In this document: piece by piece, positions 1 to 64,000 of the stretch | How positions within the stretch are numbered: position 1 is the stretch's first letter | Layout: each line of letters opens with the position of its first letter | Origin: Emcibacter sp. | GTDB taxonomy: Bacteria > Pseudomonadota > Alphaproteobacteria > Sphingomonadales > Emcibacteraceae | Assembly (NCBI GenBank): GCA_021774785.1 | Contig: JAJFIQ010000026.1 | Location: 124,001 to 188,000, forward strand | Length of the DNA: 64,000 nt | Direction of reading: 5' to 3' | The notes under the pieces: model-generated | What the model was told of the DNA's origin: nothing | Seen by the model: the letters and a program-made list of their open reading frames with translations, nothing else | Databases searched by the model: none | Translations under genes and position numbers: made by a program

Positions 1-140
1 AATGCACAACACACCTGTGGCAATAATAACACAGTCGTTTTATTAAAGAAATTGACCCCGATTTTACAGGGTGTTAGCTTCACGTAGTTATTTATCCGCT
101 TGCCATGTGTGGGCTAATAAAACAGAGCAGATAAATAATG

Positions 141-206
141 TACAAATTGGTTGTTTTCAATCTGTGTGGATTGAATAAAAAAGAAAACAACTATTAATAA
201 ATTGTA
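141..206 (+). other. Structured leader upstream of the first TonB-dependent receptor
   Basis: The 373 bases before the receptor start hold no credible gene. They contain two competing inverted repeats: GTTGTTTTC (150-158) pairs with GAAAACAAC (183-191), and TTCAATC (156-162) pairs with GATTGAA (169-175). The partial complement TACAA/TTGTA at 141-145 and 202-206 could extend the outer stem. A separate small stem CCGCTT/AAGCGG lies at 281-303. This may be a structured 5' leader or an operator region; function is unknown and no known riboswitch was recognised. Confidence 0.35.
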
Positions 207-373
207 CTTAATGCAAATGGGACGGAAAATTGCAGCATAAGACCATGAGGAGGCCTGCCAAAATTTAGCTGTTTTTTTAACCGCTTTTCTTCTTGATAAG
301 CGGAATGGTTGTGAGTCGAATAAATAAAAACAGACTGTCCCACAATTTTTTAACTTCCTACGGAGGAAACATT

Positions 374-3300
374 ATGAAGAGCGATTTTACTTCGCGTCTC
401 AAATATGGTGTATCAGCTATTGCTGTCGCCGCTACTCTACCTTTTGCAATCCAGGCTTCATATGCTGCCGACGACGCGGCTGCTGCAGATGAAGACGTAA
501 CATTTGAAGAAGTGGTTGTTACCGGTTCACGTATTAAACGTAAAGACCTGACCGCCACCAGCCCTGTTGCTGTTGTTAATGCAGACGAATTCAAATTCTC
601 TGGTACCATCAACGTTGAACAGGTTCTGAATGCTTTGCCACAAACAGTTCCTGGCTTGACCGGTAACTCAAACAACCCTGGTAACGGTACATCAACTATC
701 GATCTTCGTGGTCTTGGTGCTGTGCGTACATTGGTTCTTGTTAACGGCAAACGCTATATGCAGAGTTCACAGGCTAACCTCGTTGACCTGAACACCATTC
801 CTTCTGCCCTGATCAAACAGGTTGAAGTTCTGACCGGTGGTGCTTCTGCTGTGTATGGTTCTGACGCTTTGGCTGGTGTTGTTAACTTCCAGCTGGTTGA
901 CGACTTTGAAGGCGTTGAGTTGAACGCTCAATTTGGTTCATCAACAGCAGGCGATTCCCAGAAATGGAATGTGGATGCAACTGTTGGCGGTAACTTCGCT
1001 GATGGCCGTGGTAACGTGGTTCTGCATACAAGTTTTGCCCGTCGTGACGCTGCATTTGCTGATGACAGAGACTTCTCATTCTTCGCCCTAGGTGATAATG
1101 ATGTTCTCCCGAACACACAGGATCCTAACTTTGGGGACAGCACGCCTTGTGGTGGTGCTACAAACTGTGTTCCTGGCTTCACAAGATCCGGTAGTTCCGG
1201 TATTCCCGGCACCCGCGTATTTGGCGGACAAACATTTGATGGCAACGCTGATGGCCTTCTCTGTCTTTCAGAGTTTCAAGCTGGCTGTACTGCTGATACC
1301 CTTGACACAACTTCACTTGGTCGTTTTGACGCCGGTGGCGGTGCTCAGCTTTGGGACAATGTTAATGACCGCTTTAACTATGCTCCGGATAACTTCATTC
1401 AGCTTCCACAGGATCGCTGGTTGGTTTCTGCACAGGGCCATTATGATATTAATGACCATGTTACCTTCTATGCTCAGGCAACCTTCACACATAACCGTGT
1501 TGATGTAGAACTTGCCCCAACACCGGCCTTCCTGACTGCTGACGCAGTTGATGTTGACAGCCCGTTCTTTGCTGCAAATGTTCAGCAGGCTCTTAACGCC
1601 GATGACCGCTTCTCAACTGGTGCCGCCACTATAATTGGTGGTGTGCGGGAACGCCAAAAAGTTACTGTTGTCCGTTGGGGCGTTGGTGATACTTATCAAG
1701 ATGCCGACGATAATGATGTTATCCTGACAGCAACAACGACTGATGCCGATGGCGACCTCGTGGTTGGTATGGTAAATACGGTTACCGGACATTTTAATGC
1801 TGATGGCACACCAATTGCTGAAACCATTGACCCAAGTATTTTGGATGTTGATGGAAATGTTGTTGGTTATAATGCAGATCAGCTTCTCGGTACTGGCCTT
1901 AATGATGCAGATGGTTTTGCCTCTTTGCCTTACATTGGCCGTCGTATGGTTGAAAATGGTTCTCGTCAGAGCCTCAACACCCGTAATGGTTTTCAAGTAC
2001 TCGCTGGTTTCAAAGGCGACATTGACGACAATTGGTCATATGATACCTATTACAGCTATTCACGTGTTGACAATTCAAACCTGCTGAATAATGACGTATC
2101 TGCAACACGCCTCTTGGCGGGTCTGAAGACCAATTTTGATTCTGAAGGCAACCTTCAGTGTTCTGATGCTGGTGCGCGGGCAAATGGTTGTGTACCGATC
2201 AATATTTTCGGTGAAGGCAACATTTCAGACGAAGCTGTTGAATATATGAATGTTGGTGCAGCCAATGTTACCAACATAGTACAGCAGGTTCTGGCCGCTA
2301 ACGTAACTGGTACGCTGGGCAATCTTGGTGCTGGTGATATTGGTTTATCCCTTGGTGCTGAATATCGTACGGATTCAAGTTCATTCCGTCCTGATGAATT
2401 CTTGTCATCAGGTGACATTCTTGGATTTAACGCTGGTAAGCCGACTATTGGTTCATTTGATGTTTATGAAGTCTATTCAGAAATCTTTGTTCCATTGCTG
2501 GCTGATGTGCCGGGTGCTGAATCACTGAACTTTACCGGTGCTCTTCGTTACTCCGACTATTCTACAGCGGGCGTTGTATGGTCCTATGCTCTGGGTGGTG
2601 ACTGGACTCCGGTAGAAGGCTTCAAAGTACGTGGCCAATACCAGCGTGCGGTACGTGCACCAAATGTGGCGGAACTGTTCCTGGGAACAGCAAACGGTTT
2701 CCCACGGGCTGATGACCCATGTTCATCTGATCATGTGGATGAATTTGGTGGAATTTCTGCCATCGCAGCCGTTTGTGAAGCAACTGGTGTGCCAACTGGC
2801 CAAACTGGTCTGTTCGCTCAATCCAATACACAGATTGAAGGTGCCTTCGGTGGTAACCCTGATCTGTTTGAAGAAACTTCAGACACCTATACCATTGGTG
2901 CTGTTATCCAGCCTGAAGCTCTTGAAGGCTTCTCCATGACCGTTGATTATTACAATATCAAAATTGCTGATGTTGTTGGTACCTTCGGTGGTGGTGTGAA
3001 TAACATTCTGAAAGGTTGTTTCACTAAACTGAACGCTTCAGACCCTCTGTGTCAGGCCATTTCGCGTCGTCCAGATGGTAACGTTGGTGAAGTTGCGGCA
3101 TTGAACGCCAATAACGCCAAGCTTGAAACAGCTGGTGTTGATGTTCAGGTTGATTACACCAGAGACTTTGACTGGGGACTGATCGAAGATTCCTCTACAT
3201 TTGGAATCAACTGGTTGGGAACTTACGTAATCAACAATGACTTCCTGCCTGATGATGATCCAAGTACAGTATTCCTTAACTGTGGCGGAACATTTGCTGG

Positions 3301-3661
3301 CGTTTGTGGTACACCTGATCCTGAGTTCCGCTTCACGACGCGGTTCACATACGAAAGTGGCCCTCTTTCAGCAACTCTGAAATGGACACATCTTGGTGGT
3401 ACAGATCATGGTGATCTGATCAACACTGACGGTGCTGTTGCCGCAGATTTCGTCGTACCACGTCTGGTAGCGAAGAACTACTTCGACATTACGGCAAATT
3501 ATGACATCACTGAAAACTACTCTATGTACGGTGGTATCAACAATCTGTTCGGTACATCACCACAGTTCGTTGGTTCCGACCAGCAACAGGGTAACACATT
3601 CCCGAATGTGTTCGATGTGATTGGTACTTACTTCTACTTTGGTGCAACTGCTAAATTCTAG
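374..3661 (+). CDS. Large TonB-dependent outer-membrane receptor
   Basis: This is an outer-membrane beta-barrel receptor that should import a large or scarce ligand using TonB energy. The start at 374 was chosen because GGAGGAAA (362-369) sits just upstream and the protein then begins with a signal peptide (residues 1 to about 31, ending ASYA). A TonB-box-like EEVVVTGSR follows at residues 45-53, then the plug domain to about residue 190 and a long barrel ending in phenylalanine. At 1095 residues it is larger than siderophore receptors of about 700 and resembles the expanded receptor families of marine alphaproteobacteria. Residues 289-300 (DGNADGLLCLSE) match the EF-hand calcium loop pattern, and residues 457-500 carry further D-x-D-G motifs, probably in extracellular loops. 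The ligand cannot be read from sequence. No exporter or polysaccharide-degrading gene lies beside it. Confidence 0.93.
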   Translation: MKSDFTSRLKYGVSAIAVAATLPFAIQASYAADDAAAADEDVTFEEVVVTGSRIKRKDLTATSPVAVVNADEFKFSGTINVEQVLNALPQTVPGLTGNSNNPGNGTSTIDLRGLGAVRTLVLVNGKRYMQSSQANLVDLNTIPSALIKQVEVLTGGASAVYGSDALAGVVNFQLVDDFEGVELNAQFGSSTAGDSQKWNVDATVGGNFADGRGNVVLHTSFARRDAAFADDRDFSFFALGDNDVLPNTQDPNFGDSTPCGGATNCVPGFTRSGSSGIPGTRVFGGQTFDGNADGLLCLSEFQAGCTADTLDTTSLGRFDAGGGAQLWDNVNDRFNYAPDNFIQLPQDRWLVSAQGHYDINDHVTFYAQATFTHNRVDVELAPTPAFLTADAVDVDSPFFAANVQQALNADDRFSTGAATIIGGVRERQKVTVVRWGVGDTYQDADDNDVILTATTTDADGDLVVGMVNTVTGHFNADGTPIAETIDPSILDVDGNVVGYNADQLLGTGLNDADGFASLPYIGRRMVENGSRQSLNTRNGFQVLAGFKGDIDDNWSYDTYYSYSRVDNSNLLNNDVSATRLLAGLKTNFDSEGNLQCSDAGARANGCVPINIFGEGNISDEAVEYMNVGAANVTNIVQQVLAANVTGTLGNLGAGDIGLSLGAEYRTDSSSFRPDEFLSSGDILGFNAGKPTIGSFDVYEVYSEIFVPLLADVPGAESLNFTGALRYSDYSTAGVVWSYALGGDWTPVEGFKVRGQYQRAVRAPNVAELFLGTANGFPRADDPCSSDHVDEFGGISAIAAVCEATGVPTGQTGLFAQSNTQIEGAFGGNPDLFEETSDTYTIGAVIQPEALEGFSMTVDYYNIKIADVVGTFGGGVNNILKGCFTKLNASDPLCQAISRRPDGNVGEVAALNANNAKLETAGVDVQVDYTRDFDWGLIEDSSTFGINWLGTYVINNDFLPDDDPSTVFLNCGGTFAGVCGTPDPEFRFTTRFTYESGPLSATLKWTHLGGTDHGDLINTDGAVAADFVVPRLVAKNYFDITANYDITENYSMYGGINNLFGTSPQFVGSDQQQGNTFPNVFDVIGTYFYFGATAKF

Positions 3662-3690
3662 AATTAAGCAGATATAGTTTTTAAATAAAG

Positions 3691-3725
3691 ACGGCGGCTA
3701 TAGTGATATAGCCGCCGTTTTTTTA
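3691..3725 (+). terminator. Rho-independent terminator after the TonB receptor
   Basis: A perfect 12-bp stem, ACGGCGGCTATA (3691-3702) with TATAGCCGCCGT (3707-3718), encloses a GTGA tetraloop and is followed by a run of T. It starts about 30 bases after the receptor stop. It also lies just beyond the convergent methyltransferase gene, so it may work in both directions. Confidence 0.87.
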
Positions 3726-3741
3726 TAACTATGAAATAGCT

Positions 3742-4710
3742 TTATTGTTTCTGAAGCTGAATATAATAACCCAATATTACATTTTTTTCCCCAATAGAAA
3801 ATTCTTGAGCCTTTATCTTCTCAAAGCCCAGACCTTTCAGTTCTCCGAGCAGATTCTCTATCTTAACTTCATCAAGAGCCGACCCCACGAGATCAAGCAG
3901 AAGTTCCCGCTGTGCCTTCAAACGCAGTCTGGCATTATCCACCATTTCCAGTACTTGCTGCGGATGATATTTCTGGCTTAGTTTCAGGATTTCCATTAAT
4001 GAATTCTGCATTATTGGAATGATATTAAGGTCGTTTTGTGAAACATAAGACTGTGAAAGTTGCACAAGGTTTTCCACATATTGATCCACATGAGCCTGAA
4101 TTTCAGTATTAGAAAATTTACCAGACAATATACGGGATAACAGCTCTCTACAGTTCGCAAAAATATAGCTATCCAACAGATATTTGGCTTCGTTGGCATT
4201 GTCATTATTTTGCGAGACAACAATGCTGTTATAGCTATGAAGCACGGCGCAAAAACTACCGCCCTTTTTCAATACCCGTGAAATTTCGACTATTGACCGG
4301 GATATATCACTATATTCAATGGCATATTGCGAGGTCACCACATCAAAATATTCCGACTCAAAAGGCAAGTCCTCTGCTGCTATTCTACCCTGAAAATTTA
4401 TCTGGTCTAACAGCTCTTTTGAGCCCGGCACATCGCGGACTGGGTTAATATCTGCCAGGTCAACGCCGTGTATTTCCCAGCCATATTCTTTTTCGTTGGC
4501 ACATGTCACCGCCAGAGAGGGCAGCAGACCATTTCCGGTTCCAATATCTAAAAAAGTCAACCCATCCGGAAATTCATCATAAATCCGAAGCCAGAAATCA
4601 TTCACTTCCTTCTGGTTCTCCTTATCGGATGCCGAAATGCAGCTATGCAGTTCGCCACGTTTCCAATAATTATCCCAAACTTTGGTTTCTTTGCTAATCA
4701 TATCATTCAC
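3742..4710 (-). CDS. Class I SAM-dependent methyltransferase
   Basis: This 322-residue protein has a Rossmann-type methyltransferase core. LDIGTGNG (residues 54-61) is motif I for S-adenosylmethionine binding, HGVDLAD follows as the acidic strand-2 region, and a VTSQYAIEYSD stretch fits motif IV of the Methyltransf_11/25 type. The C-terminal 120 residues are helical and charged and match no domain I recognise. Its start overlaps the end of the TPR-sulfotransferase gene by 8 bp, so the two are probably translationally coupled and act on related substrates. The substrate is unknown; a small metabolite, lipid or glycan is possible. Confidence 0.82.
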   Translation of the reverse strand: MNDMISKETKVWDNYWKRGELHSCISASDKENQKEVNDFWLRIYDEFPDGLTFLDIGTGNGLLPSLAVTCANEKEYGWEIHGVDLADINPVRDVPGSKELLDQINFQGRIAAEDLPFESEYFDVVTSQYAIEYSDISRSIVEISRVLKKGGSFCAVLHSYNSIVVSQNNDNANEAKYLLDSYIFANCRELLSRILSGKFSNTEIQAHVDQYVENLVQLSQSYVSQNDLNIIPIMQNSLMEILKLSQKYHPQQVLEMVDNARLRLKAQRELLLDLVGSALDEVKIENLLGELKGLGFEKIKAQEFSIGEKNVILGYYIQLQKQ

Positions 4711-6364
4711 TTTTCAAAGCCTGTTGCAATTCACTCAGGTGTGTTTCGAAATTACGCCACCGGCCAGATGATTTCTGATAAAGCGGCTCACGCACCTGCC
4801 AGACACTGGCGGTTTTTACAACATTATCCAGCTTATGAAATTCCAGACAATCCTCGCTCCACTCAAGGTCACAAAATTCCAGCATATCTTCAATTACAGT
4901 CTGGGGGTTCTTAACCAGTTCATCATAATTGACCTCATGAATATTTTCTCCAAACATGGACTTCCAGTGGCTCACCAACCGCGTGGATTGCTTGTAATAA
5001 TGCGCCGTGTCCTTCAGGTCAGTGGCATAGTTCATGGCATTACCCAAACGCAGAAAAAAAACGGACAGGCAATTATCCGTAGCATTACGGCTGGTGTAAA
5101 TTATTCTCGCCTTGGGATACAGACTCTTGAGCAAGCCCAAATGCAGGAAATTATCGGGACGCTTATCTGTGATATTTTTGGCAGTTGGAAAGGTTTTTTT
5201 CAGATGATCCAAATATTTCTGCGCCAGCTTGGCAAGCTTTCCCGGTTCTATACCGGATAAAGAAACCGGGTAAGGCTCAAGGGTATTTCTTATTTCACGG
5301 ACAAAAAAGTCAACTTCCCCCCCTGCGGTAACCATAGGGTGGCTGGCTAATATCTGTTCGGTCAAGGTTGAACCCGATCGGAACATGCCGCATATAAATA
5401 TGGGGGCGGCATCGGAAACAGGTTCAATATCATCAAACCATTTTTTATTAAATGTCATGATAAGATCATTGGTCATCTGTTCCTGAACTGCTCTGTCATA
5501 GGGGGTGACCGTTTGCTTATTGTACTGATTTGCCAATTCATAACAGGCAAAAGCATCATCAAAAGCCCCGCATCCATTCAGGGCCTTGCCCAAAGCAAAA
5601 TACAGATTTGTCCGGATTGAAATATCGACAGATGATTTCCGAGCCACCTGTTTCATTTTCAGAATGAGCGGGTCCTCACTGTCGGTGAATGTCTTCACCT
5701 CCCCCAGTCGTGCCAGTGCCGAATAATAAAAGGGGTCCAGATCAATTATTCTCTGGAACAAATCCTGCGCTGCGCTTTTATCCCCCGCTTCCTCATACAT
5801 ACTGGCCAGATTAAACATGGCCGAAATATAATTCGGGTTGACCTTAAGCGCCGCCTCCATGGCGAACCGGGCCTTCTGTTCCTGCCTGAGATGATCAGAA
5901 TAAATCACCCCCATATTCAGATAAACCTCTTCGGGACGTTCAATGCCATAATCCAGTGCATTTTGATAAGCGGCCACAGCCTCGTCATAAAACTGATACT
6001 GTTTTAACAGTATCCCAAGATTATAATGGCTGTCGGCCAGACGGGGCTGCCGTTTCAGCAGCCGCCGGTAACAGGAAATTGCCTTGTTCCCATCGCCAAG
6101 GTGATGATAAAGATTGGCAAGATTTTCATAATATTGCGGCTGGTCCGGTGCAATATTGATCAGTTTTTCAAAGCAGGTCGCCGCTGCCTGCTCCTTTTTC
6201 CCATGCAGATAAAGCTGTGTCAGTGACCTTAATATTCGTTCATTATCAATGCCCGATGCCAGCAATTCCAGATAAGCCGCCTCCGCACCCTGAAACATTC
6301 CCCCTTTATGGAGAGACTGTGCCTTGGTGAACTTCTGCCGAAACTGTTCTATATTACTGGTCAC
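4703..6364 (-). CDS. TPR-repeat sulfotransferase
   Basis: This 553-residue protein joins two parts. Residues 10-300 are tandem tetratricopeptide repeats (for example AISCYRRLLKRQPRLADSHY). Residues 320-553 form a PAPS-dependent sulfotransferase domain: ICGMFRSGSTL (324-334) is the 5'-phosphosulfate loop and a YTSRNATDNCLS segment is the likely 3'-phosphate site. Proteins of this layout are common in alphaproteobacteria and resemble tyrosylprotein or polysaccharide sulfotransferases, but few have known substrates. No signal peptide is evident, so it is probably cytosolic. It is the first gene of a two-gene operon with the overlapping methyltransferase. The pairing suggests combined sulfation and methylation of one product, which is inference. 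Confidence 0.87.
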   Translation of the reverse strand: MTSNIEQFRQKFTKAQSLHKGGMFQGAEAAYLELLASGIDNERILRSLTQLYLHGKKEQAAATCFEKLINIAPDQPQYYENLANLYHHLGDGNKAISCYRRLLKRQPRLADSHYNLGILLKQYQFYDEAVAAYQNALDYGIERPEEVYLNMGVIYSDHLRQEQKARFAMEAALKVNPNYISAMFNLASMYEEAGDKSAAQDLFQRIIDLDPFYYSALARLGEVKTFTDSEDPLILKMKQVARKSSVDISIRTNLYFALGKALNGCGAFDDAFACYELANQYNKQTVTPYDRAVQEQMTNDLIMTFNKKWFDDIEPVSDAAPIFICGMFRSGSTLTEQILASHPMVTAGGEVDFFVREIRNTLEPYPVSLSGIEPGKLAKLAQKYLDHLKKTFPTAKNITDKRPDNFLHLGLLKSLYPKARIIYTSRNATDNCLSVFFLRLGNAMNYATDLKDTAHYYKQSTRLVSHWKSMFGENIHEVNYDELVKNPQTVIEDMLEFCDLEWSEDCLEFHKLDNVVKTASVWQVREPLYQKSSGRWRNFETHLSELQQALKSE

Positions 6365-6442
6365 GAAAATAGCTCCATAGAATTCTACTTAGGGTACCCT
6401 ATTTATATAGAGCAAATAAGTCTTCTATGGAAATATTTGACG

Positions 6443-9400
6443 CTATTCCAGACAAAAAAGTTCTGCATTACCCCCCGTTGCCACCCTATTGATGCTCAGG
6501 GTTTTTTCTGTGGCAAAACGATACATGTAACGCGGCCCACCGGCCTTTGGACCCGTGCCTGACAATCCCTGACCACCGAAGGGCTGAACCCCGACCACAG
6601 CACCAACTATATTGCGGTTAACATAAGTATTACCCACATCCAGTTTGCCAAATATATTCTGCGCAACACCCTCAATCCGGCTATGAACCCCCAACGTCAG
6701 GCCAAAGCCCGTGGCCCGCACCTGTTCCAGCACCTTGTCCATATTACGGGCTTTATAACGAATGATATGCAATATGGGGCCGAAGACTTCACAGGTTAAC
6801 TGATCCAAGGACGTAATTTCATAGATACGCGGAGCAAAGAAGGTTCCTTCAGCACAATGGCCAGGCAGAGGAACTTCAGCAAGCAAAGTCGCCTCACTTT
6901 CCATGCGCGTCACATGATCCAGCAATAATTGTCTGGCTTTCTGGTCAATAACTGGCCCCACATCGGTGGACAGATGCATAGGGTCACCCATGTTCAGGCA
7001 GGATACGGCCCCCTTCAGCATTTCAATAATCTTGTCCGCCACATCTTCCTGAAGATATAGCACGCGCAACGCCGAACACCGTTGCCCCGCGGACTGAAAA
7101 GCCGATGAAATAACATCATCCACCACCTGTTCCGGCAGCGCCGTACTATCGACAATCATCACATTTTGACCACCAGTTTCCGCGATAAGCGGCACGATGG
7201 CACCATCCCTGTTAGCCAAAGTCCGGTTGATGATCTTGGCGGTATCTGTAGAGCCAGTGAAGGCCACACCACTGATGCGCCCATCTGCTACCAATGCGGC
7301 CCCGATACGCGCCCCGTCCCCCGGTAACATATGCAATATTTCCCCCGGAACACCTGCTTCATGAAGAATTTTCACCGCCTCGGCAGCGATAATCGGCGTC
7401 TGTTCCGCAGGCTTTGCGATCACGGCATTACCCGCCGCCAGTGCTGCCGCCACCTGACCAACAAATATGGCCAGCGGAAAATTCCACGGGCTGATACAAA
7501 GGAAAGTACCCCGCCCATGCAGGGAAAGCCTGTTACTTTCCCCCGTGCATCCGGGCAATGTGATCGGCTGATCAAAATTCGCTATCGCCTGCAAAGCATA
7601 ATAGCGCAGAAAATCAACGGCCTCCCGCACTTCTGACAAAGCATCGCCAATGGTCCGCCCGGCTTCCCTTGCGATAATCCCCATCAAAGGCTCCCGCATC
7701 GCCTCCATCAGGTCGGCGGCCTTGTTCAAAATATCCGCACGGGCTTTGCCGCCCAAAGCATCCCAAGGTTTCTGCGCCTTCGTAGCCAACGTCAGAGCCA
7801 GATCAATATCCTTGTCTTCTGGTATACCGACGGCCCCAATAATCTGGGTTATATTTGCCGGACTGACAATATCCTCTGTCGGACGTTTTAAAAGTTTTCC
7901 GCCCACAATCGGACCAACTTTTGGCTTCCCCTGCATGGCTTTTCCCATTTCCTGTATGAGATGCCCCACTTCGCTGCAATCATCAAGGTCAAGCCCGATT
8001 GCATTCCTGCGCGGCCCCACTTCACGACCGGATACAGACAAAATATCCACCGGCAGCGGAATTTTGCCGTGACGTCGTGGGCTAGCCGCTTCAACCAGAT
8101 CTCCACAATCCCGCATCAGCTCCTCCACAGCAATATCCTTATCCATAAAACGGTTAACGAAGGAGCTATTGGCCCCATTTTCCAAAAGCCGCCGCACCAG
8201 ATAAGGCAGTAAATCCTCATGACTGCCAACCGGGGCATACATCCTGATGTTAACTTGCGGTGACGTGATTTCCTGAAGCTGATCATAGAGCAGGTGACCC
8301 ATGCCATGCAGCCGTTGAAATTCGAAATCCCGTGTCGCTCCCTCATCATTTTTGGCAAGCTCCAGAATTAGAGCAACCGTATAGGCATTATGGGTGGCGA
8401 ACTGGGGAAAGATGACATCCCTTGCCCGCATCATACGCTCAGCACATATCTGATAACTGAGGTCTGTGGTTGGTTTACGGGTATAGACCGGATAGTCGGG
8501 CAGGCCCATTTCCTGAGCATGTTTAATTTCAGTGTCCCAATAAGCCCCTTTTACCAGCCGTACCATAAATTTTCGACCCACTTCACGGCCAAGGGCAAAT
8601 AACCAGTCGAGTACGTAAGGCGCGCGCTTCTGATAGGCCTGCACCACTATACCAAGACCGTCCCAGCCCTCAAGATCAGGATCACGGGCCAATGCCTCAA
8701 ATATATCAAGAGAAATATCCAGGCGTGCGGCCTCTTCTGCATCAATGGTGAAACCGATATTATACTTCTTGGCCGCCAGAACTAGAGTGCGAATTTTTGG
8801 CAGCATTTCACCCATTACAATATCTTTCTGGGCAAACTCATAACGGGGGTTCAGCGCGGAGAATTTTACGGAAATACCATGCGCCTCATATACCGTATCC
8901 TTGTCATTGGCTTCACCAACAGTCTCTATAGATTGCATATAGGCATCAAAATAATGCTCCGCATCGGCAGGCGTTCTAGCCCCTTCCCCCAGCATATCAA
9001 AAGAAAAGCGGGTTTCTGGGTGGTTTTCCGCTGCTCCCCGTTTTCTGGCCTCTTCAATGGTCCGACCCAGCACATATTGTCCGCCCATGATGCGCATGGC
9101 CTGTGTTACCGCTCTGCGAATAACAGGTTCGCCGGACTTTGAGACCAAGCGTTTCATCCAGCCGGAAAAATTTTCCGTCACATCGTCGCCCAGATTTACA
9201 ATGCCGCCCGTCATCATCAAACCCCATGTGGAGGCATTGACGAACATTGATTCTGACTTGCCTTTATGATCAGCCCAATCGCCGGATTGGATCTTTTCTG
9301 CAATGAGTTTGTCTGCGGTTAGGCCATCGGGCACCCGCAGCAGGGCTTCCGCCAGACACATGAGCGCTACACCTTCCCGGTTAGACAGGCCAAATTCCTG

Positions 9401-9631
9401 AAGGAAATAATCCATGGTATCCTGATCATCACTTTTTGCGCGGGACAGGGTAACTAGGTTCCGGGACGACATGACGATCCTTGCACGGGCTTCGCTGGAC
9501 AAGGCAGCACTTTCCAGAAGATTGGAAATACATTGCTCCTCATCACCGTGGACCATGGCCCGCAATTCAGTGCGAATGTCCGTTAGTGCTTTAACCTGAT
9601 CGGTTGCTTTTTCTGCCAAACTATACATCAT
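6443..9631 (-). CDS. putA: Bifunctional proline dehydrogenase / L-glutamate gamma-semialdehyde dehydrogenase
   Basis: PutA oxidises proline to glutamate in two channelled steps, passing electrons to the quinone pool through FAD and making NADH. The 1062-residue protein has an N-terminal helical region, an FAD-binding proline dehydrogenase barrel (about 150-470, with RLVKGAYWD and the later FATHNAYTV) and an aldehyde dehydrogenase domain (about 530-1000). The catalytic cysteine is C852 in SAGQRCSALR, and the family ending QPFGGQGLSGTGPKAGG is present. It has no N-terminal ribbon-helix-helix segment, so unlike the enterobacterial protein it should not repress its own gene. AGAGG precedes the start. 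A TATAAT box on the minus strand (9677-9672) and a large dyad (9686-9719) lie upstream. The Lrp-family gene at 11947 is a candidate regulator, as in other alphaproteobacteria. Confidence 0.97.
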   Translation of the reverse strand: MMYSLAEKATDQVKALTDIRTELRAMVHGDEEQCISNLLESAALSSEARARIVMSSRNLVTLSRAKSDDQDTMDYFLQEFGLSNREGVALMCLAEALLRVPDGLTADKLIAEKIQSGDWADHKGKSESMFVNASTWGLMMTGGIVNLGDDVTENFSGWMKRLVSKSGEPVIRRAVTQAMRIMGGQYVLGRTIEEARKRGAAENHPETRFSFDMLGEGARTPADAEHYFDAYMQSIETVGEANDKDTVYEAHGISVKFSALNPRYEFAQKDIVMGEMLPKIRTLVLAAKKYNIGFTIDAEEAARLDISLDIFEALARDPDLEGWDGLGIVVQAYQKRAPYVLDWLFALGREVGRKFMVRLVKGAYWDTEIKHAQEMGLPDYPVYTRKPTTDLSYQICAERMMRARDVIFPQFATHNAYTVALILELAKNDEGATRDFEFQRLHGMGHLLYDQLQEITSPQVNIRMYAPVGSHEDLLPYLVRRLLENGANSSFVNRFMDKDIAVEELMRDCGDLVEAASPRRHGKIPLPVDILSVSGREVGPRRNAIGLDLDDCSEVGHLIQEMGKAMQGKPKVGPIVGGKLLKRPTEDIVSPANITQIIGAVGIPEDKDIDLALTLATKAQKPWDALGGKARADILNKAADLMEAMREPLMGIIAREAGRTIGDALSEVREAVDFLRYYALQAIANFDQPITLPGCTGESNRLSLHGRGTFLCISPWNFPLAIFVGQVAAALAAGNAVIAKPAEQTPIIAAEAVKILHEAGVPGEILHMLPGDGARIGAALVADGRISGVAFTGSTDTAKIINRTLANRDGAIVPLIAETGGQNVMIVDSTALPEQVVDDVISSAFQSAGQRCSALRVLYLQEDVADKIIEMLKGAVSCLNMGDPMHLSTDVGPVIDQKARQLLLDHVTRMESEATLLAEVPLPGHCAEGTFFAPRIYEITSLDQLTCEVFGPILHIIRYKARNMDKVLEQVRATGFGLTLGVHSRIEGVAQNIFGKLDVGNTYVNRNIVGAVVGVQPFGGQGLSGTGPKAGGPRYMYRFATEKTLSINRVATGGNAELFCLE

Positions 9632-9685
9632 AACCTCTATTTAATGAATTAGTATATTCTGCCAATCTAGCATTATAATAGCAAA

Positions 9686-9719
9686 ATATCTCGCCAAAAT
9701 AACGATATTGGCGAGATAT
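9686..9719 (-). terminator. Long hairpin between sdaA and putA (terminator or operator)
   Basis: ATATCTCGCCAA (9686-9697) pairs perfectly with TTGGCGAGATAT (9708-9719) over 12 bp with a 10-base loop. Read on the minus strand it follows sdaA by about 45 bases and is followed by TTTT, so it could terminate sdaA. It also abuts the likely putA promoter (TATAAT at 9677-9672), so it could instead or also be a regulator-binding dyad. Confidence 0.5.
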
Positions 9720-9764
9720 AATCTATAAATTTAGTATTTCTCTAGATGATTATGCTAAATATTA

Positions 9765-11144
9765 TTAGCAGGCAACTACATTCACCGCCAAACCCCCTTT
9801 GGAGGTTTCTTTATAGGTGACTTTCATGTCCTCGCCGGTTTGACGCATAGTTTCAATGACCTTATCCAGTGACACCATATGTTTGCCATCGCCCCGCAGA
9901 GCCAGACGGCTAGCATCGATGGCCTTGACGGCCCCCATGGCATTGCGTTCAATGCACGGCACTTGTACCAGACCGCCGATAGGGTCGCAGGTCAGGCCCA
10001 GATTATGTTCCATGCCAATCTCTGCGGCATTCTCCACCTGTAACGGCGTACCGCCCATGACCGCTGTCAAGGCCCCCGCCGCCATGGAGCAAGCCACACC
10101 CACCTCGCCCTGACAGCCGACCTCGGCGCCGGAGATGGAGGCATTTTTCTTATAGAGAGAGCCGATGGCGGCGGCAGTGAGTAGGAAGTCATAAATGCCA
10201 TCCTTGCCGCAGCTGTTATAAAAACGGTCAAAATAACGTAACACCGCAGGAATTATTCCCGCCGCCCCATTGGTGGGTGCAGTGACAACCCGGCCCCCGG
10301 CGGCATTTTCTTCATTCACCGCCAATGCCCACAGGTTAATCCAGTCAAGGATCACTGCCGGGTCACAAAGCTGGCGTTCCTGACTTGAGCAGAGATCCAC
10401 ATAATGCTGGGCGGCGCGCCGTTCCACATCCAGCCCGCCCGGCAATATTCCGCGCTGTGAGCATCCACGATCTATTGAGCCTTCCATGGCCTGCCAGATC
10501 ACATCCATGCCACTGGTAAGGGCTTCCGCATTTATCAAAGCGGCTTCATTGGCCCACATCAACTCGGCAATACCCATGTTATTCTGTTGGCACAGTTCTA
10601 GCAGCTCGTCGCCCGTCGCAAAGGGATAGGGTACGGGTGCCTGTTTTATATCGGGGGTGTTCTTACCCATTTCAGCTTCTGAAACAACGAAGCCACCACC
10701 GACGGAATAATAATTATCCCGGGAAAGCAAACCGCCCTTTTGATCAAAAGCCTGAAACCCCAGGCCATTGGTATGGTGAGGCAGCAGATCCTCCATCAGA
10801 AACGCCATATCCTTCGACCCGTCAAAAGAGATTTTAGCCCTACCCAAAAGATTTATTTCCCGCGATGCCTTAACCTGTGCCACGGTATCCTGAATAATAT
10901 CGGGATCAATGCTGTCCGGTGCATATCCCATCAGGCCCATCAAAAGGGCAATATCGGTACCATGACCAATACCGGTCAGGGCAAGCGAACCATAAACATC
11001 AATATGAATTTTATCTATCTGGGAAAATAAGCCCGTCTCATCCAGAGACAGGAGGAACCGTCTTGCGGCTATCATTGGTCCAACCGTATGAGAACTGGAC
11101 GGACCAATACCGACTTTAAAAAGGTCAAAGACACTTAAAAACAT
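9765..11144 (-). CDS. sdaA: L-serine ammonia-lyase (single-chain, iron-sulfur type)
   Basis: This enzyme deaminates L-serine to pyruvate and ammonia using a [4Fe-4S] cluster. The 459-residue protein has the single-chain layout of E. coli SdaA/SdaB. The N-terminal beta domain begins with the hallmark [10 protein letters not shown], and the alpha domain carries the expected cysteines, including [19 protein letters not shown]. The length matches the family. It lies upstream of putA on the same strand with a 133-base gap that holds a hairpin, so the two are probably separate units. A 48-residue small gene lies 55 bases upstream in the same direction. Together with putA it forms an amino acid catabolic block. 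Confidence 0.96.
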
Positions 11145-11199
11145 AGCCCTGATACTCCGAGAAATTACCCGCAGAGCTATTCAAGCTCTCATAACCCTT

Positions 11200-11346
11200 T
11201 TATTTGGTATTCAGGCCTTTATCAACCGCCTTGATATGATCAAGCACCCGAAGCCATTTATTTGTCTGACATATCTGCATTGCCTGCGACCGCCCTAACC
11301 TGCGGATCAACTGCTTTGCCAATGCTTCTACTGTTTCATCAGCCAT
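11200..11346 (-). CDS. 48-residue small protein upstream of sdaA
   Basis: A short open frame on the minus strand begins MADETVEALAKQLIRRLG and ends VDKGLNTK. It reads like a soluble, basic, helical protein, with hydrophobic residues at regular spacing and the segment GRSQAMQICQTNKWLRVLDH. An AGTAGG stretch a few bases before the ATG may serve as a weak ribosome site. No family was recognised. It reads in the same direction as sdaA, 55 bases upstream of it, and could be cotranscribed. The helix spacing could hint at a degenerate helix-turn-helix or a regulatory subunit, but that is speculation. It might also be a chance frame. Confidence 0.5.
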   Translation of the reverse strand: MADETVEALAKQLIRRLGRSQAMQICQTNKWLRVLDHIKAVDKGLNTK

Positions 11347-11946
11347 ATCTTTACCTACTCTTTCACTCACTTTGAATAAGTCGCACTGTAAACATATATA
11401 ATATCATCCAACATTGTGGCTATTTTAAGCCACCCTCATTCTGTCTACAACAGAATACTCTAATCTTTGCCACCATTTACGCTTCATATTGAACACTGTC
11501 AATGACTATTTCATCTTTTTATAACGGGAAATTTTTTGGCCTTATATAGTTTGTTTCGAATTTCAGCAAAAGCCGAATATTCCCCCCAAAAAAAGATGGT
11601 CTCGCGTCTTTATTAGCCACAACAAAAGCTATCTCTTTAGTGCCACAACGGTATGAAGGGAGGAAATCATACCCGATAAGCTTTTTCAGATAGACGGAAA
11701 AGCCACCCCGACTATCTCTTCATAAACACGCGAGAACCAACCTGTTTAAGTCCTCATATGAGAACCCTATGTTCGTCCTTTGAAACTCTATATTTGTTCA
11801 ACAAAATCAACTGCCTAACATATATACCTCTAGTTTCAACATATTACGGTCATAGAATAGCTTTTCATCAGCAGAATGTGTTGCTATATTAGGGTTATAT
11901 TCGAAATAAAATCTAGCCAACCAACTTTAAAACAGAATAAAATTCT
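11347..11946. other. 600-base AT-rich gap without a gene
   Basis: No credible coding frame was seen between the small gene and the Lrp gene. The stretch holds an inverted repeat GGTATGA (11650-11656) / TCATACC (11667-11673) whose loop displays GGGAGG, and a direct repeat of GCCACAAC at about 11618 and 11642. It is unusually long for this otherwise tight region. It presumably carries the divergent promoters of the sdaA side and lrp, and could encode a small RNA. Confidence 0.45.
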
Positions 11947-12444
11947 ATGATCACCGAAAAATACATAGGGAAACAAAAAACCCTTGATAAAATCGACCAG
12001 AATATTCTGAATATACTCCAGAAAGATGGCAGAGTTTCCAATGTCAAATTGGCCCAGATCATCAACCTGAGCCCCACCCCCTGTCTGGAGCGCGTGAAAA
12101 GACTGGAAAAAGAAGGCTATATAAAAGGCTATGTCGCCCTGCTTGATGCTGAATTGCTAGGGTCCGCATTGGTGTCTTTCATTGAAGTATCTCTTGAGCG
12201 GACTACCACGGAAGCTCTGGATACCTTCCGCAGGGAAATAGCAAAAATGGAAGAAATTCAGGAATGCCATATGGTCGCCGGCGGTTTTGATTATCTGATC
12301 AAGGTCAGAACCCGTGACATGGCCCATTACCGAAAATTTCTCGGCGAGAAATTATCCAGCCTCACCAGTATCAGCAGCACCCATACCTATGTGGTCATGG
12401 AAGAAGTCAAAGCCACCAGCGCCATCCCTATCCCCCAACATTAA
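11947..12444 (+). CDS. Lrp/AsnC-family transcriptional regulator
   Basis: This 165-residue protein has the two-domain layout of the feast/famine regulators. A winged helix-turn-helix (about 15-65, LDKIDQNILNILQKDGRVSN then the recognition helix SPTPCLERVKRLE) is followed by a RAM ligand-binding domain (about 75-155, with the signature MVAGGFDYLIKVRTRDMAHY). Family members bind an amino acid and activate or repress catabolic genes. Its position across from sdaA and putA, with a long non-coding gap between, makes these its likely targets, like PutR/BkdR regulators in other alphaproteobacteria. No strong ribosome site precedes the start. A ferredoxin gene follows 14 bases downstream. Confidence 0.93.
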   Translation: MITEKYIGKQKTLDKIDQNILNILQKDGRVSNVKLAQIINLSPTPCLERVKRLEKEGYIKGYVALLDAELLGSALVSFIEVSLERTTTEALDTFRREIAKMEEIQECHMVAGGFDYLIKVRTRDMAHYRKFLGEKLSSLTSISSTHTYVVMEEVKATSAIPIPQH

Positions 12445-12458
12445 GACGCACAGAGATT

Positions 12459-12776
12459 ATGATCGTAATTACCTTTATTTCCCCCGATGAAAAGAGAATA
12501 CCCGTATCCGCAAAGGACGGTGAAACATTAATGGAAGTGGCCGTGGAAAATGATATCCCTGGCATTGATGCCGACTGCGAAGGCGGTTGTGCCTGTGCTA
12601 CGTGTCATATTTTAATACCGGATGGTTTTTCGGCTGCTATCCCGGCAATGGAAGAGGATGAGCAATATTTACTGGATTTTCTGGATAATCGGCAAAAAAA
12701 CAGCCGCCTCAGCTGTCAGATTAAGATCACTGACAAACTGGACGGCATGGTTGTTACGGTTCCCGAACAGGGGTAG
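12459..12776 (+). CDS. [2Fe-2S] ferredoxin, adrenodoxin type
   Basis: This 105-residue electron carrier has the adrenodoxin-type cluster motif. C40, C46 and C49 in CEGGCACATC, plus C86 in RLSCQI, supply the four ligands; C44 is an extra cysteine. Ferredoxins of this class serve cytochromes P450, Rieske oxygenases or Fe-S assembly. It follows the Lrp gene closely and is probably cotranscribed. It is not in an isc or P450 cluster here, so its partner enzymes cannot be named from context. The gene runs convergent to the secreted His-rich gene, with a 14-base gap between the stops. Confidence 0.93.
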   Translation: MIVITFISPDEKRIPVSAKDGETLMEVAVENDIPGIDADCEGGCACATCHILIPDGFSAAIPAMEEDEQYLLDFLDNRQKNSRLSCQIKITDKLDGMVVTVPEQG

Positions 12777-12790
12777 AAATTTAATCTCTT

Positions 12791-13237
12791 CTAATACCGA
12801 CTATTATAATAAACGTCCGGGTGAATATGGAACACAACGCCACGCGGTGTTATGTGAATTTCTGGCTGCGTATAAGCCACCCGATGCGCATTATACCTAT
12901 GGGTATTCCGTCCATAATGGTAATGGTTCTTCCTGTAATGCTTGCGGGCATGTTTACGGGCATGTTTACGGGCATGTTTTTTATAATACTTGCCACTATG
13001 AGAAGCATACTCTCTGCGGTCATGACCATAAACACGCTGGCGGGAATGCTCGCCAAAATGTTGCCGTTCATGTTTGCGAGCCTGTTTATTGGACTTCTTG
13101 TCAGAATGCTTTTGTGCTTGCCTTTGATCATGCTGCTGATCGTAACGGTGCGACTTCGCCGAAGCTGTGGTTGATCCAATTGCAACCGCACCAATTAGCA
13201 GGCTCGTCATCATCAGAAGTTTTGCTGTCTTTTTCAT
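12791..13237 (-). CDS. Secreted histidine- and lysine-rich basic protein
   Basis: This 148-residue protein begins with a clear signal peptide (MKKTAKLLMMTSLLIGAVAIGSTTASA in two overlapping parts: charged start, hydrophobic core, cleavage near ASA-K). The mature part is very rich in His, Lys, Arg, Tyr and Gln. It contains a run of KHAR repeats near the middle and a more ordered C-terminus with ITPRGVVFHIHP. No catalytic domain was recognised. The composition suggests binding of metal ions, nucleic acid or acidic polymers in the periplasm or outside the cell. The plus strand of the same region also has open frames; the signal peptide and the convergent layout favour this strand. Confidence 0.7.
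   Translation of the reverse strand: MKKTAKLLMMTSLLIGAVAIGSTTASAKSHRYDQQHDQRQAQKHSDKKSNKQARKHERQHFGEHSRQRVYGHDRREYASHSGKYYKKHARKHARKHARKHYRKNHYHYGRNTHRYNAHRVAYTQPEIHITPRGVVFHIHPDVYYNSRY
12946..12981. repeat. 12-base tandem repeat inside the His/Lys-rich gene
   Basis: GGGCATGTTTAC occurs at 12946-12957 and 12958-12969, with a third diverged copy GGGCATGTTTTT at 12970-12981. On the minus strand it encodes the KHAR repeats of the secreted basic protein. Such a unit could gain or lose copies by slippage without shifting the frame. Confidence 0.9.
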
Positions 13238-13323
13238 GGTCTGTACCTTTCATTTCGTTGTGAATGGTTACAGAGTATAAAAAAGGGCCTTAATCATTCC
13301 TGAATGACTTGCTTAACTTCTGT

Positions 13324-14220
13324 TCATGTTGAGGTTTCATCCCGTAACATATTGATAATACCTGAAAAATCCATATTGTCTGCACTCATGTCGCTGAATT
13401 TTTCATATAAATCCCGTGACTTCTCCCCAAGCGGTGTCTTGGCTCCAACCGATATGGCCGCCTCCTGTGCAAGGCGTAAATCCTTCAGCATCATGGCCGC
13501 CGCAAAGCCCGCCTTATAGTCATTATTAGCCGGAGAAGTAGCCACCGGACCCGGTACCGGACAATAAGACGTCAGGGACCAACATTGGCCCGATGCCTTG
13601 GATGAAATGGCAAAAAGCTTTTCCGCCTCAAGCCCCAGCTTCTCCGCCAACACAAAGGCTTCGGAAACAGAAATCATTTGAATACCCAGCATCATATTAT
13701 TACAGATTTTGGCGGCCTGCCCCGATCCGGCTTTGCCAGCATGAATGATATTGGCCCCCATATTATCAAGAAAAGGCTCCGAGGCGGCAAAGGCATCTTC
13801 TGTTCCACCAACCATAAAGGTCAGGCTGCCCGCTGCCGCAGCCGCAACACCGCCGGATACCGGCGCATCAACCATTTTCATTCCCGCAACCGTTGCCGCA
13901 GTGACAACTTCACGGGCACTATCCACATCAATTGTTGAGCAATCCATCATTATGGTACCCGCCTTTGCCGCCGCGATAAGGCCGTCATCACCAAGATAAA
14001 CCGATTTCACATGCTTGCCCGCCGGGAGCATAGTGATTACCGCATCCACATCGGTTGCCGCATCATTGGCGCTAGCCGCCGCCATTGCCCCCTTGCCACA
14101 AATATCTGCAATCACCTGTTGATTAAGATCAAAGACCTTAAGTTCATGTCCGGCATTCAGGATATTGACGGCCATGCCCCCACCCATATTGCCCAGGCCA
14201 ATAAATCCAATTTTTGCCAT
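13324..14220 (-). CDS. mmsB: 3-hydroxyisobutyrate dehydrogenase
   Basis: This enzyme oxidises 3-hydroxyisobutyrate to methylmalonate semialdehyde with NAD in valine breakdown. The 298-residue protein begins with the Rossmann motif GFIGLGNMGGGMA and continues with the family signature DAPVSGGVAAAAAGS and the catalytic lysine region GSGQAAKICNN. The length is typical. A good ribosome site (AGAAGGA) precedes the ATG. It is the last gene of the valine operon, 14 bases after the hydrolase gene, and supplies the substrate of MmsA encoded at the operon's other end. Confidence 0.96.
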   Translation of the reverse strand: MAKIGFIGLGNMGGGMAVNILNAGHELKVFDLNQQVIADICGKGAMAAASANDAATDVDAVITMLPAGKHVKSVYLGDDGLIAAAKAGTIMMDCSTIDVDSAREVVTAATVAGMKMVDAPVSGGVAAAAAGSLTFMVGGTEDAFAASEPFLDNMGANIIHAGKAGSGQAAKICNNMMLGIQMISVSEAFVLAEKLGLEAEKLFAISSKASGQCWSLTSYCPVPGPVATSPANNDYKAGFAAAMMLKDLRLAQEAAISVGAKTPLGEKSRDLYEKFSDMSADNMDFSGIINMLRDETST

Positions 14221-14234
14221 CTGCTGTTCCTTCT

Positions 14235-15290
14235 TTAAAGTATGAGTTCTTTTTCATCCAGAATTTCAAAATGCGCTGCCACCATATCATCCGACACTTC
14301 ATCCACCGTCGCCGGATTCCAGGTTGGATTCTGGTCCCTGTCAATGAGAACCGCACGAACACCTTCGTAAAAATCACTTTGATAAGACACAATATGACTG
14401 ACGATACGATATTCCATCTTCATGGCATCATTAAATTCAAGCTCCCCGCCCCGCAAAATCTGTTCAACGATCACTTTCATACTGATGGGTGACATCTTTT
14501 TAAGTTTTGATAAAGTTTTGCCCGCCCATTCATGGTCGATGGCGTCCAGATGATCCATAATATCCTCAATGGATTGTTCGTCAAAAGCCGCATCAATCAA
14601 ATCCCGGAATTCATCCAATGGTGCCTCGCCGGGGTCGGCGGCAAAATCAGCAATGATCCGGTCCACATCAGTTGCATCTTCTATTTCAGCTTCGGCAAGA
14701 CTGGCAACAAAGGCATCAATCCTGTCGGACGTCATATAAGAAGTACCAATACCGGCATAAAGAATATCCGCCCCCTTCAGGCGTGCCCCGGTCAGCCCCA
14801 AATACATACCCAGATTACCCGGAAGGCGTGGCATAAAATAACTGCCGCCCACATCGGGGATCAGGCCAATGGCTGATTCCGGCATGGCAAACAGACATCG
14901 CTCGGTGATAATTCTGTGGGAACCATGAACCGATACCCCGACACCACCACCCATGGTAATGCCGTCTAGCAAAGCAATATAAGGTTTGGGGAAATGATAT
15001 ATCCGGCTGTTCATGACATATTCAGTGGCGAAAAACTCAGTGGCCTTATGATGATCTGCCGGGCTGTTTTCCGCCAGCGTTTTAACATCACCGCCTGCAC
15101 AGAAAGCCTTTTCCCCGGCGCCTTGAATGATCACCGCCCTGATGGCATCATCCCCGGCCCATTTTACCAAAGCTTCATCCATCAGAACACACATGCCCGT
15201 GCTGAGCGAATTCAGGGCTTTCGGACGGTTCAGGGTAATAATGCCAAGGCATCCGCGCTCTTCAAAAAGAACCTCTGCTGCTAAAGTCAT
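14235..15290 (-). CDS. 3-hydroxyisobutyryl-CoA hydrolase (crotonase fold)
   Basis: This enzyme releases 3-hydroxyisobutyrate from its CoA ester. The 351-residue protein has the crotonase fold with FCAGGDVKTL as oxyanion-hole region. The C-terminal half is longer than in enoyl-CoA hydratases, and the Glu/Asp-rich end matches the hydrolase branch rather than the hydratase branch. The ATG at 15290 was preferred to an upstream TTG because GGAG lies at a suitable distance, inside the end of the preceding gene. It lies between the acyl-CoA dehydrogenase and mmsB genes. Enoyl-CoA hydratase function is the main alternative, since the hydration step has no other gene in this cluster. Confidence 0.85.
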   Translation of the reverse strand: MTLAAEVLFEERGCLGIITLNRPKALNSLSTGMCVLMDEALVKWAGDDAIRAVIIQGAGEKAFCAGGDVKTLAENSPADHHKATEFFATEYVMNSRIYHFPKPYIALLDGITMGGGVGVSVHGSHRIITERCLFAMPESAIGLIPDVGGSYFMPRLPGNLGMYLGLTGARLKGADILYAGIGTSYMTSDRIDAFVASLAEAEIEDATDVDRIIADFAADPGEAPLDEFRDLIDAAFDEQSIEDIMDHLDAIDHEWAGKTLSKLKKMSPISMKVIVEQILRGGELEFNDAMKMEYRIVSHIVSYQSDFYEGVRAVLIDRDQNPTWNPATVDEVSDDMVAAHFEILDEKELIL

Positions 15291-15292
15291 AG

Positions 15293-16432
15293 TCAAGTCT
15301 CCAGTATATTTCTTGAAATAATCAGTCGCATGATTTCATTAGTACCTTCCAGAATCTGATGCACCCGAACATCCCGTAGGAACCGCTCAATAGGATAGTC
15401 CGACACATAGCCATAACCACCGTGAAGCTGCAAAGCTTCGTTGACCACATTGAATCCGGTGTCGGTGGCAAGCCGCTTTGCCATGGCCGCAAAATGAGTA
15501 GCATCATGGGCCTGCGTGTCCACTTTCGCCGCCGCCTTATGCAATAAAAGCCGGGCCGCTTCCAACTCTGTGGCCATATCGGCAATGCGGAATTGCAGGG
15601 CCTGAAACTCGTTCAGTTTTTTACCGAACTGCTTGCGCTCCGCCATATATTGAACCGTCAAATTCAGACAGGCCTGCGCCGCACCCAGGGAACAGGCACC
15701 GATATTCAGCCGTCCGCCATCAAGCCCCTTCATAGCAATTTTGAAGCCATCGCCTTCTGAGCCCACCAGGTTTTCCTTTGGCACCCGGCAATCTTCAAAT
15801 ATTACCGAGCTTGTAGGCTGACTATGCCAGCCCATTTTTTTTTCCTGTGCACCGAAACTCAGTCCCGGCATGTCTTTTTCCACCACAATAGTACTGATGC
15901 CTTTCGGCCCCGCATCCCCCGTGCGCACCATGACCACATAGACATCGGCCCGTCCACCGCCGGATATAAAGGCCTTGGTACCATTAAGTACATAATGATC
16001 GCCGTCCAAGGTTGCTTTTGTCCTGAGAGACGCAGCATCAGAGCCGGACCCCGGTTCAGTCAGACAATAGCTGGCAAAATATTCCATTGTGGTCAGCTTG
16101 GGACAATATTTTTGGCGCAGGGCATCACTGCCAAAATTATCAATCATCCATGTGGCCATATTGTGAATGGATAGATACGCCGAGGTTGAGCTACAGCCTT
16201 TGGATAATTCCTCAAAAATTATCGCTGCATCAAGACGGCTTAAGCCAGAACCGCCCACATCTTCACCAATGTAAATACCACCTAGGCCCAAAGCGGCAGC
16301 ACCGCGTAGAGCATCAACCGGAAAAATATGATCGCGATCCCACGCCTCCGCATGGGGGGCAAATTCATTTTCCGAAAAAGTGCGGGCCATATCCTGAATG
16401 GCCCGCTGATCTTCATTAAAATTAAAATCCAT
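15293..16432 (-). CDS. Acyl-CoA dehydrogenase, probably isobutyryl-CoA dehydrogenase
   Basis: This FAD enzyme introduces the double bond in a short branched acyl-CoA and hands electrons to ETF. The 379-residue protein has the full family layout: N-terminal helices, the middle strand domain with [18 protein letters not shown], and the C-terminal helical domain with LQLHGGYGY and [11 protein letters not shown]. The ATG at 16432 follows AGGAAGG at good spacing and was preferred to a GTG two codons earlier. The operon with mmsA, the hydrolase and mmsB points to isobutyryl-CoA as substrate. Its stop nearly abuts the start of the hydrolase gene. Confidence 0.92.
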
Positions 16433-16464
16433 GGTCACCTTCCTCTTAAAGACACTTTAGGACA

Positions 16465-17958
16465 TTATTTCAATGTTGGGATAGAAAAATCTGCTTCAAT
16501 TGTACTTTCCGGCCAACGGGAGGTGACTGTTTTTACCTTGGTGTAGAAGCGTACAGCCTCTGCCCCAAACTGATTATGATCACCAAAGGCAGATGCTTTC
16601 CAACCACCAAAGCTATGGAAAGCCAATGGCACAGGGATCGGCACATTGATTCCAACCATGCCCACTTCCACCCGATCAGCATAGGTGCGAGCCGCTGCCC
16701 CACTGCGGGTAAAGATAGATGTTCCATTACCATATTGATGACCACTTGCCAGAGCCATTCCTTCTTCAAAATTCTGAACCCGTGCCAATTGCAATACAGG
16801 GCCGAAAATCTCTTCCTTATAAGACCGCATATCTTTTTTGACATTATCGAACAAAGAACCGCCAAGGAAATAACCATTTTCATGGCCCGCAAGCGTGAAA
16901 TCACGACCATCAACCACAAGATCGGCCCCTTCATCCACGCCCATCTGGATATAATCCATGACCTTTGCCCGATGTGCCGAAGTGACCAACGGCCCCATTT
17001 CCAGGCCTGTCTCCAGACTAGTACCGATTTTTAATGCCTTAATACGTGGGGTAAGTATTTCAATCAACCTGTCTGCCACTTCATCACCGACACACACACC
17101 AACCGAAATGGCCATACAACGTTCCCCCGCCGAACCATAAGCTGCCCCCATAAGGGCATTGGCAACGCCTTCCAGGTCGGCATCAGGCAGAATCAGCATG
17201 TGGTTTTTGGCTCCGCCCATGGCCTGACAACGTTTACCGTTCCGTGTAGCCGTTTCATAAACATATTGGGCAATCGGCGTGGAACCGACAAAGCTCACTG
17301 CTTTGATGCGACTGTCGTGAAGCAACGTATCCACCGCAAGTTTATCACCATTGACCACATTGAATACACCCGCAGGGCCACCAGCCTTTACGAACAGTTC
17401 GGCCAGGCGCATGGGGCAACCGGGGTCTTTTTCTGATGGTTTAAGAACAACGGTGTTTCCGGTGATAATCGCCATGCAGGCCATCCACAATGGTATCATT
17501 GCCGGAAAGTTAAACGGTGTAATACCGGCTACAACACCCAAAGGCTTGCGCATGGAATAAATATCAATTCCGCCAGATACATTATCTGAAAACTCACCCT
17601 TTTGAAGGTGCGGAATTCCGCAGGCAAATTCGGCAACCTCTATACCGCGCAAAACAGACCCCATGGCATCTTCTATCACCTTGCCGTGCTCTTGAGACAC
17701 AAGCTTCGCCAGCTCAGCCTGATGCTTATAAAGCAATGCTGTGAATTTTGTCATGATACGGGAACGTTGCAACACAGATGTTGCAGCCCATGCGGGAAAG
17801 GCAGCTTCAGCAACCGCTATGGCATTTTCAACTTCTGATTTGCTCGCCAAGGGAACCTGCGCTGATTGTTCGCCGGTGGAAGGATTAAAAACGGGTGAGA
17901 AACGCTCGCTTGTGCCGTCATAATGTTCTGCGCCGATATAATGGGTATATTGTTTCAT
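16465..17958 (-). CDS. mmsA: Methylmalonate-semialdehyde dehydrogenase (CoA-acylating)
   Basis: MmsA converts methylmalonate semialdehyde, NAD and CoA to propionyl-CoA, ending valine and thymine breakdown. The 497-residue protein is an aldehyde dehydrogenase with ITPFNFPAMIPLWM, the NAD site VSFVGSTPIAQYV and the catalytic cysteine C281 in GSAGERCMAISVG. The GER-C context and MGGAKNHM, in place of the usual ELGGK, are hallmarks of the CoA-acylating MmsA branch. AAGGA precedes the ATG. It is the first gene of the valine operon and is divergent from a LysR-family gene. Confidence 0.96.
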   Translation of the reverse strand: MKQYTHYIGAEHYDGTSERFSPVFNPSTGEQSAQVPLASKSEVENAIAVAEAAFPAWAATSVLQRSRIMTKFTALLYKHQAELAKLVSQEHGKVIEDAMGSVLRGIEVAEFACGIPHLQKGEFSDNVSGGIDIYSMRKPLGVVAGITPFNFPAMIPLWMACMAIITGNTVVLKPSEKDPGCPMRLAELFVKAGGPAGVFNVVNGDKLAVDTLLHDSRIKAVSFVGSTPIAQYVYETATRNGKRCQAMGGAKNHMLILPDADLEGVANALMGAAYGSAGERCMAISVGVCVGDEVADRLIEILTPRIKALKIGTSLETGLEMGPLVTSAHRAKVMDYIQMGVDEGADLVVDGRDFTLAGHENGYFLGGSLFDNVKKDMRSYKEEIFGPVLQLARVQNFEEGMALASGHQYGNGTSIFTRSGAAARTYADRVEVGMVGINVPIPVPLAFHSFGGWKASAFGDHNQFGAEAVRFYTKVKTVTSRWPESTIEADFSIPTLK

Positions 17959-18071
17959 GGTTAAAATCCTTAATATTAAATATTAGCTACCATGCAGTTT
18001 ACTAAAGACAAAAATGCATTTCTATGGCAAAATATTCACAAACGATCTGTAAAAATACACAAAGGTACAAT

Positions 18072-18968
18072 ATGTACGATTGGAATGATTTACGGTTTTT
18101 TCTGGAATTATCCCGCCGGGGGCGGCTGGTCAGTGCGGCGCGAAAGCTACATGTTGATCATACCACAGTCAGCCGACGCATATCTGCTCTTGAGAATGAG
18201 CTAAATGTAAGGCTGTTTGATAAATCCCCGCGCGGTTATAAGCTTACCGATGCCGGAATGCGGCTACTGCCTCATGCAGAACAGATGGAGGCCAGCTCAA
18301 ACCATCTCTATCAGGATATATCGGGCAAGGATGCACGGCTGTCGGGCACGGTACGGCTTGCGGCACCGGAAGGGTTGAGCGCCCATATCATAGCCCATAA
18401 GATGGGCCAGTTCAGAGAAATGCACCCAGATATCGAGCTGGAGTTGATGGCCGAATCCCGTCGAACCAGCCTGTCCAAACGGGAAGCAGATATTGCTATC
18501 ACTCTGGCCCGGCCAAACGCAGGTCGTGTCATTGCCTGGAAACTCTGTGATTACCGTCTCAGACTTTATGGCACAAAAGAATATTTGGATAAGCATAACA
18601 AAATATCAAAAATTGATGATTTGAACGGCCATGACTATATCAGCTATATTGATGACCTGATCCAGTTGCCCGAACTGCACTTTCTGGAGCAGGTGATCAA
18701 GGCCCCCCATGTGGTCTTTCGCAGCACCAGCGTCATGGCACAATATAGTGCCGCCATTGATGGTATTGGTCTTTCCATTGTCCATTGTTTCATGGCCGAT
18801 CAGGACAACCGTCTGATTCCCATCCTGCCGGAAGAAATATTTATAGATCGGGAATATTGGCTGGTGGTTCATGAGGATCTGCGTCATGTAGCCAGAGTTG
18901 ATGCGGTATGCCGTTTCCTGACACGGCTGTTGAAAGACCAACATAACCGCATGATTGGTTATAAATAA
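18072..18968 (+). CDS. LysR-family transcriptional regulator
   Basis: This 298-residue protein has an N-terminal winged helix-turn-helix (about residues 4-63, with SAARKLHVDHTTVSRRISAL) and a periplasmic-binding-protein-like effector domain (about 90-290). The start at 18072 was chosen because AAAGG (18061-18065) precedes it at six bases and the conserved domain begins at once (MYDWNDLRFFLELSRRG); an upstream in-frame ATG at 18024 lacks these features. It is divergent from mmsA with about 110 bases between, the usual arrangement for a LysR regulator of the neighbouring operon. The effector is unknown; an intermediate of valine breakdown is a reasonable guess. Confidence 0.92.
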   Translation: MYDWNDLRFFLELSRRGRLVSAARKLHVDHTTVSRRISALENELNVRLFDKSPRGYKLTDAGMRLLPHAEQMEASSNHLYQDISGKDARLSGTVRLAAPEGLSAHIIAHKMGQFREMHPDIELELMAESRRTSLSKREADIAITLARPNAGRVIAWKLCDYRLRLYGTKEYLDKHNKISKIDDLNGHDYISYIDDLIQLPELHFLEQVIKAPHVVFRSTSVMAQYSAAIDGIGLSIVHCFMADQDNRLIPILPEEIFIDREYWLVVHEDLRHVARVDAVCRFLTRLLKDQHNRMIGYK

Positions 18969-19027
18969 ATGGTATTTTTTAATACTTGAAGGTATAGCTA
19001 CTTTAAATACTATCGCCGGAGCATATG

Positions 19028-19525
19028 ATGAGCGTTACCGAATTACAAGACCAGATGAAACAGGCCATGGGGCGGCTCGGCGCGTCCGTGACAGTCGTTA
19101 CCAGCCATGATGGTAGCCGGAAATATGCCATGACGGCCACGGCAGTTACCTCCCTAACGCTTAATCCACCAGCTCTGCTGGTTTGTGTTAATCAGATAAA
19201 TGGGCTACATCATGCCCTGACGGGTGGTCACGGCTTTTGCGTCAATATTCTGTATGATGACCAACAGGATGTTTCAGATATCTGTGCCGGACAAGAAAAG
19301 GGCGAAGATAAATTCAATCTTGGAGACTGGCAAGCGGGCTATGACAGAATTCCTTACCTTGAAGATGCACAAGCGTCAATTTTCTGCGATCTGGATGATG
19401 CCCATGTTTATGGCAGCCATAGCATTTTCATTGGCAAGGTAAAGAGAATTATTACCCGCGAAGAAATCTCGCCGCTAATGTTTCTGGCGGGAAAATATTT
19501 TTCCCCGCCCTCATCCACATCATAA
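19028..19525 (+). CDS. Flavin reductase-like FMN-binding protein
   Basis: This 165-residue protein belongs to the flavin reductase-like domain family, which supplies reduced flavin to two-component monooxygenases. The fold is visible as LGASVTVVTSHDG, YAMTATAVTSLTLNPPALLVCVN and the C-terminal half HVYGSHSIFIGKV. Two ATG codons lie in a row at 19025 and 19028; the second has better spacing from GGAG (19018-19021). No monooxygenase gene is adjacent, so the partner is unknown. The gene end overlaps the end of the convergent aminopeptidase gene by 6 bases. Confidence 0.88.
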   Translation: MSVTELQDQMKQAMGRLGASVTVVTSHDGSRKYAMTATAVTSLTLNPPALLVCVNQINGLHHALTGGHGFCVNILYDDQQDVSDICAGQEKGEDKFNLGDWQAGYDRIPYLEDAQASIFCDLDDAHVYGSHSIFIGKVKRIITREEISPLMFLAGKYFSPPSSTS

Positions 19526-21304
19526 AACCATAACCGACTGGGTGGCCCGTAACAGCCATTCCAGTTCCTTTCCCGCCAGAAAAGGGGCTATTTTCTCCCT
19601 TACCTGGGCATGATATATATTCAGCCACGTGATCTCCGCACTGTTCATCATATGAGCATTCACAAGCCGCGTATCCATGGGGACAAAGGTTATGGTCTCA
19701 AAAATATTCATGGGACGTTCTTCATTTTCATAATGAGATGGTCTGACAATCATAAGATTTTCAATGCGGATACCATATTCACCGGGTTTGTAATAGCCCG
19801 GTTCATTGGACAATATCATTCCGGGCTTTAGAGCTGTCTCGAACCCACGCTGTGAAATGGATTGCGGCCCTTCATGAACGCTGAGGAAACAACCAACCCC
19901 GTGACCGGTTCCATGATCATAATCAAGACCAACGTCCCATAAAGCCTTCCGGGACAAGGTATCAAGATGCGCACCCGTCCGCCCAACGGGAAAACGGGCC
20001 TGTGCCAAGGCAATATGCCCTTTCAATACCCTTGTATAGCGGTCCCGTTGTTCTTCGCTTGGTTTGCCAATAGCTATGGTGCGGGTAAGGTCTGTTGTTC
20101 CATCCAGATATTGCGCCCCTGAATCCAGAAGGAACAACATATCGCCGGTAATCTTACGGTTTGTTTGCGGGCTTGATTTATAATGGACGATAGCACCGTT
20201 TGGTCCTGCGCCAGCTATGGTATCAAAACTTAAACTATGGAAAAATTTTTGCCGTTTTCTGAATTCCAGCAGTTTTTCTGTGGCAGCCAGTTCATCAACA
20301 TCACCATCAGATACATTTTCCTCAAACCAGCATAAAAATTGGCACATGGCAACGCCGTCCCGAATATGAGAAGCACGGGCTCCTTTTAATTCTACATCAT
20401 TTTTACAGGCTTTTGGCAATTGACAAGGGTCTTGTTTTTCAACAATCTCAGCATCCCCATGTTCAAGTACATCCATCACGGCGGCATGGGTATGTTTCGG
20501 GTCTAACAGAATTTTTTTACCGCCCTTGCCAAGCTTTTTTAAGGCAGACATAAAGTCTTCATAAGGCTTTATTTTTACGCCTCGCCCCAAATGATCCCGA
20601 ACCTGATCTGATATTTTATCTTCATCAACAAAGAATTCCGCTTTGCCAGTATTTTTCAATATCAGATAGCCTAGCACCAATGGGGAAAGATCCACATCAT
20701 TACCACGAATATTGAGTAGCCATGCGATAGAATCGAGGCTTGTCAAAACGATGGCCTTCACATCATTGGCTTTTAATTCTGCCCCAATACGGGCGCGCTT
20801 GTGTTTTGACGCTTCTCCGGAAAATTCAAGTGGATGAGGAAAAACAGGATCTTTGGAAGGCTCAGGGCGGCCTGCCCACAAACCATCTATAGGATTAACA
20901 TCCACCGGCACCAATTCAATATCTTTACCGATCAAAGCTGCTGATACTTTTTCTACCCAGTCCCGCGTATGGAGCATGGGGTCATAACCAACGCGAGCAC
21001 CATTATCGAGATGAGCAAGTAACCAATTCTCAACCTTGTCATCATGAAGACTTAATGGTTCAAAATTCTTTACATCTAGCTGTTGCTTTACTTGCAAGCT
21101 ATACCGGCCATCAACATAGATAGCCGCCCTGTCCAATGTCATGGCACAGAGGCCGGCCGAACCGGAAAAACCCGTAAGCCACGCCAGCCTTCTGGCCCTT
21201 TCCGGGGTATATTCACATTGATGTTCATCGGCATGGGGAATCAAAAAACCGTTCAGATTCAACCCCCGCAAGCTTTGTCGTAATGCTAATAATCGCTTCA
21301 GCAT
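19520..21304 (-). CDS. pepP: Xaa-Pro aminopeptidase (M24B, long form)
   Basis: This metallopeptidase removes an N-terminal residue that precedes proline. The 594-residue protein is the long three-domain form (two creatinase-like N-terminal domains plus a catalytic domain) found also in eukaryotic cytosolic enzymes. Metal ligands are visible as the two Asp of LLDSGAQYLDGTTDLTR, the His of GTGHGVGCFLSVHEGPQ and the two Glu of SNEPGYYKPGEYGIRIEN. The ATG at 21304 follows AAAGGGTGATGGG; an upstream in-frame start would overlap bioA. It lies 22 bases after bioA and is probably cotranscribed with the biotin genes. Its dipeptide products could feed PutA, a link made by pathway logic only. Confidence 0.94.
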   Translation of the reverse strand: MLKRLLALRQSLRGLNLNGFLIPHADEHQCEYTPERARRLAWLTGFSGSAGLCAMTLDRAAIYVDGRYSLQVKQQLDVKNFEPLSLHDDKVENWLLAHLDNGARVGYDPMLHTRDWVEKVSAALIGKDIELVPVDVNPIDGLWAGRPEPSKDPVFPHPLEFSGEASKHKRARIGAELKANDVKAIVLTSLDSIAWLLNIRGNDVDLSPLVLGYLILKNTGKAEFFVDEDKISDQVRDHLGRGVKIKPYEDFMSALKKLGKGGKKILLDPKHTHAAVMDVLEHGDAEIVEKQDPCQLPKACKNDVELKGARASHIRDGVAMCQFLCWFEENVSDGDVDELAATEKLLEFRKRQKFFHSLSFDTIAGAGPNGAIVHYKSSPQTNRKITGDMLFLLDSGAQYLDGTTDLTRTIAIGKPSEEQRDRYTRVLKGHIALAQARFPVGRTGAHLDTLSRKALWDVGLDYDHGTGHGVGCFLSVHEGPQSISQRGFETALKPGMILSNEPGYYKPGEYGIRIENLMIVRPSHYENEERPMNIFETITFVPMDTRLVNAHMMNSAEITWLNIYHAQVREKIAPFLAGKELEWLLRATQSVMVL

Positions 21305-21326
21305 CCCATCACCCTTTAGAATCACT

Positions 21327-22598
21327 TTAATCGTGGCTATTAAGCACTTTATCAATGGCCTGAGTCAATGCCGCAAGTTCATGACTTCCCATGGAAAATG
21401 ACGGCGTAAGATAAATAATATCACCGAAAGGTCTTATCCAAACCCCTTCATCTGCAAATTGTTGCCTTAACCTCGCCACATCACCGATATCTTTCATCTG
21501 AATGACCCCAATAGCACCCTTCACCCGCACATCAATCACACCCGGCATGTCACGGAAATGTTCCAACGATTGATTAAGATGGCCTTCGATACGTTTCACC
21601 CGTTCCAGCACCGGCTCATCCCGGAAAATATCAAGCGAAGCATTGGCCGCTGCGCACGCCAAAGGATTAGCCATATAGGTGGGGCCATGCATGAAAGCCA
21701 TGTCAGGATCATCTGACAGAAATGCACCGTAAACTTTATCCGTTGTTACCGTTGCCGCCATGGCTACCGTTCCTGCCGTCAAAGCCTTGCCCAAACAGAT
21801 TATATCAGGGATAACCCCCGCCTGTTCACAAGCAAACATAGTGCCGGTGCGACCGAAACCGGTGAATATCTCATCCAATATCAGCAGGACATCATTCTTG
21901 GCACAAGCTTTGGATATAACCGCCAGTGTCTCGGCCCCGTGAAATTTCATACCACCGGCACCCTGCACCAGTGGCTCCATAATCACACCCGCTATCTGGT
22001 CCTTATTTTCCGCCAGAAAATTATCAAAATCCGCTCTCTCACTTACCGTTTCCGGCAGCGGGCGTAAAAACTGTTGGCTCAAGAAACCGCTAAAAGCCTT
22101 ATGCATTCCCTGGTCGCTATCACCAACCGACATGGCTGCGGTGGTGTCGCCGTGATAACCGGACTGGAAACAGACAAAGCGATGATGCCCCTTTTGTCCC
22201 TGGTTTGTCCAATATTGCACGGCCATCTTCAGGGCAATCTCAACGGATACTGAGCCACTTTCGGAAAAGAAAACATGGTTGAGGTCACCGGGCAGTATCT
22301 TCGCCAGCCGCTTGGCCAAAGTAGCTGCCCCTTCATGAACCAAGCCACCCAACATGACATGAGACATATTCTTGACCTGCGCGATTATTTTATCCTGCAT
22401 AGAAGGGTTATTGTAACCATGACACGCCGTCCACCATGAAGCGATACCGTCTATGAGCTTACGTCCGTCGGCAAGTTCGATGGTGACGCCATCGGTGGCC
22501 ACCACAGGCAGGGCATCATCTACCGTCTGCATCTGGGCATAGGGTAGCCAGACATTACCGTAGCCTTCCACAAACCAGTCAGGTAAATCCTTCGTCAT
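21327..22598 (-). CDS. bioA: Adenosylmethionine-8-amino-7-oxononanoate aminotransferase
   Basis: BioA makes 7,8-diaminopelargonate using S-adenosylmethionine as amino donor, the second-last-but-one step of biotin synthesis. The 423-residue PLP enzyme shows LPYAQMQ near the start, the substrate loop GIASWWTACHGYNNP, the PLP-binding aspartate in LILDEIFTGFGRTG and the Schiff-base lysine in CLGKALTAG. The ATG at 22598 was chosen over an adjacent GTG because GGAAGG lies at good spacing. It follows the bioB stop by only a few bases and is followed by pepP. Confidence 0.96.
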   Translation of the reverse strand: MTKDLPDWFVEGYGNVWLPYAQMQTVDDALPVVATDGVTIELADGRKLIDGIASWWTACHGYNNPSMQDKIIAQVKNMSHVMLGGLVHEGAATLAKRLAKILPGDLNHVFFSESGSVSVEIALKMAVQYWTNQGQKGHHRFVCFQSGYHGDTTAAMSVGDSDQGMHKAFSGFLSQQFLRPLPETVSERADFDNFLAENKDQIAGVIMEPLVQGAGGMKFHGAETLAVISKACAKNDVLLILDEIFTGFGRTGTMFACEQAGVIPDIICLGKALTAGTVAMAATVTTDKVYGAFLSDDPDMAFMHGPTYMANPLACAAANASLDIFRDEPVLERVKRIEGHLNQSLEHFRDMPGVIDVRVKGAIGVIQMKDIGDVARLRQQFADEGVWIRPFGDIIYLTPSFSMGSHELAALTQAIDKVLNSHD

Positions 22599-22601
22599 CA
22601 C

Positions 22602-23591
22602 TTAACCTTCCGGTGTAATACCAAGGCGGGCGAAGAGATCCAGATCAGTATTCTGCATGGGGTTTGATGTGGTCAGCAGTTTTTCACCATAAAAGATACT
22701 GTTAGCCCCGGCCATGAAGCACATGGCCTGCATTTCATCATTCATGGCTTCCCGACCCGCAGACAGACGGACATAGGAAGTGGGCATCAGGAGGCGCGCC
22801 ACCGCAATGGTCCGAATGAAATCAAAGGGGTCCATCTGCCCTTCACCATAAAGGGGGGTGCCCTCTACCTGTACCAGCATATTGATGGGAACACTGCCCG
22901 GATGGGTGGGCAAATTGGCCAGCGTTTGCAACATACCGGCCCGGTCCGCCTTGCTTTCGCCCATGCCGACAATGCCGCCGCTACAAACATTGATGCCCAC
23001 GTTACGCACATTTTCCAGCGTATCCAAACGATCCTGATAAGTACGGGTGGTGATAATTTCCTTATAATATTCCGGCGAGCTATCCACATTATGATTATAA
23101 TAATCAAGTCCGGCCTGTTTCAATGTCTCAGCTTGTTCCCCGTCAAGCATCCCCAACGTCATACAGGATTCCAAGCCCAGTTCGGCTACCCCCTTGATCA
23201 TATCACAGACCGCATCCATATCCCGGCCCTTGGGACTGCGCCATGCGGCCCCCATACAATAACGGGTCGCACCATTAGCTTTGGCATTACGTGCACCTTC
23301 CAGAACTTTTTCCACCGCCATCAACCGTTCCGCATCCACATCGGTCTGATAACGGGATGACTGGGGACAATATTTACAGTCTTCCGGGCAGCCGCCGGTC
23401 TTGATACTGCACAGCTGGGACAATTGAATTTTGTTTGGATCAAAATATTTACGGTGGATGGTCTGCGCCTGAAACAGCAAATCCATCATGGGCAAATCAA
23501 AATATTCCAATATTTCCCGCTTAGTCCAATTATGGCGAAATCCGTCCGGGTAAGGATTATTAATAGGTGATTGTTCCGATGATACGACCAT
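22602..23591 (-). CDS. bioB: Biotin synthase
   Basis: BioB is the radical-SAM enzyme that inserts sulfur into dethiobiotin. The 329-residue protein carries the radical-SAM cysteines C68, C72 and C75 in [13 protein letters not shown], later cysteines for the second cluster ([20 protein letters not shown]) and the conserved C-terminal [13 protein letters not shown]. The start at 23591 follows GGAG at six bases; an upstream in-frame ATG adds 19 residues without family support. It heads the bioB-bioA-pepP unit and is divergent from bioF-bioD. Confidence 0.97.
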
Positions 23592-23664
23592 ATTCACTCC
23601 AAATCGCTGAATTTTGCCTAAAATTAGAGCCTGCTGCCCCAGAGTCAAGTTTTTTGCTCTTTGA

Positions 23665-23691
23665 TTGACATAACCGTTACGATAACATAAT
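23665..23691 (+). promoter_or_regulatory. Possible promoter of bioF-bioD
   Basis: A perfect TTGACA (23665-23670) is followed after 15 bases by CATAAT (23686-23691), which leaves a short leader before bioF at 23725. The spacing is shorter than ideal. No BirA-type or BioR-type operator (TTATAGATAA) was recognised in the bioB-bioF gap. Confidence 0.33.
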
Positions 23692-23724
23692 TCAGGGTCA
23701 GCTTAACATATTCCGGGTAGATAT

Positions 23725-24876
23725 ATGAAATCGCTTGATGCCTTCGCAAGAAAAAAGCTGAAGCCACTTATGGAAAAGGGCCTGAAACGTGACATTCATG
23801 TGACGGAACGGCGTCAATCCGGGGAAGTTATCCGGGAAGAGCGGGCGCTTATCTCATTCTGCTGCAATGATTACCTGAACTTCAGCCATCACCCAAAAGT
23901 TATGGAAGCGGCGAAGAATGCCATTGACCGGTATGGGGCTGGCAGTGGCGCATCACGGTTGATTACCGGCAACCACCCCCTGATACGAGAACTGGAACAA
24001 AAGCTTGCACGATTAAAAGGCACTGAAGAGGCTTGTGTCTTTAGTTCAGGCTATCTGGCTAATATTGGCATTATCCCTACCATCATCGGAAGCCGGGATA
24101 TTATTTTCATTGATGAGTTGAGCCATGCCTGCCTTCGTGCTGGCAGTAGTCTGTCCTTTGCCCAAACCGTAGCTTTCCGGCATAATGACATGGCTCATTT
24201 GCAGGAAATCATTCATCAGCATAGAAAATACCATCAGAATGCCCTTATTGTCACAGATGGTATTTTCAGCATGGACGGTGATCTGGCCCCCCTTGATAAG
24301 TTGAGTATATTGGCCCGTGATAATAACTGCTGGCTTATGAGTGATGATGCCCATGGCTTAGGGGTCATCGGACAGGGAAAAGGCAGTAGATATATGTTCG
24401 ATCCCCTGCCGGAAATTCCGTTGCAAATGGGAACCCTGTCAAAAGCCATTGGCAGCTTTGGTGGTTATCTCTGCGCCAGCAAGCCGGTGATTGAACTGAT
24501 CAAAACCCGCGCACGAAGCCTGATCTATACCACCGCTCTGCCACCAGCCAGCGTTGCCGCCGCCATCACCGCACTGGATATTATCAAACAGGACCAAGAC
24601 TATTGCACGCGTCCGCTTAAAAATGCGCAGACTTTCGCACATCTTTTAGGCCTGCCCACACCCGTTAGCCCCATCGTGCCCATCATCATTGGGGGTGCTG
24701 AAAGAACCATGCGTTTTGCTGAAATTCTAGAGACCGAAGGTTTTCTAGTCACCGGAATTCGCCCACCGACAGTCGCCGATGACACGGCACGTCTGCGCTT
24801 TACCTTTTCAGCAAACCATCAAAAGGATCATATTCACGCCTTGGCGGCGGTCCTCAAAAAACACGGAATTATATAA
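23725..24876 (+). CDS. bioF: 8-amino-7-oxononanoate synthase
   Basis: BioF condenses pimeloyl-ACP (or -CoA) with alanine to start the biotin ring. The 383-residue alpha-oxoamine synthase shows the substrate loop SFCCNDYLNFSHHP, GSGASRLITGNHP, the PLP aspartate in SDDAHGLGVIG and the Schiff-base lysine in MGTLSKAIGSFGGY. Its TAA stop overlaps the ATG of bioD by one base (TAATG), which indicates translational coupling. It is divergent from bioB. The window has no bioC or bioH, so pimeloyl-ACP formation is encoded elsewhere. Confidence 0.96.
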   Translation: MKSLDAFARKKLKPLMEKGLKRDIHVTERRQSGEVIREERALISFCCNDYLNFSHHPKVMEAAKNAIDRYGAGSGASRLITGNHPLIRELEQKLARLKGTEEACVFSSGYLANIGIIPTIIGSRDIIFIDELSHACLRAGSSLSFAQTVAFRHNDMAHLQEIIHQHRKYHQNALIVTDGIFSMDGDLAPLDKLSILARDNNCWLMSDDAHGLGVIGQGKGSRYMFDPLPEIPLQMGTLSKAIGSFGGYLCASKPVIELIKTRARSLIYTTALPPASVAAAITALDIIKQDQDYCTRPLKNAQTFAHLLGLPTPVSPIVPIIIGGAERTMRFAEILETEGFLVTGIRPPTVADDTARLRFTFSANHQKDHIHALAAVLKKHGII

Positions 24877-25538
24877 TGGGCAAAACCATCTTCATCGGCG
24901 GAACAGGAACGGATATTGGCAAAACCTATGTTACCTGTCTATTGCTTCGGCAATTACAGGATGAAGGCTTTAAGGTGCGGGCCATTAAACCTGTCATCAG
25001 CGGCTTTGATGACAAGGCTCTCGAACAAAGTGATAGCGGGCTACTTCTGCAACAAATGGATGTTGAAGCCACAATAGAGAATGTTGAAAAAATTTCCCCC
25101 TGGCGATTTAAAGATCCACTGCCGCCTCATTTAGCGGCGGAAAATGATGATCGGCCTCTGGATATTAATCAAATCGCACTTTTTTGTCAGAAACACGCTA
25201 AAGACGATCTTGATTTTCTGTTGATCGAAGGTGCCGGCGGCATCATGACACCCCTTAGTTATCAGTATACAACCCTCGATTTAATAAAGCGGGTTGGCTG
25301 CCATTGTCTTCTCGTAACAGGCTCCAGCCTGGGAACATTAAGCCACACAATTTCAGCTATTACATGTATTAAGCAATTTAATATCGCTTTAGATGGAGTG
25401 ATTATTTCCGAGTCGCCCTTAAATTACACAGACTTTAATGTGATTCATGGCGACTTCACAAAATTACTACCTGATATTTCAATTAAAAATATTAGCCGGG
25501 ATAATCAAACCGAAGAAATTTTCTCACTGATAATCTAA
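24876..25538 (+). CDS. bioD: Dethiobiotin synthetase
   Basis: BioD closes the ureido ring of dethiobiotin using CO2 and ATP. The 220-residue protein has the modified P-loop GGTGTDIGKTYVTCLL at its start, the substrate lysine region RAIKPVISG, and LLIEGAGGIMTPLS, the conserved Mg/carbamate loop. It overlaps bioF by one base. The codons near its end are more AT-rich than in bioF, but the frame is intact. Together with bioB, bioA and bioF this completes the late biotin pathway. Confidence 0.95.
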   Translation: MGKTIFIGGTGTDIGKTYVTCLLLRQLQDEGFKVRAIKPVISGFDDKALEQSDSGLLLQQMDVEATIENVEKISPWRFKDPLPPHLAAENDDRPLDINQIALFCQKHAKDDLDFLLIEGAGGIMTPLSYQYTTLDLIKRVGCHCLLVTGSSLGTLSHTISAITCIKQFNIALDGVIISESPLNYTDFNVIHGDFTKLLPDISIKNISRDNQTEEIFSLII

Positions 25539-25679
25539 CCATTATGGTGGGCATATTTTACCTGAACAAGCATTTTCTACCGAGCATACTCTTAATAAAG
25601 ATAAGTGAATATTCAAACATTCCTTGGCTTTGGGTATATGGCGCAACTTTTGCATAATATTTATGTGAAGGAGAAAACC

Positions 25680-25973
25680 GTGAACCAGCAAATATTAAGA
25701 AACACAACCCACACCAACAGTCCTAGCGATGCAGAGGTTTCTTTTCTCGAACTGATTCAGGAAATGAAACTGCTTGATATGGACCCAAAGCCCCTATTAG
25801 AAATCGCCGCAAATGATATTTTTTCCCACCATGGTTCTGATGCTATTACCTTTGTAGAATTGATGCTGGATCAAATGTATGAAGACAATAATCCGGATGG
25901 CATATACCTTTGGAAAGAACTTTATTGCATTCTGAATGATTTATTTTCTGCATCGCAAATTACTATTCATTAA
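25680..25973 (+). CDS. Uncharacterised 97-residue protein
   Basis: The start is taken at GTG 25680, six bases after a perfect AAGGAG (25668-25673); upstream in-frame starts lack such a site. The protein is acidic and helical, with segments FLELIQEMKLLDMDPKPLLE and FVELMLDQMYEDNNPDGIYL, and has no signal peptide or membrane segment. No family was recognised. It follows bioD by about 140 bases and is followed by a hairpin with a T-run, so it may form its own unit. The strong ribosome site argues that it is a real gene. Confidence 0.65.
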   Translation: MNQQILRNTTHTNSPSDAEVSFLELIQEMKLLDMDPKPLLEIAANDIFSHHGSDAITFVELMLDQMYEDNNPDGIYLWKELYCILNDLFSASQITIH

Positions 25974-26042
25974 ATATTAGTTGTTTTTTATAATAAATAG
26001 GCCTACTATGAACTTATAGGTTGTATTTATACTCGAATCCCT

Positions 26043-26119
26043 TGAAAGGTCATTCCCATGACCTTTCATCTGCCTGACTGCCTCGGTGAAGTTGCAAAAT
26101 TTCATCGGGGCCTTTTTTT
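26043..26119 (+). terminator. Double hairpin ending in a rho-independent terminator
   Basis: A first stem TGAAAGGTCA / TGACCTTTCA (26043-26068) is followed by a second stem, 26080-26090 with 26101-26111 (11 pairs, two of them G-U), and then seven T. The second hairpin is a good terminator for the plus-strand 97-residue gene that ends about 100 bases upstream. Two stems in a row could also be the body of a small RNA. Confidence 0.62.
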
Positions 26120-26153
26120 CAAAGCGATAATTTCATAACAGTGATTTAAAAGA

Positions 26154-26888
26154 TTAACCTATTTTCGCCAACCACGGCATGGCTTCTATCAGGTAAAAAC
26201 CCAAATTTTGTAATGAGCCGGTGAAGATGGCCAGACCCGTCACAATCAGCAAAGCCCCGATCACGAGTTCTACCATACGCATATGTTTTTTAAGCCGCCC
26301 GGATGCCCTCAAAAATCTATTGATCGCAACAGATGCAATGATGAAGGGCACACCAAGTCCCAAAGAATAAACTGCCAGCAAGGCAACCCCCTGAGAGAAA
26401 TGTTCCTGCGTTGCGGCTAGAGTGAGAATGGTCGCGAGGATAGGGCCAATGCAGGGCGTCCAGCCAAAGGCAAACGCCAAGCCAATCACATAGGCCCCCA
26501 CCAGTCCTTTTTGCTCACCACTGGTTTGAAAGCGTGCCTCTTTATAGAGAAAAGACAATTTTATCACGCCCATAAAATGAAGCCCAAGGATTATAATCAT
26601 CACGCCGGAAATCTGTGCAAAAATTTCTTTATTTTCCTGCAAAACCCCCTGTACGGCTGAGGCGCCGGCTCCTAAGGCAATGAAAACAGTTGAGAAACCC
26701 AGTACGAAAGCGACCGCTGGCCAGAACATGGCCCATTTGTCAATTTTCTCACCCTCGCTCACATCCTGATAACTATTACCGGTAATAAAACAGATATAGG
26801 CCGGAACCAGCGGTAGTACGCAGGGAGACAAAAAACTGAACATTCCGCTAATTAAAGCGACTAAATATGAGACTTCGATACTTTCCAT
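26154..26888 (-). CDS. ccdA: CcdA-type cytochrome c biogenesis / thiol-transfer membrane protein
   Basis: CcdA moves reducing equivalents from cytoplasmic thioredoxin across the inner membrane to periplasmic thiol proteins for cytochrome c maturation. The 244-residue protein has about six membrane segments and the two conserved cysteine sites, SPCVLPLVPAY near the start and GWTPCIGPIL in the middle. The length fits CcdA rather than full DsbD. It lies 57 bases after the TIGR02186 gene on the same strand. The TlpA-like thioredoxin at 51221 is a possible periplasmic partner, though it is encoded far away. Confidence 0.92.
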   Translation of the reverse strand: MESIEVSYLVALISGMFSFLSPCVLPLVPAYICFITGNSYQDVSEGEKIDKWAMFWPAVAFVLGFSTVFIALGAGASAVQGVLQENKEIFAQISGVMIIILGLHFMGVIKLSFLYKEARFQTSGEQKGLVGAYVIGLAFAFGWTPCIGPILATILTLAATQEHFSQGVALLAVYSLGLGVPFIIASVAINRFLRASGRLKKHMRMVELVIGALLIVTGLAIFTGSLQNLGFYLIEAMPWLAKIG

Positions 26889-26945
26889 GGTTCTCTTTCT
26901 AGCGGCTTGTCAGAAAACCGCAAGAAATATTATATCACAAGGCTG

Positions 26946-27743
26946 TTATCCGCTCAATTTTCTGGACAGGAAACCACCCAGCCATCCGGCAAACAGGGCC
27001 ACGATAACCGCGACGATACCGTAATAGGGTGGATATTCGTGGGCAAACATGAAAATGAGCCTTTCAATACCGGCCTTGCCCACTTCCAATGGCGACTGCT
27101 CGCTTAGAAGCACGACACCATCCCGGACCAGATGCACATCCACCTGATAATTACCCACCGGCATATTGGCCGGAAATTCCAATATGGCCCGAAATAAAAT
27201 ATCATCCAGCACACTGATGGTTCCCTCTTGCTGGTAATAAAGTTTCTTGGCCTTCATATTACGGATAAACCCGTCCCGAAATGCTTTTTGATCATTTGAC
27301 GATACCGGTTCTACAAATTCAATCTTTAGTTGTTCCAGTCCCGCTTGCAAAGATTGCAAATCCTCATTGGAAAGTATGTGATTTAAGGGACGGGTTGAAG
27401 TGACAGCATAATAGCCCTGTACATCCTTAAGCGTTCTGAATTCCTTATTAACCCAGATCGGTCCCACCAGCTCTTTACGCCGGACAATCATGTCATTACG
27501 CGCACTTTGTACCACGACAATAATATCATAGTCTATGCCCTCAACGACCACGCCATGCCCGCCATCATCAAGCGGAATACCGCGTTCTATAGCACCGAAT
27601 ATCAAAAGTTCCGTCCCGGAAAATTCAGAGGTGATTTCTATGGTATGGCGGGACAGGTCCGTGACCATGCGTTCTGCCAGCGCTGTTTGGGTTAATAACA
27701 TCCCATAAAGACAGCCTAAAAATAAATAACGGATAGAGCGCAT
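26946..27743 (-). CDS. TIGR02186-family membrane-anchored protein
   Basis: This 265-residue protein has a signal peptide (ending TALAER), a periplasmic domain with TDLSRHTIEITSEFSGTELL and VVVQSARNDMIVRRKE, and one C-terminal membrane helix (about 238-258) followed by SRKLSG. This layout matches the alphaproteobacterial TIGR02186 family of unknown function. Its ATG overlaps the stop of the TauE/SafE gene by one base (TGATG), as these two families are commonly coupled. A role in transport or redox chemistry of sulfur compounds with the TauE-like permease is likely but unproven. Confidence 0.82.
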   Translation of the reverse strand: MRSIRYLFLGCLYGMLLTQTALAERMVTDLSRHTIEITSEFSGTELLIFGAIERGIPLDDGGHGVVVEGIDYDIIVVVQSARNDMIVRRKELVGPIWVNKEFRTLKDVQGYYAVTSTRPLNHILSNEDLQSLQAGLEQLKIEFVEPVSSNDQKAFRDGFIRNMKAKKLYYQQEGTISVLDDILFRAILEFPANMPVGNYQVDVHLVRDGVVLLSEQSPLEVGKAGIERLIFMFAHEYPPYYGIVAVIVALFAGWLGGFLSRKLSG

Positions 27744-28666
27744 CAATGGATCACTCCCACGGACGATACCGAATAAAGTTCATCAGGCTGCACTACCAGG
27801 TCAACAGCCATCTTGGCACATACTACCAGAACCAGAATCGCCAATAGAATTCTGAGCTGTTCACCCTTAAGTTTCAGACCAACCCGCGCCCCCATCTGCG
27901 CCCCGATCACAGCTCCGATCAGCAGGATCAGCGCCAGTACTACATCAACTGTCTGGGTATTAACCGAATGCAGGAAGGTCACACTCGCCGTGACAAAGGT
28001 AATCTGGAACAAGGATGTGCCGATCACTACCTTGATGGGCATATGCAACAGATAGATCATGGCCGGAACCATTATAAAACCACCACCAACCCCCATGATC
28101 GCCGCCAATATGCCCACAAGCCCGCCTATGGCCAATGGCATAATGGCACTGACATACATTTTGGACGTGCGAAACCTCATCTTGAATGGCAATGCATCAA
28201 TCCATGTGCGCTGCCTTCTGCCGACCACTGGCTTATCCCCGCGCCGGTTACGCAGAATACTACGCACGCTTTCCACGAACATCATGCCGCCGATGATACC
28301 CAGAAACAAAACGTAAGCCAGCGAGATCATCAGATCAACCTGTCCGGTTGCCTTCAGAATAGTGAATATCATGGAACCAAAATATGAGCCAACCGCACCA
28401 CCGACAATCAGGACAAAACCCATTTTATAATCAATGCCACCGCGTCTGCCATGGGCCAAAGCACCAGAAACAGAGGCTGCGGTGATCTGATTGGCCTCGG
28501 TCGCCACCGCTACTGCCGGTGGTATGCCGACAAAAATCAATAAGGGCGTCATCAGAAACCCACCCCCAACACCAAACATGCCAGACAAAAAACCAACCCC
28601 ACCACCCATCGCCAGTAGCAAAAAGATGTTGATGGAAATTTCAGCAATAGGCAGGTAAATCTGCAT
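27743..28666 (-). CDS. TauE/SafE-family sulfite or organosulfonate exporter
   Basis: This 307-residue polytopic protein has two TauE/SafE repeats, each starting with a glycine-rich helix: GVGFLSGMFGVGGGFLMTP (about 22-40) and GLVGILAAIMGVGGGFIMVP (about 190-210). Members move small anions such as sulfite, sulfoacetate or sulfonates across the inner membrane. The start has no strong ribosome site. It is translationally coupled to the downstream TIGR02186 gene and divergent from the MerR gene. Whether the MerR protein also acts on this gene cannot be told; the intergenic dyad lies 120 bases from this start. Confidence 0.87.
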   Translation of the reverse strand: MQIYLPIAEISINIFLLLAMGGGVGFLSGMFGVGGGFLMTPLLIFVGIPPAVAVATEANQITAASVSGALAHGRRGGIDYKMGFVLIVGGAVGSYFGSMIFTILKATGQVDLMISLAYVLFLGIIGGMMFVESVRSILRNRRGDKPVVGRRQRTWIDALPFKMRFRTSKMYVSAIMPLAIGGLVGILAAIMGVGGGFIMVPAMIYLLHMPIKVVIGTSLFQITFVTASVTFLHSVNTQTVDVVLALILLIGAVIGAQMGARVGLKLKGEQLRILLAILVLVVCAKMAVDLVVQPDELYSVSSVGVIH

Positions 28667-28782
28667 GTTTATTATAATTCAGTCTTTGGTTGATAGTGCG
28701 AATTGATACCTTAATCTACCCTAAACAAATTTGCCTTTTAATGATACTATTATATATTTTTCAAACGATTGTTTGTTTTTAG

Positions 28783-28813
28783 TTGACCTTTACGTAAAGG
28801 TAAAGTAGATTAT
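28783..28813 (+). promoter_or_regulatory. MerR-type promoter with a 16-bp operator palindrome
   Basis: ACCTTTACGTAAAGGT (28786-28801) is a perfect 16-bp palindrome. It overlaps the last bases of a TTGACC -35 element (28783-28788) and fills most of the spacer before GATTAT (28808-28813), a 19-bp spacing typical of MerR-activated promoters. The alternative -10 TAGATT (28806-28811) would give 17 bp. The downstream gene is a MerR regulator, so autoregulation is likely. The palindrome resembles motifs reported for LiuR-type regulators. Confidence 0.65.
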
Positions 28814-28914
28814 GCCTATTGATTCTTAAATCTGCCACCCGCTTGTTGCGTGAGTCTGTAAGGTTGCAGCTATAGTAATGATGACCAAATATTTGATCAG
28901 AATTGTGGAATATA

Positions 28915-29313
28915 ATGACCGAGAAAACTTACAGCATATCTGAACTTTCAGAAGAATTTGATATCACCCCCCGTACTTTGCGCTTCTATGAAGATCAAAA
29001 ACTGATCGCCCCCACCCGTAACGGCCAAACGCGCATATATTCCAAAAAAGACCGCGCCAGACTGGCATGGATATTGCGGGGGAAAAGGGTCGGCTTCACT
29101 ATTTCGGAAATGGGAAAACTTCTGGATCTTTATTATCTGGAAGGTGGCAAAGTCAAGCAGCGGGAAATTGGCCTGCAAAATTGTCGTGAAAGAATCGAAA
29201 CTCTTGAGAGACAGAAAAAAGATATTGATGAGACCTTAAAAGAGCTCAATGAAATAATTGAAATGTTTAAAAACTGGGAACCTTATCCCGGTCAGGATAA
29301 CATAAAAGTTTAA
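28915..29313 (+). CDS. MerR-family regulator of the beta-oxidation operon
   Basis: This 132-residue protein has the MerR winged helix at its N-terminus (YSISELSEEFDITPRTLRFYEDQKLI, split here as helix-turn-helix plus wing) and a long C-terminal coiled coil (about 80-125) that forms the dimer. There is no cysteine-rich metal-binding end. This is the layout of the LiuR group that controls branched-chain amino acid and acyl-CoA breakdown. The ATG at 28915 was preferred to a TTG four codons earlier. It is followed after 17 bases by an acyl-CoA dehydrogenase gene, so it is probably the first gene of the operon it regulates. Confidence 0.9.
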   Translation: MTEKTYSISELSEEFDITPRTLRFYEDQKLIAPTRNGQTRIYSKKDRARLAWILRGKRVGFTISEMGKLLDLYYLEGGKVKQREIGLQNCRERIETLERQKKDIDETLKELNEIIEMFKNWEPYPGQDNIKV

Positions 29314-29330
29314 TTTAGGAGACTACCCCA

Positions 29331-31121
29331 ATGCCAACATATTCAGCACCTGTTAAGGATATCAAGTTTCTATTGCATGATTATTTTAATCTTCAGCAAT
29401 ATAACAATATGCCTGCTTTTGCCGAAGCAACCCCAGACCTTCTGGATGCTATTCTGGATGAGGCCGCAAAAGGCGCCGAAAATATCTATCAGCCACTAAA
29501 TCTTTCCGGTGACGAGCAAGGATGTCGGCTTGAAGACGGCAAGGTCATCACCCCTGATGGCTTCAAGGATGCCTACAATCAATATGTGGAAGGCGGTTGG
29601 CAGGGCATGACCGGCGATGTTCAATATGGTGGCCAGGGTCTACCCCAAACGCTGGGCTTGGTCCTTAATGAAATCATGGTTTCCGCCAACTGGGGCTTTG
29701 CCATGTATCCGGGTCTGACCAAAGGAGCGACAGAATCTATCTCCGCTTGGGGTACGGATGAACAAAAAGATTTATATCTTCCGAAAATGTATTCCGCCGA
29801 ATGGACCGGAACCATGAATTTGACCGAGCCACATTGTGGCACAGATTTAGGCTTGATGCGCACCAAAGCCGAACCACAGGAAGATGGCAGCTATAAAATC
29901 ACCGGCACCAAGATTTTCATCTCAGCCGGGGATCATGATCTGACTGAAAACATCATTCATCTGGTTTTAGCCCGTATCGCTGGTGGCCCGGAAGGTGTTA
30001 AAGGCATAAGCCTGTTCATCGTGCCGCGCAACAAGATCAATGAAGACGGCTCGGTAGGTGAAAATAATAACGTATCTTGTGGCTCACTGGAGGAAAAGCT
30101 AGGCATTCATTCCAATTCAACCTGTGTCATGAATTATGACGAAGCCACGGGTTATCTTCTGGGAGCCGAACATAAAGGCATGAAGGCCATGTTCACTATG
30201 ATGAATGAAGCGCGCCTTGGTGTTGCTATTCAGGGCCTGGCAATAGCCGAGGTCGCCAATCAGAATGCGGTCGCCTATGCCAATGACCGTATTCAGGGCC
30301 GCGCCCTGACCGGCCCACAAAATCCCAACGCAAAAGCTGACCCGATCATGGTACATCCCGATGTGCGCCGTATGCTCATGACCAACCGGGCCTTCATTGA
30401 AGGTGCTCGCGCCATGTCTGTCTGGGCTGGAATTCTGGTGGATACAACCCGCGAACACCCCCTTGAGGAAGAGCGTGCAAAAGCCGAGGAGCTTCTGGCA
30501 TTGATTACCCCGGTTCTCAAATCTTACATGACCGATCAGGGAGTCGATTCTGCCAGTCGTGCGCTGCAATGTTTTGGTGGTCATGGTTATATCCGCGAAT
30601 GGGGCATGGAGCAATTCCTACGCGATAGCCGCATCGCCCCCATCTATGAGGGCACCAACGGGGTTCAGGCCATGGATCTTATCGGACGCAAACTGCCTGC
30701 TAATGGCGGCGCGGCAATCCGGGCCTATTTTGAAATGATTCAGACGTTCATTGATGAAAATAAATCCAACGAAGCTCTCGACAAATATTTGCCGCTTCTG
30801 GAAAAAGCCCTTGGGCGATTGCAGGCCGCTAGTATGTGGTTGATGCAAAACGGTATGTCAAACCCCAATAATGCCGGATCAGGCGCCCATTATTACCTGA
30901 ACCTGATGGCTCTGGTGACCATGGGTTATTTCTGGGCCGATATGGCCAAGAAAGCCAGTGAAATGCTAGAGGCCGGCGAAGGCGACAAAACATACCTGGA
31001 AAATAAACTGATCACAGCAGACTTTTTCTTTGGTCATATGTTACCGGAAACATCATCCCTAAAAGTTAAAATCGAAGCTGGTGCTGACAGTGTTATGGCA
31101 CTTGACGCCCAATCATTCTAA
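29331..31121 (+). CDS. Acyl-CoA dehydrogenase, long form with C-terminal extension
   Basis: This FAD enzyme should carry out the first step of beta-oxidation. The 596-residue protein has an extra N-terminal segment (MPTYSAPVKDIKFLLHDYF), the standard acyl-CoA dehydrogenase core with NLTEPHCGTDLGLMRTKA, CFGGHGYIREWGMEQFLRD and YEGTNGVQAMDLIGRK, and a C-terminal helical domain of about 130 residues. This layout (PF12418 plus core plus PF12806) is typical of FadE-like and DmdC-like enzymes in proteobacteria. Chain-length preference cannot be read from sequence. The operon with thiolase and FadB-like genes favours fatty acyl-CoA. A good Shine-Dalgarno (TAGGAG) precedes the ATG. Confidence 0.94.
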   Translation: MPTYSAPVKDIKFLLHDYFNLQQYNNMPAFAEATPDLLDAILDEAAKGAENIYQPLNLSGDEQGCRLEDGKVITPDGFKDAYNQYVEGGWQGMTGDVQYGGQGLPQTLGLVLNEIMVSANWGFAMYPGLTKGATESISAWGTDEQKDLYLPKMYSAEWTGTMNLTEPHCGTDLGLMRTKAEPQEDGSYKITGTKIFISAGDHDLTENIIHLVLARIAGGPEGVKGISLFIVPRNKINEDGSVGENNNVSCGSLEEKLGIHSNSTCVMNYDEATGYLLGAEHKGMKAMFTMMNEARLGVAIQGLAIAEVANQNAVAYANDRIQGRALTGPQNPNAKADPIMVHPDVRRMLMTNRAFIEGARAMSVWAGILVDTTREHPLEEERAKAEELLALITPVLKSYMTDQGVDSASRALQCFGGHGYIREWGMEQFLRDSRIAPIYEGTNGVQAMDLIGRKLPANGGAAIRAYFEMIQTFIDENKSNEALDKYLPLLEKALGRLQAASMWLMQNGMSNPNNAGSGAHYYLNLMALVTMGYFWADMAKKASEMLEAGEGDKTYLENKLITADFFFGHMLPETSSLKVKIEAGADSVMALDAQSF

Positions 31122-31134
31122 AGGAAATAGATAA

Positions 31135-32340
31135 ATGACTGATGCTTATATTTACGATTATGTCAAAACCCCGCGTGGTCGTGGCAAAGCCAACGGCAGC
31201 CTTCACGAGGTAACCCCCATTGACCTGCTGACACAGGTGCTGGCCGCACTCAAAGAGCGGACTAAATTTGACCCGAAACTAGTGGATGATATTATCACCG
31301 GGACGGTTTCCCCTGTCGGCGAACAGGGTTCTGTTATGCCGCGCTTTGCTGGCATACAAGCCGGTTACGGGCATCATGTGCCAGGTGTGCAAATCGACCG
31401 TTTCTGTTCCTCTGGGCTGGTAGCGACAAACTATGCTGCCGCGCGCGTCATGGCCGGGCAGGCTGACCTGATCATCGGCAGTGGTGTCGAGGCTATGTCA
31501 CGGGTTCCCATGGGGTCCGACGGCGGTGCATGGGCTATTGACCCACAGACTTCCGCAGAGATTGGCTTTGCCCCGCAAGGCATCGGCGCCGATTTGATGG
31601 GTAACCTCTATGGCTTCAGCCGTGAGGATTGCGATGCTTTTGCCATACAGAGCCAGCAGCGTGCCAAAGCCGCCTGGGACAAAGGTCATTTTGACAAATC
31701 ACTTGTGGTCATTAAAGACAAGCTCGGTATGACGGTCCTTGACCATGATGAACATATGCGCCCCGAAGCCACAATGGAAGCACTGGCAGGCTTGAGACCA
31801 TCATTCGCTGATATGGGTGATTTTGGTTTTGACAGCATTGCCCTTCAAAGATACCCCCATGTGGAAAAAGTCACTCATATTCACCATGCCGGAAATGCCA
31901 GTGGTATTGTGGATGGTGCCGCCGGAATACTCATTGGTACCAAGGAAATGGGCGAGGAATTGGGCCTGAAACCACGGGCTAAATTTATCAGTTTTGCCGA
32001 TATCGGGTCTGAGCCGGTTGTGATGCTGGACGGGCCGGGAAGGTCAGCCAATAAAGCTATGAAACGGGCTGGTATGACCACAGCTGATATTGATGTGTGG
32101 GAAATTAATGAAGCCTTTGCTGCGGTTGCCCTGCGCTTCATACAGGAACTGGATCTGGATCAATCTTATGTCAATGTGAACGGTGGATCCATCGCCATGG
32201 GTCACCCCCTGGGTGCCACAGGTGCCATGATTCTGGGAACGGCACTGGAAGAAATGGAACGGTCAGACAAATCGACGGCTCTGGCCTCCCTCTGTGTGGG
32301 TGGCGGCATGGCCACAGCAACCATCATCGAGCGTGTATAA
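31135..32340 (+). CDS. fadA: Acetyl-CoA C-acyltransferase (thiolase)
   Basis: This thiolase cleaves 3-ketoacyl-CoA in the last step of beta-oxidation. The 401-residue protein has the nucleophilic cysteine in [13 protein letters not shown], the histidine motif [14 protein letters not shown], and the C-terminal [16 protein letters not shown] followed by [13 protein letters not shown], which holds the acid/base cysteine. The length and the neighbouring FadB-like gene fit a FadA-type degradative enzyme rather than a biosynthetic acetoacetyl-CoA thiolase. It starts 13 bases after the dehydrogenase gene. Confidence 0.94.
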
Positions 32341-32354
32341 AAAGGAATAAATTA

Positions 32355-34508
32355 ATGACTGAAATTATTAAATATGAGCTCGATCAGGATGGTATTGCCT
32401 TACTGACAATTGATCTTCCGGGCAAATCCATGAATGTTATTTCAGCCCCGTTGCTGAATGAACTGGAAAGTCTGGTAGCGAAAATAGCTGAAGATGACGG
32501 CATCAAAGGTGCGGTTATTACCTCTGGCAAAACCGGCTCATTTGTTGCCGGTGCCGATCTTGATATGTTGCTCGGCTGGACTGCAAATATGGATGATGGC
32601 GGCGCAGAAGATATCTATAAGACAGCCTTCAGAATGAATGACATTTTGCGGAAAATGGAAACATGTGGCAAGCCATTTGCGGCGGCCATCAATGGGCTAG
32701 CCCTAGGTGGCGGGTTAGAAATTTGCCTTGGCTGTCATTACCGGGTAGTGGCTGATAATCCAAAGATTAATCTTGGCTTCCCAGAGGTTATGGTTGGACT
32801 TCTTCCTGGCGCGGGTGGCACACAACGTCTGCCACGCCTGATGGGTGTGCAACCGGCTCTGCCATTCCTGCTTCAAGGTAAAAACATGAACCCGAAAAAT
32901 GCATTGGCCAACAATGTAGTTCATGAAATCGCCCCGTTGGAAGACATTGTCTCCAAAGCCAAAGCTTGGATTACCGGCGGCGGTAAAGCCGTACAGCCCT
33001 GGGACGAAAAACGCTTCAAGGTTCCCGGTGGACAGGGAGCATTCAACCCCGGCATTGCCCAGACTTTCATGGGCGCCCAAGCCATGGTTCAGAAAGAAAC
33101 CAAAGGCAATTACCCGGCTGCCGTGGCAATTCTGTCCTGTGTATATGAAGGCCATCAGTTGCCTATGGACACCGCGATCAGAATTGAAAGTAAATATTTC
33201 GCAACCCTTCTGATGGGTGAAGTGGCCCCTAATATGATCCGTACCCTGTTTGTCAACAAACAGGCCGCAGAAAAAGGCATCCGTCGTCCCAAAGACATCC
33301 CCCCGATGAAGACCAAGAAGCTTGGTATGCTGGGCGCGGGCATGATGGGTGCGGGCATAGCCTTTGTCTCTGCCATGGCCGGAATTGAAGTTATCCTTCT
33401 GGACCGCGAAATGCAATATGCGGAAAAAGGCAAGGCCTATTCTGAAGGTCTGCTGGCCAAACGTGTTAAACGCAAAAAAATGGCTCAGGAAAAAGCCGAC
33501 GGCATTCTATCCCTGATCAAGCCCACCACCGACTATGCCGATCTTGAAGGCTGCGACCTTATCATTGAAGCGGTCTTGGAAGATGTTAATGTCAAAGCCG
33601 ATGTCACCGCCAAGGTTGAATCCGTTGTGGGTACTGATTGCATTTATGCCTCCAACACATCGACCCTGCCGATTACGGGCCTTGCCAAGGCAAGCCGCGA
33701 TGAGAGCCAGTTCATCGGTATTCATTTCTTCTCACCTGTGGACAAAATGCCCCTTGTGGAAATTATTCTGGGTGAAAAAACCGGCGATGTGGCCTTGGCT
33801 AAAGCACTTGATTATGTTTCGCAGATCAGGAAAACCCCCATTGTGGTCAATGACAGCCGTGGGTTTTATACCAGTCGTTGTTTTGGCACTTATGTCACCG
33901 AATCCATCAATATGCTGGCCGAAGGTGTAGCCCCCGCTCTTATCGAAAACTGCGGTTTATTCAGCGGAATGGCCGTCGGACCGTTCGCGGTTGGTGACGA
34001 GGTCAGTATCGAACTGAGCTATCATGTGGGACAGGCCACCAAAAAAGCCTTGGGCGATTCCTATATCAGCCAGCCAGCCGATGCGGTCATTGAAAAGCTT
34101 TATCTGGAACTTGGTCGCAAGGGTAAGAAAAACGGCAAGGGCTTGTATGAGTATCCCGAAGGCGGCACCAAATACCTCTGGCCCGGTCTGTCTGAGCATT
34201 TCCCCTTGGCGGAAAATCAGCCAACCGCCGAAGAGGTTACCAACCGCCTTCTGTATCGCCAGGCGATCGAGGTTATCCGCTGTTATGAAGAGGGTGTACT
34301 GACTGCACCGGAAGATGCCGACATTGGTGCCATATTCGGCTGGGGTTTTGCCCCGTGGACCGGTGGCCCGCTCAGCATGGTTGATACCATCGGTGTGGAG
34401 AAATTCACCGCCGAATGTGACAGCCTAGCCCAGAAATATGGTGTCGGATTTGCTGTCCCGAAAATGCTGCGTGACAAAGCCGCCAAAGGCGAGAAATTTT
34501 ATAGCTGA
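32355..34508 (+). CDS. fadB: 3-hydroxyacyl-CoA dehydrogenase / enoyl-CoA hydratase
   Basis: This two-domain enzyme hydrates enoyl-CoA and then oxidises the 3-hydroxyacyl-CoA with NAD. Residues 1-200 are a crotonase domain ([39 protein letters not shown] with the catalytic glutamate in [14 protein letters not shown]). Residues 315-500 form the NAD domain ([19 protein letters not shown]), and the dehydrogenase signature [18 protein letters not shown] follows. At 717 residues it matches FadB/FadJ. With the preceding acyl-CoA dehydrogenase and thiolase it gives a complete beta-oxidation spiral, lacking only the acyl-CoA ligase. Confidence 0.96.
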
Positions 34509-34535
34509 AAATTATAACGCAGCACGTTATTCTAT

Positions 34536-34566
34536 AAGGCCAGCAGGGAAACTTGCTGGCCTTTTT
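34536..34566 (+). terminator. Rho-independent terminator of the beta-oxidation operon
   Basis: AAGGCCAGCA (34536-34545) pairs perfectly with TGCTGGCCTT (34554-34563) around an 8-base loop, and the stem runs into TTTTT. It lies 28 bases after the fadB stop and ends the MerR operon before the yceI gene. Confidence 0.87.
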
Positions 34567-34586
34567 CATTACTCAGGGAAATCATC

Positions 34587-35174
34587 ATGGCAATATTAAA
34601 AATTTTCACAGTACTTGGTCTCTTTCTGCTGACCACGGGAACGGCGAAAGCAGACTGGACTTTGGATATGGAAAATTCCGGGCTTTCCTATGGGTCGATC
34701 AAAAAAAACAGCATCGGCGAAAGCAATCATTTCAAGAGCATGGCAGGCCGGATCACAGACAAGGGCGAGGTTACCCTGTTGATCGACCTTGCCAGTGTGG
34801 AAACATGGGTTGATATCCGTAACGAGCGTATGAAAGAATTTTTCTTTCAAACCCGTGAATTCCCAGTGGCCACCTTACGCGGTCAGATTGACATGGGGAA
34901 ATTCAAAGACCTGAAAACAGGTGGACAGCAGCCTTTTGATGTGACTCTTGATTTCGATCTCCACGGGCAGGGTCAGACTATTGAGGCGGAACTTGTCATC
35001 ATGAGACTGACGGAAAATACTGTTGTCGTTGTCCCGTCTGGAATTATTTTTATCGATGCGGAAAATTTTAATTTACTTTCCGGCCTTAAAAAGTTACAGA
35101 ACCTAGCAAAGCTGCCATCTATAAGCAGCAGTATTCCCATAATTTTTCGCCTGACGTTCAACCGAGTATCATAA
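34587..35174 (+). CDS. YceI-family periplasmic protein
   Basis: YceI proteins are periplasmic lipocalin-like barrels that bind polyisoprenoid-type lipids. The 195-residue protein has a signal peptide ending TAKAD, followed by the typical opening WTLDMENSGLSYGSIKK, the middle WVDIRNERMKEFFFQT and TLDFDLHGQGQTIEAEL. The last 25 residues (after LLSGLKKLQNLAKLP) extend into a helix-rich end typical of the family. It is the first gene after the operon terminator and precedes the DUF481 gene by 16 bases, so the two are likely cotranscribed envelope genes. Confidence 0.9.
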   Translation: MAILKIFTVLGLFLLTTGTAKADWTLDMENSGLSYGSIKKNSIGESNHFKSMAGRITDKGEVTLLIDLASVETWVDIRNERMKEFFFQTREFPVATLRGQIDMGKFKDLKTGGQQPFDVTLDFDLHGQGQTIEAELVIMRLTENTVVVVPSGIIFIDAENFNLLSGLKKLQNLAKLPSISSSIPIIFRLTFNRVS

Positions 35175-35190
35175 TTTAAAGAGCAGAATA

Positions 35191-36102
35191 ATGTCTATCA
35201 TCAGCAAAACGACCGTAGCAGCGGCTGTTGTCTCCTGTGTATTATCCTTCATCTCCATAGCGCAAGCGCGTATATCACCTGATATTCGGAATTTATTGAT
35301 TGTGGCATCAGAAAAAAATGATGGTAAAGATCTTGATATGGTAGCGGAACTTGCTATTACAGCCGACCCCGCAGCGAAACAGGATATTCAGAAACTCGTG
35401 GTAAACCTGAAACAGGATAAGGCTGAAAAGTCAGGCACTCCGCGCCCAAGGTATTTCAGTTTTGATGGCTGGAGCGGGGACGTAGAGCTTAACTTTTTAC
35501 GCTCATCAGGCAATACCAGTCAGGAATCCCTTGGGCTGGCGGGAAAACTACACCGGGATGCAGGTAATTACCATCATACCCTTGAGGGCTTTTATGATCT
35601 GAATAGGAATATGGGCGTCAAAGACAAACAAAGATGGGGATTGGGTTATAAGCTGGATTATGACGTCTCTGAGAAATTTTACCTTACCAGTTTTGCCGGA
35701 TATGAAAATGATCAGTTCGGCCCCTTTCGGGAACGGATCACATCATCCCTCGGACTGGGTTATCAAGTTTTCAACACGGAAAGCTATGGTTTAAAAATTG
35801 AAGGCGGCCCAAGTATTCTATTCACCAAGGACCTGCCGGGCGATAAATATGACACAAGCTATAATAGCTTTGCCAGCAGCATTTTTGACTGGGCCATTAA
35901 TAACCGCAGTGAATTGACCAATACCACCATCTTCTATTATGGCGATAAAAATATCATTGAAAGCAAAACCGATCTTAAGGTTAAAATCAACGGTTCCCTC
36001 AGCAGTAAATTCTCATATGATATTTTATATGATCAGGACGCCCCGCTGAACAGAAATAAAACCGACACGGTTGCCCGTGCCGGTTTGCAATATGATTTTT
36101 AG
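35191..36102 (+). CDS. DUF481-family outer-membrane protein
   Basis: This 303-residue protein has a signal peptide ending AQA and then a helical segment of about 70 residues. From residue 90 a beta-barrel-like DUF481 domain follows (WSGDVELNFLRSSGNTSQES, GLGYKLDYDVSEKFYLTSFAGYE), ending in the C-terminal phenylalanine of outer-membrane proteins (AGLQYDF). E. coli YdiY is of this family, with unknown function. The insert of a helical region before the barrel is common in alphaproteobacterial members. It runs convergent to the SapC gene. Confidence 0.86.
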   Translation: MSIISKTTVAAAVVSCVLSFISIAQARISPDIRNLLIVASEKNDGKDLDMVAELAITADPAAKQDIQKLVVNLKQDKAEKSGTPRPRYFSFDGWSGDVELNFLRSSGNTSQESLGLAGKLHRDAGNYHHTLEGFYDLNRNMGVKDKQRWGLGYKLDYDVSEKFYLTSFAGYENDQFGPFRERITSSLGLGYQVFNTESYGLKIEGGPSILFTKDLPGDKYDTSYNSFASSIFDWAINNRSELTNTTIFYYGDKNIIESKTDLKVKINGSLSSKFSYDILYDQDAPLNRNKTDTVARAGLQYDF

Positions 36103-36119
36103 TGAATAACGGTTTTATT

Positions 36120-36875
36120 TTATTTGGCGCGTTCCTGTTCCAACTGCCATAGGCGGTCAAAATTGCTGCCGGAAGCTAAATGTAAAATGGATGCATCAAG
36201 CCAGCCCTTGCCGAGCCAGTCTTTCAGAATTTTGCCATCCAGTTCATCAAATTTAGGGCGGTTCAATGTTCTGAAACCGTTGATGCTGGCTTTCACTTCG
36301 TCACCAATTTTAAAAGATACCTGCTGGTCTTCCAATAGTCCGAGTTTTTCCAGAGTGTTGCCAAATTCACCGCTCAATTCCAGTTGCTGCTGATAATTGC
36401 GGGCAAAATCAACGATACTATTGAGTGTTTCGGTTGGCTTCCCGTCTTCGAATAAAGGCTTGTCACCATCGTTCGATAAAAAGCTGGATGTATCATCTAT
36501 ACAGATTATCGGCTCAGAATCTTCGTCTCTTCTGGCGGTGAAAAAGGGATAACGTCGAATATATGCCGGAACATATGTATTTGGACGCCATAGAAATTCT
36601 TCATTAACAAACAGATTATCCTTCGGTCTGATAGCCATTACAGCCAACATGACACCGGTATTATCACCGGCAAATACGATCGGGAAAAATTTGGATGCCA
36701 GGGGTAACTCCTGCATCGTAATGGGGACTGCATTTGCTTTTGCAGCAAATTTGCAATCCTGAAAACCAGTCATTTTCAGATCTTTATGCTGATCGGTCAA
36801 TAATGGTGTAATTTTTTCATATAAAACCGGCATTTGAGAAGCCTGTTCCGTATTTGCATTATCTTGGTTAGTCAT
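36120..36875 (-). CDS. SapC-family protein
   Basis: This 251-residue protein matches the SapC family (PF07277), first noted beside S-layer genes in Campylobacter and often found next to TonB-dependent receptors in marine bacteria. Visible features are FFPIVFAGDNTGVMLAVMAI, a WRPNTYVPAYIRRYPF core and GKGWLDASILHLASGSNFDRL at the end. There is no signal peptide. Its function is unknown; a role with surface protein or receptor expression is often assumed. Here it is 12 bases after metW on the same strand, an unusual neighbour, and no receptor is adjacent. AAAGGA precedes the start. Confidence 0.87.
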   Translation of the reverse strand: MTNQDNANTEQASQMPVLYEKITPLLTDQHKDLKMTGFQDCKFAAKANAVPITMQELPLASKFFPIVFAGDNTGVMLAVMAIRPKDNLFVNEEFLWRPNTYVPAYIRRYPFFTARRDEDSEPIICIDDTSSFLSNDGDKPLFEDGKPTETLNSIVDFARNYQQQLELSGEFGNTLEKLGLLEDQQVSFKIGDEVKASINGFRTLNRPKFDELDGKILKDWLGKGWLDASILHLASGSNFDRLWQLEQERAK

Positions 36876-36887
36876 ACTTTTATCCTT

Positions 36888-37514
36888 TTATCTTCTTGTA
36901 ATTACATACATACCTTGGGTCGCCATGAGATTTGCCAAACGCAACGCCAAAAACGGCATCCGGTATCCTCTGGCGTCAATGGCCATTGACTGTTCAATAT
37001 GTATATCCATCTGCTCGCACAGCTTAACAAAATCCCGAATAGTGCAGAAATGGATATTGGGCGTGGAATACCACGGATAATCCAATGTCTTGTTAACCGG
37101 CATCGTGCCCATCAGTCCCAGATTAAGCCTAACTTTCCAATGGCCAAAATTGGGAAATGACACAATGGCCCGCTTACCCACACGCAATAACTGTTCCAGC
37201 ATCCGGTCAGGACGTGTCATGGCCTGCAAAGTCTGGCTCAGGATCACATAATCAAAACAATCATCGGGGTAATAGGCAATATCCTGTTCCGCATTGCCCT
37301 GAATGACCGAGAGACCCTTGGCTATAGAATTATTCACCCCTTCCGGGCTTAGCTCAATGCCACGTCCGTCGACCTGCTTTTCCCGCACCAGATAATCCAG
37401 AAGGCCACCATCACCGCAACCCACATCCAATACGCTGGAGTCCGTCTTAATTAGCTGAGCTATCTCCAGCAGATCAACCCGAATATCAGAGGCTCTTAAC
37501 AATTTTGCATTCAT
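36888..37514 (-). CDS. metW: Methionine biosynthesis protein MetW
   Basis: MetW is a methyltransferase-fold protein that works with MetX in the homoserine O-acetyltransferase reaction of methionine synthesis. The 208-residue protein has the SAM-type motif [15 protein letters not shown] (about 27-41), then [14 protein letters not shown] and [15 protein letters not shown], all typical of MetW. The start at 37514 overlaps the metX stop by three bases within ATGA, which indicates coupling. A G-rich stretch just before it may serve as ribosome site. Confidence 0.95.
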
Positions 37515-38674
37515 GGCTGCCCCCCCGCCATGACATCCCATTCAGACTTGAGGAAACCGCGTACGACCGCATCCATCTCCGCACAGTCGAGCAGGAAGCT
37601 GTCATGACCCTTGTCCATATCAATATCGGCATAGCTGACCCGTGCCCCTATAGCATTTAAGGATCGCACGATATGGCGGCTTTCTTCGGTGGTATAGAGC
37701 CAGTCCGAGGTAAAGGACAAAACACAAAAGCGGGTTTTGGTCCCCTGAAAGGCACTGGCCAGCACCCCGTCATGATCGGCACTCAGGTCATAATAATCCA
37801 TGGCGCGGGTGATATAAAGATAGCTGTTGGCATCAAAGCGATCGACAAAGGATATGCCCTGATGACGCAGATAGCTTTCAATCTGAAAATCCGCATCAAA
37901 GCCAAAGGCTAACCTGTCCCGATCCTGAAGATTACGGCCAAAACGGCTGGTCAGCCCACTTTCAGACATATAGGTAATATGGGCGGCCATACGTGCCACA
38001 GCAAGTCCCGCATGGGGACGTTCGTCTTCGTCGAGATATCGACCATGATTCCAGTTGGCATCGGCCATGATCGCCTGTCGTCCTACTTCATGAAAAGCAA
38101 TATTCTGGGCCGAGTGACGCCATGTGGTCGCAATGGCAATTGCCGTTTTCACCCGATCCGGGAAATCCGCCGCCCATTGCAAAACCTGCATGCCGCCCAT
38201 GGAACCACCAATGATTGAAAATAATTTCTCAATGCCCAGATGGTCCAGTAGCATGGCCTGCGCCCGTACCATATCACCAATGGTTATCACCGGAAAATCA
38301 AGCCCGTAAGCTTGTCCTGTTTTGGGGTCTGTGGATGCAGGGCCGGTCGTTCCCGCGCAGGAACCAAGCACATTAATGCTGATCACATAATATTGGTCCG
38401 TATCCACAGGCTTACCGGGACCGATCATAGTTTCCCACCAGCCACGCTTACCCGTAATCGGGTTTATCCCGCGTACATAATGGTCACCGGTCAGGGCATG
38501 ACAGACAAGCACCACATTGCTGTTGTCATCGTTCAATTTTCCCCAGCATTTATAGGCCACATCGAATGGGCCGAGTTCCTCGCCGGAATCAAGGCGCAAC
38601 AGATTATCTTTGCCCAATGTCACCACTTCGGCAAAGCTATTATTTTCCTTTTCTGTACCCATTTCCTTATTCAT
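37511..38674 (-). CDS. metX: Homoserine O-acetyltransferase
   Basis: MetX activates homoserine with an acyl group from acetyl-CoA (or succinyl-CoA in some homologues) for methionine synthesis. The alpha/beta-hydrolase fold has the nucleophilic serine in [13 protein letters not shown], the aspartate in [13 protein letters not shown] and the histidine in [10 protein letters not shown]. The oxyanion region CHALTGDHY is near the start. The start is uncertain: ATG 38674 gives 387 residues, ATG 38662 gives 383, and none has a good ribosome site. It is followed by overlapping metW and is divergent from hisC with about 90 bases between. I looked for a SAM-II riboswitch in that gap and saw none. Confidence 0.94.
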
Positions 38675-38767
38675 AAAAAACAACATAATCATTATCTGGC
38701 AAAAGAACAGTTGAATTTTGTCCCAGATGAATATAATGCGGGTGAAGAAGCAATACAGGAAAAGACT

Positions 38768-39859
38768 ATGAGTGGACTGGAGCCACGTCCGTGGATAAAA
38801 AATATCGACATCTATGTGGGGGGTAAATCCCAAACAGATGGTGTTGAAAACGCCGTCAAACTTTCTTCCAATGAAAGCGCTCTGGGCTCAAGCCCCATGG
38901 CCATTGAGGCTTATCTTGCCGAAGCGGGCAATCTGCATCGCTATCCGGACGACGCTTATCATGACCTGCGTTCTGCTCTTTCCGAAAAATATGACATCGA
39001 AGCGGAACAGATCGTTTGTGGCATCGGTTCGGACGAAATACTCAAGCTTGCCTGCCGGGCCTATCTGGCGCCGGGTGATGAGGTGATTTTCAGCAAACAT
39101 AGTTTCATGATGTATCCCATCGCCACCACCAGCTTCGGCGGGGTACCTGTGGAGGTGGACGATACAGATTATACCACCAATGTAGATAATATTCTGGCGG
39201 CGGTTACGGACCGGACCCGGATTATTTTTCTGGCTAACCCCAATAACCCCACCGGCACTTATATATCAAGCTCGGAAGTTGATCGTTTGTGGCAGAATAT
39301 TCCAGATAATGTCCTGTTGGTGCTGGACAGTGCCTATGCCGAATTTGTTGCGGAAAAAAATTATCAGGCCGGTATTGAACTGGTTAAAAAATCCAGTAAT
39401 GTCCTGATGACCCGCACCTTTTCCAAGCTATATGGCTTGGCATCGCTGCGGTTGGGCTGGGGTTATGCCTGTCCGGCGGTCGCCGCAACGCTGGATAGTA
39501 TCCGCGATCCTTTTAATCTGCCTTCATCCACACAGGTAGCTGGTGTCGCCGCTCTGAAAGATGTTGAATTTGAACAAAAGGCCAAGGCTCATAACAAGAA
39601 ATGGCTGGACTATTTAGAGACCGAGCTTACAGCAATGGGCCTCGACCCCATTCCAAGCGTCACCAATTTTATCCTGATCCGTTTTCCGGATACCAAAGGA
39701 AAATCAGCTGAAGCGGCCAATGACTTTCTACTTAAGAAAGGGTATATTCTGCGCTGGTTACCGGGAAGCGGGCTTGGTCACTGTCTGCGGCTGACCATTG
39801 GCACCGTAGGGCAAAACCGGGAAGTTATCCGGCTGTTGAAAGAATTCATGGGACAATAG
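38768..39859 (+). CDS. hisC: Histidinol-phosphate aminotransferase family, likely also aromatic aminotransferase
   Basis: This PLP-dependent enzyme transaminates histidinol phosphate. Because the gene lies beside tyrA, it may also or mainly transaminate aromatic keto acids or prephenate, as HisC2-type enzymes do. The start at 38768 follows AGGA. The 363-residue protein shows [13 protein letters not shown], the Asp of DSAYAEF for the PLP ring, the Schiff-base lysine K220 in [15 protein letters not shown], and the phosphate-binding arginine in the C-terminal [13 protein letters not shown]. It is two bases from tyrA, so they form an operon. Confidence 0.93.
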
Positions 39860-39861
39860 AT

Positions 39862-40776
39862 ATGGCTGTATTTGATCAAATTACCATTATCGGCATGGGT
39901 CTGATCGGCTCCTCCATTGCCAGAGGCATTTTAGAAAACAACGTCACGGATCGACTGATTGGCTGTGATGTCAACGAAGCCCATTGTCAAACGGCGCGGA
40001 CGCTAAAGCTGGGCCACCACATTACCTCTGATCCCCATGAAGCCTCACGCGGCTCTGACCTTGTCATTCTGGCGACACCTGTGGGTACTTACGGTGATCT
40101 GGGAAAAATCATCTGCCCTGACATGAAAGCCGGGGCCATATTGACCGATGTTGGCTCGGTCAAAGCCAGTGTGGTAAAGGCTCTGGCACCCTATATGCGC
40201 GAAGATTGCCACCTGATCCCCGGACATCCGGTTGCGGGAACCGAACAGTCGGGGCCAGCGGCAGGCTTTGCCAATCTGTTCAGGGAACGCTGGTGCATAC
40301 TGACCCCGCCGGAAAATACAAACGCTCAAGCAGTCAAAAAGTTGGAAAAATTCTGGCAGGCCCTAGGGTCTATGGTGGAACATATGACCCCTGAGCATCA
40401 CGATATGGTTTTGGCCATCACAAGCCATCTACCCCATCTGATCGCCTATAATATTGTCGGAACCGCCCGCCATCTGGAAGAAGTTACCAAATCTGAAGTC
40501 ATAAAATATTCCGCCGGTGGTTTTCGTGACTTTACCCGTATTGCCGCATCGGACCCGACCATGTGGCGTGATGTTTTTTTGCATAACAAGGAAGCCGTGC
40601 TGGAAATGCTGGGCCGCTTCAGTGAAGATCTGACCGCATTACAGCGGTCCATCCGTTATGACGAGGGCGACAAGCTGTTTGAGCTGTTTGACCGCACCCG
40701 CCGCATCCGCCAGCAGATCATTGATGCCGGACAGGAAGAAGACGTGGCAGATTTCGGCCGCCATCAGGATGACTGA
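39862..40776 (+). CDS. tyrA: Prephenate/arogenate dehydrogenase
   Basis: This enzyme oxidatively decarboxylates prephenate or arogenate on the way to tyrosine. The 304-residue protein has the NAD site IIGMGLIGSSIARGI at the start, a second glycine-rich element VGSVKASVVKAL, and the conserved histidine in GHPVAGTEQSGP. It ends without an ACT domain, so feedback control by that module is absent. It sits directly after hisC, which may supply the matching aminotransferase. It runs convergent to the DUF2125 gene with 5 bases between. Confidence 0.93.
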   Translation: MAVFDQITIIGMGLIGSSIARGILENNVTDRLIGCDVNEAHCQTARTLKLGHHITSDPHEASRGSDLVILATPVGTYGDLGKIICPDMKAGAILTDVGSVKASVVKALAPYMREDCHLIPGHPVAGTEQSGPAAGFANLFRERWCILTPPENTNAQAVKKLEKFWQALGSMVEHMTPEHHDMVLAITSHLPHLIAYNIVGTARHLEEVTKSEVIKYSAGGFRDFTRIAASDPTMWRDVFLHNKEAVLEMLGRFSEDLTALQRSIRYDEGDKLFELFDRTRRIRQQIIDAGQEEDVADFGRHQDD

Positions 40777-40781
40777 AAAAT

Positions 40782-41816
40782 CTATTCCACAACAGGCTCA
40801 AGCTCATAAACCGGAATTGGGCCGAGGAACAGTAATCCGCCCTGTAGGCTGATGGCAAGATCAAAGGCTTTCTTGCCCCCCGTTGTCTCCTCCCGGTTCA
40901 TGCGCTTTAATTCCTGTAATATCATACTACCCGGCTCTTGCTGAAACGCCGGTCGGCCAGATAAAATAGTGACAATATGATCAATGCCATGAACTTTGGC
41001 GGAAAAGGCACCGAGCGGCTTCAGGTCGGCATCCAATGCTACTTCACCGTCCAGCCCAATATCCATATCGCCGGAGATTACCTCAAAGTTCTTTACCGCG
41101 AGCGTGCCGCCCTTATCTCGCCATGATACCAGCGCATCTTTGGTATAGGTCGGCAAGGCTTCCCCGTGCAACTGAAGGTCAAGTCTGACCTGATCGGCTT
41201 TCTTGCCAAAAATTCCAATGGGGATTTCGCGAGCAATGACATCCTTTGCTTCCAGATATAATTTCATCTGTATCGGTAATTCTATCGTATCCTCATCAGC
41301 AGCCTGAACGGGCCGCATTATATGAAGCTTCACTTGTTTCGCTTCAGAGGGTTTAGCCTTCGCCGCTGTCCAATTTACTTTATCAATGACCACCGAAGCT
41401 CTTTGAAATTTACGGCTGGCAAAATCAACTACCACAGACGAGCGAAATTTACCAAAGGCCATATCCATTGCGGGGTTTCTTCGGCTGCCAATACGAAAGG
41501 CGCCACCGTCACTGATGATCACAGCATGATTTATTTTCCACGGAAAGGCGATCAATGTGATATGGGGGGATCTGGCCAGAACAGGTAATGTCTCCGGTCC
41601 TGTTTTGATCACCTTCAACTTTCTGATCGAAAGCTCCATACGGTAAGGAAAACCGTTAATGTCCAATTCTTGATATTTTATGCTTAAGCCACGGGATTTC
41701 TGTTCATCGACCCAGACTTCTATCCTGTCTTCCAGCTCCCCTGCCATATAATACCAGAAAAGACTATAGCCCAGGGCCGATAACAAAAAGAAGGATGCCA
41801 GAAATTTTAAGCGCAT
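40782..41816 (-). CDS. DUF2125-family protein
   Basis: This 344-residue protein begins with a membrane-spanning or uncleaved signal segment (FLASFFLLSALGYSLFWYYMAG) and then a large, mainly beta-strand domain that should lie in the periplasm. The opening WYYMAGELEDRIEVWVDEQ and GLSIKYQELDINGFPYRMELS are typical of the alphaproteobacterial DUF2125 family, which has no known function. Resemblance to AsmA-like lipid-handling proteins is possible but not certain. It follows plsC by 9 bases on the same strand, so it may act in envelope lipid metabolism. Confidence 0.82.
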   Translation of the reverse strand: MRLKFLASFFLLSALGYSLFWYYMAGELEDRIEVWVDEQKSRGLSIKYQELDINGFPYRMELSIRKLKVIKTGPETLPVLARSPHITLIAFPWKINHAVIISDGGAFRIGSRRNPAMDMAFGKFRSSVVVDFASRKFQRASVVIDKVNWTAAKAKPSEAKQVKLHIMRPVQAADEDTIELPIQMKLYLEAKDVIAREIPIGIFGKKADQVRLDLQLHGEALPTYTKDALVSWRDKGGTLAVKNFEVISGDMDIGLDGEVALDADLKPLGAFSAKVHGIDHIVTILSGRPAFQQEPGSMILQELKRMNREETTGGKKAFDLAISLQGGLLFLGPIPVYELEPVVE

Positions 41817-41825
41817 ATGGTTTTC

Positions 41826-42539
41826 CTATTTCACCAACAAATCTTGGCAGGCAGTCTCGATAGCCGCTTCAAGTTGTCCCATAAAAGCTTCCTTCTGAAG
41901 GCCGGGTGCTATGGGCGGTAAAAACTCAATGACAAAAGTCCCCTGTCGCGTCTTGCCATCTCTGGGCCAGTATACGCCCGTATTGACCGCTATGGGAACC
42001 ACGGGAACTTTAAGATATTTATATATACCAAAAATACCGGATAAATAAGGGTGCCGCTCACCGGGGCGGGCCCGTGACCCCTCGGGGAAAATAATCACAG
42101 GCCTGCCATCATCCACTTCTTTACGGGACCGTACCAGCATTTTTTTCATGGATTTCATGCCCATATCACGGTCAATGGGAATATTGCCAACCTTTTCACA
42201 CAACCGCCCGTAAAGCGGAATATTCAAAAGCTCTTCCTTCATGATGAAACTGGGGTCTTCCAAAATGGAATGCATGATGAAGGTATCCAGCATTGACTGA
42301 TGCTTCATGGCATAGATCACAGGCGTTTCAGAGATATTCTCCTTTCCCCTTACTTCCATCTTCAGGCCCTGTATCAGTCGTAGCCAGAAACCCACACTGT
42401 GTGACCATTTGGTTTGAAAAGCCGCATGCCAGCGTCGTGGAACACCCGGAATATATAGAAACGGTGCCCAGATAAGACAGGATAATGTCGTCCAACCATA
42501 AAAAACAGCCTGAAAAATTGAAGACCGCAGACGTAACAC
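41826..42539 (-). CDS. plsC: 1-acyl-sn-glycerol-3-phosphate acyltransferase
   Basis: PlsC adds the second acyl chain to lysophosphatidic acid to form phosphatidic acid at the inner membrane. The 237-residue protein has an N-terminal hydrophobic segment and the catalytic H-x4-D motif in KHQSMLDTF. Motif III appears as IIFPEGSRARPGE and motif IV as VPVVPIAVNTG. Other acyltransferases of the family, such as lipid A or ornithine-lipid enzymes, cannot be excluded. It lies between the ydcF and DUF2125 genes on the same strand. Confidence 0.91.
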   Translation of the reverse strand: MLRLRSSIFQAVFYGWTTLSCLIWAPFLYIPGVPRRWHAAFQTKWSHSVGFWLRLIQGLKMEVRGKENISETPVIYAMKHQSMLDTFIMHSILEDPSFIMKEELLNIPLYGRLCEKVGNIPIDRDMGMKSMKKMLVRSRKEVDDGRPVIIFPEGSRARPGERHPYLSGIFGIYKYLKVPVVPIAVNTGVYWPRDGKTRQGTFVIEFLPPIAPGLQKEAFMGQLEAAIETACQDLLVK

Positions 42540-42602
42540 TATATTCCATTCCTTGTGATTATATTGATTTTGCTGTTGGGTTTCTATATGCGATTTTTTC
42601 GG

Positions 42603-43160
42603 TTAAATATCAAGTACCCGCGTACGAAGCAAACTTACCAAATATTTAGTATATTCCCGGATCAGAGAGACAAGGCGGATATTTTCAGGCCGCCACTGCC
42701 CCACAGGATGGGCAACGATATTTATCTCTGGCATAAAATGCCTTATCTCTGTAAGGGCTCTGGGCATATGTTCCAGAGAAGTTACAACCCTGATCGATGA
42801 CATATGACTCTTTTGCACCCACAGGGAAATTTCTTCGGCATTGCCCACGGTATTTTGGGCCTTCGCACCCGTTTCAACACAGCAATCTGCCAGTTTTTTG
42901 GAGATGCCAAGCAGGGCAAGTAATTCCTCTTCTGTCACCTTTGCATTAACACCGGAAATAAAAAGTTTATCCGCCACGTCACTTTCCAAAAGGCGCACAG
43001 CTTCCTGAAGCCGACTGTTCCCACCGGTCAGGACAACAATTCCATCGGTTTTTATATCTGTCGGCGGTTCAGACTGGGACAGGTCATAAATGAAATAGAA
43101 TAAGCCCACCACCCAGATCAATATCAGCCCTATCATCAGATAAAATATATATTTCATCAA
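42603..43160 (-). CDS. YdcF-like DUF218 membrane protein
   Basis: This 185-residue protein has one N-terminal membrane helix (IFYLMIGLILIWVVGLFYFI) and a DUF218 domain with VVLTGGNSRLQEAVRLLE, LFISGVN, ENTVGNAEE-like spacing in TVGNAEEISLWV, and VVTSLEHMPRALTEI. Family members include SanA and ElyC, linked to envelope barrier function and cell-wall metabolism. The gene overlaps the end of ftsX by 4 bases, so it is coupled to the ftsE-ftsX division genes. This neighbourhood is common in alphaproteobacteria. Confidence 0.88.
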   Translation of the reverse strand: MMKYIFYLMIGLILIWVVGLFYFIYDLSQSEPPTDIKTDGIVVLTGGNSRLQEAVRLLESDVADKLFISGVNAKVTEEELLALLGISKKLADCCVETGAKAQNTVGNAEEISLWVQKSHMSSIRVVTSLEHMPRALTEIRHFMPEINIVAHPVGQWRPENIRLVSLIREYTKYLVSLLRTRVLDI

Positions 43161-44038
43161 ACCATCCGGCCTAAATTTCGCAGGACGGTCATGCGTGCTG
43201 TCATCATGGCTATTAAAGCCGCAAAGAAAGGAATGATCAATAAGATAGCCACTTGTACGATGGGAAAGTCCGGCACTTTAACCAAGTCTGAGGCCAGGTC
43301 ACGAGATAAAAATATCAGGCTGGTCAGGGTAAGAAAGGCCAGCAGTAGCCCTATGATGCCCCCTTTGAGACCATATTTCATAAACCGGTCCTGAAAGGCG
43401 CGGGCAATCATACCGTCCTTTGCCCCCAGATGATGCATGACGGCAATTGTTTCCCTGTTTTCCGCCATACCGGCCTTGGTGCCAAATATGACCATACAAA
43501 TGGTAGCCATCACCACCAGCAACAGAATCCCCAGTGCGGTATATTCCACGGTGTCCATCAAACGCAGAAACCGCCCCAGCCATTGCTGATGGTCATCCAG
43601 ATGAATATTTTCTGATACCTTGCTCAGCATTCCACGCAAGGCATCCAGGTTTACTGTCATGCTGCGGCTGACGGTCACATCAAGAATATCCGGTACCGGA
43701 AGGTCACTTGTCACATTGCCCTCCCCAAGCCATGGCTCCAGAAGTTTCTCAATCTCAATGTCATTTAGGACCCGCACATATTCTATACCCGGCGTATTTC
43801 TAAGAAGCTTGGTAACCTCCTGCAATTGTGCATATCGTATGTCTGGATCTGCAGTTGTAATCTGTACCGTAAGGCGGTTGCTCAGGGTTTCTGTCCATTC
43901 CCCAAAGCCTTTGTGAAGCATCATGCTGCCCATGAGTGCCAAGGCACTTAAATATACCATAACCGCCATCACATAGGGCAGCAACCGCGTTGCCTCATGG
44001 CTCTTTTCATCAGGTAAGAAATGAACTGCTTGCGTCAC
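43157..44038 (-). CDS. ftsX: Cell division protein FtsX
   Basis: FtsX is the membrane subunit that with FtsE controls peptidoglycan hydrolase activation at the septum, classically through EnvC. The 293-residue protein has four membrane helices: about residues 22-44, 170-195, 222-248 and 258-282. Between the first two is the periplasmic loop that contacts EnvC-type proteins. The family region NTPGIEYVRVLNDIEIEKLLEPW is seen in that loop. Its start overlaps ftsE by 4 bases and its end overlaps ydcF. A truncated envC lies at the far end of the window. Confidence 0.93.
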   Translation of the reverse strand: MTQAVHFLPDEKSHEATRLLPYVMAVMVYLSALALMGSMMLHKGFGEWTETLSNRLTVQITTADPDIRYAQLQEVTKLLRNTPGIEYVRVLNDIEIEKLLEPWLGEGNVTSDLPVPDILDVTVSRSMTVNLDALRGMLSKVSENIHLDDHQQWLGRFLRLMDTVEYTALGILLLVVMATICMVIFGTKAGMAENRETIAVMHHLGAKDGMIARAFQDRFMKYGLKGGIIGLLLAFLTLTSLIFLSRDLASDLVKVPDFPIVQVAILLIIPFFAALIAMMTARMTVLRNLGRMV

Positions 44039-44820
44039 ACCCCATCCTCCCTGTCATTTTCATCAGCAACATATCGGCGAGGACCAAATTCATTTTGATC
44101 CAAAAGGCGGCTTCCAAATTCCGCAGGTTCAAATTCTTCTTCCTGTGGCACCGTTTCTCCTGCGCCGAATAATTGCAGTTGCCCATCACTCAAATGCATC
44201 CGGTCTGCCGTTACCCTATTCACCACCTCCATGTCATGGGTTGCAATAACCGTAGTTGTCCCCAGCTTATTTAATTCCAGAAACAGATGCATGATCCGTC
44301 TGGCGATGACCGGGTCAACATTGCCCGTTGGTTCATCCGCAAGCAATAGGTCGGGTCGCTTGATAACAGCACGGGCGATGGCCACACGTTGTTTTTCCCC
44401 GCCAGACAAGGTAGGGGGTCGCGCTTTCATCCGCCCTTCAAGGCCAACCCATGTCAGCAGCTCTTCCACATGCTCTTCAATTTCAGCCCCCTTACCCCCG
44501 GCAATCCATAGAGGCAGAGCAACATTCTCAACTGCGGTCAAATGATCCAGCAACCTGAAATCCTGAAAAACGGTGCCAATTCTGCGCCGGAAACGGGGAA
44601 GTTCACTGCGGGTTGCTGCCCCAACATCCTCCCGAAACATGGTTATTTTTCCCCGTGACGGACGATGGGCCAGATACATCAGTTTCAGCAGGCTGGTCTT
44701 GCCAGCACCGCTGGGTCCGGTCAGGAAATGTAAAGACCCCGGTTTCAGGTTAAAGGAAATATCTTTTAATACTTCCGAACCCATTCCATATCTCATGCCA
44801 ACATTTTCAAAATGGATCAC
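44035..44820 (-). CDS. ftsE: Cell division ATP-binding protein FtsE with C-terminal tail
   Basis: FtsE is the ATPase of the FtsEX complex. The 261-residue protein has Walker A GPSGAGKT (35-42), the signature LSGGEKQRVAIARAV (138-152), Walker B LLLADEPTGNVD (158-169) and the switch histidine in VIATHDME. The ABC core ends near residue 220. About 40 further residues (GETVPQEEEFEPAEF onwards) form an acidic, probably disordered tail that the E. coli protein of about 222 residues lacks. It overlaps ftsX by 4 bases. The tail could bind a division partner; this is inference. Confidence 0.95.
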   Translation of the reverse strand: MIHFENVGMRYGMGSEVLKDISFNLKPGSLHFLTGPSGAGKTSLLKLMYLAHRPSRGKITMFREDVGAATRSELPRFRRRIGTVFQDFRLLDHLTAVENVALPLWIAGGKGAEIEEHVEELLTWVGLEGRMKARPPTLSGGEKQRVAIARAVIKRPDLLLADEPTGNVDPVIARRIMHLFLELNKLGTTTVIATHDMEVVNRVTADRMHLSDGQLQLFGAGETVPQEEEFEPAEFGSRLLDQNEFGPRRYVADENDREDGV

Positions 44821-45019
44821 TTGTATCCTGCCCTATTTATATTGCCTGTTGTTTGATCTTGATCGTAACCATAACAACTCACTTCTGGGTCGTAAACTCA
44901 TAAATATAATACAATTTCACCCCTAGGAGAAATTCAGAACTCTTGCGTAAATCATTTCATCTGATTATAACCATATAAAACCATAAACCTATTATATAAC
45001 AAGAGTTACAGGTTTCTGT

Positions 45020-45826
45020 ATGATCCTGACCTGCCCTGAATGTTCTGCACGTTACGTTGTTGATCCAAAGGCCCTGTTGCCAAATGGTCGGGTGGTCAGA
45101 TGTGCCAAATGCAAACATAGCTGGCGAGAGGACGCTCCGGACATTGATGTATCGCTGGTCGATGAGACAGAGGCCGAAAGCCCACAGGTAGCGGAAGCGG
45201 CCCCGGAACCGGCCGCACCTAGCCCGGATGCTGACAAACAGGATGCCACTGAAGATGAATTTGCCATCAGACGGGCACGGCGCAAAAAACGGCCCCGCCC
45301 GCTGCCGAAAGGCTCGAACCTGCCCGCGCTTCAAAATCATAAACATGGCGACATTCTCTGGGGATGGTATGGTCTGGGCGCTTTCATTGTCATATTTATC
45401 ACCAGCTTTCTGGTATTCCAAACAACCATAAGTGAAATCTGGCCTCCTTCGCAAAAGCTATATCGATCACTGGACCTGGAAAATACGACGCCCCAGAAAA
45501 AAAACCGAGAAGCGGCGTTATTGCTGGCTGATATTCCCAACGATCAAAAATTTAGAATTGAAGATACTATACCAAGCAAAATTCTGAACGATAAGGTCGT
45601 AACTTTAAAAGTTGAGGGTAATATTTCCAACCTGACCGATAAAACACTGGAATTGCCCTTGCTCAGAATTTCCCTAAAAGACAATCAGGGGCAGGTCATT
45701 CGGGAATGGACATTCAAATCATCGGCGGCGACCATTTCAGAGGGGGAAAAGGTTACTTTTTCCACTTCGCTGCCTAATCCACCGGATGATGCCACCAGTA
45801 TCAGCGTCACTTTTGCCGAAAAATAA
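45020..45826 (+). CDS. Zinc-ribbon (MJ0042) and DUF3426 membrane protein
   Basis: This 268-residue protein has three parts. Residues 1-38 are a MJ0042-type zinc finger with CPECSARY and CAKCKHSW. Residues 45-110 are a charged linker rich in acidic residues, Pro and Ala, followed by a basic stretch (RRARRKKRPRPLPKG). One membrane helix (about 113-135) then leads to a periplasmic beta-domain of DUF3426 type that ends SISVTFAEK. Such proteins are widespread in alphaproteobacteria next to ftsE-ftsX, with unknown role. It is divergent from ftsE and upstream of the CpdR-like gene. Confidence 0.88.
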   Translation: MILTCPECSARYVVDPKALLPNGRVVRCAKCKHSWREDAPDIDVSLVDETEAESPQVAEAAPEPAAPSPDADKQDATEDEFAIRRARRKKRPRPLPKGSNLPALQNHKHGDILWGWYGLGAFIVIFITSFLVFQTTISEIWPPSQKLYRSLDLENTTPQKKNREAALLLADIPNDQKFRIEDTIPSKILNDKVVTLKVEGNISNLTDKTLELPLLRISLKDNQGQVIREWTFKSSAATISEGEKVTFSTSLPNPPDDATSISVTFAEK

Positions 45827-45905
45827 CTAGTCACAAATGTGCCGTAAAGATATTGTAAATATTTATGCAGTATTATTTCACTGATAGATTAGTGGAGTTT
45901 AAAAT

Positions 45906-46280
45906 ATGGCACATATTCTGATAGCAGAAGATGAAATGGCCGTTCGCATGTTTGTTAGCAGAGCTTTGGAATACCGGGGACATAGTACCGTTGGTGTTGA
46001 AGATGGTGGTGCGGCCATTGACGCCATGTCATCGGAAGATTTTGACCTGTTACTAACCGACATCGTTATGCCGGTAATGGACGGCATTGCGCTGGCCCTG
46101 AAAGTATCTTCTGAGAATCCGGAATTACCAATCCTGATGATGACCGGATACTCCCACGAACAACAGCGCGCCCATAACCTTGAGTGCCTGATTCATGATG
46201 TGATCAGCAAACCCTTCTCACTGGAAGAATTATGCAATACTGTTGATGATATTTTAAAAACTCAGAAGAAACTTCATTAG
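45906..46280 (+). CDS. cpdR: Single-domain response regulator, CpdR-like
   Basis: CpdR is a stand-alone receiver that, when unphosphorylated, directs ClpXP to degrade cell-cycle proteins in Caulobacter. The 124-residue protein is only a receiver domain: acidic pair in AEDE (residues 8-10), phospho-acceptor D52 in LLLTDIVMPVMDG, the MTGYS switch region, and the lysine in VISKPFS. The MTGYSHEQQRAHN stretch and the short length resemble CpdR closely. It is on its own downstream of the zinc-ribbon gene and overlaps the end of the TIGR02302 gene by 4 bases. Confidence 0.87.
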   Translation: MAHILIAEDEMAVRMFVSRALEYRGHSTVGVEDGGAAIDAMSSEDFDLLLTDIVMPVMDGIALALKVSSENPELPILMMTGYSHEQQRAHNLECLIHDVISKPFSLEELCNTVDDILKTQKKLH

Positions 46281-48238
46281 AGTTTTTTCACCCGATATTG
46301 TATTTCCAAATCCAGCATATCTTTCAATCTGTTAATCAAGGTCAGTATTTCGCTTTGATAACTAACCGCTGATTCCATATCTCCTGCTTCCATGCTCTGG
46401 ACCACATTGCCCATCAAATCACTTGCCGCCACCGTAAATTGAGACATATTAAGGCCGGATTGTTCCAAAGTACGGCCCAGATCACTCACACTTATCCCCA
46501 GTTTCTTCTGAATGGTTATCCATTTTTTCATATCGCCGGAATATGACATTTCCGAATTATCCGCCGTGTCTGTGGATTTAATATCCAGGCTGGCCAGCTC
46601 CAGTTTTACAGAGTTTTTATAGACAAAGGACATGACCTGACGTTGGGTTTTTTTAAGAATATCCACTTTATCACGCGCACGGCTCACGATCTGAAAACGC
46701 CTGAAGCCCTGCTCCGACAGGATATCTCTGTCACCATAAATAAAGCCACGCTCCAGATAAGAAATCAACTCAATGGCCTGATCAAATCGCTGATAGTGGC
46801 TATGGGTCAGAATTTGCCCATATATACGACGTAGCCCCTTAACATCATACTTGCCCTTATCGGCGGGCGACTGCCCGCGTAGATACAGAATGATAACCTT
46901 ATCAATCTTCTGAAGCTGTTTTCTTATCTCGGCCACTTCCTGTCCCTGATACAGGGTCAATTTCAAAGAAGCCAATTGCGCCAGTATGTCACTATTAAAC
47001 TGGCCCCCATCACCTTCTTCCAGCTGTCTGGCAAGATCCCACAGGATATCACGGGCACTATTGATATCATTATCACCATTTGGCTTGGTCAAACGCCAAT
47101 AAGCCGAACGCAGGGCCATGTAATATATGGTCGGTGTTTGCCCGTCATCCGGCACCAGCCCCAATGCCATAAGTTGCCGTGCCAGTTTTTTTCTGATTTC
47201 GGGCTCAGTCTTTATGCGTTCCCTAATTTCAATGATTTTTCTCGAATGAGGGTTAGAAAATTCCTTAGCCGGCAATGATATGCCGGAAATGGTTTTTCGC
47301 ATCTTTTGCCCCGCCTGATCTGTGGCTTCAACCACAAGATCGACCTTGCTTCCGGCAAAATCAGAAGATGCGAAATTGATATAAGTCTCACCAGAAAATT
47401 CCTTGAGACCCGTTGCCGCTATGCTTGCCTTTTCATAGAGGGCGTCCGTATCACCCCCAGGGGGCACTACCCCCACAACGACCTCCTGTAGGCCATAATC
47501 ATCTGATAAACTGAGAGTCAGACTAAATAACCCTTCCCCGGTCATTAAGTGACGAAAATCAGCTCTTTCAATGGTTGGGGCTTCATCGGACAATGAAAAA
47601 ATAGGCCATTCCCCGATCAGGCGGCTGCCTTCCCTGATCTGCCAGCTGACCTGATCTTTCAAGATAAAATGCGCTGCAAAACCGCCGTCTTTTCCGGATA
47701 AAAACGCCTGACGTTCCTTGCCGGCAATCAATATGGGGGCATAGGCAATATTTGTCACCCGTATGGTAATGTCGCTGCCTTCCGGAATGAGCTTCAATCC
47801 TGAAATTGGTGTTTCACCCAGAGGGAAATATTCGGTAAATTTCTCTGCCCCGTTATATTCCGGGGGAGTAATGGTCATGGTGATTTCTGGAAGCGGATAG
47901 ACAAATAATGCTCTGGGCTTTACCGCAATTTCAAGTAGCCTTCTGCTATCCGACCCTGCCAGTATTCCTGCAATTGACAGTAAGATAACAGAAAGGAACA
48001 CCCCTTTCAGGCTCGCCCTCAAGCTCCCTGTATTTTTTTCCATCAGCCCGCGTGCGATAACGATGATAATCGCCAAGGCCAAAAGTCCATATGCCACAAG
48101 CTGTGCCATAGGATGCATATAGCCCCACAGATCGGTCAAGGAAAGGCTAAGATAGACAAAATATAACGCAATCGCCTGAAGCAGCCCGGTTAATAGAGCG
48201 CCTCCTTTAATCATCGGTTTATTTTCTACTCCAACCAT
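46277..48238 (-). CDS. TIGR02302/DUF4175-family membrane protein, short form
   Basis: This 653-residue protein begins with two to three membrane helices (about 12-35, 45-65 and 80-100) and then a large periplasmic part with ITMTITPPEYNGAEKFTEYFP and the conserved FRHLMTGEGLFSLTLSLSDD segment. A helical C-terminal half follows. It fits the alphaproteobacterial DUF4175 family of unknown function. Family members I know of run to about 800 residues or more with a Gln-rich low-complexity end, which is missing here. The start is uncertain: ATG 48214 is an alternative to 48238. Its start overlaps the end of lysA by 13 bases. Confidence 0.83.
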   Translation of the reverse strand: MVGVENKPMIKGGALLTGLLQAIALYFVYLSLSLTDLWGYMHPMAQLVAYGLLALAIIIVIARGLMEKNTGSLRASLKGVFLSVILLSIAGILAGSDSRRLLEIAVKPRALFVYPLPEITMTITPPEYNGAEKFTEYFPLGETPISGLKLIPEGSDITIRVTNIAYAPILIAGKERQAFLSGKDGGFAAHFILKDQVSWQIREGSRLIGEWPIFSLSDEAPTIERADFRHLMTGEGLFSLTLSLSDDYGLQEVVVGVVPPGGDTDALYEKASIAATGLKEFSGETYINFASSDFAGSKVDLVVEATDQAGQKMRKTISGISLPAKEFSNPHSRKIIEIRERIKTEPEIRKKLARQLMALGLVPDDGQTPTIYYMALRSAYWRLTKPNGDNDINSARDILWDLARQLEEGDGGQFNSDILAQLASLKLTLYQGQEVAEIRKQLQKIDKVIILYLRGQSPADKGKYDVKGLRRIYGQILTHSHYQRFDQAIELISYLERGFIYGDRDILSEQGFRRFQIVSRARDKVDILKKTQRQVMSFVYKNSVKLELASLDIKSTDTADNSEMSYSGDMKKWITIQKKLGISVSDLGRTLEQSGLNMSQFTVAASDLMGNVVQSMEAGDMESAVSYQSEILTLINRLKDMLDLEIQYRVKKL

Positions 48239-49488
48239 TCAGGCAATATATCCAATCCAATAATGTCATCATAATCAGGCCGTGACCGGATGATGGCATA
48301 TTCCCCGCCCTTTACCAATACTTCCGGGATGAGACGCCGGGTATTATAGGTGAATGACATCACCGCGCCATATGCCCCTGCTGTTCTGATCGCCACCAGA
48401 TCGCCGCCTGCAAGGTCCGGTAATTCGCGTTCGCGAGCAAAAGTATCTCCCGTTTCACAAACCGGCCCCACCACATCGAAGGGAGAGGTCGGCCCGTCGC
48501 GTTCCTTCACTGCGACAATCTCATGATAGGCATCATACATGCTTGGCCTTACCAAATCGTTCATGGCTGCATCAATGATCAGGAATTTACGATTTTCACC
48601 CTGTTTCACATAGATCACTTTTGACACCAATATACCCGCATTACCCACCAGCATACGGCCCGGTTCGATGATAATCTTGCAGCCCAAATGACCGACAATA
48701 TTTTTCGCCATTTCGCCATATTCAAGCGGCAACGGCGGCTTTGTTGTCTCCCGGTCATAGGGAATTCCAAGCCCACCCCCCAGATCAAGTACTGATATGT
48801 CATGACCATCGGCGCGCAATTGCTCAATCAATTTGACAATACGGCGAAAAGCCTCGGCAAAAGGCTCAAGATCTGTAAGCTGCGAACCAATATGAAGGTC
48901 AACCCCCTGCACCCGAATACCGGGCAGCTTTGCCGCAGCGGCATATATTTCCCGGGCGCGGGTCCAGGGTACCCCAAATTTATTTTCCGATTTACCTGTT
49001 GAAATCTTGGCATGGGTTTTGGCATCCACATCGGGGTTGATGCGAAAGGCGATGGCCGCCGTCTTGCCCATGCTGTCGGCCAGCCGACTTAATTGATGAA
49101 GTTCCGGTTCCGATTCCACATTAAACTGGAATATGCCCTGCTCTAAGGCAAAAGTCATTTCCTGTTCCGTCTTTGCAACACCGGAATAAACTATTTTCGA
49201 CGCCGGAATACCGGCTTTCAGAACCCGGCGCATCTCGCCCTCGGAGACCACATCGGCGCCTGCGCCCTGATCTGCCAATGTCTTGATAATGGCCTGATTA
49301 CTATTGGCCTTAACTGCATAGCACAGCAGAAAATCGTGACCGGTAAAGGCTTCACAAAAGACATTATAATGCCGAATCAATGTATCCGTGGAATAGCAAT
49401 AGAAAGGCGTACCGACCTGTGCGGCTATATCGCTGATGCTCAGGTCTTCCGCATGCATTTCACCCTGTTTGAAACCAAAATGGTCCAT
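48226..49488 (-). CDS. lysA: Diaminopimelate decarboxylase
   Basis: LysA decarboxylates meso-diaminopimelate to lysine with PLP. The 420-residue protein has the Schiff-base lysine K60 in YAVKANSN, the PLP-phosphate glycine loop DLGGGLGIPYD, HIGSQLTDLEPF, IIEPGRMLVGNAG, and the dimer-site cysteine in GPVCETGDTF. The ATG at 49488 was preferred to a TTG two codons earlier. It follows the tiny lipoprotein gene lptM by 18 bases, the familiar argH-lptM-lysA order of proteobacteria, and overlaps the TIGR02302 gene. Confidence 0.96.
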   Translation of the reverse strand: MDHFGFKQGEMHAEDLSISDIAAQVGTPFYCYSTDTLIRHYNVFCEAFTGHDFLLCYAVKANSNQAIIKTLADQGAGADVVSEGEMRRVLKAGIPASKIVYSGVAKTEQEMTFALEQGIFQFNVESEPELHQLSRLADSMGKTAAIAFRINPDVDAKTHAKISTGKSENKFGVPWTRAREIYAAAAKLPGIRVQGVDLHIGSQLTDLEPFAEAFRRIVKLIEQLRADGHDISVLDLGGGLGIPYDRETTKPPLPLEYGEMAKNIVGHLGCKIIIEPGRMLVGNAGILVSKVIYVKQGENRKFLIIDAAMNDLVRPSMYDAYHEIVAVKERDGPTSPFDVVGPVCETGDTFARERELPDLAGGDLVAIRTAGAYGAVMSFTYNTRRLIPEVLVKGGEYAIIRSRPDYDDIIGLDILPEWLE

Positions 49489-49506
49489 ACTCAATTACTT
49501 TCTAAT

Positions 49507-49614
49507 TCAAGATTTTTCATAACCGGGGGGCGGTAATAAGTCGCCACGCTTGCCGCAGGATGCCACCCCCAGACACAGGGCCCCCATGCATAAAATAATT
49601 ACTAATTTTCGCAT
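49507..49614 (-). CDS. lptM: LptM-type small lipoprotein
   Basis: A 35-residue frame between argH and lysA reads as a lipoprotein: signal peptide with lipobox VASC (acylated C20), then the mature part CGKRGDLLPPPGYEKS. The CGKRGDLLPP start is the hallmark of LptM (formerly YifL), which helps disulfide formation in the LptD/LptE lipopolysaccharide translocon. Position next to lysA is conserved in many proteobacteria. It is too short for many gene callers. It is probably cotranscribed with argH and lysA. Confidence 0.88.
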   Translation of the reverse strand: MRKLVIILCMGALCLGVASCGKRGDLLPPPGYEKS

Positions 49615-49635
49615 TATTTTTAATCCTTTATGAAA

Positions 49636-51045
49636 TCATTCAATGCGTTCTTGCGCCGCCTTTACCTGTGCTATAACTTGCGCCGGAGCTGTTCCGCCAA
49701 AGCTAGTCCGGCTGGCCACAGAACTTTCCACCGTCAGTACAGAAAAAACATCTTCGTTAATTTTTGATTCCACCGATTGCATCTCTGCCAACGTCAGCCC
49801 GTCAAGGTCACAGCCCTTGCCTTCGGCCAGCGCCACAAGCGAGCCGGTCACATGATGGGCATTGCGGAACGGCATATCCAACACCCGCACCAGCCAGTCG
49901 GCCAGATCCGTTGCGGTGATAAAACCATTTTCCGTAGAGGCTTTCATGGAAGCCTCATTGACCGTTAGATCACCAACCATACCGGTCATGGCCGCAATGA
50001 TCAGGGAAAAGGCGTTGGCCGCATCAAAAGTGGCTTCCTTATCTTCCTGCATATCCTTGCTATAGGCCAGCGGCAGCCCTTTCATTACAATCAGCAAACT
50101 GTTCAATGCCCCAATGATTCGCCCGGCCTTGGCCCGACAAAGTTCGGCTGCGTCAGGGTTGCGCTTTTGCGGCATGATGGAGGATCCGGTGGTGAATTTA
50201 TCGCTTAAAGAGATAAAATCAAACTGGGCCGAAGACCAGATAACAATTTCTTCTGCCAGACGCGACACATGGGTCGCGCAGATGGACGCCACACTCAGAA
50301 ATTCAAGTGCAAAATCCCGGTCAGAGACACTATCCAGACTATTGGCCGTAGGACTTCGGAAATTCAGGGCATCTGCCGTCTGATGGCGATCTATGGGAAA
50401 GGACGTCCCCGCCAAAGCCGCCGCACCCAACGGACATTCATTTAACCGTCCCCTCGCATCCCGCAGCCGGTCCCGGTCCCGTGTAAACATTTCAAAATAG
50501 GCCAACAGATGATGACCAAAAGTCACTGGCTGTGCCGATTGCAGATGGGTGAAACCCGGCAATATCACATGAGCATTCTGCTCTGCCTTATTCACAAGGG
50601 CCACTTGCAGACCTTTCAGGGCCTGATCCATCTGATCCATGGCATCCCGCACCCACAGCTTGAAGTCGGTGGCTACCTGATCATTGCGCGAACGGGCCGT
50701 ATGCAACCGTCCGGCCGCATCACCAATAATCTCGCTAAGCCGTGATTCAACATGCATATGGATGTCTTCAAGCTTGGGATCATAAGTGAAATTTCCGGCT
50801 TCGATTTCTGATCTGACCTGATCCAGCCCGGCCAGAATTTTATCGCCATCATCACCTGAGATAATTTTCTGTGCCACCAGCATGTTGCAATGTGCGATAG
50901 AGCCACTAATATCCTGCCCATATAAAATCTTGTCAAAATCAATAGAAGCATTGATTTTCTCCATGATTTCCGCTGGACCAACGGCGAATCTGCCGCCCCA
51001 CAGGCTATTGGCCTGACCCGATGATGTGTTTTTTTCAGATGCCAT
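49636..51045 (-). CDS. argH: Argininosuccinate lyase
   Basis: ArgH splits argininosuccinate into arginine and fumarate. The 469-residue protein has [14 protein letters not shown] near the start, [18 protein letters not shown] with the catalytic residues of the middle region, and the family signature [16 protein letters not shown] with the catalytic serine. The ATG at 51045 was preferred to a GTG three codons earlier. It is the first gene of an argH-lptM-lysA run and is divergent from the TlpA-like gene with about 175 bases between. Confidence 0.97.
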
Positions 51046-51220
51046 GATCTTCACTCATTCCCAAAACTGAAACATAGTATAAGTGCGGGAAATACGATAA
51101 TCCAGTGCCTTAGGCAAGCTTTATAGAATCTGATCACAAAAAACTGAACGAATAGCCCCTTGTGTATTTCGCACAATACCCCTAGTTTATGGTCTGATTT
51201 TCGTTAAAAAAGCTGAGAGT

Positions 51221-51826
51221 ATGAATAAAAATCTTATAATGATTGTGGCCTTAGTTGCCCTTTTAGTTGGTGCAATCTTTCTGGCAGGACCAAAGGATAC
51301 CACCGATGCCACTCGCGAAGTCGAGCTGATTTCTCTGGACAGCAGTATGCAGGGCGGAAAAGTACTATTCAGAACCTATCCTGACCGGCCGGCTATCCCC
51401 AATATAAGAATCAGGGATGAAGCAGACAATGCCTTCACCCTCAATGATATTGTTCAAAAAAATCCCGGCCAAACTCTTCTGGTTAATTTCTGGGCCACAT
51501 GGTGTTTCCCCTGTCGTGAAGAAATGCCAGACCTTGATGCCCTGCAAATCGCACGGGGCAATGATGACTTTAAAGTAATCACCATTTCTGTTGACCGAGG
51601 CGGCGTCAAACCCTCGCGCATGTTCCTTGATAAAATCGGTGTCAAAAATCTTGCCCTTTATCATGATGAAAAGGGTATTCTGGGTACCGCCATGAAAACC
51701 ATAGGCTATCCCACAACTATCCTGATCAACAAGGATGGCAAACAGGTAGGTCTCATGACCGGTTCCGCCCACTGGAACTCCCCCAGCGCCCACGCCCTAA
51801 TCGATCGTCTTCTCACGGATGAGTGA
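51221..51826 (+). CDS. TlpA-like periplasmic thiol-disulfide protein
   Basis: This 201-residue protein has an N-terminal membrane anchor (about 5-23) and a periplasmic thioredoxin domain with the active site WCFPC in NFWATWCFPCREEMPDL, the cis-proline region IGYPTTILINKDG, and the central insert typical of TlpA/ResA. Such proteins reduce apocytochrome c or other periplasmic thiols. The inner-membrane donor could be CcdA encoded at 26154. It is followed after 62 bases by the ZnuD-like receptor gene. Confidence 0.91.
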   Translation: MNKNLIMIVALVALLVGAIFLAGPKDTTDATREVELISLDSSMQGGKVLFRTYPDRPAIPNIRIRDEADNAFTLNDIVQKNPGQTLLVNFWATWCFPCREEMPDLDALQIARGNDDFKVITISVDRGGVKPSRMFLDKIGVKNLALYHDEKGILGTAMKTIGYPTTILINKDGKQVGLMTGSAHWNSPSAHALIDRLLTDE

Positions 51827-51847
51827 CAAATAACACTTGCTTTTATT

Positions 51848-51866
51848 GATACATTATAACATAGTG
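51848..51866 (+). promoter_or_regulatory. Zur-like AT-rich dyad before the ZnuD-like receptor
   Basis: GATACATTATAACATAGTG lies 22 bases before the receptor start. Its centre TTATAA with TA-Y-R on both sides forms an imperfect palindrome like the Zur operators of proteobacteria, and TATAAC may double as a -10 element. The call rests on the match to zinc-receptor annotation and on my memory of the motif. Confidence 0.4.
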
Positions 51867-51888
51867 TTTTTCGTTCAGAAACAGGCGA

Positions 51889-53922
51889 ATGATTAGTGTG
51901 AAGAAGATAATATATTATACCATGGCAGTGATAGCCTTTTTATCAGCCACAACATCTGTTTATGGCGATGAAGAGGAGGGAAACCCCCATTATCACGGCC
52001 ATGAAATGGAAGAAATTTTCGCCACTGGCGCCCCTCACAGCAAAACCCGCCTTGACGTCATGCAGGGCAGCAGCCTGATCGGGCTTGATGAGCTTGAACA
52101 GCGCATGGAAGCCACCATAGGTGAAACGCTGTCTGGCATTCCTGGTATTTCATCCAGTTTTTTTGGGCCGGGGGCCAGCCGCCCGATCATTCGCGGACTG
52201 GGCGGTGACCGCATACGCATCCTGATAAACGGCATCGGCAGTATCGATGCCTCCAGCACTTCACCTGATCATTCTGTGGCCGCCGATCCCCTCACCGCAG
52301 AACGCATAGAAGTCCTGCGCGGTGCCAGCACCCTGCTTTACGGCAGCAATGCGGTCGGTGGCGTGGTCAATATCATTGATGGCCGCATTCCGAGCATTAT
52401 TCCCGATGCCCCGCTCACGGGCCGAACACGCCTTGGCTATGGCTCCGCAGCAAAGGACTATTCCGGCGGGCTGGCCTTAAATGCCCGCCTCGGCGGATCT
52501 GAAGACACGGCACTTGTGCTGCATATTGACGGTTATTTCAGAAATTCTGCCAACTACGATATTCCAGCATTCGCCAAAAGTGATATCCTGCGCGCGCAAG
52601 GGGAAGAAAGCACATTCGGGACGGTTGAAAATTCCGATGTGGACAATAAGGGCGGTACGGTCGGGTTAAGCTGGATCGGGCAAGAGGCCATATTCGGACT
52701 GTCCTTCAGCCTGAATGACAGCAATTACGGCGTGCCGGGGGATGATGATGAAGCGGTGCGTATCGCCCTTGACCAGAAACGTTTCGATGTGAAAGGCAAT
52801 CTGGCGCATGAATTCCTGATATTCGAAGAAGCCCGGCTGCGATTTGGTTACGGTGATTACGAACATAAAGAGCTGGAAGGAGCGGATATTGGAACTATTT
52901 TCGCCAATGAGGGATGGGAAGGCCGTATCGAAGTGATCCAGCGGGAAATGGGCATTCTCCATGGTTCAATGGGCATGCAAATCCGCAAACGGGATTTTGA
53001 AGCCATTGGTGATGAGGCTTTTGTCCCGCCCACAACAACCCTGCAATGGGGTATTTTTGCCGTTGAGGAGATAAGTCTCGATCCGGTGACCCTTGAATTT
53101 GGTGCCCGCTATGATCATCAGACGGTGGAAAATAAAAGTCTGGGCCAAAAACGCAGTTTCGACAATATAAGCCTTTCTGCCGGTGCTGCCATTCACCCCA
53201 CGACAAACAGCCTGATCGGTCTGTCCCTAGGTCGCACAGAAAGAGCGCCAACGGCAGAAGAGTTATTCTCTAACGGGCCGCATCTAGCCACAAGTGCCTT
53301 TGAATTGGGCAATATAAAACTGACCAAAGAAAAGGCCACTAGTCTGGAATTGACCCTGAAACAGGAAAGCGAACGTTTTACGGCCAATGTCAATGTCTAC
53401 CACACTTGGTATGATAACTTTATTTCCGAAAGTTTCACAGGTCTGCAGCAGGACGGTTTAAATGTTTTGGCGTTTCAACAGCGAGATGCTCGTTTTTACG
53501 GCGCGGAGTTGGAAAGCAGCTACCTTCTATTCACAAAAAACGATCATAATCTGTGGCTGAAGCTTTCGGGCGATATAATCCGGGCGGAATTTAATAATGA
53601 CGGTGGTAATCTACCGCGTATTCCGGCAAAATCTGCCACGGCAGGCTTTACTTATGAGGGACAATATATTGGTGCCAGTGGCAACATCAGGCTGGTGGAT
53701 GGCCAGACAAGGTTGGCCGAAAATGAACTGGAAACAAAAGCATATACCGAGATTGATCTGGATTTTTTCTGGCGTCCTTATGGCGAAGAACGGGATTTAA
53801 CCATCCGGCTTCAGGGTAAGAACCTGAGCAATGCCGAACGCAGACAACATACGTCTTTCCTGAAAGACCTGTTGCCCATGCCCGGTCGCAATATCAAATT
53901 ATCTGTAACCTACGGATTTTAA
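51889..53922 (+). CDS. znuD: ZnuD-like TonB-dependent receptor, putative zinc uptake
   Basis: This 677-residue outer-membrane receptor has a signal peptide (ending SVYG), a His/Glu-rich mature start (HYHGHEMEE), a TonB-box-like region and a plug with GETLSGIPGISSSFFGPGASR, PIIRGLGGDRIRILINGIGS and SPDHSVAADPLTAERIEVLRG. This plug signature is that of the ZnuD group, which imports zinc (and heme in some species). The barrel ends in phenylalanine (LSVTYGF). A Zur-like dyad lies just upstream. It is much shorter than the receptor at 374 and belongs to a different family. It ends overlapping the stop of the universal stress gene by 4 bases. Confidence 0.88.
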   Translation: MISVKKIIYYTMAVIAFLSATTSVYGDEEEGNPHYHGHEMEEIFATGAPHSKTRLDVMQGSSLIGLDELEQRMEATIGETLSGIPGISSSFFGPGASRPIIRGLGGDRIRILINGIGSIDASSTSPDHSVAADPLTAERIEVLRGASTLLYGSNAVGGVVNIIDGRIPSIIPDAPLTGRTRLGYGSAAKDYSGGLALNARLGGSEDTALVLHIDGYFRNSANYDIPAFAKSDILRAQGEESTFGTVENSDVDNKGGTVGLSWIGQEAIFGLSFSLNDSNYGVPGDDDEAVRIALDQKRFDVKGNLAHEFLIFEEARLRFGYGDYEHKELEGADIGTIFANEGWEGRIEVIQREMGILHGSMGMQIRKRDFEAIGDEAFVPPTTTLQWGIFAVEEISLDPVTLEFGARYDHQTVENKSLGQKRSFDNISLSAGAAIHPTTNSLIGLSLGRTERAPTAEELFSNGPHLATSAFELGNIKLTKEKATSLELTLKQESERFTANVNVYHTWYDNFISESFTGLQQDGLNVLAFQQRDARFYGAELESSYLLFTKNDHNLWLKLSGDIIRAEFNNDGGNLPRIPAKSATAGFTYEGQYIGASGNIRLVDGQTRLAENELETKAYTEIDLDFFWRPYGEERDLTIRLQGKNLSNAERRQHTSFLKDLLPMPGRNIKLSVTYGF

Positions 53923-54362
53923 GGTACCACTGTTACCGGAACCTTGGCTTTCTGTAATATGCCGTAAGCCACGCTGCCCAGTCCCAGTTTAGCCAGCAAA
54001 CCGCTGCTCTTGTGACCGATGAAGATTTGATCAACTTTATGATCATCTGCCAGCGCTGTGATAACCTCTGCCGCATGACCAACCTGAACAAAACTCTCTA
54101 TTGTGATGCCCTCAGTTTCGAGTTTTTCGCGCGCCGGCTCCATAATATCATGTTCGGCAGTTTCCAGCTGTTCCATATGCTGGCTGTGACGTACGGCCAA
54201 CTCCTCGACGGACATCACTTCAAATTCAGACCAATCAACAACATAGGTCAGCAATAGGGTGCCGCCGCCTCGTGCTTTCATTTTTTCAATGGCAAGTTCC
54301 GCGGCCCGCAGACTAAGCTCTCCACCGTCATAGCCTACAATATATTTTACCTGTTCTGACAT
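53919..54362 (-). CDS. Universal stress protein (UspA family)
   Basis: This 147-residue protein has the UspA fold with the opening YIVGYDGGELSLRAAELAIEKM and the ATP-binding end GHKSSGLLAKLGLGSVAYG, which matches the G-2x-G-9x-G(S/T) type. The start at 54362 follows AGGAGA; an in-frame upstream ATG adds 11 residues without support. The promoter region has a perfect TATAAT and a TTGA-N6-TCAA box at -41.5, so it should be switched on at low oxygen by the FNR-type protein encoded divergently. Confidence 0.92.
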   Translation of the reverse strand: MSEQVKYIVGYDGGELSLRAAELAIEKMKARGGGTLLLTYVVDWSEFEVMSVEELAVRHSQHMEQLETAEHDIMEPAREKLETEGITIESFVQVGHAAEVITALADDHKVDQIFIGHKSSGLLAKLGLGSVAYGILQKAKVPVTVVP

Positions 54363-54386
54363 TTTCTGTCTCCTGCTTTTATTACA

Positions 54387-54435
54387 TGGATACATTATAC
54401 TTTTACAGAGTGCGGAGAAATTTGACCCCTGTCAA
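54387..54435 (-). promoter_or_regulatory. FNR-dependent class II promoter of the universal stress gene
   Basis: On the minus strand TATAAT lies at 54399-54394, giving a start near 54387. The dyad TTGACAGGGGTCAA (TTGA-N6-TCAA; 54435-54422) is centred at 54428.5, which is 41.5 bp upstream, the classic position of an FNR activation site. The recognition helix of the neighbouring FNR-type protein (ETISR) matches this box type. Confidence 0.72.
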
Positions 54436-54503
54436 GTATCTATTATTGTGGAAACTCGAGTTAATCTTGGTGGGAAATTAGCAATATATTTGTATTATTT
54501 TCT

Positions 54504-54522
54504 ACGTATCCCGCAGATACGT
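54504..54522. promoter_or_regulatory. Perfect 7-bp dyad upstream of the FNR-type gene
   Basis: ACGTATC (54504-54510) and GATACGT (54516-54522) form a perfect inverted repeat with a 5-base centre. It lies in the non-coding gap about 135 bases before the FNR-type gene. It is not an FNR box. It could be an operator for another regulator or a small hairpin. Confidence 0.35.
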
Positions 54523-54655
54523 TAACTTTTTTATGTTCTTCCCGTGTATTTTTTTGATAAATCAGGTATATAACTAAAGTAATAAAAAAATATGGGTTTA
54601 ATATAACCTGCCAATAATAATGTACGTATTTATTCAGGGACTTAGTAAATTGAGC

Positions 54656-55417
54656 ATGTCACCCTATCGTTTTTCTGGTTCAAAACCAGAAACGTCTATC
54701 CGACTGGCAACAAACAATTGTCCATATAATTCCGCATGCGACGGCTGTTCGTCACGGCATATATCATTATGTAATGTTTTGGACACGGATGAATTAAAAA
54801 GCTTTTCAAAAATATCTACTGATTTTCATAAAAATGCCAAACAGGTAATCTGCTCTGAAGATGAGGACGCCGAATATATCTATAATATCAGAAGCGGTTC
54901 AGTGCGCATTTCAAAAATGTTATCTGACGGTCGGCGGCAGATAACAGGCTTTCTGTTTGCGGGTGATTTTTTTGGTCTGTCCTGCAAGGATAAATACAGC
55001 TATACCGCCGAAGCCATTACCAATGTGGAAATTTGCCGCTTCCCCCGGACAAAAATCATCGAATCTTTCCGGGAATTTCCGGCATTGGGTGAGAGGGTTT
55101 TTGACATGACCCGTACCGAACTGGATTCTACCCATGATCAAATGCTTCTTCTGGGTCGGAAAAATGCCAAGGAAAAACTTTGCACCTTCCTGCTCACCAT
55201 GTGGGAAAAATCAGGTCGCCTGAACGAGGGTAATGGGGATGAAGTGGATATTCCCATGAGCCGGTCAGACATTGCAGATTTTCTGGGACTTACCGTTGAA
55301 ACCATTAGCCGTCAGTTCACCAACCTCCATAAACTTGGCCTCATTGACCTGGACGGCGCCCATAAAGTTTTCCTAAAAGATACTGATGCACTTTCTGCCT
55401 TAGCGGAAAATGGCTGA
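54656..55417 (+). CDS. FNR-type oxygen-sensing Crp-family regulator
   Basis: This protein of 253 residues (from ATG 54656; ATG 54620 would add 12) has the layout of FNR/FnrL. The N-terminal cysteines C22, C28, C31 and C39 lie in NNCPYNSACDGCSSRHISLC, with the C-x2-C-x7-C spacing of alphaproteobacterial FnrL/FixK-type sensors. A later cysteine in VEICRFPR corresponds to the fourth ligand (C122 of E. coli FNR). A cNMP-like fold, a dimer helix and a helix-turn-helix with ETISRQF follow. A [4Fe-4S] cluster that senses oxygen is therefore likely. It is divergent from the universal stress gene, whose promoter carries a matching FNR box. No clear ribosome site was seen. Confidence 0.92.
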   Translation: MSPYRFSGSKPETSIRLATNNCPYNSACDGCSSRHISLCNVLDTDELKSFSKISTDFHKNAKQVICSEDEDAEYIYNIRSGSVRISKMLSDGRRQITGFLFAGDFFGLSCKDKYSYTAEAITNVEICRFPRTKIIESFREFPALGERVFDMTRTELDSTHDQMLLLGRKNAKEKLCTFLLTMWEKSGRLNEGNGDEVDIPMSRSDIADFLGLTVETISRQFTNLHKLGLIDLDGAHKVFLKDTDALSALAENG

Positions 55418-55445
55418 TTATTACCCTTAAATGCCATAAAATCCC

Positions 55446-55474
55446 TTGACAGAAGGTCCGGGAACGTTATATTT
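55446..55474 (+). promoter_or_regulatory. Sigma-70-type promoter of rplU-rpmA
   Basis: TTGACA (55446-55451) and TATATT (55469-55474) are separated by 17 bases, a near-consensus housekeeping promoter. Transcription would start near 55481 and give a leader of about 120 bases before rplU. Confidence 0.75.
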
Positions 55475-55490
55475 CGGCCACTTTCTTAAT

Positions 55491-55531
55491 CGGGACATGA
55501 GTCCCGCATAAAAAAGATGACAATTCGTCAT
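55491..55531 (+). promoter_or_regulatory. Two hairpins in the rplU leader
   Basis: CGGGAC-ATGA-GTCCCG (55491-55506) forms a perfect 6-bp hairpin and ATGAC-AATTC-GTCAT (55517-55531) a second small one, both inside the transcribed leader. No T-run follows, so they are not terminators. They may form a binding site for ribosomal-protein autoregulation. Confidence 0.42.
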
Positions 55532-55600
55532 AACCCGGTCTTAAAATACTAATAGAATTTAGTTACCGGCTATGACCAGAAGAAAAACAAGGAAACAAAT

Positions 55601-56110
55601 ATGTTTGCAGTCGTCAAAACCGGCGCAAAGCAATATAAAGTTGCTGCTGGTGATGTTATTAAAGTTGAAAAGCTGGATGGTGAAACCGGCGCCAAAGTAA
55701 CACTTGACCATGTCATGATGGTTGGTGGTGACAAAGGCGTTGAAGTAGGTAGCCCAACAATTTCAGGTACCGTTGTGACCGCCGAAATTCTGGAACAGTC
55801 CCGCGCCGCAAAAATCATTATTTTCAAGAAAAAACGCCGACAGAATTATCGTCGGAAAAATGGCCATCGTCAGCATCAGACGGTCCTGCGTATTCTTGAA
55901 ATTGGCAAAGCTACGGTAAAGAAAGCGGCAGCGAAAAAGGCAGCTCCTGCGAAAACAGAAAAAGCAGCCGAAAAGCCCGCAGCAAAAAAAGCCGCCGCTA
56001 AGAAGCCTGCCGCAAAAAAGGCAGCAGCACCGAAAAAAGCAGCAGCTAAGAAACCCGCAGCAAAGAAACCTGCTGCAAAAAAAACCACTAATACAACCAA
56101 GGAGAAATAA
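55601..56110 (+). CDS. rplU: Ribosomal protein L21 with Lys/Ala/Pro-rich tail
   Basis: L21 is a 50S subunit protein. Residues 1-101 are the normal fold ([49 protein letters not shown]). Residues 102-169 are an added tail made almost only of Lys, Ala and Pro, in repeats such as [10 protein letters not shown], like histone H1 or AlgP tails. Alphaproteobacterial L21 proteins often have extensions, but this one is strongly repetitive. The gene has a near-consensus promoter and two leader hairpins, and is followed by rpmA after two bases. Confidence 0.96.
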
Positions 56111-56112
56111 CA

Positions 56113-56367
56113 ATGGCACATAAGAAAGCTGGCGGTAGTTCAAATAACGGTCGCGATTCAGCGGGTCGTCGTCTTGGTGTAAAAAAATATGCTGGTGAAA
56201 TTGTTATACCCGGCAACATCATCGTTCGCCAACGGGGTACAAAATTCTACCCGGCAGACAATGTTGGTATGGGCAAGGATCACACCCTATTTGCCCTGAC
56301 ATCTGGGAAAGTGCGTTTCTATAAAGGCAAACAAAAACGCAGCTATGTCTGTGTAGACGAAGCCTAA
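56113..56367 (+). CDS. rpmA: Ribosomal protein L27
   Basis: L27 is a 50S subunit protein whose N-terminus reaches the peptidyl-transferase centre. The 84-residue protein begins [20 protein letters not shown] and continues with [20 protein letters not shown], both family hallmarks. There is no N-terminal propeptide. It is cotranscribed with rplU and followed by a strong terminator. Confidence 0.98.
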
Positions 56368-56396
56368 AACTTACATCTTTCCATTGATAGAATTCC

Positions 56397-56426
56397 AAAA
56401 GGGGAGTGATTTTCATTCCCCTTTTT
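56397..56426 (+). terminator. Rho-independent terminator after rpmA
   Basis: GGGGAGTGA (56401-56409) pairs with TCATTCCCC (56413-56421), extended by AAAA/TTTT, and the stem ends in TTTTT. It lies 30 bases after the rpmA stop and separates rplU-rpmA from obgE, which starts 25 bases later. Confidence 0.83.
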
Positions 56427-56450
56427 CTTATTTGTAGATAGACTAGCTAT

Positions 56451-57530
56451 ATGAAATTTCTTGACCAGAGCAAAATTTATATAAAGTCAGGTGGCGGTGG
56501 AGACGGCTGCCTCAGCTTTCGGCGTGAGAAATGTGTTGAATTCGGTGGGCCGGACGGCGGCAATGGTGGCCGTGGCGGCCATATTCTGATTGAGGCCGTC
56601 AGCGGCCTGAACACCCTGATCGATTATCGTTACCGCCAACATTTCAAGGCCGGGCGCGGTGGTCATGGTATGGGCAAAAACCGTACCGGTGCCAAGGGCG
56701 AGGACAATTTTCTTCAGGTTCCCATCGGCACCCAGATATTTGATGAAGATTACGGTGTCATGCTGGCCGATCTGACTGAAGAAGGCCAGGTTGTCATGAT
56801 GCTGGAGGGCGGTCATCCGGGCACCGGTAATGCGGCCTTTAAATCATCTGTCAATCAGGCACCACGGCGTACGACCCCCGGCGGCCCTGCTGAAGAAATG
56901 TGGGTATGGCTAAGGCTGAAGCTGATGGCTGATGCCGGACTTGTGGGGTTACCCAATGCGGGAAAGTCAACTTTTCTGTCTGCGGTATCCAGAGCGAAGC
57001 CAAAGATTGCCGATTATCCCTTCACGACCCTAAAACCCCAATTAGGCGTTGTCCATGTGGACCAGAGAGAATTTGTCGTAGCTGACATTCCAGGTCTGAT
57101 CGAAGGTGCCCATGAAGGCCACGGTCTGGGTGATCGGTTTTTAGGCCATATCGAACGCTGCACCACTATTTTACATATGATTGATGGCACGGGCGAGGAT
57201 GTGGTTGAAGCCTATAAGACCATTCGCCATGAGCTAAAATCATACGGCGGTGGTCTGTCGGAAAAACCGGAGGTAATCGGGCTGAACAAATGTGATGCGT
57301 TGGACAGTGAGCTGATCGAGATGCTGACAGAAGAGCTGCGCGCTGTGACAAAGGCGCCTATTGTTCCCATTTCTGCGGTAACCCATTTTGGGGTCGAACC
57401 AATGCTGCGCGCGTTGCTGAAAAATATTGACCATGCCAAAGAGATTGAAATAAAACAAGAAACCCGACCGGCATATAACGAAAATGACGAAGAAGAGGAA
57501 ACCCGGGACGACGGTTGGTCCCCCATCTAA
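56451..57530 (+). CDS. obgE: Obg-family GTPase
   Basis: Obg is an essential GTPase in 50S ribosome assembly and stress control. The 359-residue protein has the glycine-rich OBG fold ([27 protein letters not shown]), then the G domain: G1 GLPNAGKS (166-173), switch region [17 protein letters not shown]3 [17 protein letters not shown]4 NKCD and G5 ISAVT. The C-terminal end is short, acidic and ends WSPI. It follows rplU-rpmA, a widely conserved order. Confidence 0.97.
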
Positions 57531-57551
57531 CGTTTAACCCTGAGCCACAAC

Positions 57552-58691
57552 ATGACTGAGAATACAGACAATATCATCACCTGCCACAGTGAAGGTTGGA
57601 AACGTGTCATTATCAAAATCGGCAGTGCGCTGCTGATTGATAAGGATAATGGTCAACTGCGTGTGGGCTGGCTCAAAGGCATTGCCCGTGATGTGGCCTT
57701 CCTCAGAGAACGCGGCTATCAGGTTATATTGGTTTCTTCCGGCTCCATCGGTCTTGGGCGCAGAATTTTGAATCTGTCCATGAGCAAGAAGCTGGAAGAA
57801 AATCAGGCTGCCGCTGCCGTAGGTCAAATTGAACTTGCCACCGCGTACCGCACTATTTTGGGAAAACAGAACATTCCCATGGCACAAATTCTCCTTACCT
57901 ACGGCGATACGGAAGAACGCAGACGGTATCTCAATGCCCGCAATACCATTAATCGCCTGCTGGAGCTGAATGTGGTTCCCATGATCAATGAGAATGATAC
58001 CGTCGCCACCGATGAAGTACGCTACGGCGATAATGATCGCCTTGCCGCCCGCGTTGCCAGCATGTGTGAGGCCGACTGTCTGTTTTTGCTATCCGATATA
58101 GACGGGCTATATACTGCTGACCCCAATCATAATGCCAGTGCAATACTGATTGACGAGGTTGAGCAAATCACCAGCGATATAGAAGCCATGGCAGGGGACC
58201 CTGTCTCCACAGGCTTTGGCTCAGGCGGTATGATAACCAAAATCGCTGCGGCCAAAATCGCGGTTGCCAGCGGCTGCAATATGGTGATCACCAACGGAAC
58301 GGCACACTCCCCCGTGCAAGAATATTTTAACGGTGCCAAAGGCACGTGGTTCCATGCTTCTGGCAATCCCCTCGCTGCCAAGAAAAAATGGATCGGCGCC
58401 AGTCTGGATATTTCGGGAGAACTGATTATTGATGATGGCGCGGTCACAGCCTTAATGTCAGGCAAGAGTCTGCTACCCGCTGGAATTGTCCGCGTCGAAG
58501 GGTCTTTCGAGAGAGGCGATACCATCCGTATTATGACCATAAACGGTAATATCATCGGACAGGGCTTAATTGCCTATAACGCACAGGATACTGTCAGTCT
58601 GATGGGCCACAGAAGCCATGAAATCGAACAAATATTAGGCTATAGTGGTCGTGATGAAATCATCCACCGCAACGACCTTGTCATAAACTGA
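57552..58691 (+). CDS. proB: Glutamate 5-kinase with PUA domain
   Basis: ProB phosphorylates glutamate at the start of proline synthesis. The 379-residue protein has the amino acid kinase domain (VIIKIGSALLIDK, LVSSGSIGLGRR, INENDTVATDEVRYGDNDRL, FGSGGMITKI) and a C-terminal PUA domain (about 285-370). It is 12 bases from proA. Proline made here is the substrate that PutA, encoded elsewhere in the window, degrades. Confidence 0.97.
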   Translation: MTENTDNIITCHSEGWKRVIIKIGSALLIDKDNGQLRVGWLKGIARDVAFLRERGYQVILVSSGSIGLGRRILNLSMSKKLEENQAAAAVGQIELATAYRTILGKQNIPMAQILLTYGDTEERRRYLNARNTINRLLELNVVPMINENDTVATDEVRYGDNDRLAARVASMCEADCLFLLSDIDGLYTADPNHNASAILIDEVEQITSDIEAMAGDPVSTGFGSGGMITKIAAAKIAVASGCNMVITNGTAHSPVQEYFNGAKGTWFHASGNPLAAKKKWIGASLDISGELIIDDGAVTALMSGKSLLPAGIVRVEGSFERGDTIRIMTINGNIIGQGLIAYNAQDTVSLMGHRSHEIEQILGYSGRDEIIHRNDLVIN

Positions 58692-58703
58692 AAGCAGACA
58701 CCC

Positions 58704-59972
58704 ATGACGACAGAACAAACCATTAAAGATATGATGCTGGAAATGGGCAAGGCAGCAAAGGCAGCGGCAGGCACACTGGCCAATGCGCCTACAAAACAAA
58801 AGAACAAGGCACTCACATCAGCGGCGCGCCTCATTCGGGCTGATAAAGATAACATTATCACGGCCAATGCCAAAGATATGGAGATCGCCACAGCACGGCG
58901 GCTCGCCGGGGCGATGCTTGACCGTCTGGCTTTGGATAATGAGAGAATTGAAGCAATCGCCAAATCCCTCGAAGCCATTGCAGAATTGCCCGACCCCGTA
59001 GGCGGTATCATGGCACAATGGGACCAGCCCAGTGGCTTGAATATTTCACGGGTTAGGGTTCCTTTAGGCGTGATCGGCATCATCTACGAATCCCGGCCCA
59101 ATGTGACCGCTGATGCCGGGGCCTTATGCCTGAAATCTGGCAATGCCTCCATATTACGCGGCGGCAGTGAAAGCGCCCTGTCAAACCGCGCTATCCATGA
59201 TTGTCTGGTTCAGGGATTGGAAGAAGCGGGTCTCAGCCCCGACTGTATCCAGCTTATCCCGACACAGGACCGTTCTGCGGTCGGGGAAATGCTTGGCCTT
59301 GTGGGATACGTGGATATTATTGTGCCCCGGGGCGGTAAATCGCTGATTGAGCGGGTGCAGAATGACAGCCGGGTTCCGGTCATGGCCCATCTTGACGGTA
59401 TTTGTCATGTCTATGTGGACGCAGATGCCAATCTGGAAAAAGCCGTTGCCATCACGCTCAATGCCAAAATGCGCCGCACGGGTGTATGTGGGGCCGCAGA
59501 AACCCTGCTGATTGATCAGGCCGTTTTAAATAGCCACCTGCCCACCATTATGGATGCCCTGAAATTTGCAGGATGTGAATTACGCGGTGATAAAACCGTG
59601 CTTGCGCTGGATAGCACAATCCTGCCCGCCACGGAAGAAGACTGGAATACGGAATATCTTGATAGCATTCTGTCCATCAGAATAGTGGACGGGATACAGG
59701 GGGCCATCGACCATATCGCGACATATAGCTCCCAACATACGGATAGTATCATTACGGAAAATTCTGAGACTGCGGAAAAATTCCTGACCCTTGTTGACAG
59801 TGCCATTGTCATGCATAATACATCCACCCAATTTGCCGACGGCGGCGAATTTGGCATGGGGGCCGAGATCGGTATATCTACCGGAAAGATGCATGCCCGT
59901 GGTCCAGTGGGACTGGAACAGCTCACCAGTTATAAATATCAGGTAAGAAGCAATGGTCAAACCAGAGCCTAA
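58704..59972 (+). CDS. proA: Gamma-glutamyl phosphate reductase
   Basis: ProA reduces glutamyl phosphate to glutamate semialdehyde with NADPH. The 422-residue protein has the aldehyde dehydrogenase-like fold with [31 protein letters not shown] and the catalytic cysteine in [14 protein letters not shown]. The ending [13 protein letters not shown] is typical. It follows proB and overlaps nadD by 20 bases. Confidence 0.97.
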
Positions 59973-60564
59973 TATTTTCCCCAAAGGGAATTGGCACAGG
60001 AAAAAGATCGGCTTGCTTGGCGGGTCTTTTAATCCAGCCCATGATGCCCATCTGGAAATAAGTCTTTCCGCACTGGAAAGGCTTGATCTGGATGCGGTAT
60101 GGTGGCTGGTCTCGCCGCAGAACCCCCTGAAACCAAGCGATGATATGGCCGCCTTTATAGAGCGTATGGAATCAGCAATAGCAATGGCTGATGATGACCG
60201 TATTTATGTCACTGATCTGGAAAATCACTTAGGTACCCGTTATACGGCAGACACCTTGGACAGGATTATAACTCTGCTGCCGGAAACCCGCTTTATCTGG
60301 CTGATGGGTGCTGATAATCTGGCGCAATTTTCTCAGTGGAAAGACTGGAAAAAAATAGCCCGGACAGTAGCATTTGCGATTTTTGATCGTCCGATGTATT
60401 CTAAGGCCGTTGAAACGAGTGAGGCTGCAACGTTTTTCAAAGGCGATCAAATCCCTGAAAATCAAGCCGCTAAACTCAGCACGAAAAAAGCCCCGGCATG
60501 GACTTTTATCCGGGATATACAGAATCCGTTATCATCAACTGAGATACGACGGAAAAAACTTTAA
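59953..60564 (+). CDS. nadD: Nicotinate-nucleotide adenylyltransferase
   Basis: NadD transfers AMP to nicotinate mononucleotide in NAD synthesis. The 203-residue protein has the nucleotidyltransferase motif [43 protein letters not shown] and the ending [10 protein letters not shown], all NadD hallmarks. The start lies inside the end of proA, so translation is probably coupled. Confidence 0.95.
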
Positions 60565-60586
60565 ACCTAAGAGGTTACATAAAAAA

Positions 60587-61003
60587 TTGCCTAGTAATCA
60601 TATCACGGAAGACGAAACTTCGTCCTCTATTGAGCCGCATAGTACGGACACTCTTTTGGGAGTTATTATTAACTCTCTGGAAGACGACAAAGCGGAAGAA
60701 ATCATTTCCATAGACCTTAAAGGAAAATCCAGCATAGCCGATTCGATGATAATCGCATCCGGTCGTTCCACAAGACAGGTAGCGGCCATTGCCGATCATC
60801 TGGTGACAAATATCAAGAAATCCGGCCATGGCAATGCTAAAGTTGAAGGACTTGAAAAGGCTGACTGGGTCTTGATCGATGCCGGCGATGCCATCATCCA
60901 TATTTTCCGGCCAGAAGTACGCAGTTTCTATAATCTGGAAAAGATGTGGAATATGGATATCAGCCCCGATGACTTTACACCAGATAAGGTGTTAAGCAGC
61001 TAA
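60587..61003 (+). CDS. rsfS: Ribosome silencing factor RsfS
   Basis: RsfS binds L14 and blocks subunit joining when nutrients are scarce. The conserved core runs from TLLGVIINSLEDDKAEEIIS through IASGRSTRQVAAIADHL to KADWVLIDAGDAIIHIF and the ending YNLEKMW. There is no ATG between the nadD stop and the core; the only near start is TTG 60587, with AAGAGG (60569-60574) 12 bases before it. This gives 138 residues, within the family range. The order nadD-rsfS-rlmH is widely conserved. Confidence 0.93.
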   Translation: MPSNHITEDETSSSIEPHSTDTLLGVIINSLEDDKAEEIISIDLKGKSSIADSMIIASGRSTRQVAAIADHLVTNIKKSGHGNAKVEGLEKADWVLIDAGDAIIHIFRPEVRSFYNLEKMWNMDISPDDFTPDKVLSS

Positions 61004-61007
61004 AGGC

Positions 61008-61466
61008 ATGCAACTTACCATCATCGCAGTGGGCCGAATGAAACAAGGGCCGGAAAAAACGCAGATAGAAATCTATCTCAAACGCTGTCCTTGGCCCGTC
61101 AAAATCATCGAAGTGGAAGAAAAACGACCCATTAAGGGTGCGGAACGGCTGTCACGAGAAGGTGATTTGATCCTGAAAGCGATACCTGATAATGCCTGTG
61201 TCATTGCCCTTGATGAGAGGGGGAAACCCCTGCGAAGTGAAGAATTTGCCAATCTTATTCGTGACTATCAGGATAATGGGATAGCCCATCTCGTCTTCCT
61301 TATTGGCGGGGCAGATGGCTACGCCGCCCCGATCAAGAAACGGGCAGACCGGCTGCTTTCTCTCGGCCAGATGACCTGGCCCCATATGATGGTACGGGCC
61401 ATGCTGACGGAACAGCTTTACCGGGCATCGTGTATTTTATCGGGGCACCCTTATCATAAGGATTGA
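61008..61466 (+). CDS. rlmH: 23S rRNA pseudouridine-1915 N3-methyltransferase
   Basis: RlmH is a SPOUT methyltransferase that modifies 23S rRNA helix 69. The 152-residue protein shows the knotted-fold motifs LVFLIGGADGYA and the ending MTWPHMMVRAMLTEQLYRA followed by GHPYHKD, both diagnostic. The length matches. It starts 4 bases after rsfS. Confidence 0.97.
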   Translation: MQLTIIAVGRMKQGPEKTQIEIYLKRCPWPVKIIEVEEKRPIKGAERLSREGDLILKAIPDNACVIALDERGKPLRSEEFANLIRDYQDNGIAHLVFLIGGADGYAAPIKKRADRLLSLGQMTWPHMMVRAMLTEQLYRASCILSGHPYHKD

Positions 61467-61536
61467 TTTTACGCCTCTTTAACCTACAGTCTGGTATAAA
61501 GTAATTATAGATTTGAAAATGGAATATTAAACAATC

Positions 61537-63111
61537 ATGAACAGCCTAAAGTCGCCCAAACCTGTCGTTCTGTGCATTCTTGATGGATGGGGTAGCCGTG
61601 CGGAGTCCGTGGACAATGCCATTACCCTCGGGCATACGCCAAATTTCGACCAAATGACGCAATCCTGCCCCTTGGGCTATCTGGAAACCAGTGGCCTGAA
61701 AGTGGGGCTGCCGGACGGACAAATGGGCAATTCTGAAGTGGGTCATACCAATCTGGGTGGGGGGCGCGTGGTGTTGCAAGATCTGCCGCGCATTGACAAG
61801 TCTATCGCAGATGGTAACTTTTCTAATATTGAGGCTTTAAAAACATCAATAGCCAGCCTGAAATCTACCGGCGGCACTTGCCATCTGATGGGATTGCTGT
61901 CACCGGGTGGGGTTCATAGTCATCAGGATCATATGGTGGCATTGGCAAAAACGTTATCTATGGCGGGAATTCCGGTAGCTATCCATGCTTTTCTGGATGG
62001 CCGCGATGTACCGCCCAGCAGTGCCAAGGGCTTTGTGGAAAAATTTGAACAGGACATCAGCAGTTTTGACAATGTGAAAATTACCACGGTTACCGGACGT
62101 TATTATGCCATGGACCGTGACAAGCGCTGGGACCGGGTGAAAAAAGCCTATCACGGCATGGTGGACGCGGTCGGTAATGTCGCTCCAAACGCCCTTGATG
62201 CCATTGAAGCAAGTTATGCTGACGGCAATAGTGACGAGTTTATGCTCCCGGCCATCATCGGTGACTATGGCGGCATGAAAGATGGCGACGCCCTATTAAT
62301 GGCCAATTTCCGGGCAGACCGGGCACGGGAAATTCTGACCGCACTGATGGACCCTGACTTTGATGGTTTCACGCGGAACAGGCATCTGAATTTTTGCAAT
62401 CACCTTGGCATGAGCGAATATTCCAATGCCCTGAACGCTTTTATGACCACCCTATTTCCGTCAGAAGAACTTATTGATACGCTGGGCGAGATTATTTCCC
62501 GAAATGACATGAAGCAATTACGCATAGCCGAGACTGAAAAATACGCTCATGTGACATTTTTCTTTAATGGCGGCAGTGAAGAAATTTATAACGGTGAAGA
62601 TCGAATCCTGATCCCGTCACCGGACGTGGCAACCTATGACCTGAAACCGGAAATGTCCGCACCGGAGGTAACTGATAATCTTGTGGACGCCATCACCTCA
62701 CAAAAATACGACCTGATCGTGGTGAATTTTGCCAATCCGGATATGGTCGGCCATACCGGCATTATGACAGCGGCTAAAATCGCCGTTGAAACCGTGGATA
62801 ATAGTCTGGGTCGCCTGAAGCACGCTTTGGAAGAGGTTGGCGGATGCATGCTGGTTACCGCTGATCATGGCAATATAGAATTGATGAAAAACCAGAAAAC
62901 CGGACAGCCCCACACGGCCCATACCACTAATCTGGTTCCCTTTATTCTGGTCAATGGACCGGGTAATTATACTCTGGAAAGTGGCTGCCTTGCCGACGTG
63001 GCCCCGACAATTCTGCACCTAATCGGTTTGGAGCAACCGGAAGCCATGACAGGGCATTGTCTGTTGAAAGACGACGCCACTAATATGACGGAGGGCCATG
63101 CCACTGCTTAA
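61537..63111 (+). CDS. gpmI: 2,3-bisphosphoglycerate-independent phosphoglycerate mutase
   Basis: GpmI interconverts 3- and 2-phosphoglycerate using Mn and a phosphoserine. The 524-residue protein has the metal and nucleophile sites: ILDGWG near the start, the serine in MGNSEVGHTNLGGGR, HAFLDGRDVPP, GRYYAMDRDKRWDR and the C-terminal TADHGNIELM. The length is typical. The stop overlaps the start of envC by 14 bases, so these two are coupled. Confidence 0.97.
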   Translation: MNSLKSPKPVVLCILDGWGSRAESVDNAITLGHTPNFDQMTQSCPLGYLETSGLKVGLPDGQMGNSEVGHTNLGGGRVVLQDLPRIDKSIADGNFSNIEALKTSIASLKSTGGTCHLMGLLSPGGVHSHQDHMVALAKTLSMAGIPVAIHAFLDGRDVPPSSAKGFVEKFEQDISSFDNVKITTVTGRYYAMDRDKRWDRVKKAYHGMVDAVGNVAPNALDAIEASYADGNSDEFMLPAIIGDYGGMKDGDALLMANFRADRAREILTALMDPDFDGFTRNRHLNFCNHLGMSEYSNALNAFMTTLFPSEELIDTLGEIISRNDMKQLRIAETEKYAHVTFFFNGGSEEIYNGEDRILIPSPDVATYDLKPEMSAPEVTDNLVDAITSQKYDLIVVNFANPDMVGHTGIMTAAKIAVETVDNSLGRLKHALEEVGGCMLVTADHGNIELMKNQKTGQPHTAHTTNLVPFILVNGPGNYTLESGCLADVAPTILHLIGLEQPEAMTGHCLLKDDATNMTEGHATA

Positions 63112-64000
63112 AGCGTCTCACCATATCAAATATAAGGGGTCAGGTGTGACCCTGATCGCCCTTGTCTGTATAATGGCGGGAAATTTATGGGCGGCACCAC
63201 CACCCGCAGATGAAAAGGCCCTTGATGATATGCGGGATAAAATTACCGCATCAAGTGAAAGGGCCCGGATATTTGAAGAACAATCAAAATCACTTGATCA
63301 GAAAATCAATGACCTACGCGCCAATCTGGTAACTGCGGCTAAGAAAATTCAGGATGCTGAAGACGACGTATATTCACGAGAGGATCGCCTTGATGTGTTG
63401 AACGTTCGGGAGAAAGATCTTAAAAAATTCCTTAAAGCACGCTATGGCCAGATGGCAAAAACCCTCGCCGCCATGCAGCGCCTAAGCCAACAGCCCGCAG
63501 AGATGGTGGCCTATCGTCCCGATAAAGCCATCAATAGCCTGCGCAGTGCCAGTCTTTTAAAAACCCTGCAACCTGAATTGAAAAAACGTGCGGAAGTCAT
63601 CCGGCAGGATATGACGGAACTCGCCATAGTCCGCAAAGAGATCACCAAGGAACGCCAAGAGCTGAGAGAAATCTTACAAGCCTTGACCAAAGAACAGATT
63701 GAAATGAACCAACTGCTGGCCGAACGCCGCCAGAAGCAAAAAGAACTTCGGCGGGCAACCAGAGCCGAACGTGAAAAATTAAAACAATTTGCTGCCCAGG
63801 CCAAAAGCCTCAAGGAACTTGTTGATAGGATAAAAAAAGAAAATATAGAACGGGAAAATGCTGCCATCGCCGCGGCAAAAAGACTGAAAGAAAAACCCGG
63901 AACAGAAGCACAGCCAGCCACAACAGATACGGCACGTTTGCAGCTTGATTCGCTACCGGGTAGCAATATTTCCTTCCATAATGCCAAAGGTACCATACCC
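63098..64000 (+). CDS. envC: EnvC-like murein hydrolase activator, cut by the window edge
   Basis: The frame opens at ATG 63098 inside the end of gpmI and stays open for 301 codons to the last base. It has a signal peptide or anchor (GVTLIALVCIMAGNLWAAPP), then a long coiled coil from about residue 40 to 265 (for example ITKERQELREILQALTKEQI). The last residues, ISFHNAKGTIP, are the usual lead-in to the LytM domain, which lies beyond the window. EnvC proteins activate amidases at the septum under FtsEX control; ftsE and ftsX are encoded at 43.2-44.8 kb. The gpmI-envC order is common in proteobacteria. Confidence 0.92.
   Translation, partial: MPLLKASHHIKYKGSGVTLIALVCIMAGNLWAAPPPADEKALDDMRDKITASSERARIFEEQSKSLDQKINDLRANLVTAAKKIQDAEDDVYSREDRLDVLNVREKDLKKFLKARYGQMAKTLAAMQRLSQQPAEMVAYRPDKAINSLRSASLLKTLQPELKKRAEVIRQDMTELAIVRKEITKERQELREILQALTKEQIEMNQLLAERRQKQKELRRATRAEREKLKQFAAQAKSLKELVDRIKKENIERENAAIAAAKRLKEKPGTEAQPATTDTARLQLDSLPGSNISFHNAKGTIP

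Follow-up and report, generated by a model that had tools for sequence, protein, structure and literature searches.

A gene for an FnrL-like, putatively oxygen-sensing activator and a divergently transcribed universal stress protein gene (usp), part of the core FNR regulon in Alphaproteobacteria, probably form a regulatory circuit in Emcibacter sp., in which the regulator would act on usp by class II activation. In the proposed mechanism the FNR protein would, at low oxygen, hold a [4Fe-4S] cluster on four cysteines and dimerise, the dimer would bind a TTGA-N6-TCAA site centred at -41.5, and bound FNR, acting as a class II activator, would recruit RNA polymerase and so make up for the absence of a -35 element; exposure to oxygen would destroy the cluster and end the activation of usp. 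That usp is FNR-activated is well supported at the sequence level, as comparison with relatives supports an FNR-type activator site upstream of this gene, in class II position; that oxygen controls usp is what we infer.

Promoter geometry and conservation of the box

The window, by which we mean the whole 64,000-nucleotide stretch analysed, corresponds to C19:124001-188000 in a 3.5-Mb genome of 28 contigs. Its gene order around the pair is a TlpA-like thioredoxin gene, a ZnuD-like TonB receptor gene, usp (minus strand), the fnr-type gene (plus strand), the ribosomal L21/L27 genes and obgE, the ribosomal genes and obgE being named by inspection. The TonB-dependent receptor (51889-53922 of the window) has as its best model the zinc-piracy receptor ZnuD, at 404 bits and under the cut-off, and the TlpA-like thioredoxin gene adjoins it. 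The features that concern us are the following.

53919..54362, minus strand: usp, encoding a 147-aa universal stress protein, a Usp family member by its Pfam Usp domain (PF00582, 4.5e-23); ATG 54362 set by orthologues
54387, minus strand: predicted usp transcription start (+1), computed by arithmetic from TATAAT 54399-54394
54394..54399, minus strand: usp -10 element TATAAT, from sequence and orthologue comparison
54422..54435, no strand assigned: FNR-type box TTGACCCCTGTCAA, centre -41.5 relative to usp, kept in 16/17 orthologues
54656..55417, plus strand: fnr-type gene from its probable true start, 253 aa, with PF00027, PF13545 and PF00325 domains, orthologue starts and invariant cysteines

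The start of usp is taken as ATG 54362 (MSEQVKY...), with AGGAG upstream, in preference to 54395, because orthologues align at 54362; the leader is then about 25 nt long with a good ribosome site. Within the coding sequence (53919-54362), the Usp ATP-motif region reads GHKS-x9-GS against the usual G-x2-G-x9-GS, the second glycine being serine in most orthologues.

The preliminary description had placed TTGA-N6-TCAA exactly 41.5 bp upstream of the usp start predicted from a perfect TATAAT, and both elements are where it put them when the coordinates are rechecked. The TATAAT on the minus strand is the sole perfect copy on either strand within 54363-54655; if its last base, 54394, is taken as -7, the start (+1) is 54387, and the box, centred at 54428.5, lies at -41.5. 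Such an arrangement, a site near -41.5 and a suitably spaced -10 element, is that of a class II FNR-activated promoter, here relative to a predicted start. A single match to the box is nevertheless weak evidence, because the window holds four copies of TTGA-N6-TCAA against 1.97 expected, and a lone box was accordingly rejected as significant in itself.

Conservation of the box across usp orthologues argues against chance. A family search gave 17 usp orthologues at at least 69% identity, and TTGA-N6-TCAA occurs within 160 nt of the usp start in 16 of the 17, a figure that, for related sequences, is not a tally of independent events; shuffled sequences gave a mean of 0.14 and a maximum of 2 over 300 rounds. 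Downstream, a -10-like hexamer (at least 4/6 matches) stands 21-22 nt past the box in 14/17 orthologues, reaching at least 5/6 matches in 12, and these spacings of 21 or 22 nt correspond to a -40.5 or -41.5 geometry. The distance from box to usp hardly changes (64.5-71.5 bp among the close group), whereas that from box to fnr ranges from 84 to 268 bp, for which reason we assign the box to usp. The divergent fnr-usp pair is present in 14 genomes. Among 80 related-FNR loci from more distant named genomes, close usp neighbours are found only in three Emcibacteraceae-like MAG contigs, and one locus (L088) has Usp-like genes with boxes nearby.

Another candidate operator in the fnr upstream region, the inverted repeat ACGTATC-CCGCA-GATACGT at 54504-54522, followed by a T-rich stretch, is unsupported as a second operator: it is unique in the genome, and no copy of its core, ACGTATC-N5-GATACGT, turned up in nine close relatives that were checked.

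The divergent regulator

The fnr open reading frame extends over 54620-55417 (265 aa from ATG 54620), and since the first residue of close orthologues corresponds to ATG 54656, this ATG is probably the true start, giving a protein of 253 aa. A cNMP-binding-like domain (PF00027, 3e-17) followed by a Crp-type helix-turn-helix (PF13545, 4.1e-16; PF00325, 9.1e-13) identifies the Crp/Fnr fold, which is settled by solved relatives. Four cysteines, arranged as CX2CX7C plus one (C40, C43, C51 and C139, numbered on the 265-aa frame), do not vary among 15 aligned homologues, and neither do E227, S230 and R231 of the E-xx-SR helix for TTGA half-sites, and this invariance of cysteines and helix extends to homologues as low as 36% identity. 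The cluster cysteines and the ETISR recognition helix attributed earlier to the divergent gene are thus borne out. C40, C43 and C139 align with the cysteines of gammaproteobacterial FNR, the third cysteine having a wider, CX7C, spacing. Dufour and colleagues used a cysteine test to separate the alphaproteobacterial FNR group from FixK (PMC2908626), and by its sequence the divergent gene fits the criteria of that group as defined there. The best-scoring model is the NCBIfam FnrL equivalog NF045989, at 170.2 bits against a curated cut-off of 300; with a score under the cut-off, the right name is FnrL-like FNR and not certified FnrL.

This gene is the only cysteine-bearing FNR found in the window's genome and therefore the best candidate reader of the usp box. 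The same genome encodes two other Crp/Fnr-family proteins with E-xx-SR helices, one cysteine-free (L002) and the other a fusion (L003). The fusion (L150, G000:C19:384496-386079) has its Crp-type domain behind a long N-terminal part resembling a nitrate-sensing (NIT) domain, and a cysteine-rich tail; its gene has FNR-type boxes on both sides and adjoins narK-like and moaA-like genes.

Alternative readings and relatives that lost the adjacent gene

Two other roles can be proposed for the box in this promoter. Lying as it does between divergent genes, it might serve mainly for autoregulation of fnr, and R. sphaeroides fnrL does have an FnrL-bound site and is negatively regulated (PMC2908626, PMC4263372); at one locus (L047), moreover, the box and the fnr match are 50 bp apart, and the usp -10 is far away. 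We consider this very improbable, given that it is the distance to usp, not that to fnr, which is nearly fixed, and that the box persists where fnr is gone. Equally, the palindrome might be incidental to a sigma-70 -35 element, the usp strand, TTGACAGGGGTCAA, containing a perfect TTGACA that would be paired with an independent -10 nearby, such as the weakly kept CANTCT found 17 nt downstream in several relatives. The 30 nt between TATAAT and TTGACA, however, exceed what a -35 allows; TCAA, for which a -35 would have no use, is conserved along with the other half-site; in some orthologues TTGACA is replaced by TTGATG and the palindrome is kept; and a promoter scan gave no usp-directed promoter using TTGACA. 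A plain sigma-70 promoter on TTGACA, hardly credible in our estimate, was rejected on the grounds of spacing and palindrome conservation.

A different question is which protein reads an activator site at this position. In three relatives (G008, G009 and G011; loci L181, L172 and L173) fnr is cleanly missing, and usp directly abuts the sequence found downstream of fnr in the window, on the rplU side; all three keep TTGACAGGGGTCAA, with TATTAT 22 nt on. Since the box outlasts the loss of fnr in these genomes, the usp site does not depend on the neighbouring gene. These relatives, devoid of the sensor gene and still in possession of its site, constitute a small natural experiment, and another FNR-type regulator may read the usp box in them. 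A further cysteine-bearing FNR, about 37% identical, is encoded in G008; the G011 (95% complete) and G009 (67%) assemblies yielded none, and all that G011 shows are apparent counterparts of L002 and the L003 fusion. It is possible, if somewhat doubtful, that in part of the genus the usp promoter has passed to a different FNR-family regulator, box and -41.5 geometry surviving the precise loss of fnr and anaerobic or nitrogen-oxide control being kept.

For the window itself, an alternative is that the box is a real activator site whose main reader is another FNR-family protein, for example the L003 fusion or L002. The box and spacing kept after loss of the adjacent fnr, the restriction of G011 to apparent counterparts of these two proteins, the E-xx-SR helices that both contain, and the similarity of the sites recognised by FNR, FixK and DNR (PMC2908626) all speak for such a reader. 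On the other side, the divergent fnr is the sole cysteine-bearing FNR found in the window's genome, the second cysteine-bearing FNR of G008 could take over there, and neither the G011 nor the G009 assembly is complete. On balance we judge another main reader unlikely, and retain the FnrL-like protein as the probable activator of usp in this genome.

Known systems and other boxes in the genome

In Rhodobacter sphaeroides, usp (uspA, RSP0697) adjoins fnrL (RSP0698), with the box TTGACatggATCAA inside an in vivo FnrL-binding region (ChIP), and usp is activated (PMC2908626, PMC4263372). Common to that system and the present one are a four-cysteine FNR-type gene near usp and, ahead of usp, a box that in R. 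sphaeroides is of the form TTGAC-N4-ATCAA. They differ in that the R. sphaeroides usp box shares its bound region with the ccoNOQP box, whereas here ccoN is on another contig, and in that usp and fnr are here directly divergent between the ZnuD-like receptor gene and rplU. FNR or FnrL also targets usp directly in E. coli and in two species of Rhodobacter (PMC4634722), and in Dinoroseobacter shibae three Usp genes are direct targets of an FnrL that carries an oxygen-labile Fe-S cluster (PMC5398030); the D. shibae genes and their surroundings are different, and that system was tested experimentally while this one is known from sequence. Since usp is among the core FNR targets of Alphaproteobacteria, with fnrL as its neighbour in Rhodobacter, the circuit described here is of an already known kind, and the finding is a well-supported new instance of it. 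The label of a 'textbook' FNR circuit, given in the preliminary description, is apt for usp as a published core FNR target. The work extends this target to the Emcibacteraceae with clear comparative support and leaves the current understanding of FNR regulation unchanged.

In Pseudomonas aeruginosa, the Usp PA4352 is under Anr control, a system in which both regulator and usp are gammaproteobacterial. PA4352 is needed to survive anaerobic energy stress (cited in PMC2908626).

Across the window's genome, TTGAY-N4-RTCAA occurs 39 times, against 6 for a reversed control. Intergenic copies lie upstream of the gene for cd1 nitrite reductase (nirS), norC, norQ, ompW and a second usp, of a haem-copper oxidase I gene (read as ccoN) and an aminotransferase-family gene (read as hemA), and further of coxB (divergent from a tldD-like gene), an SCP2-domain (UbiT-like) gene and nosR-like, moaA-like and narK-like genes, target names being given by inspection where there was no Pfam result. 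Among them, ccoN, hemA, ompW, cox and usp are published FNR targets (PMC2908626, PMC4263372). A -10-like hexamer at the same spacing accompanies the sites of hemA, the second usp and the SCP2 gene, and not those of every target. The second usp (G000:C11:794099-794524, L060) has the FNR-type box TTGATTTGCGTCAA, with TAGAAT 21 nt past the box.
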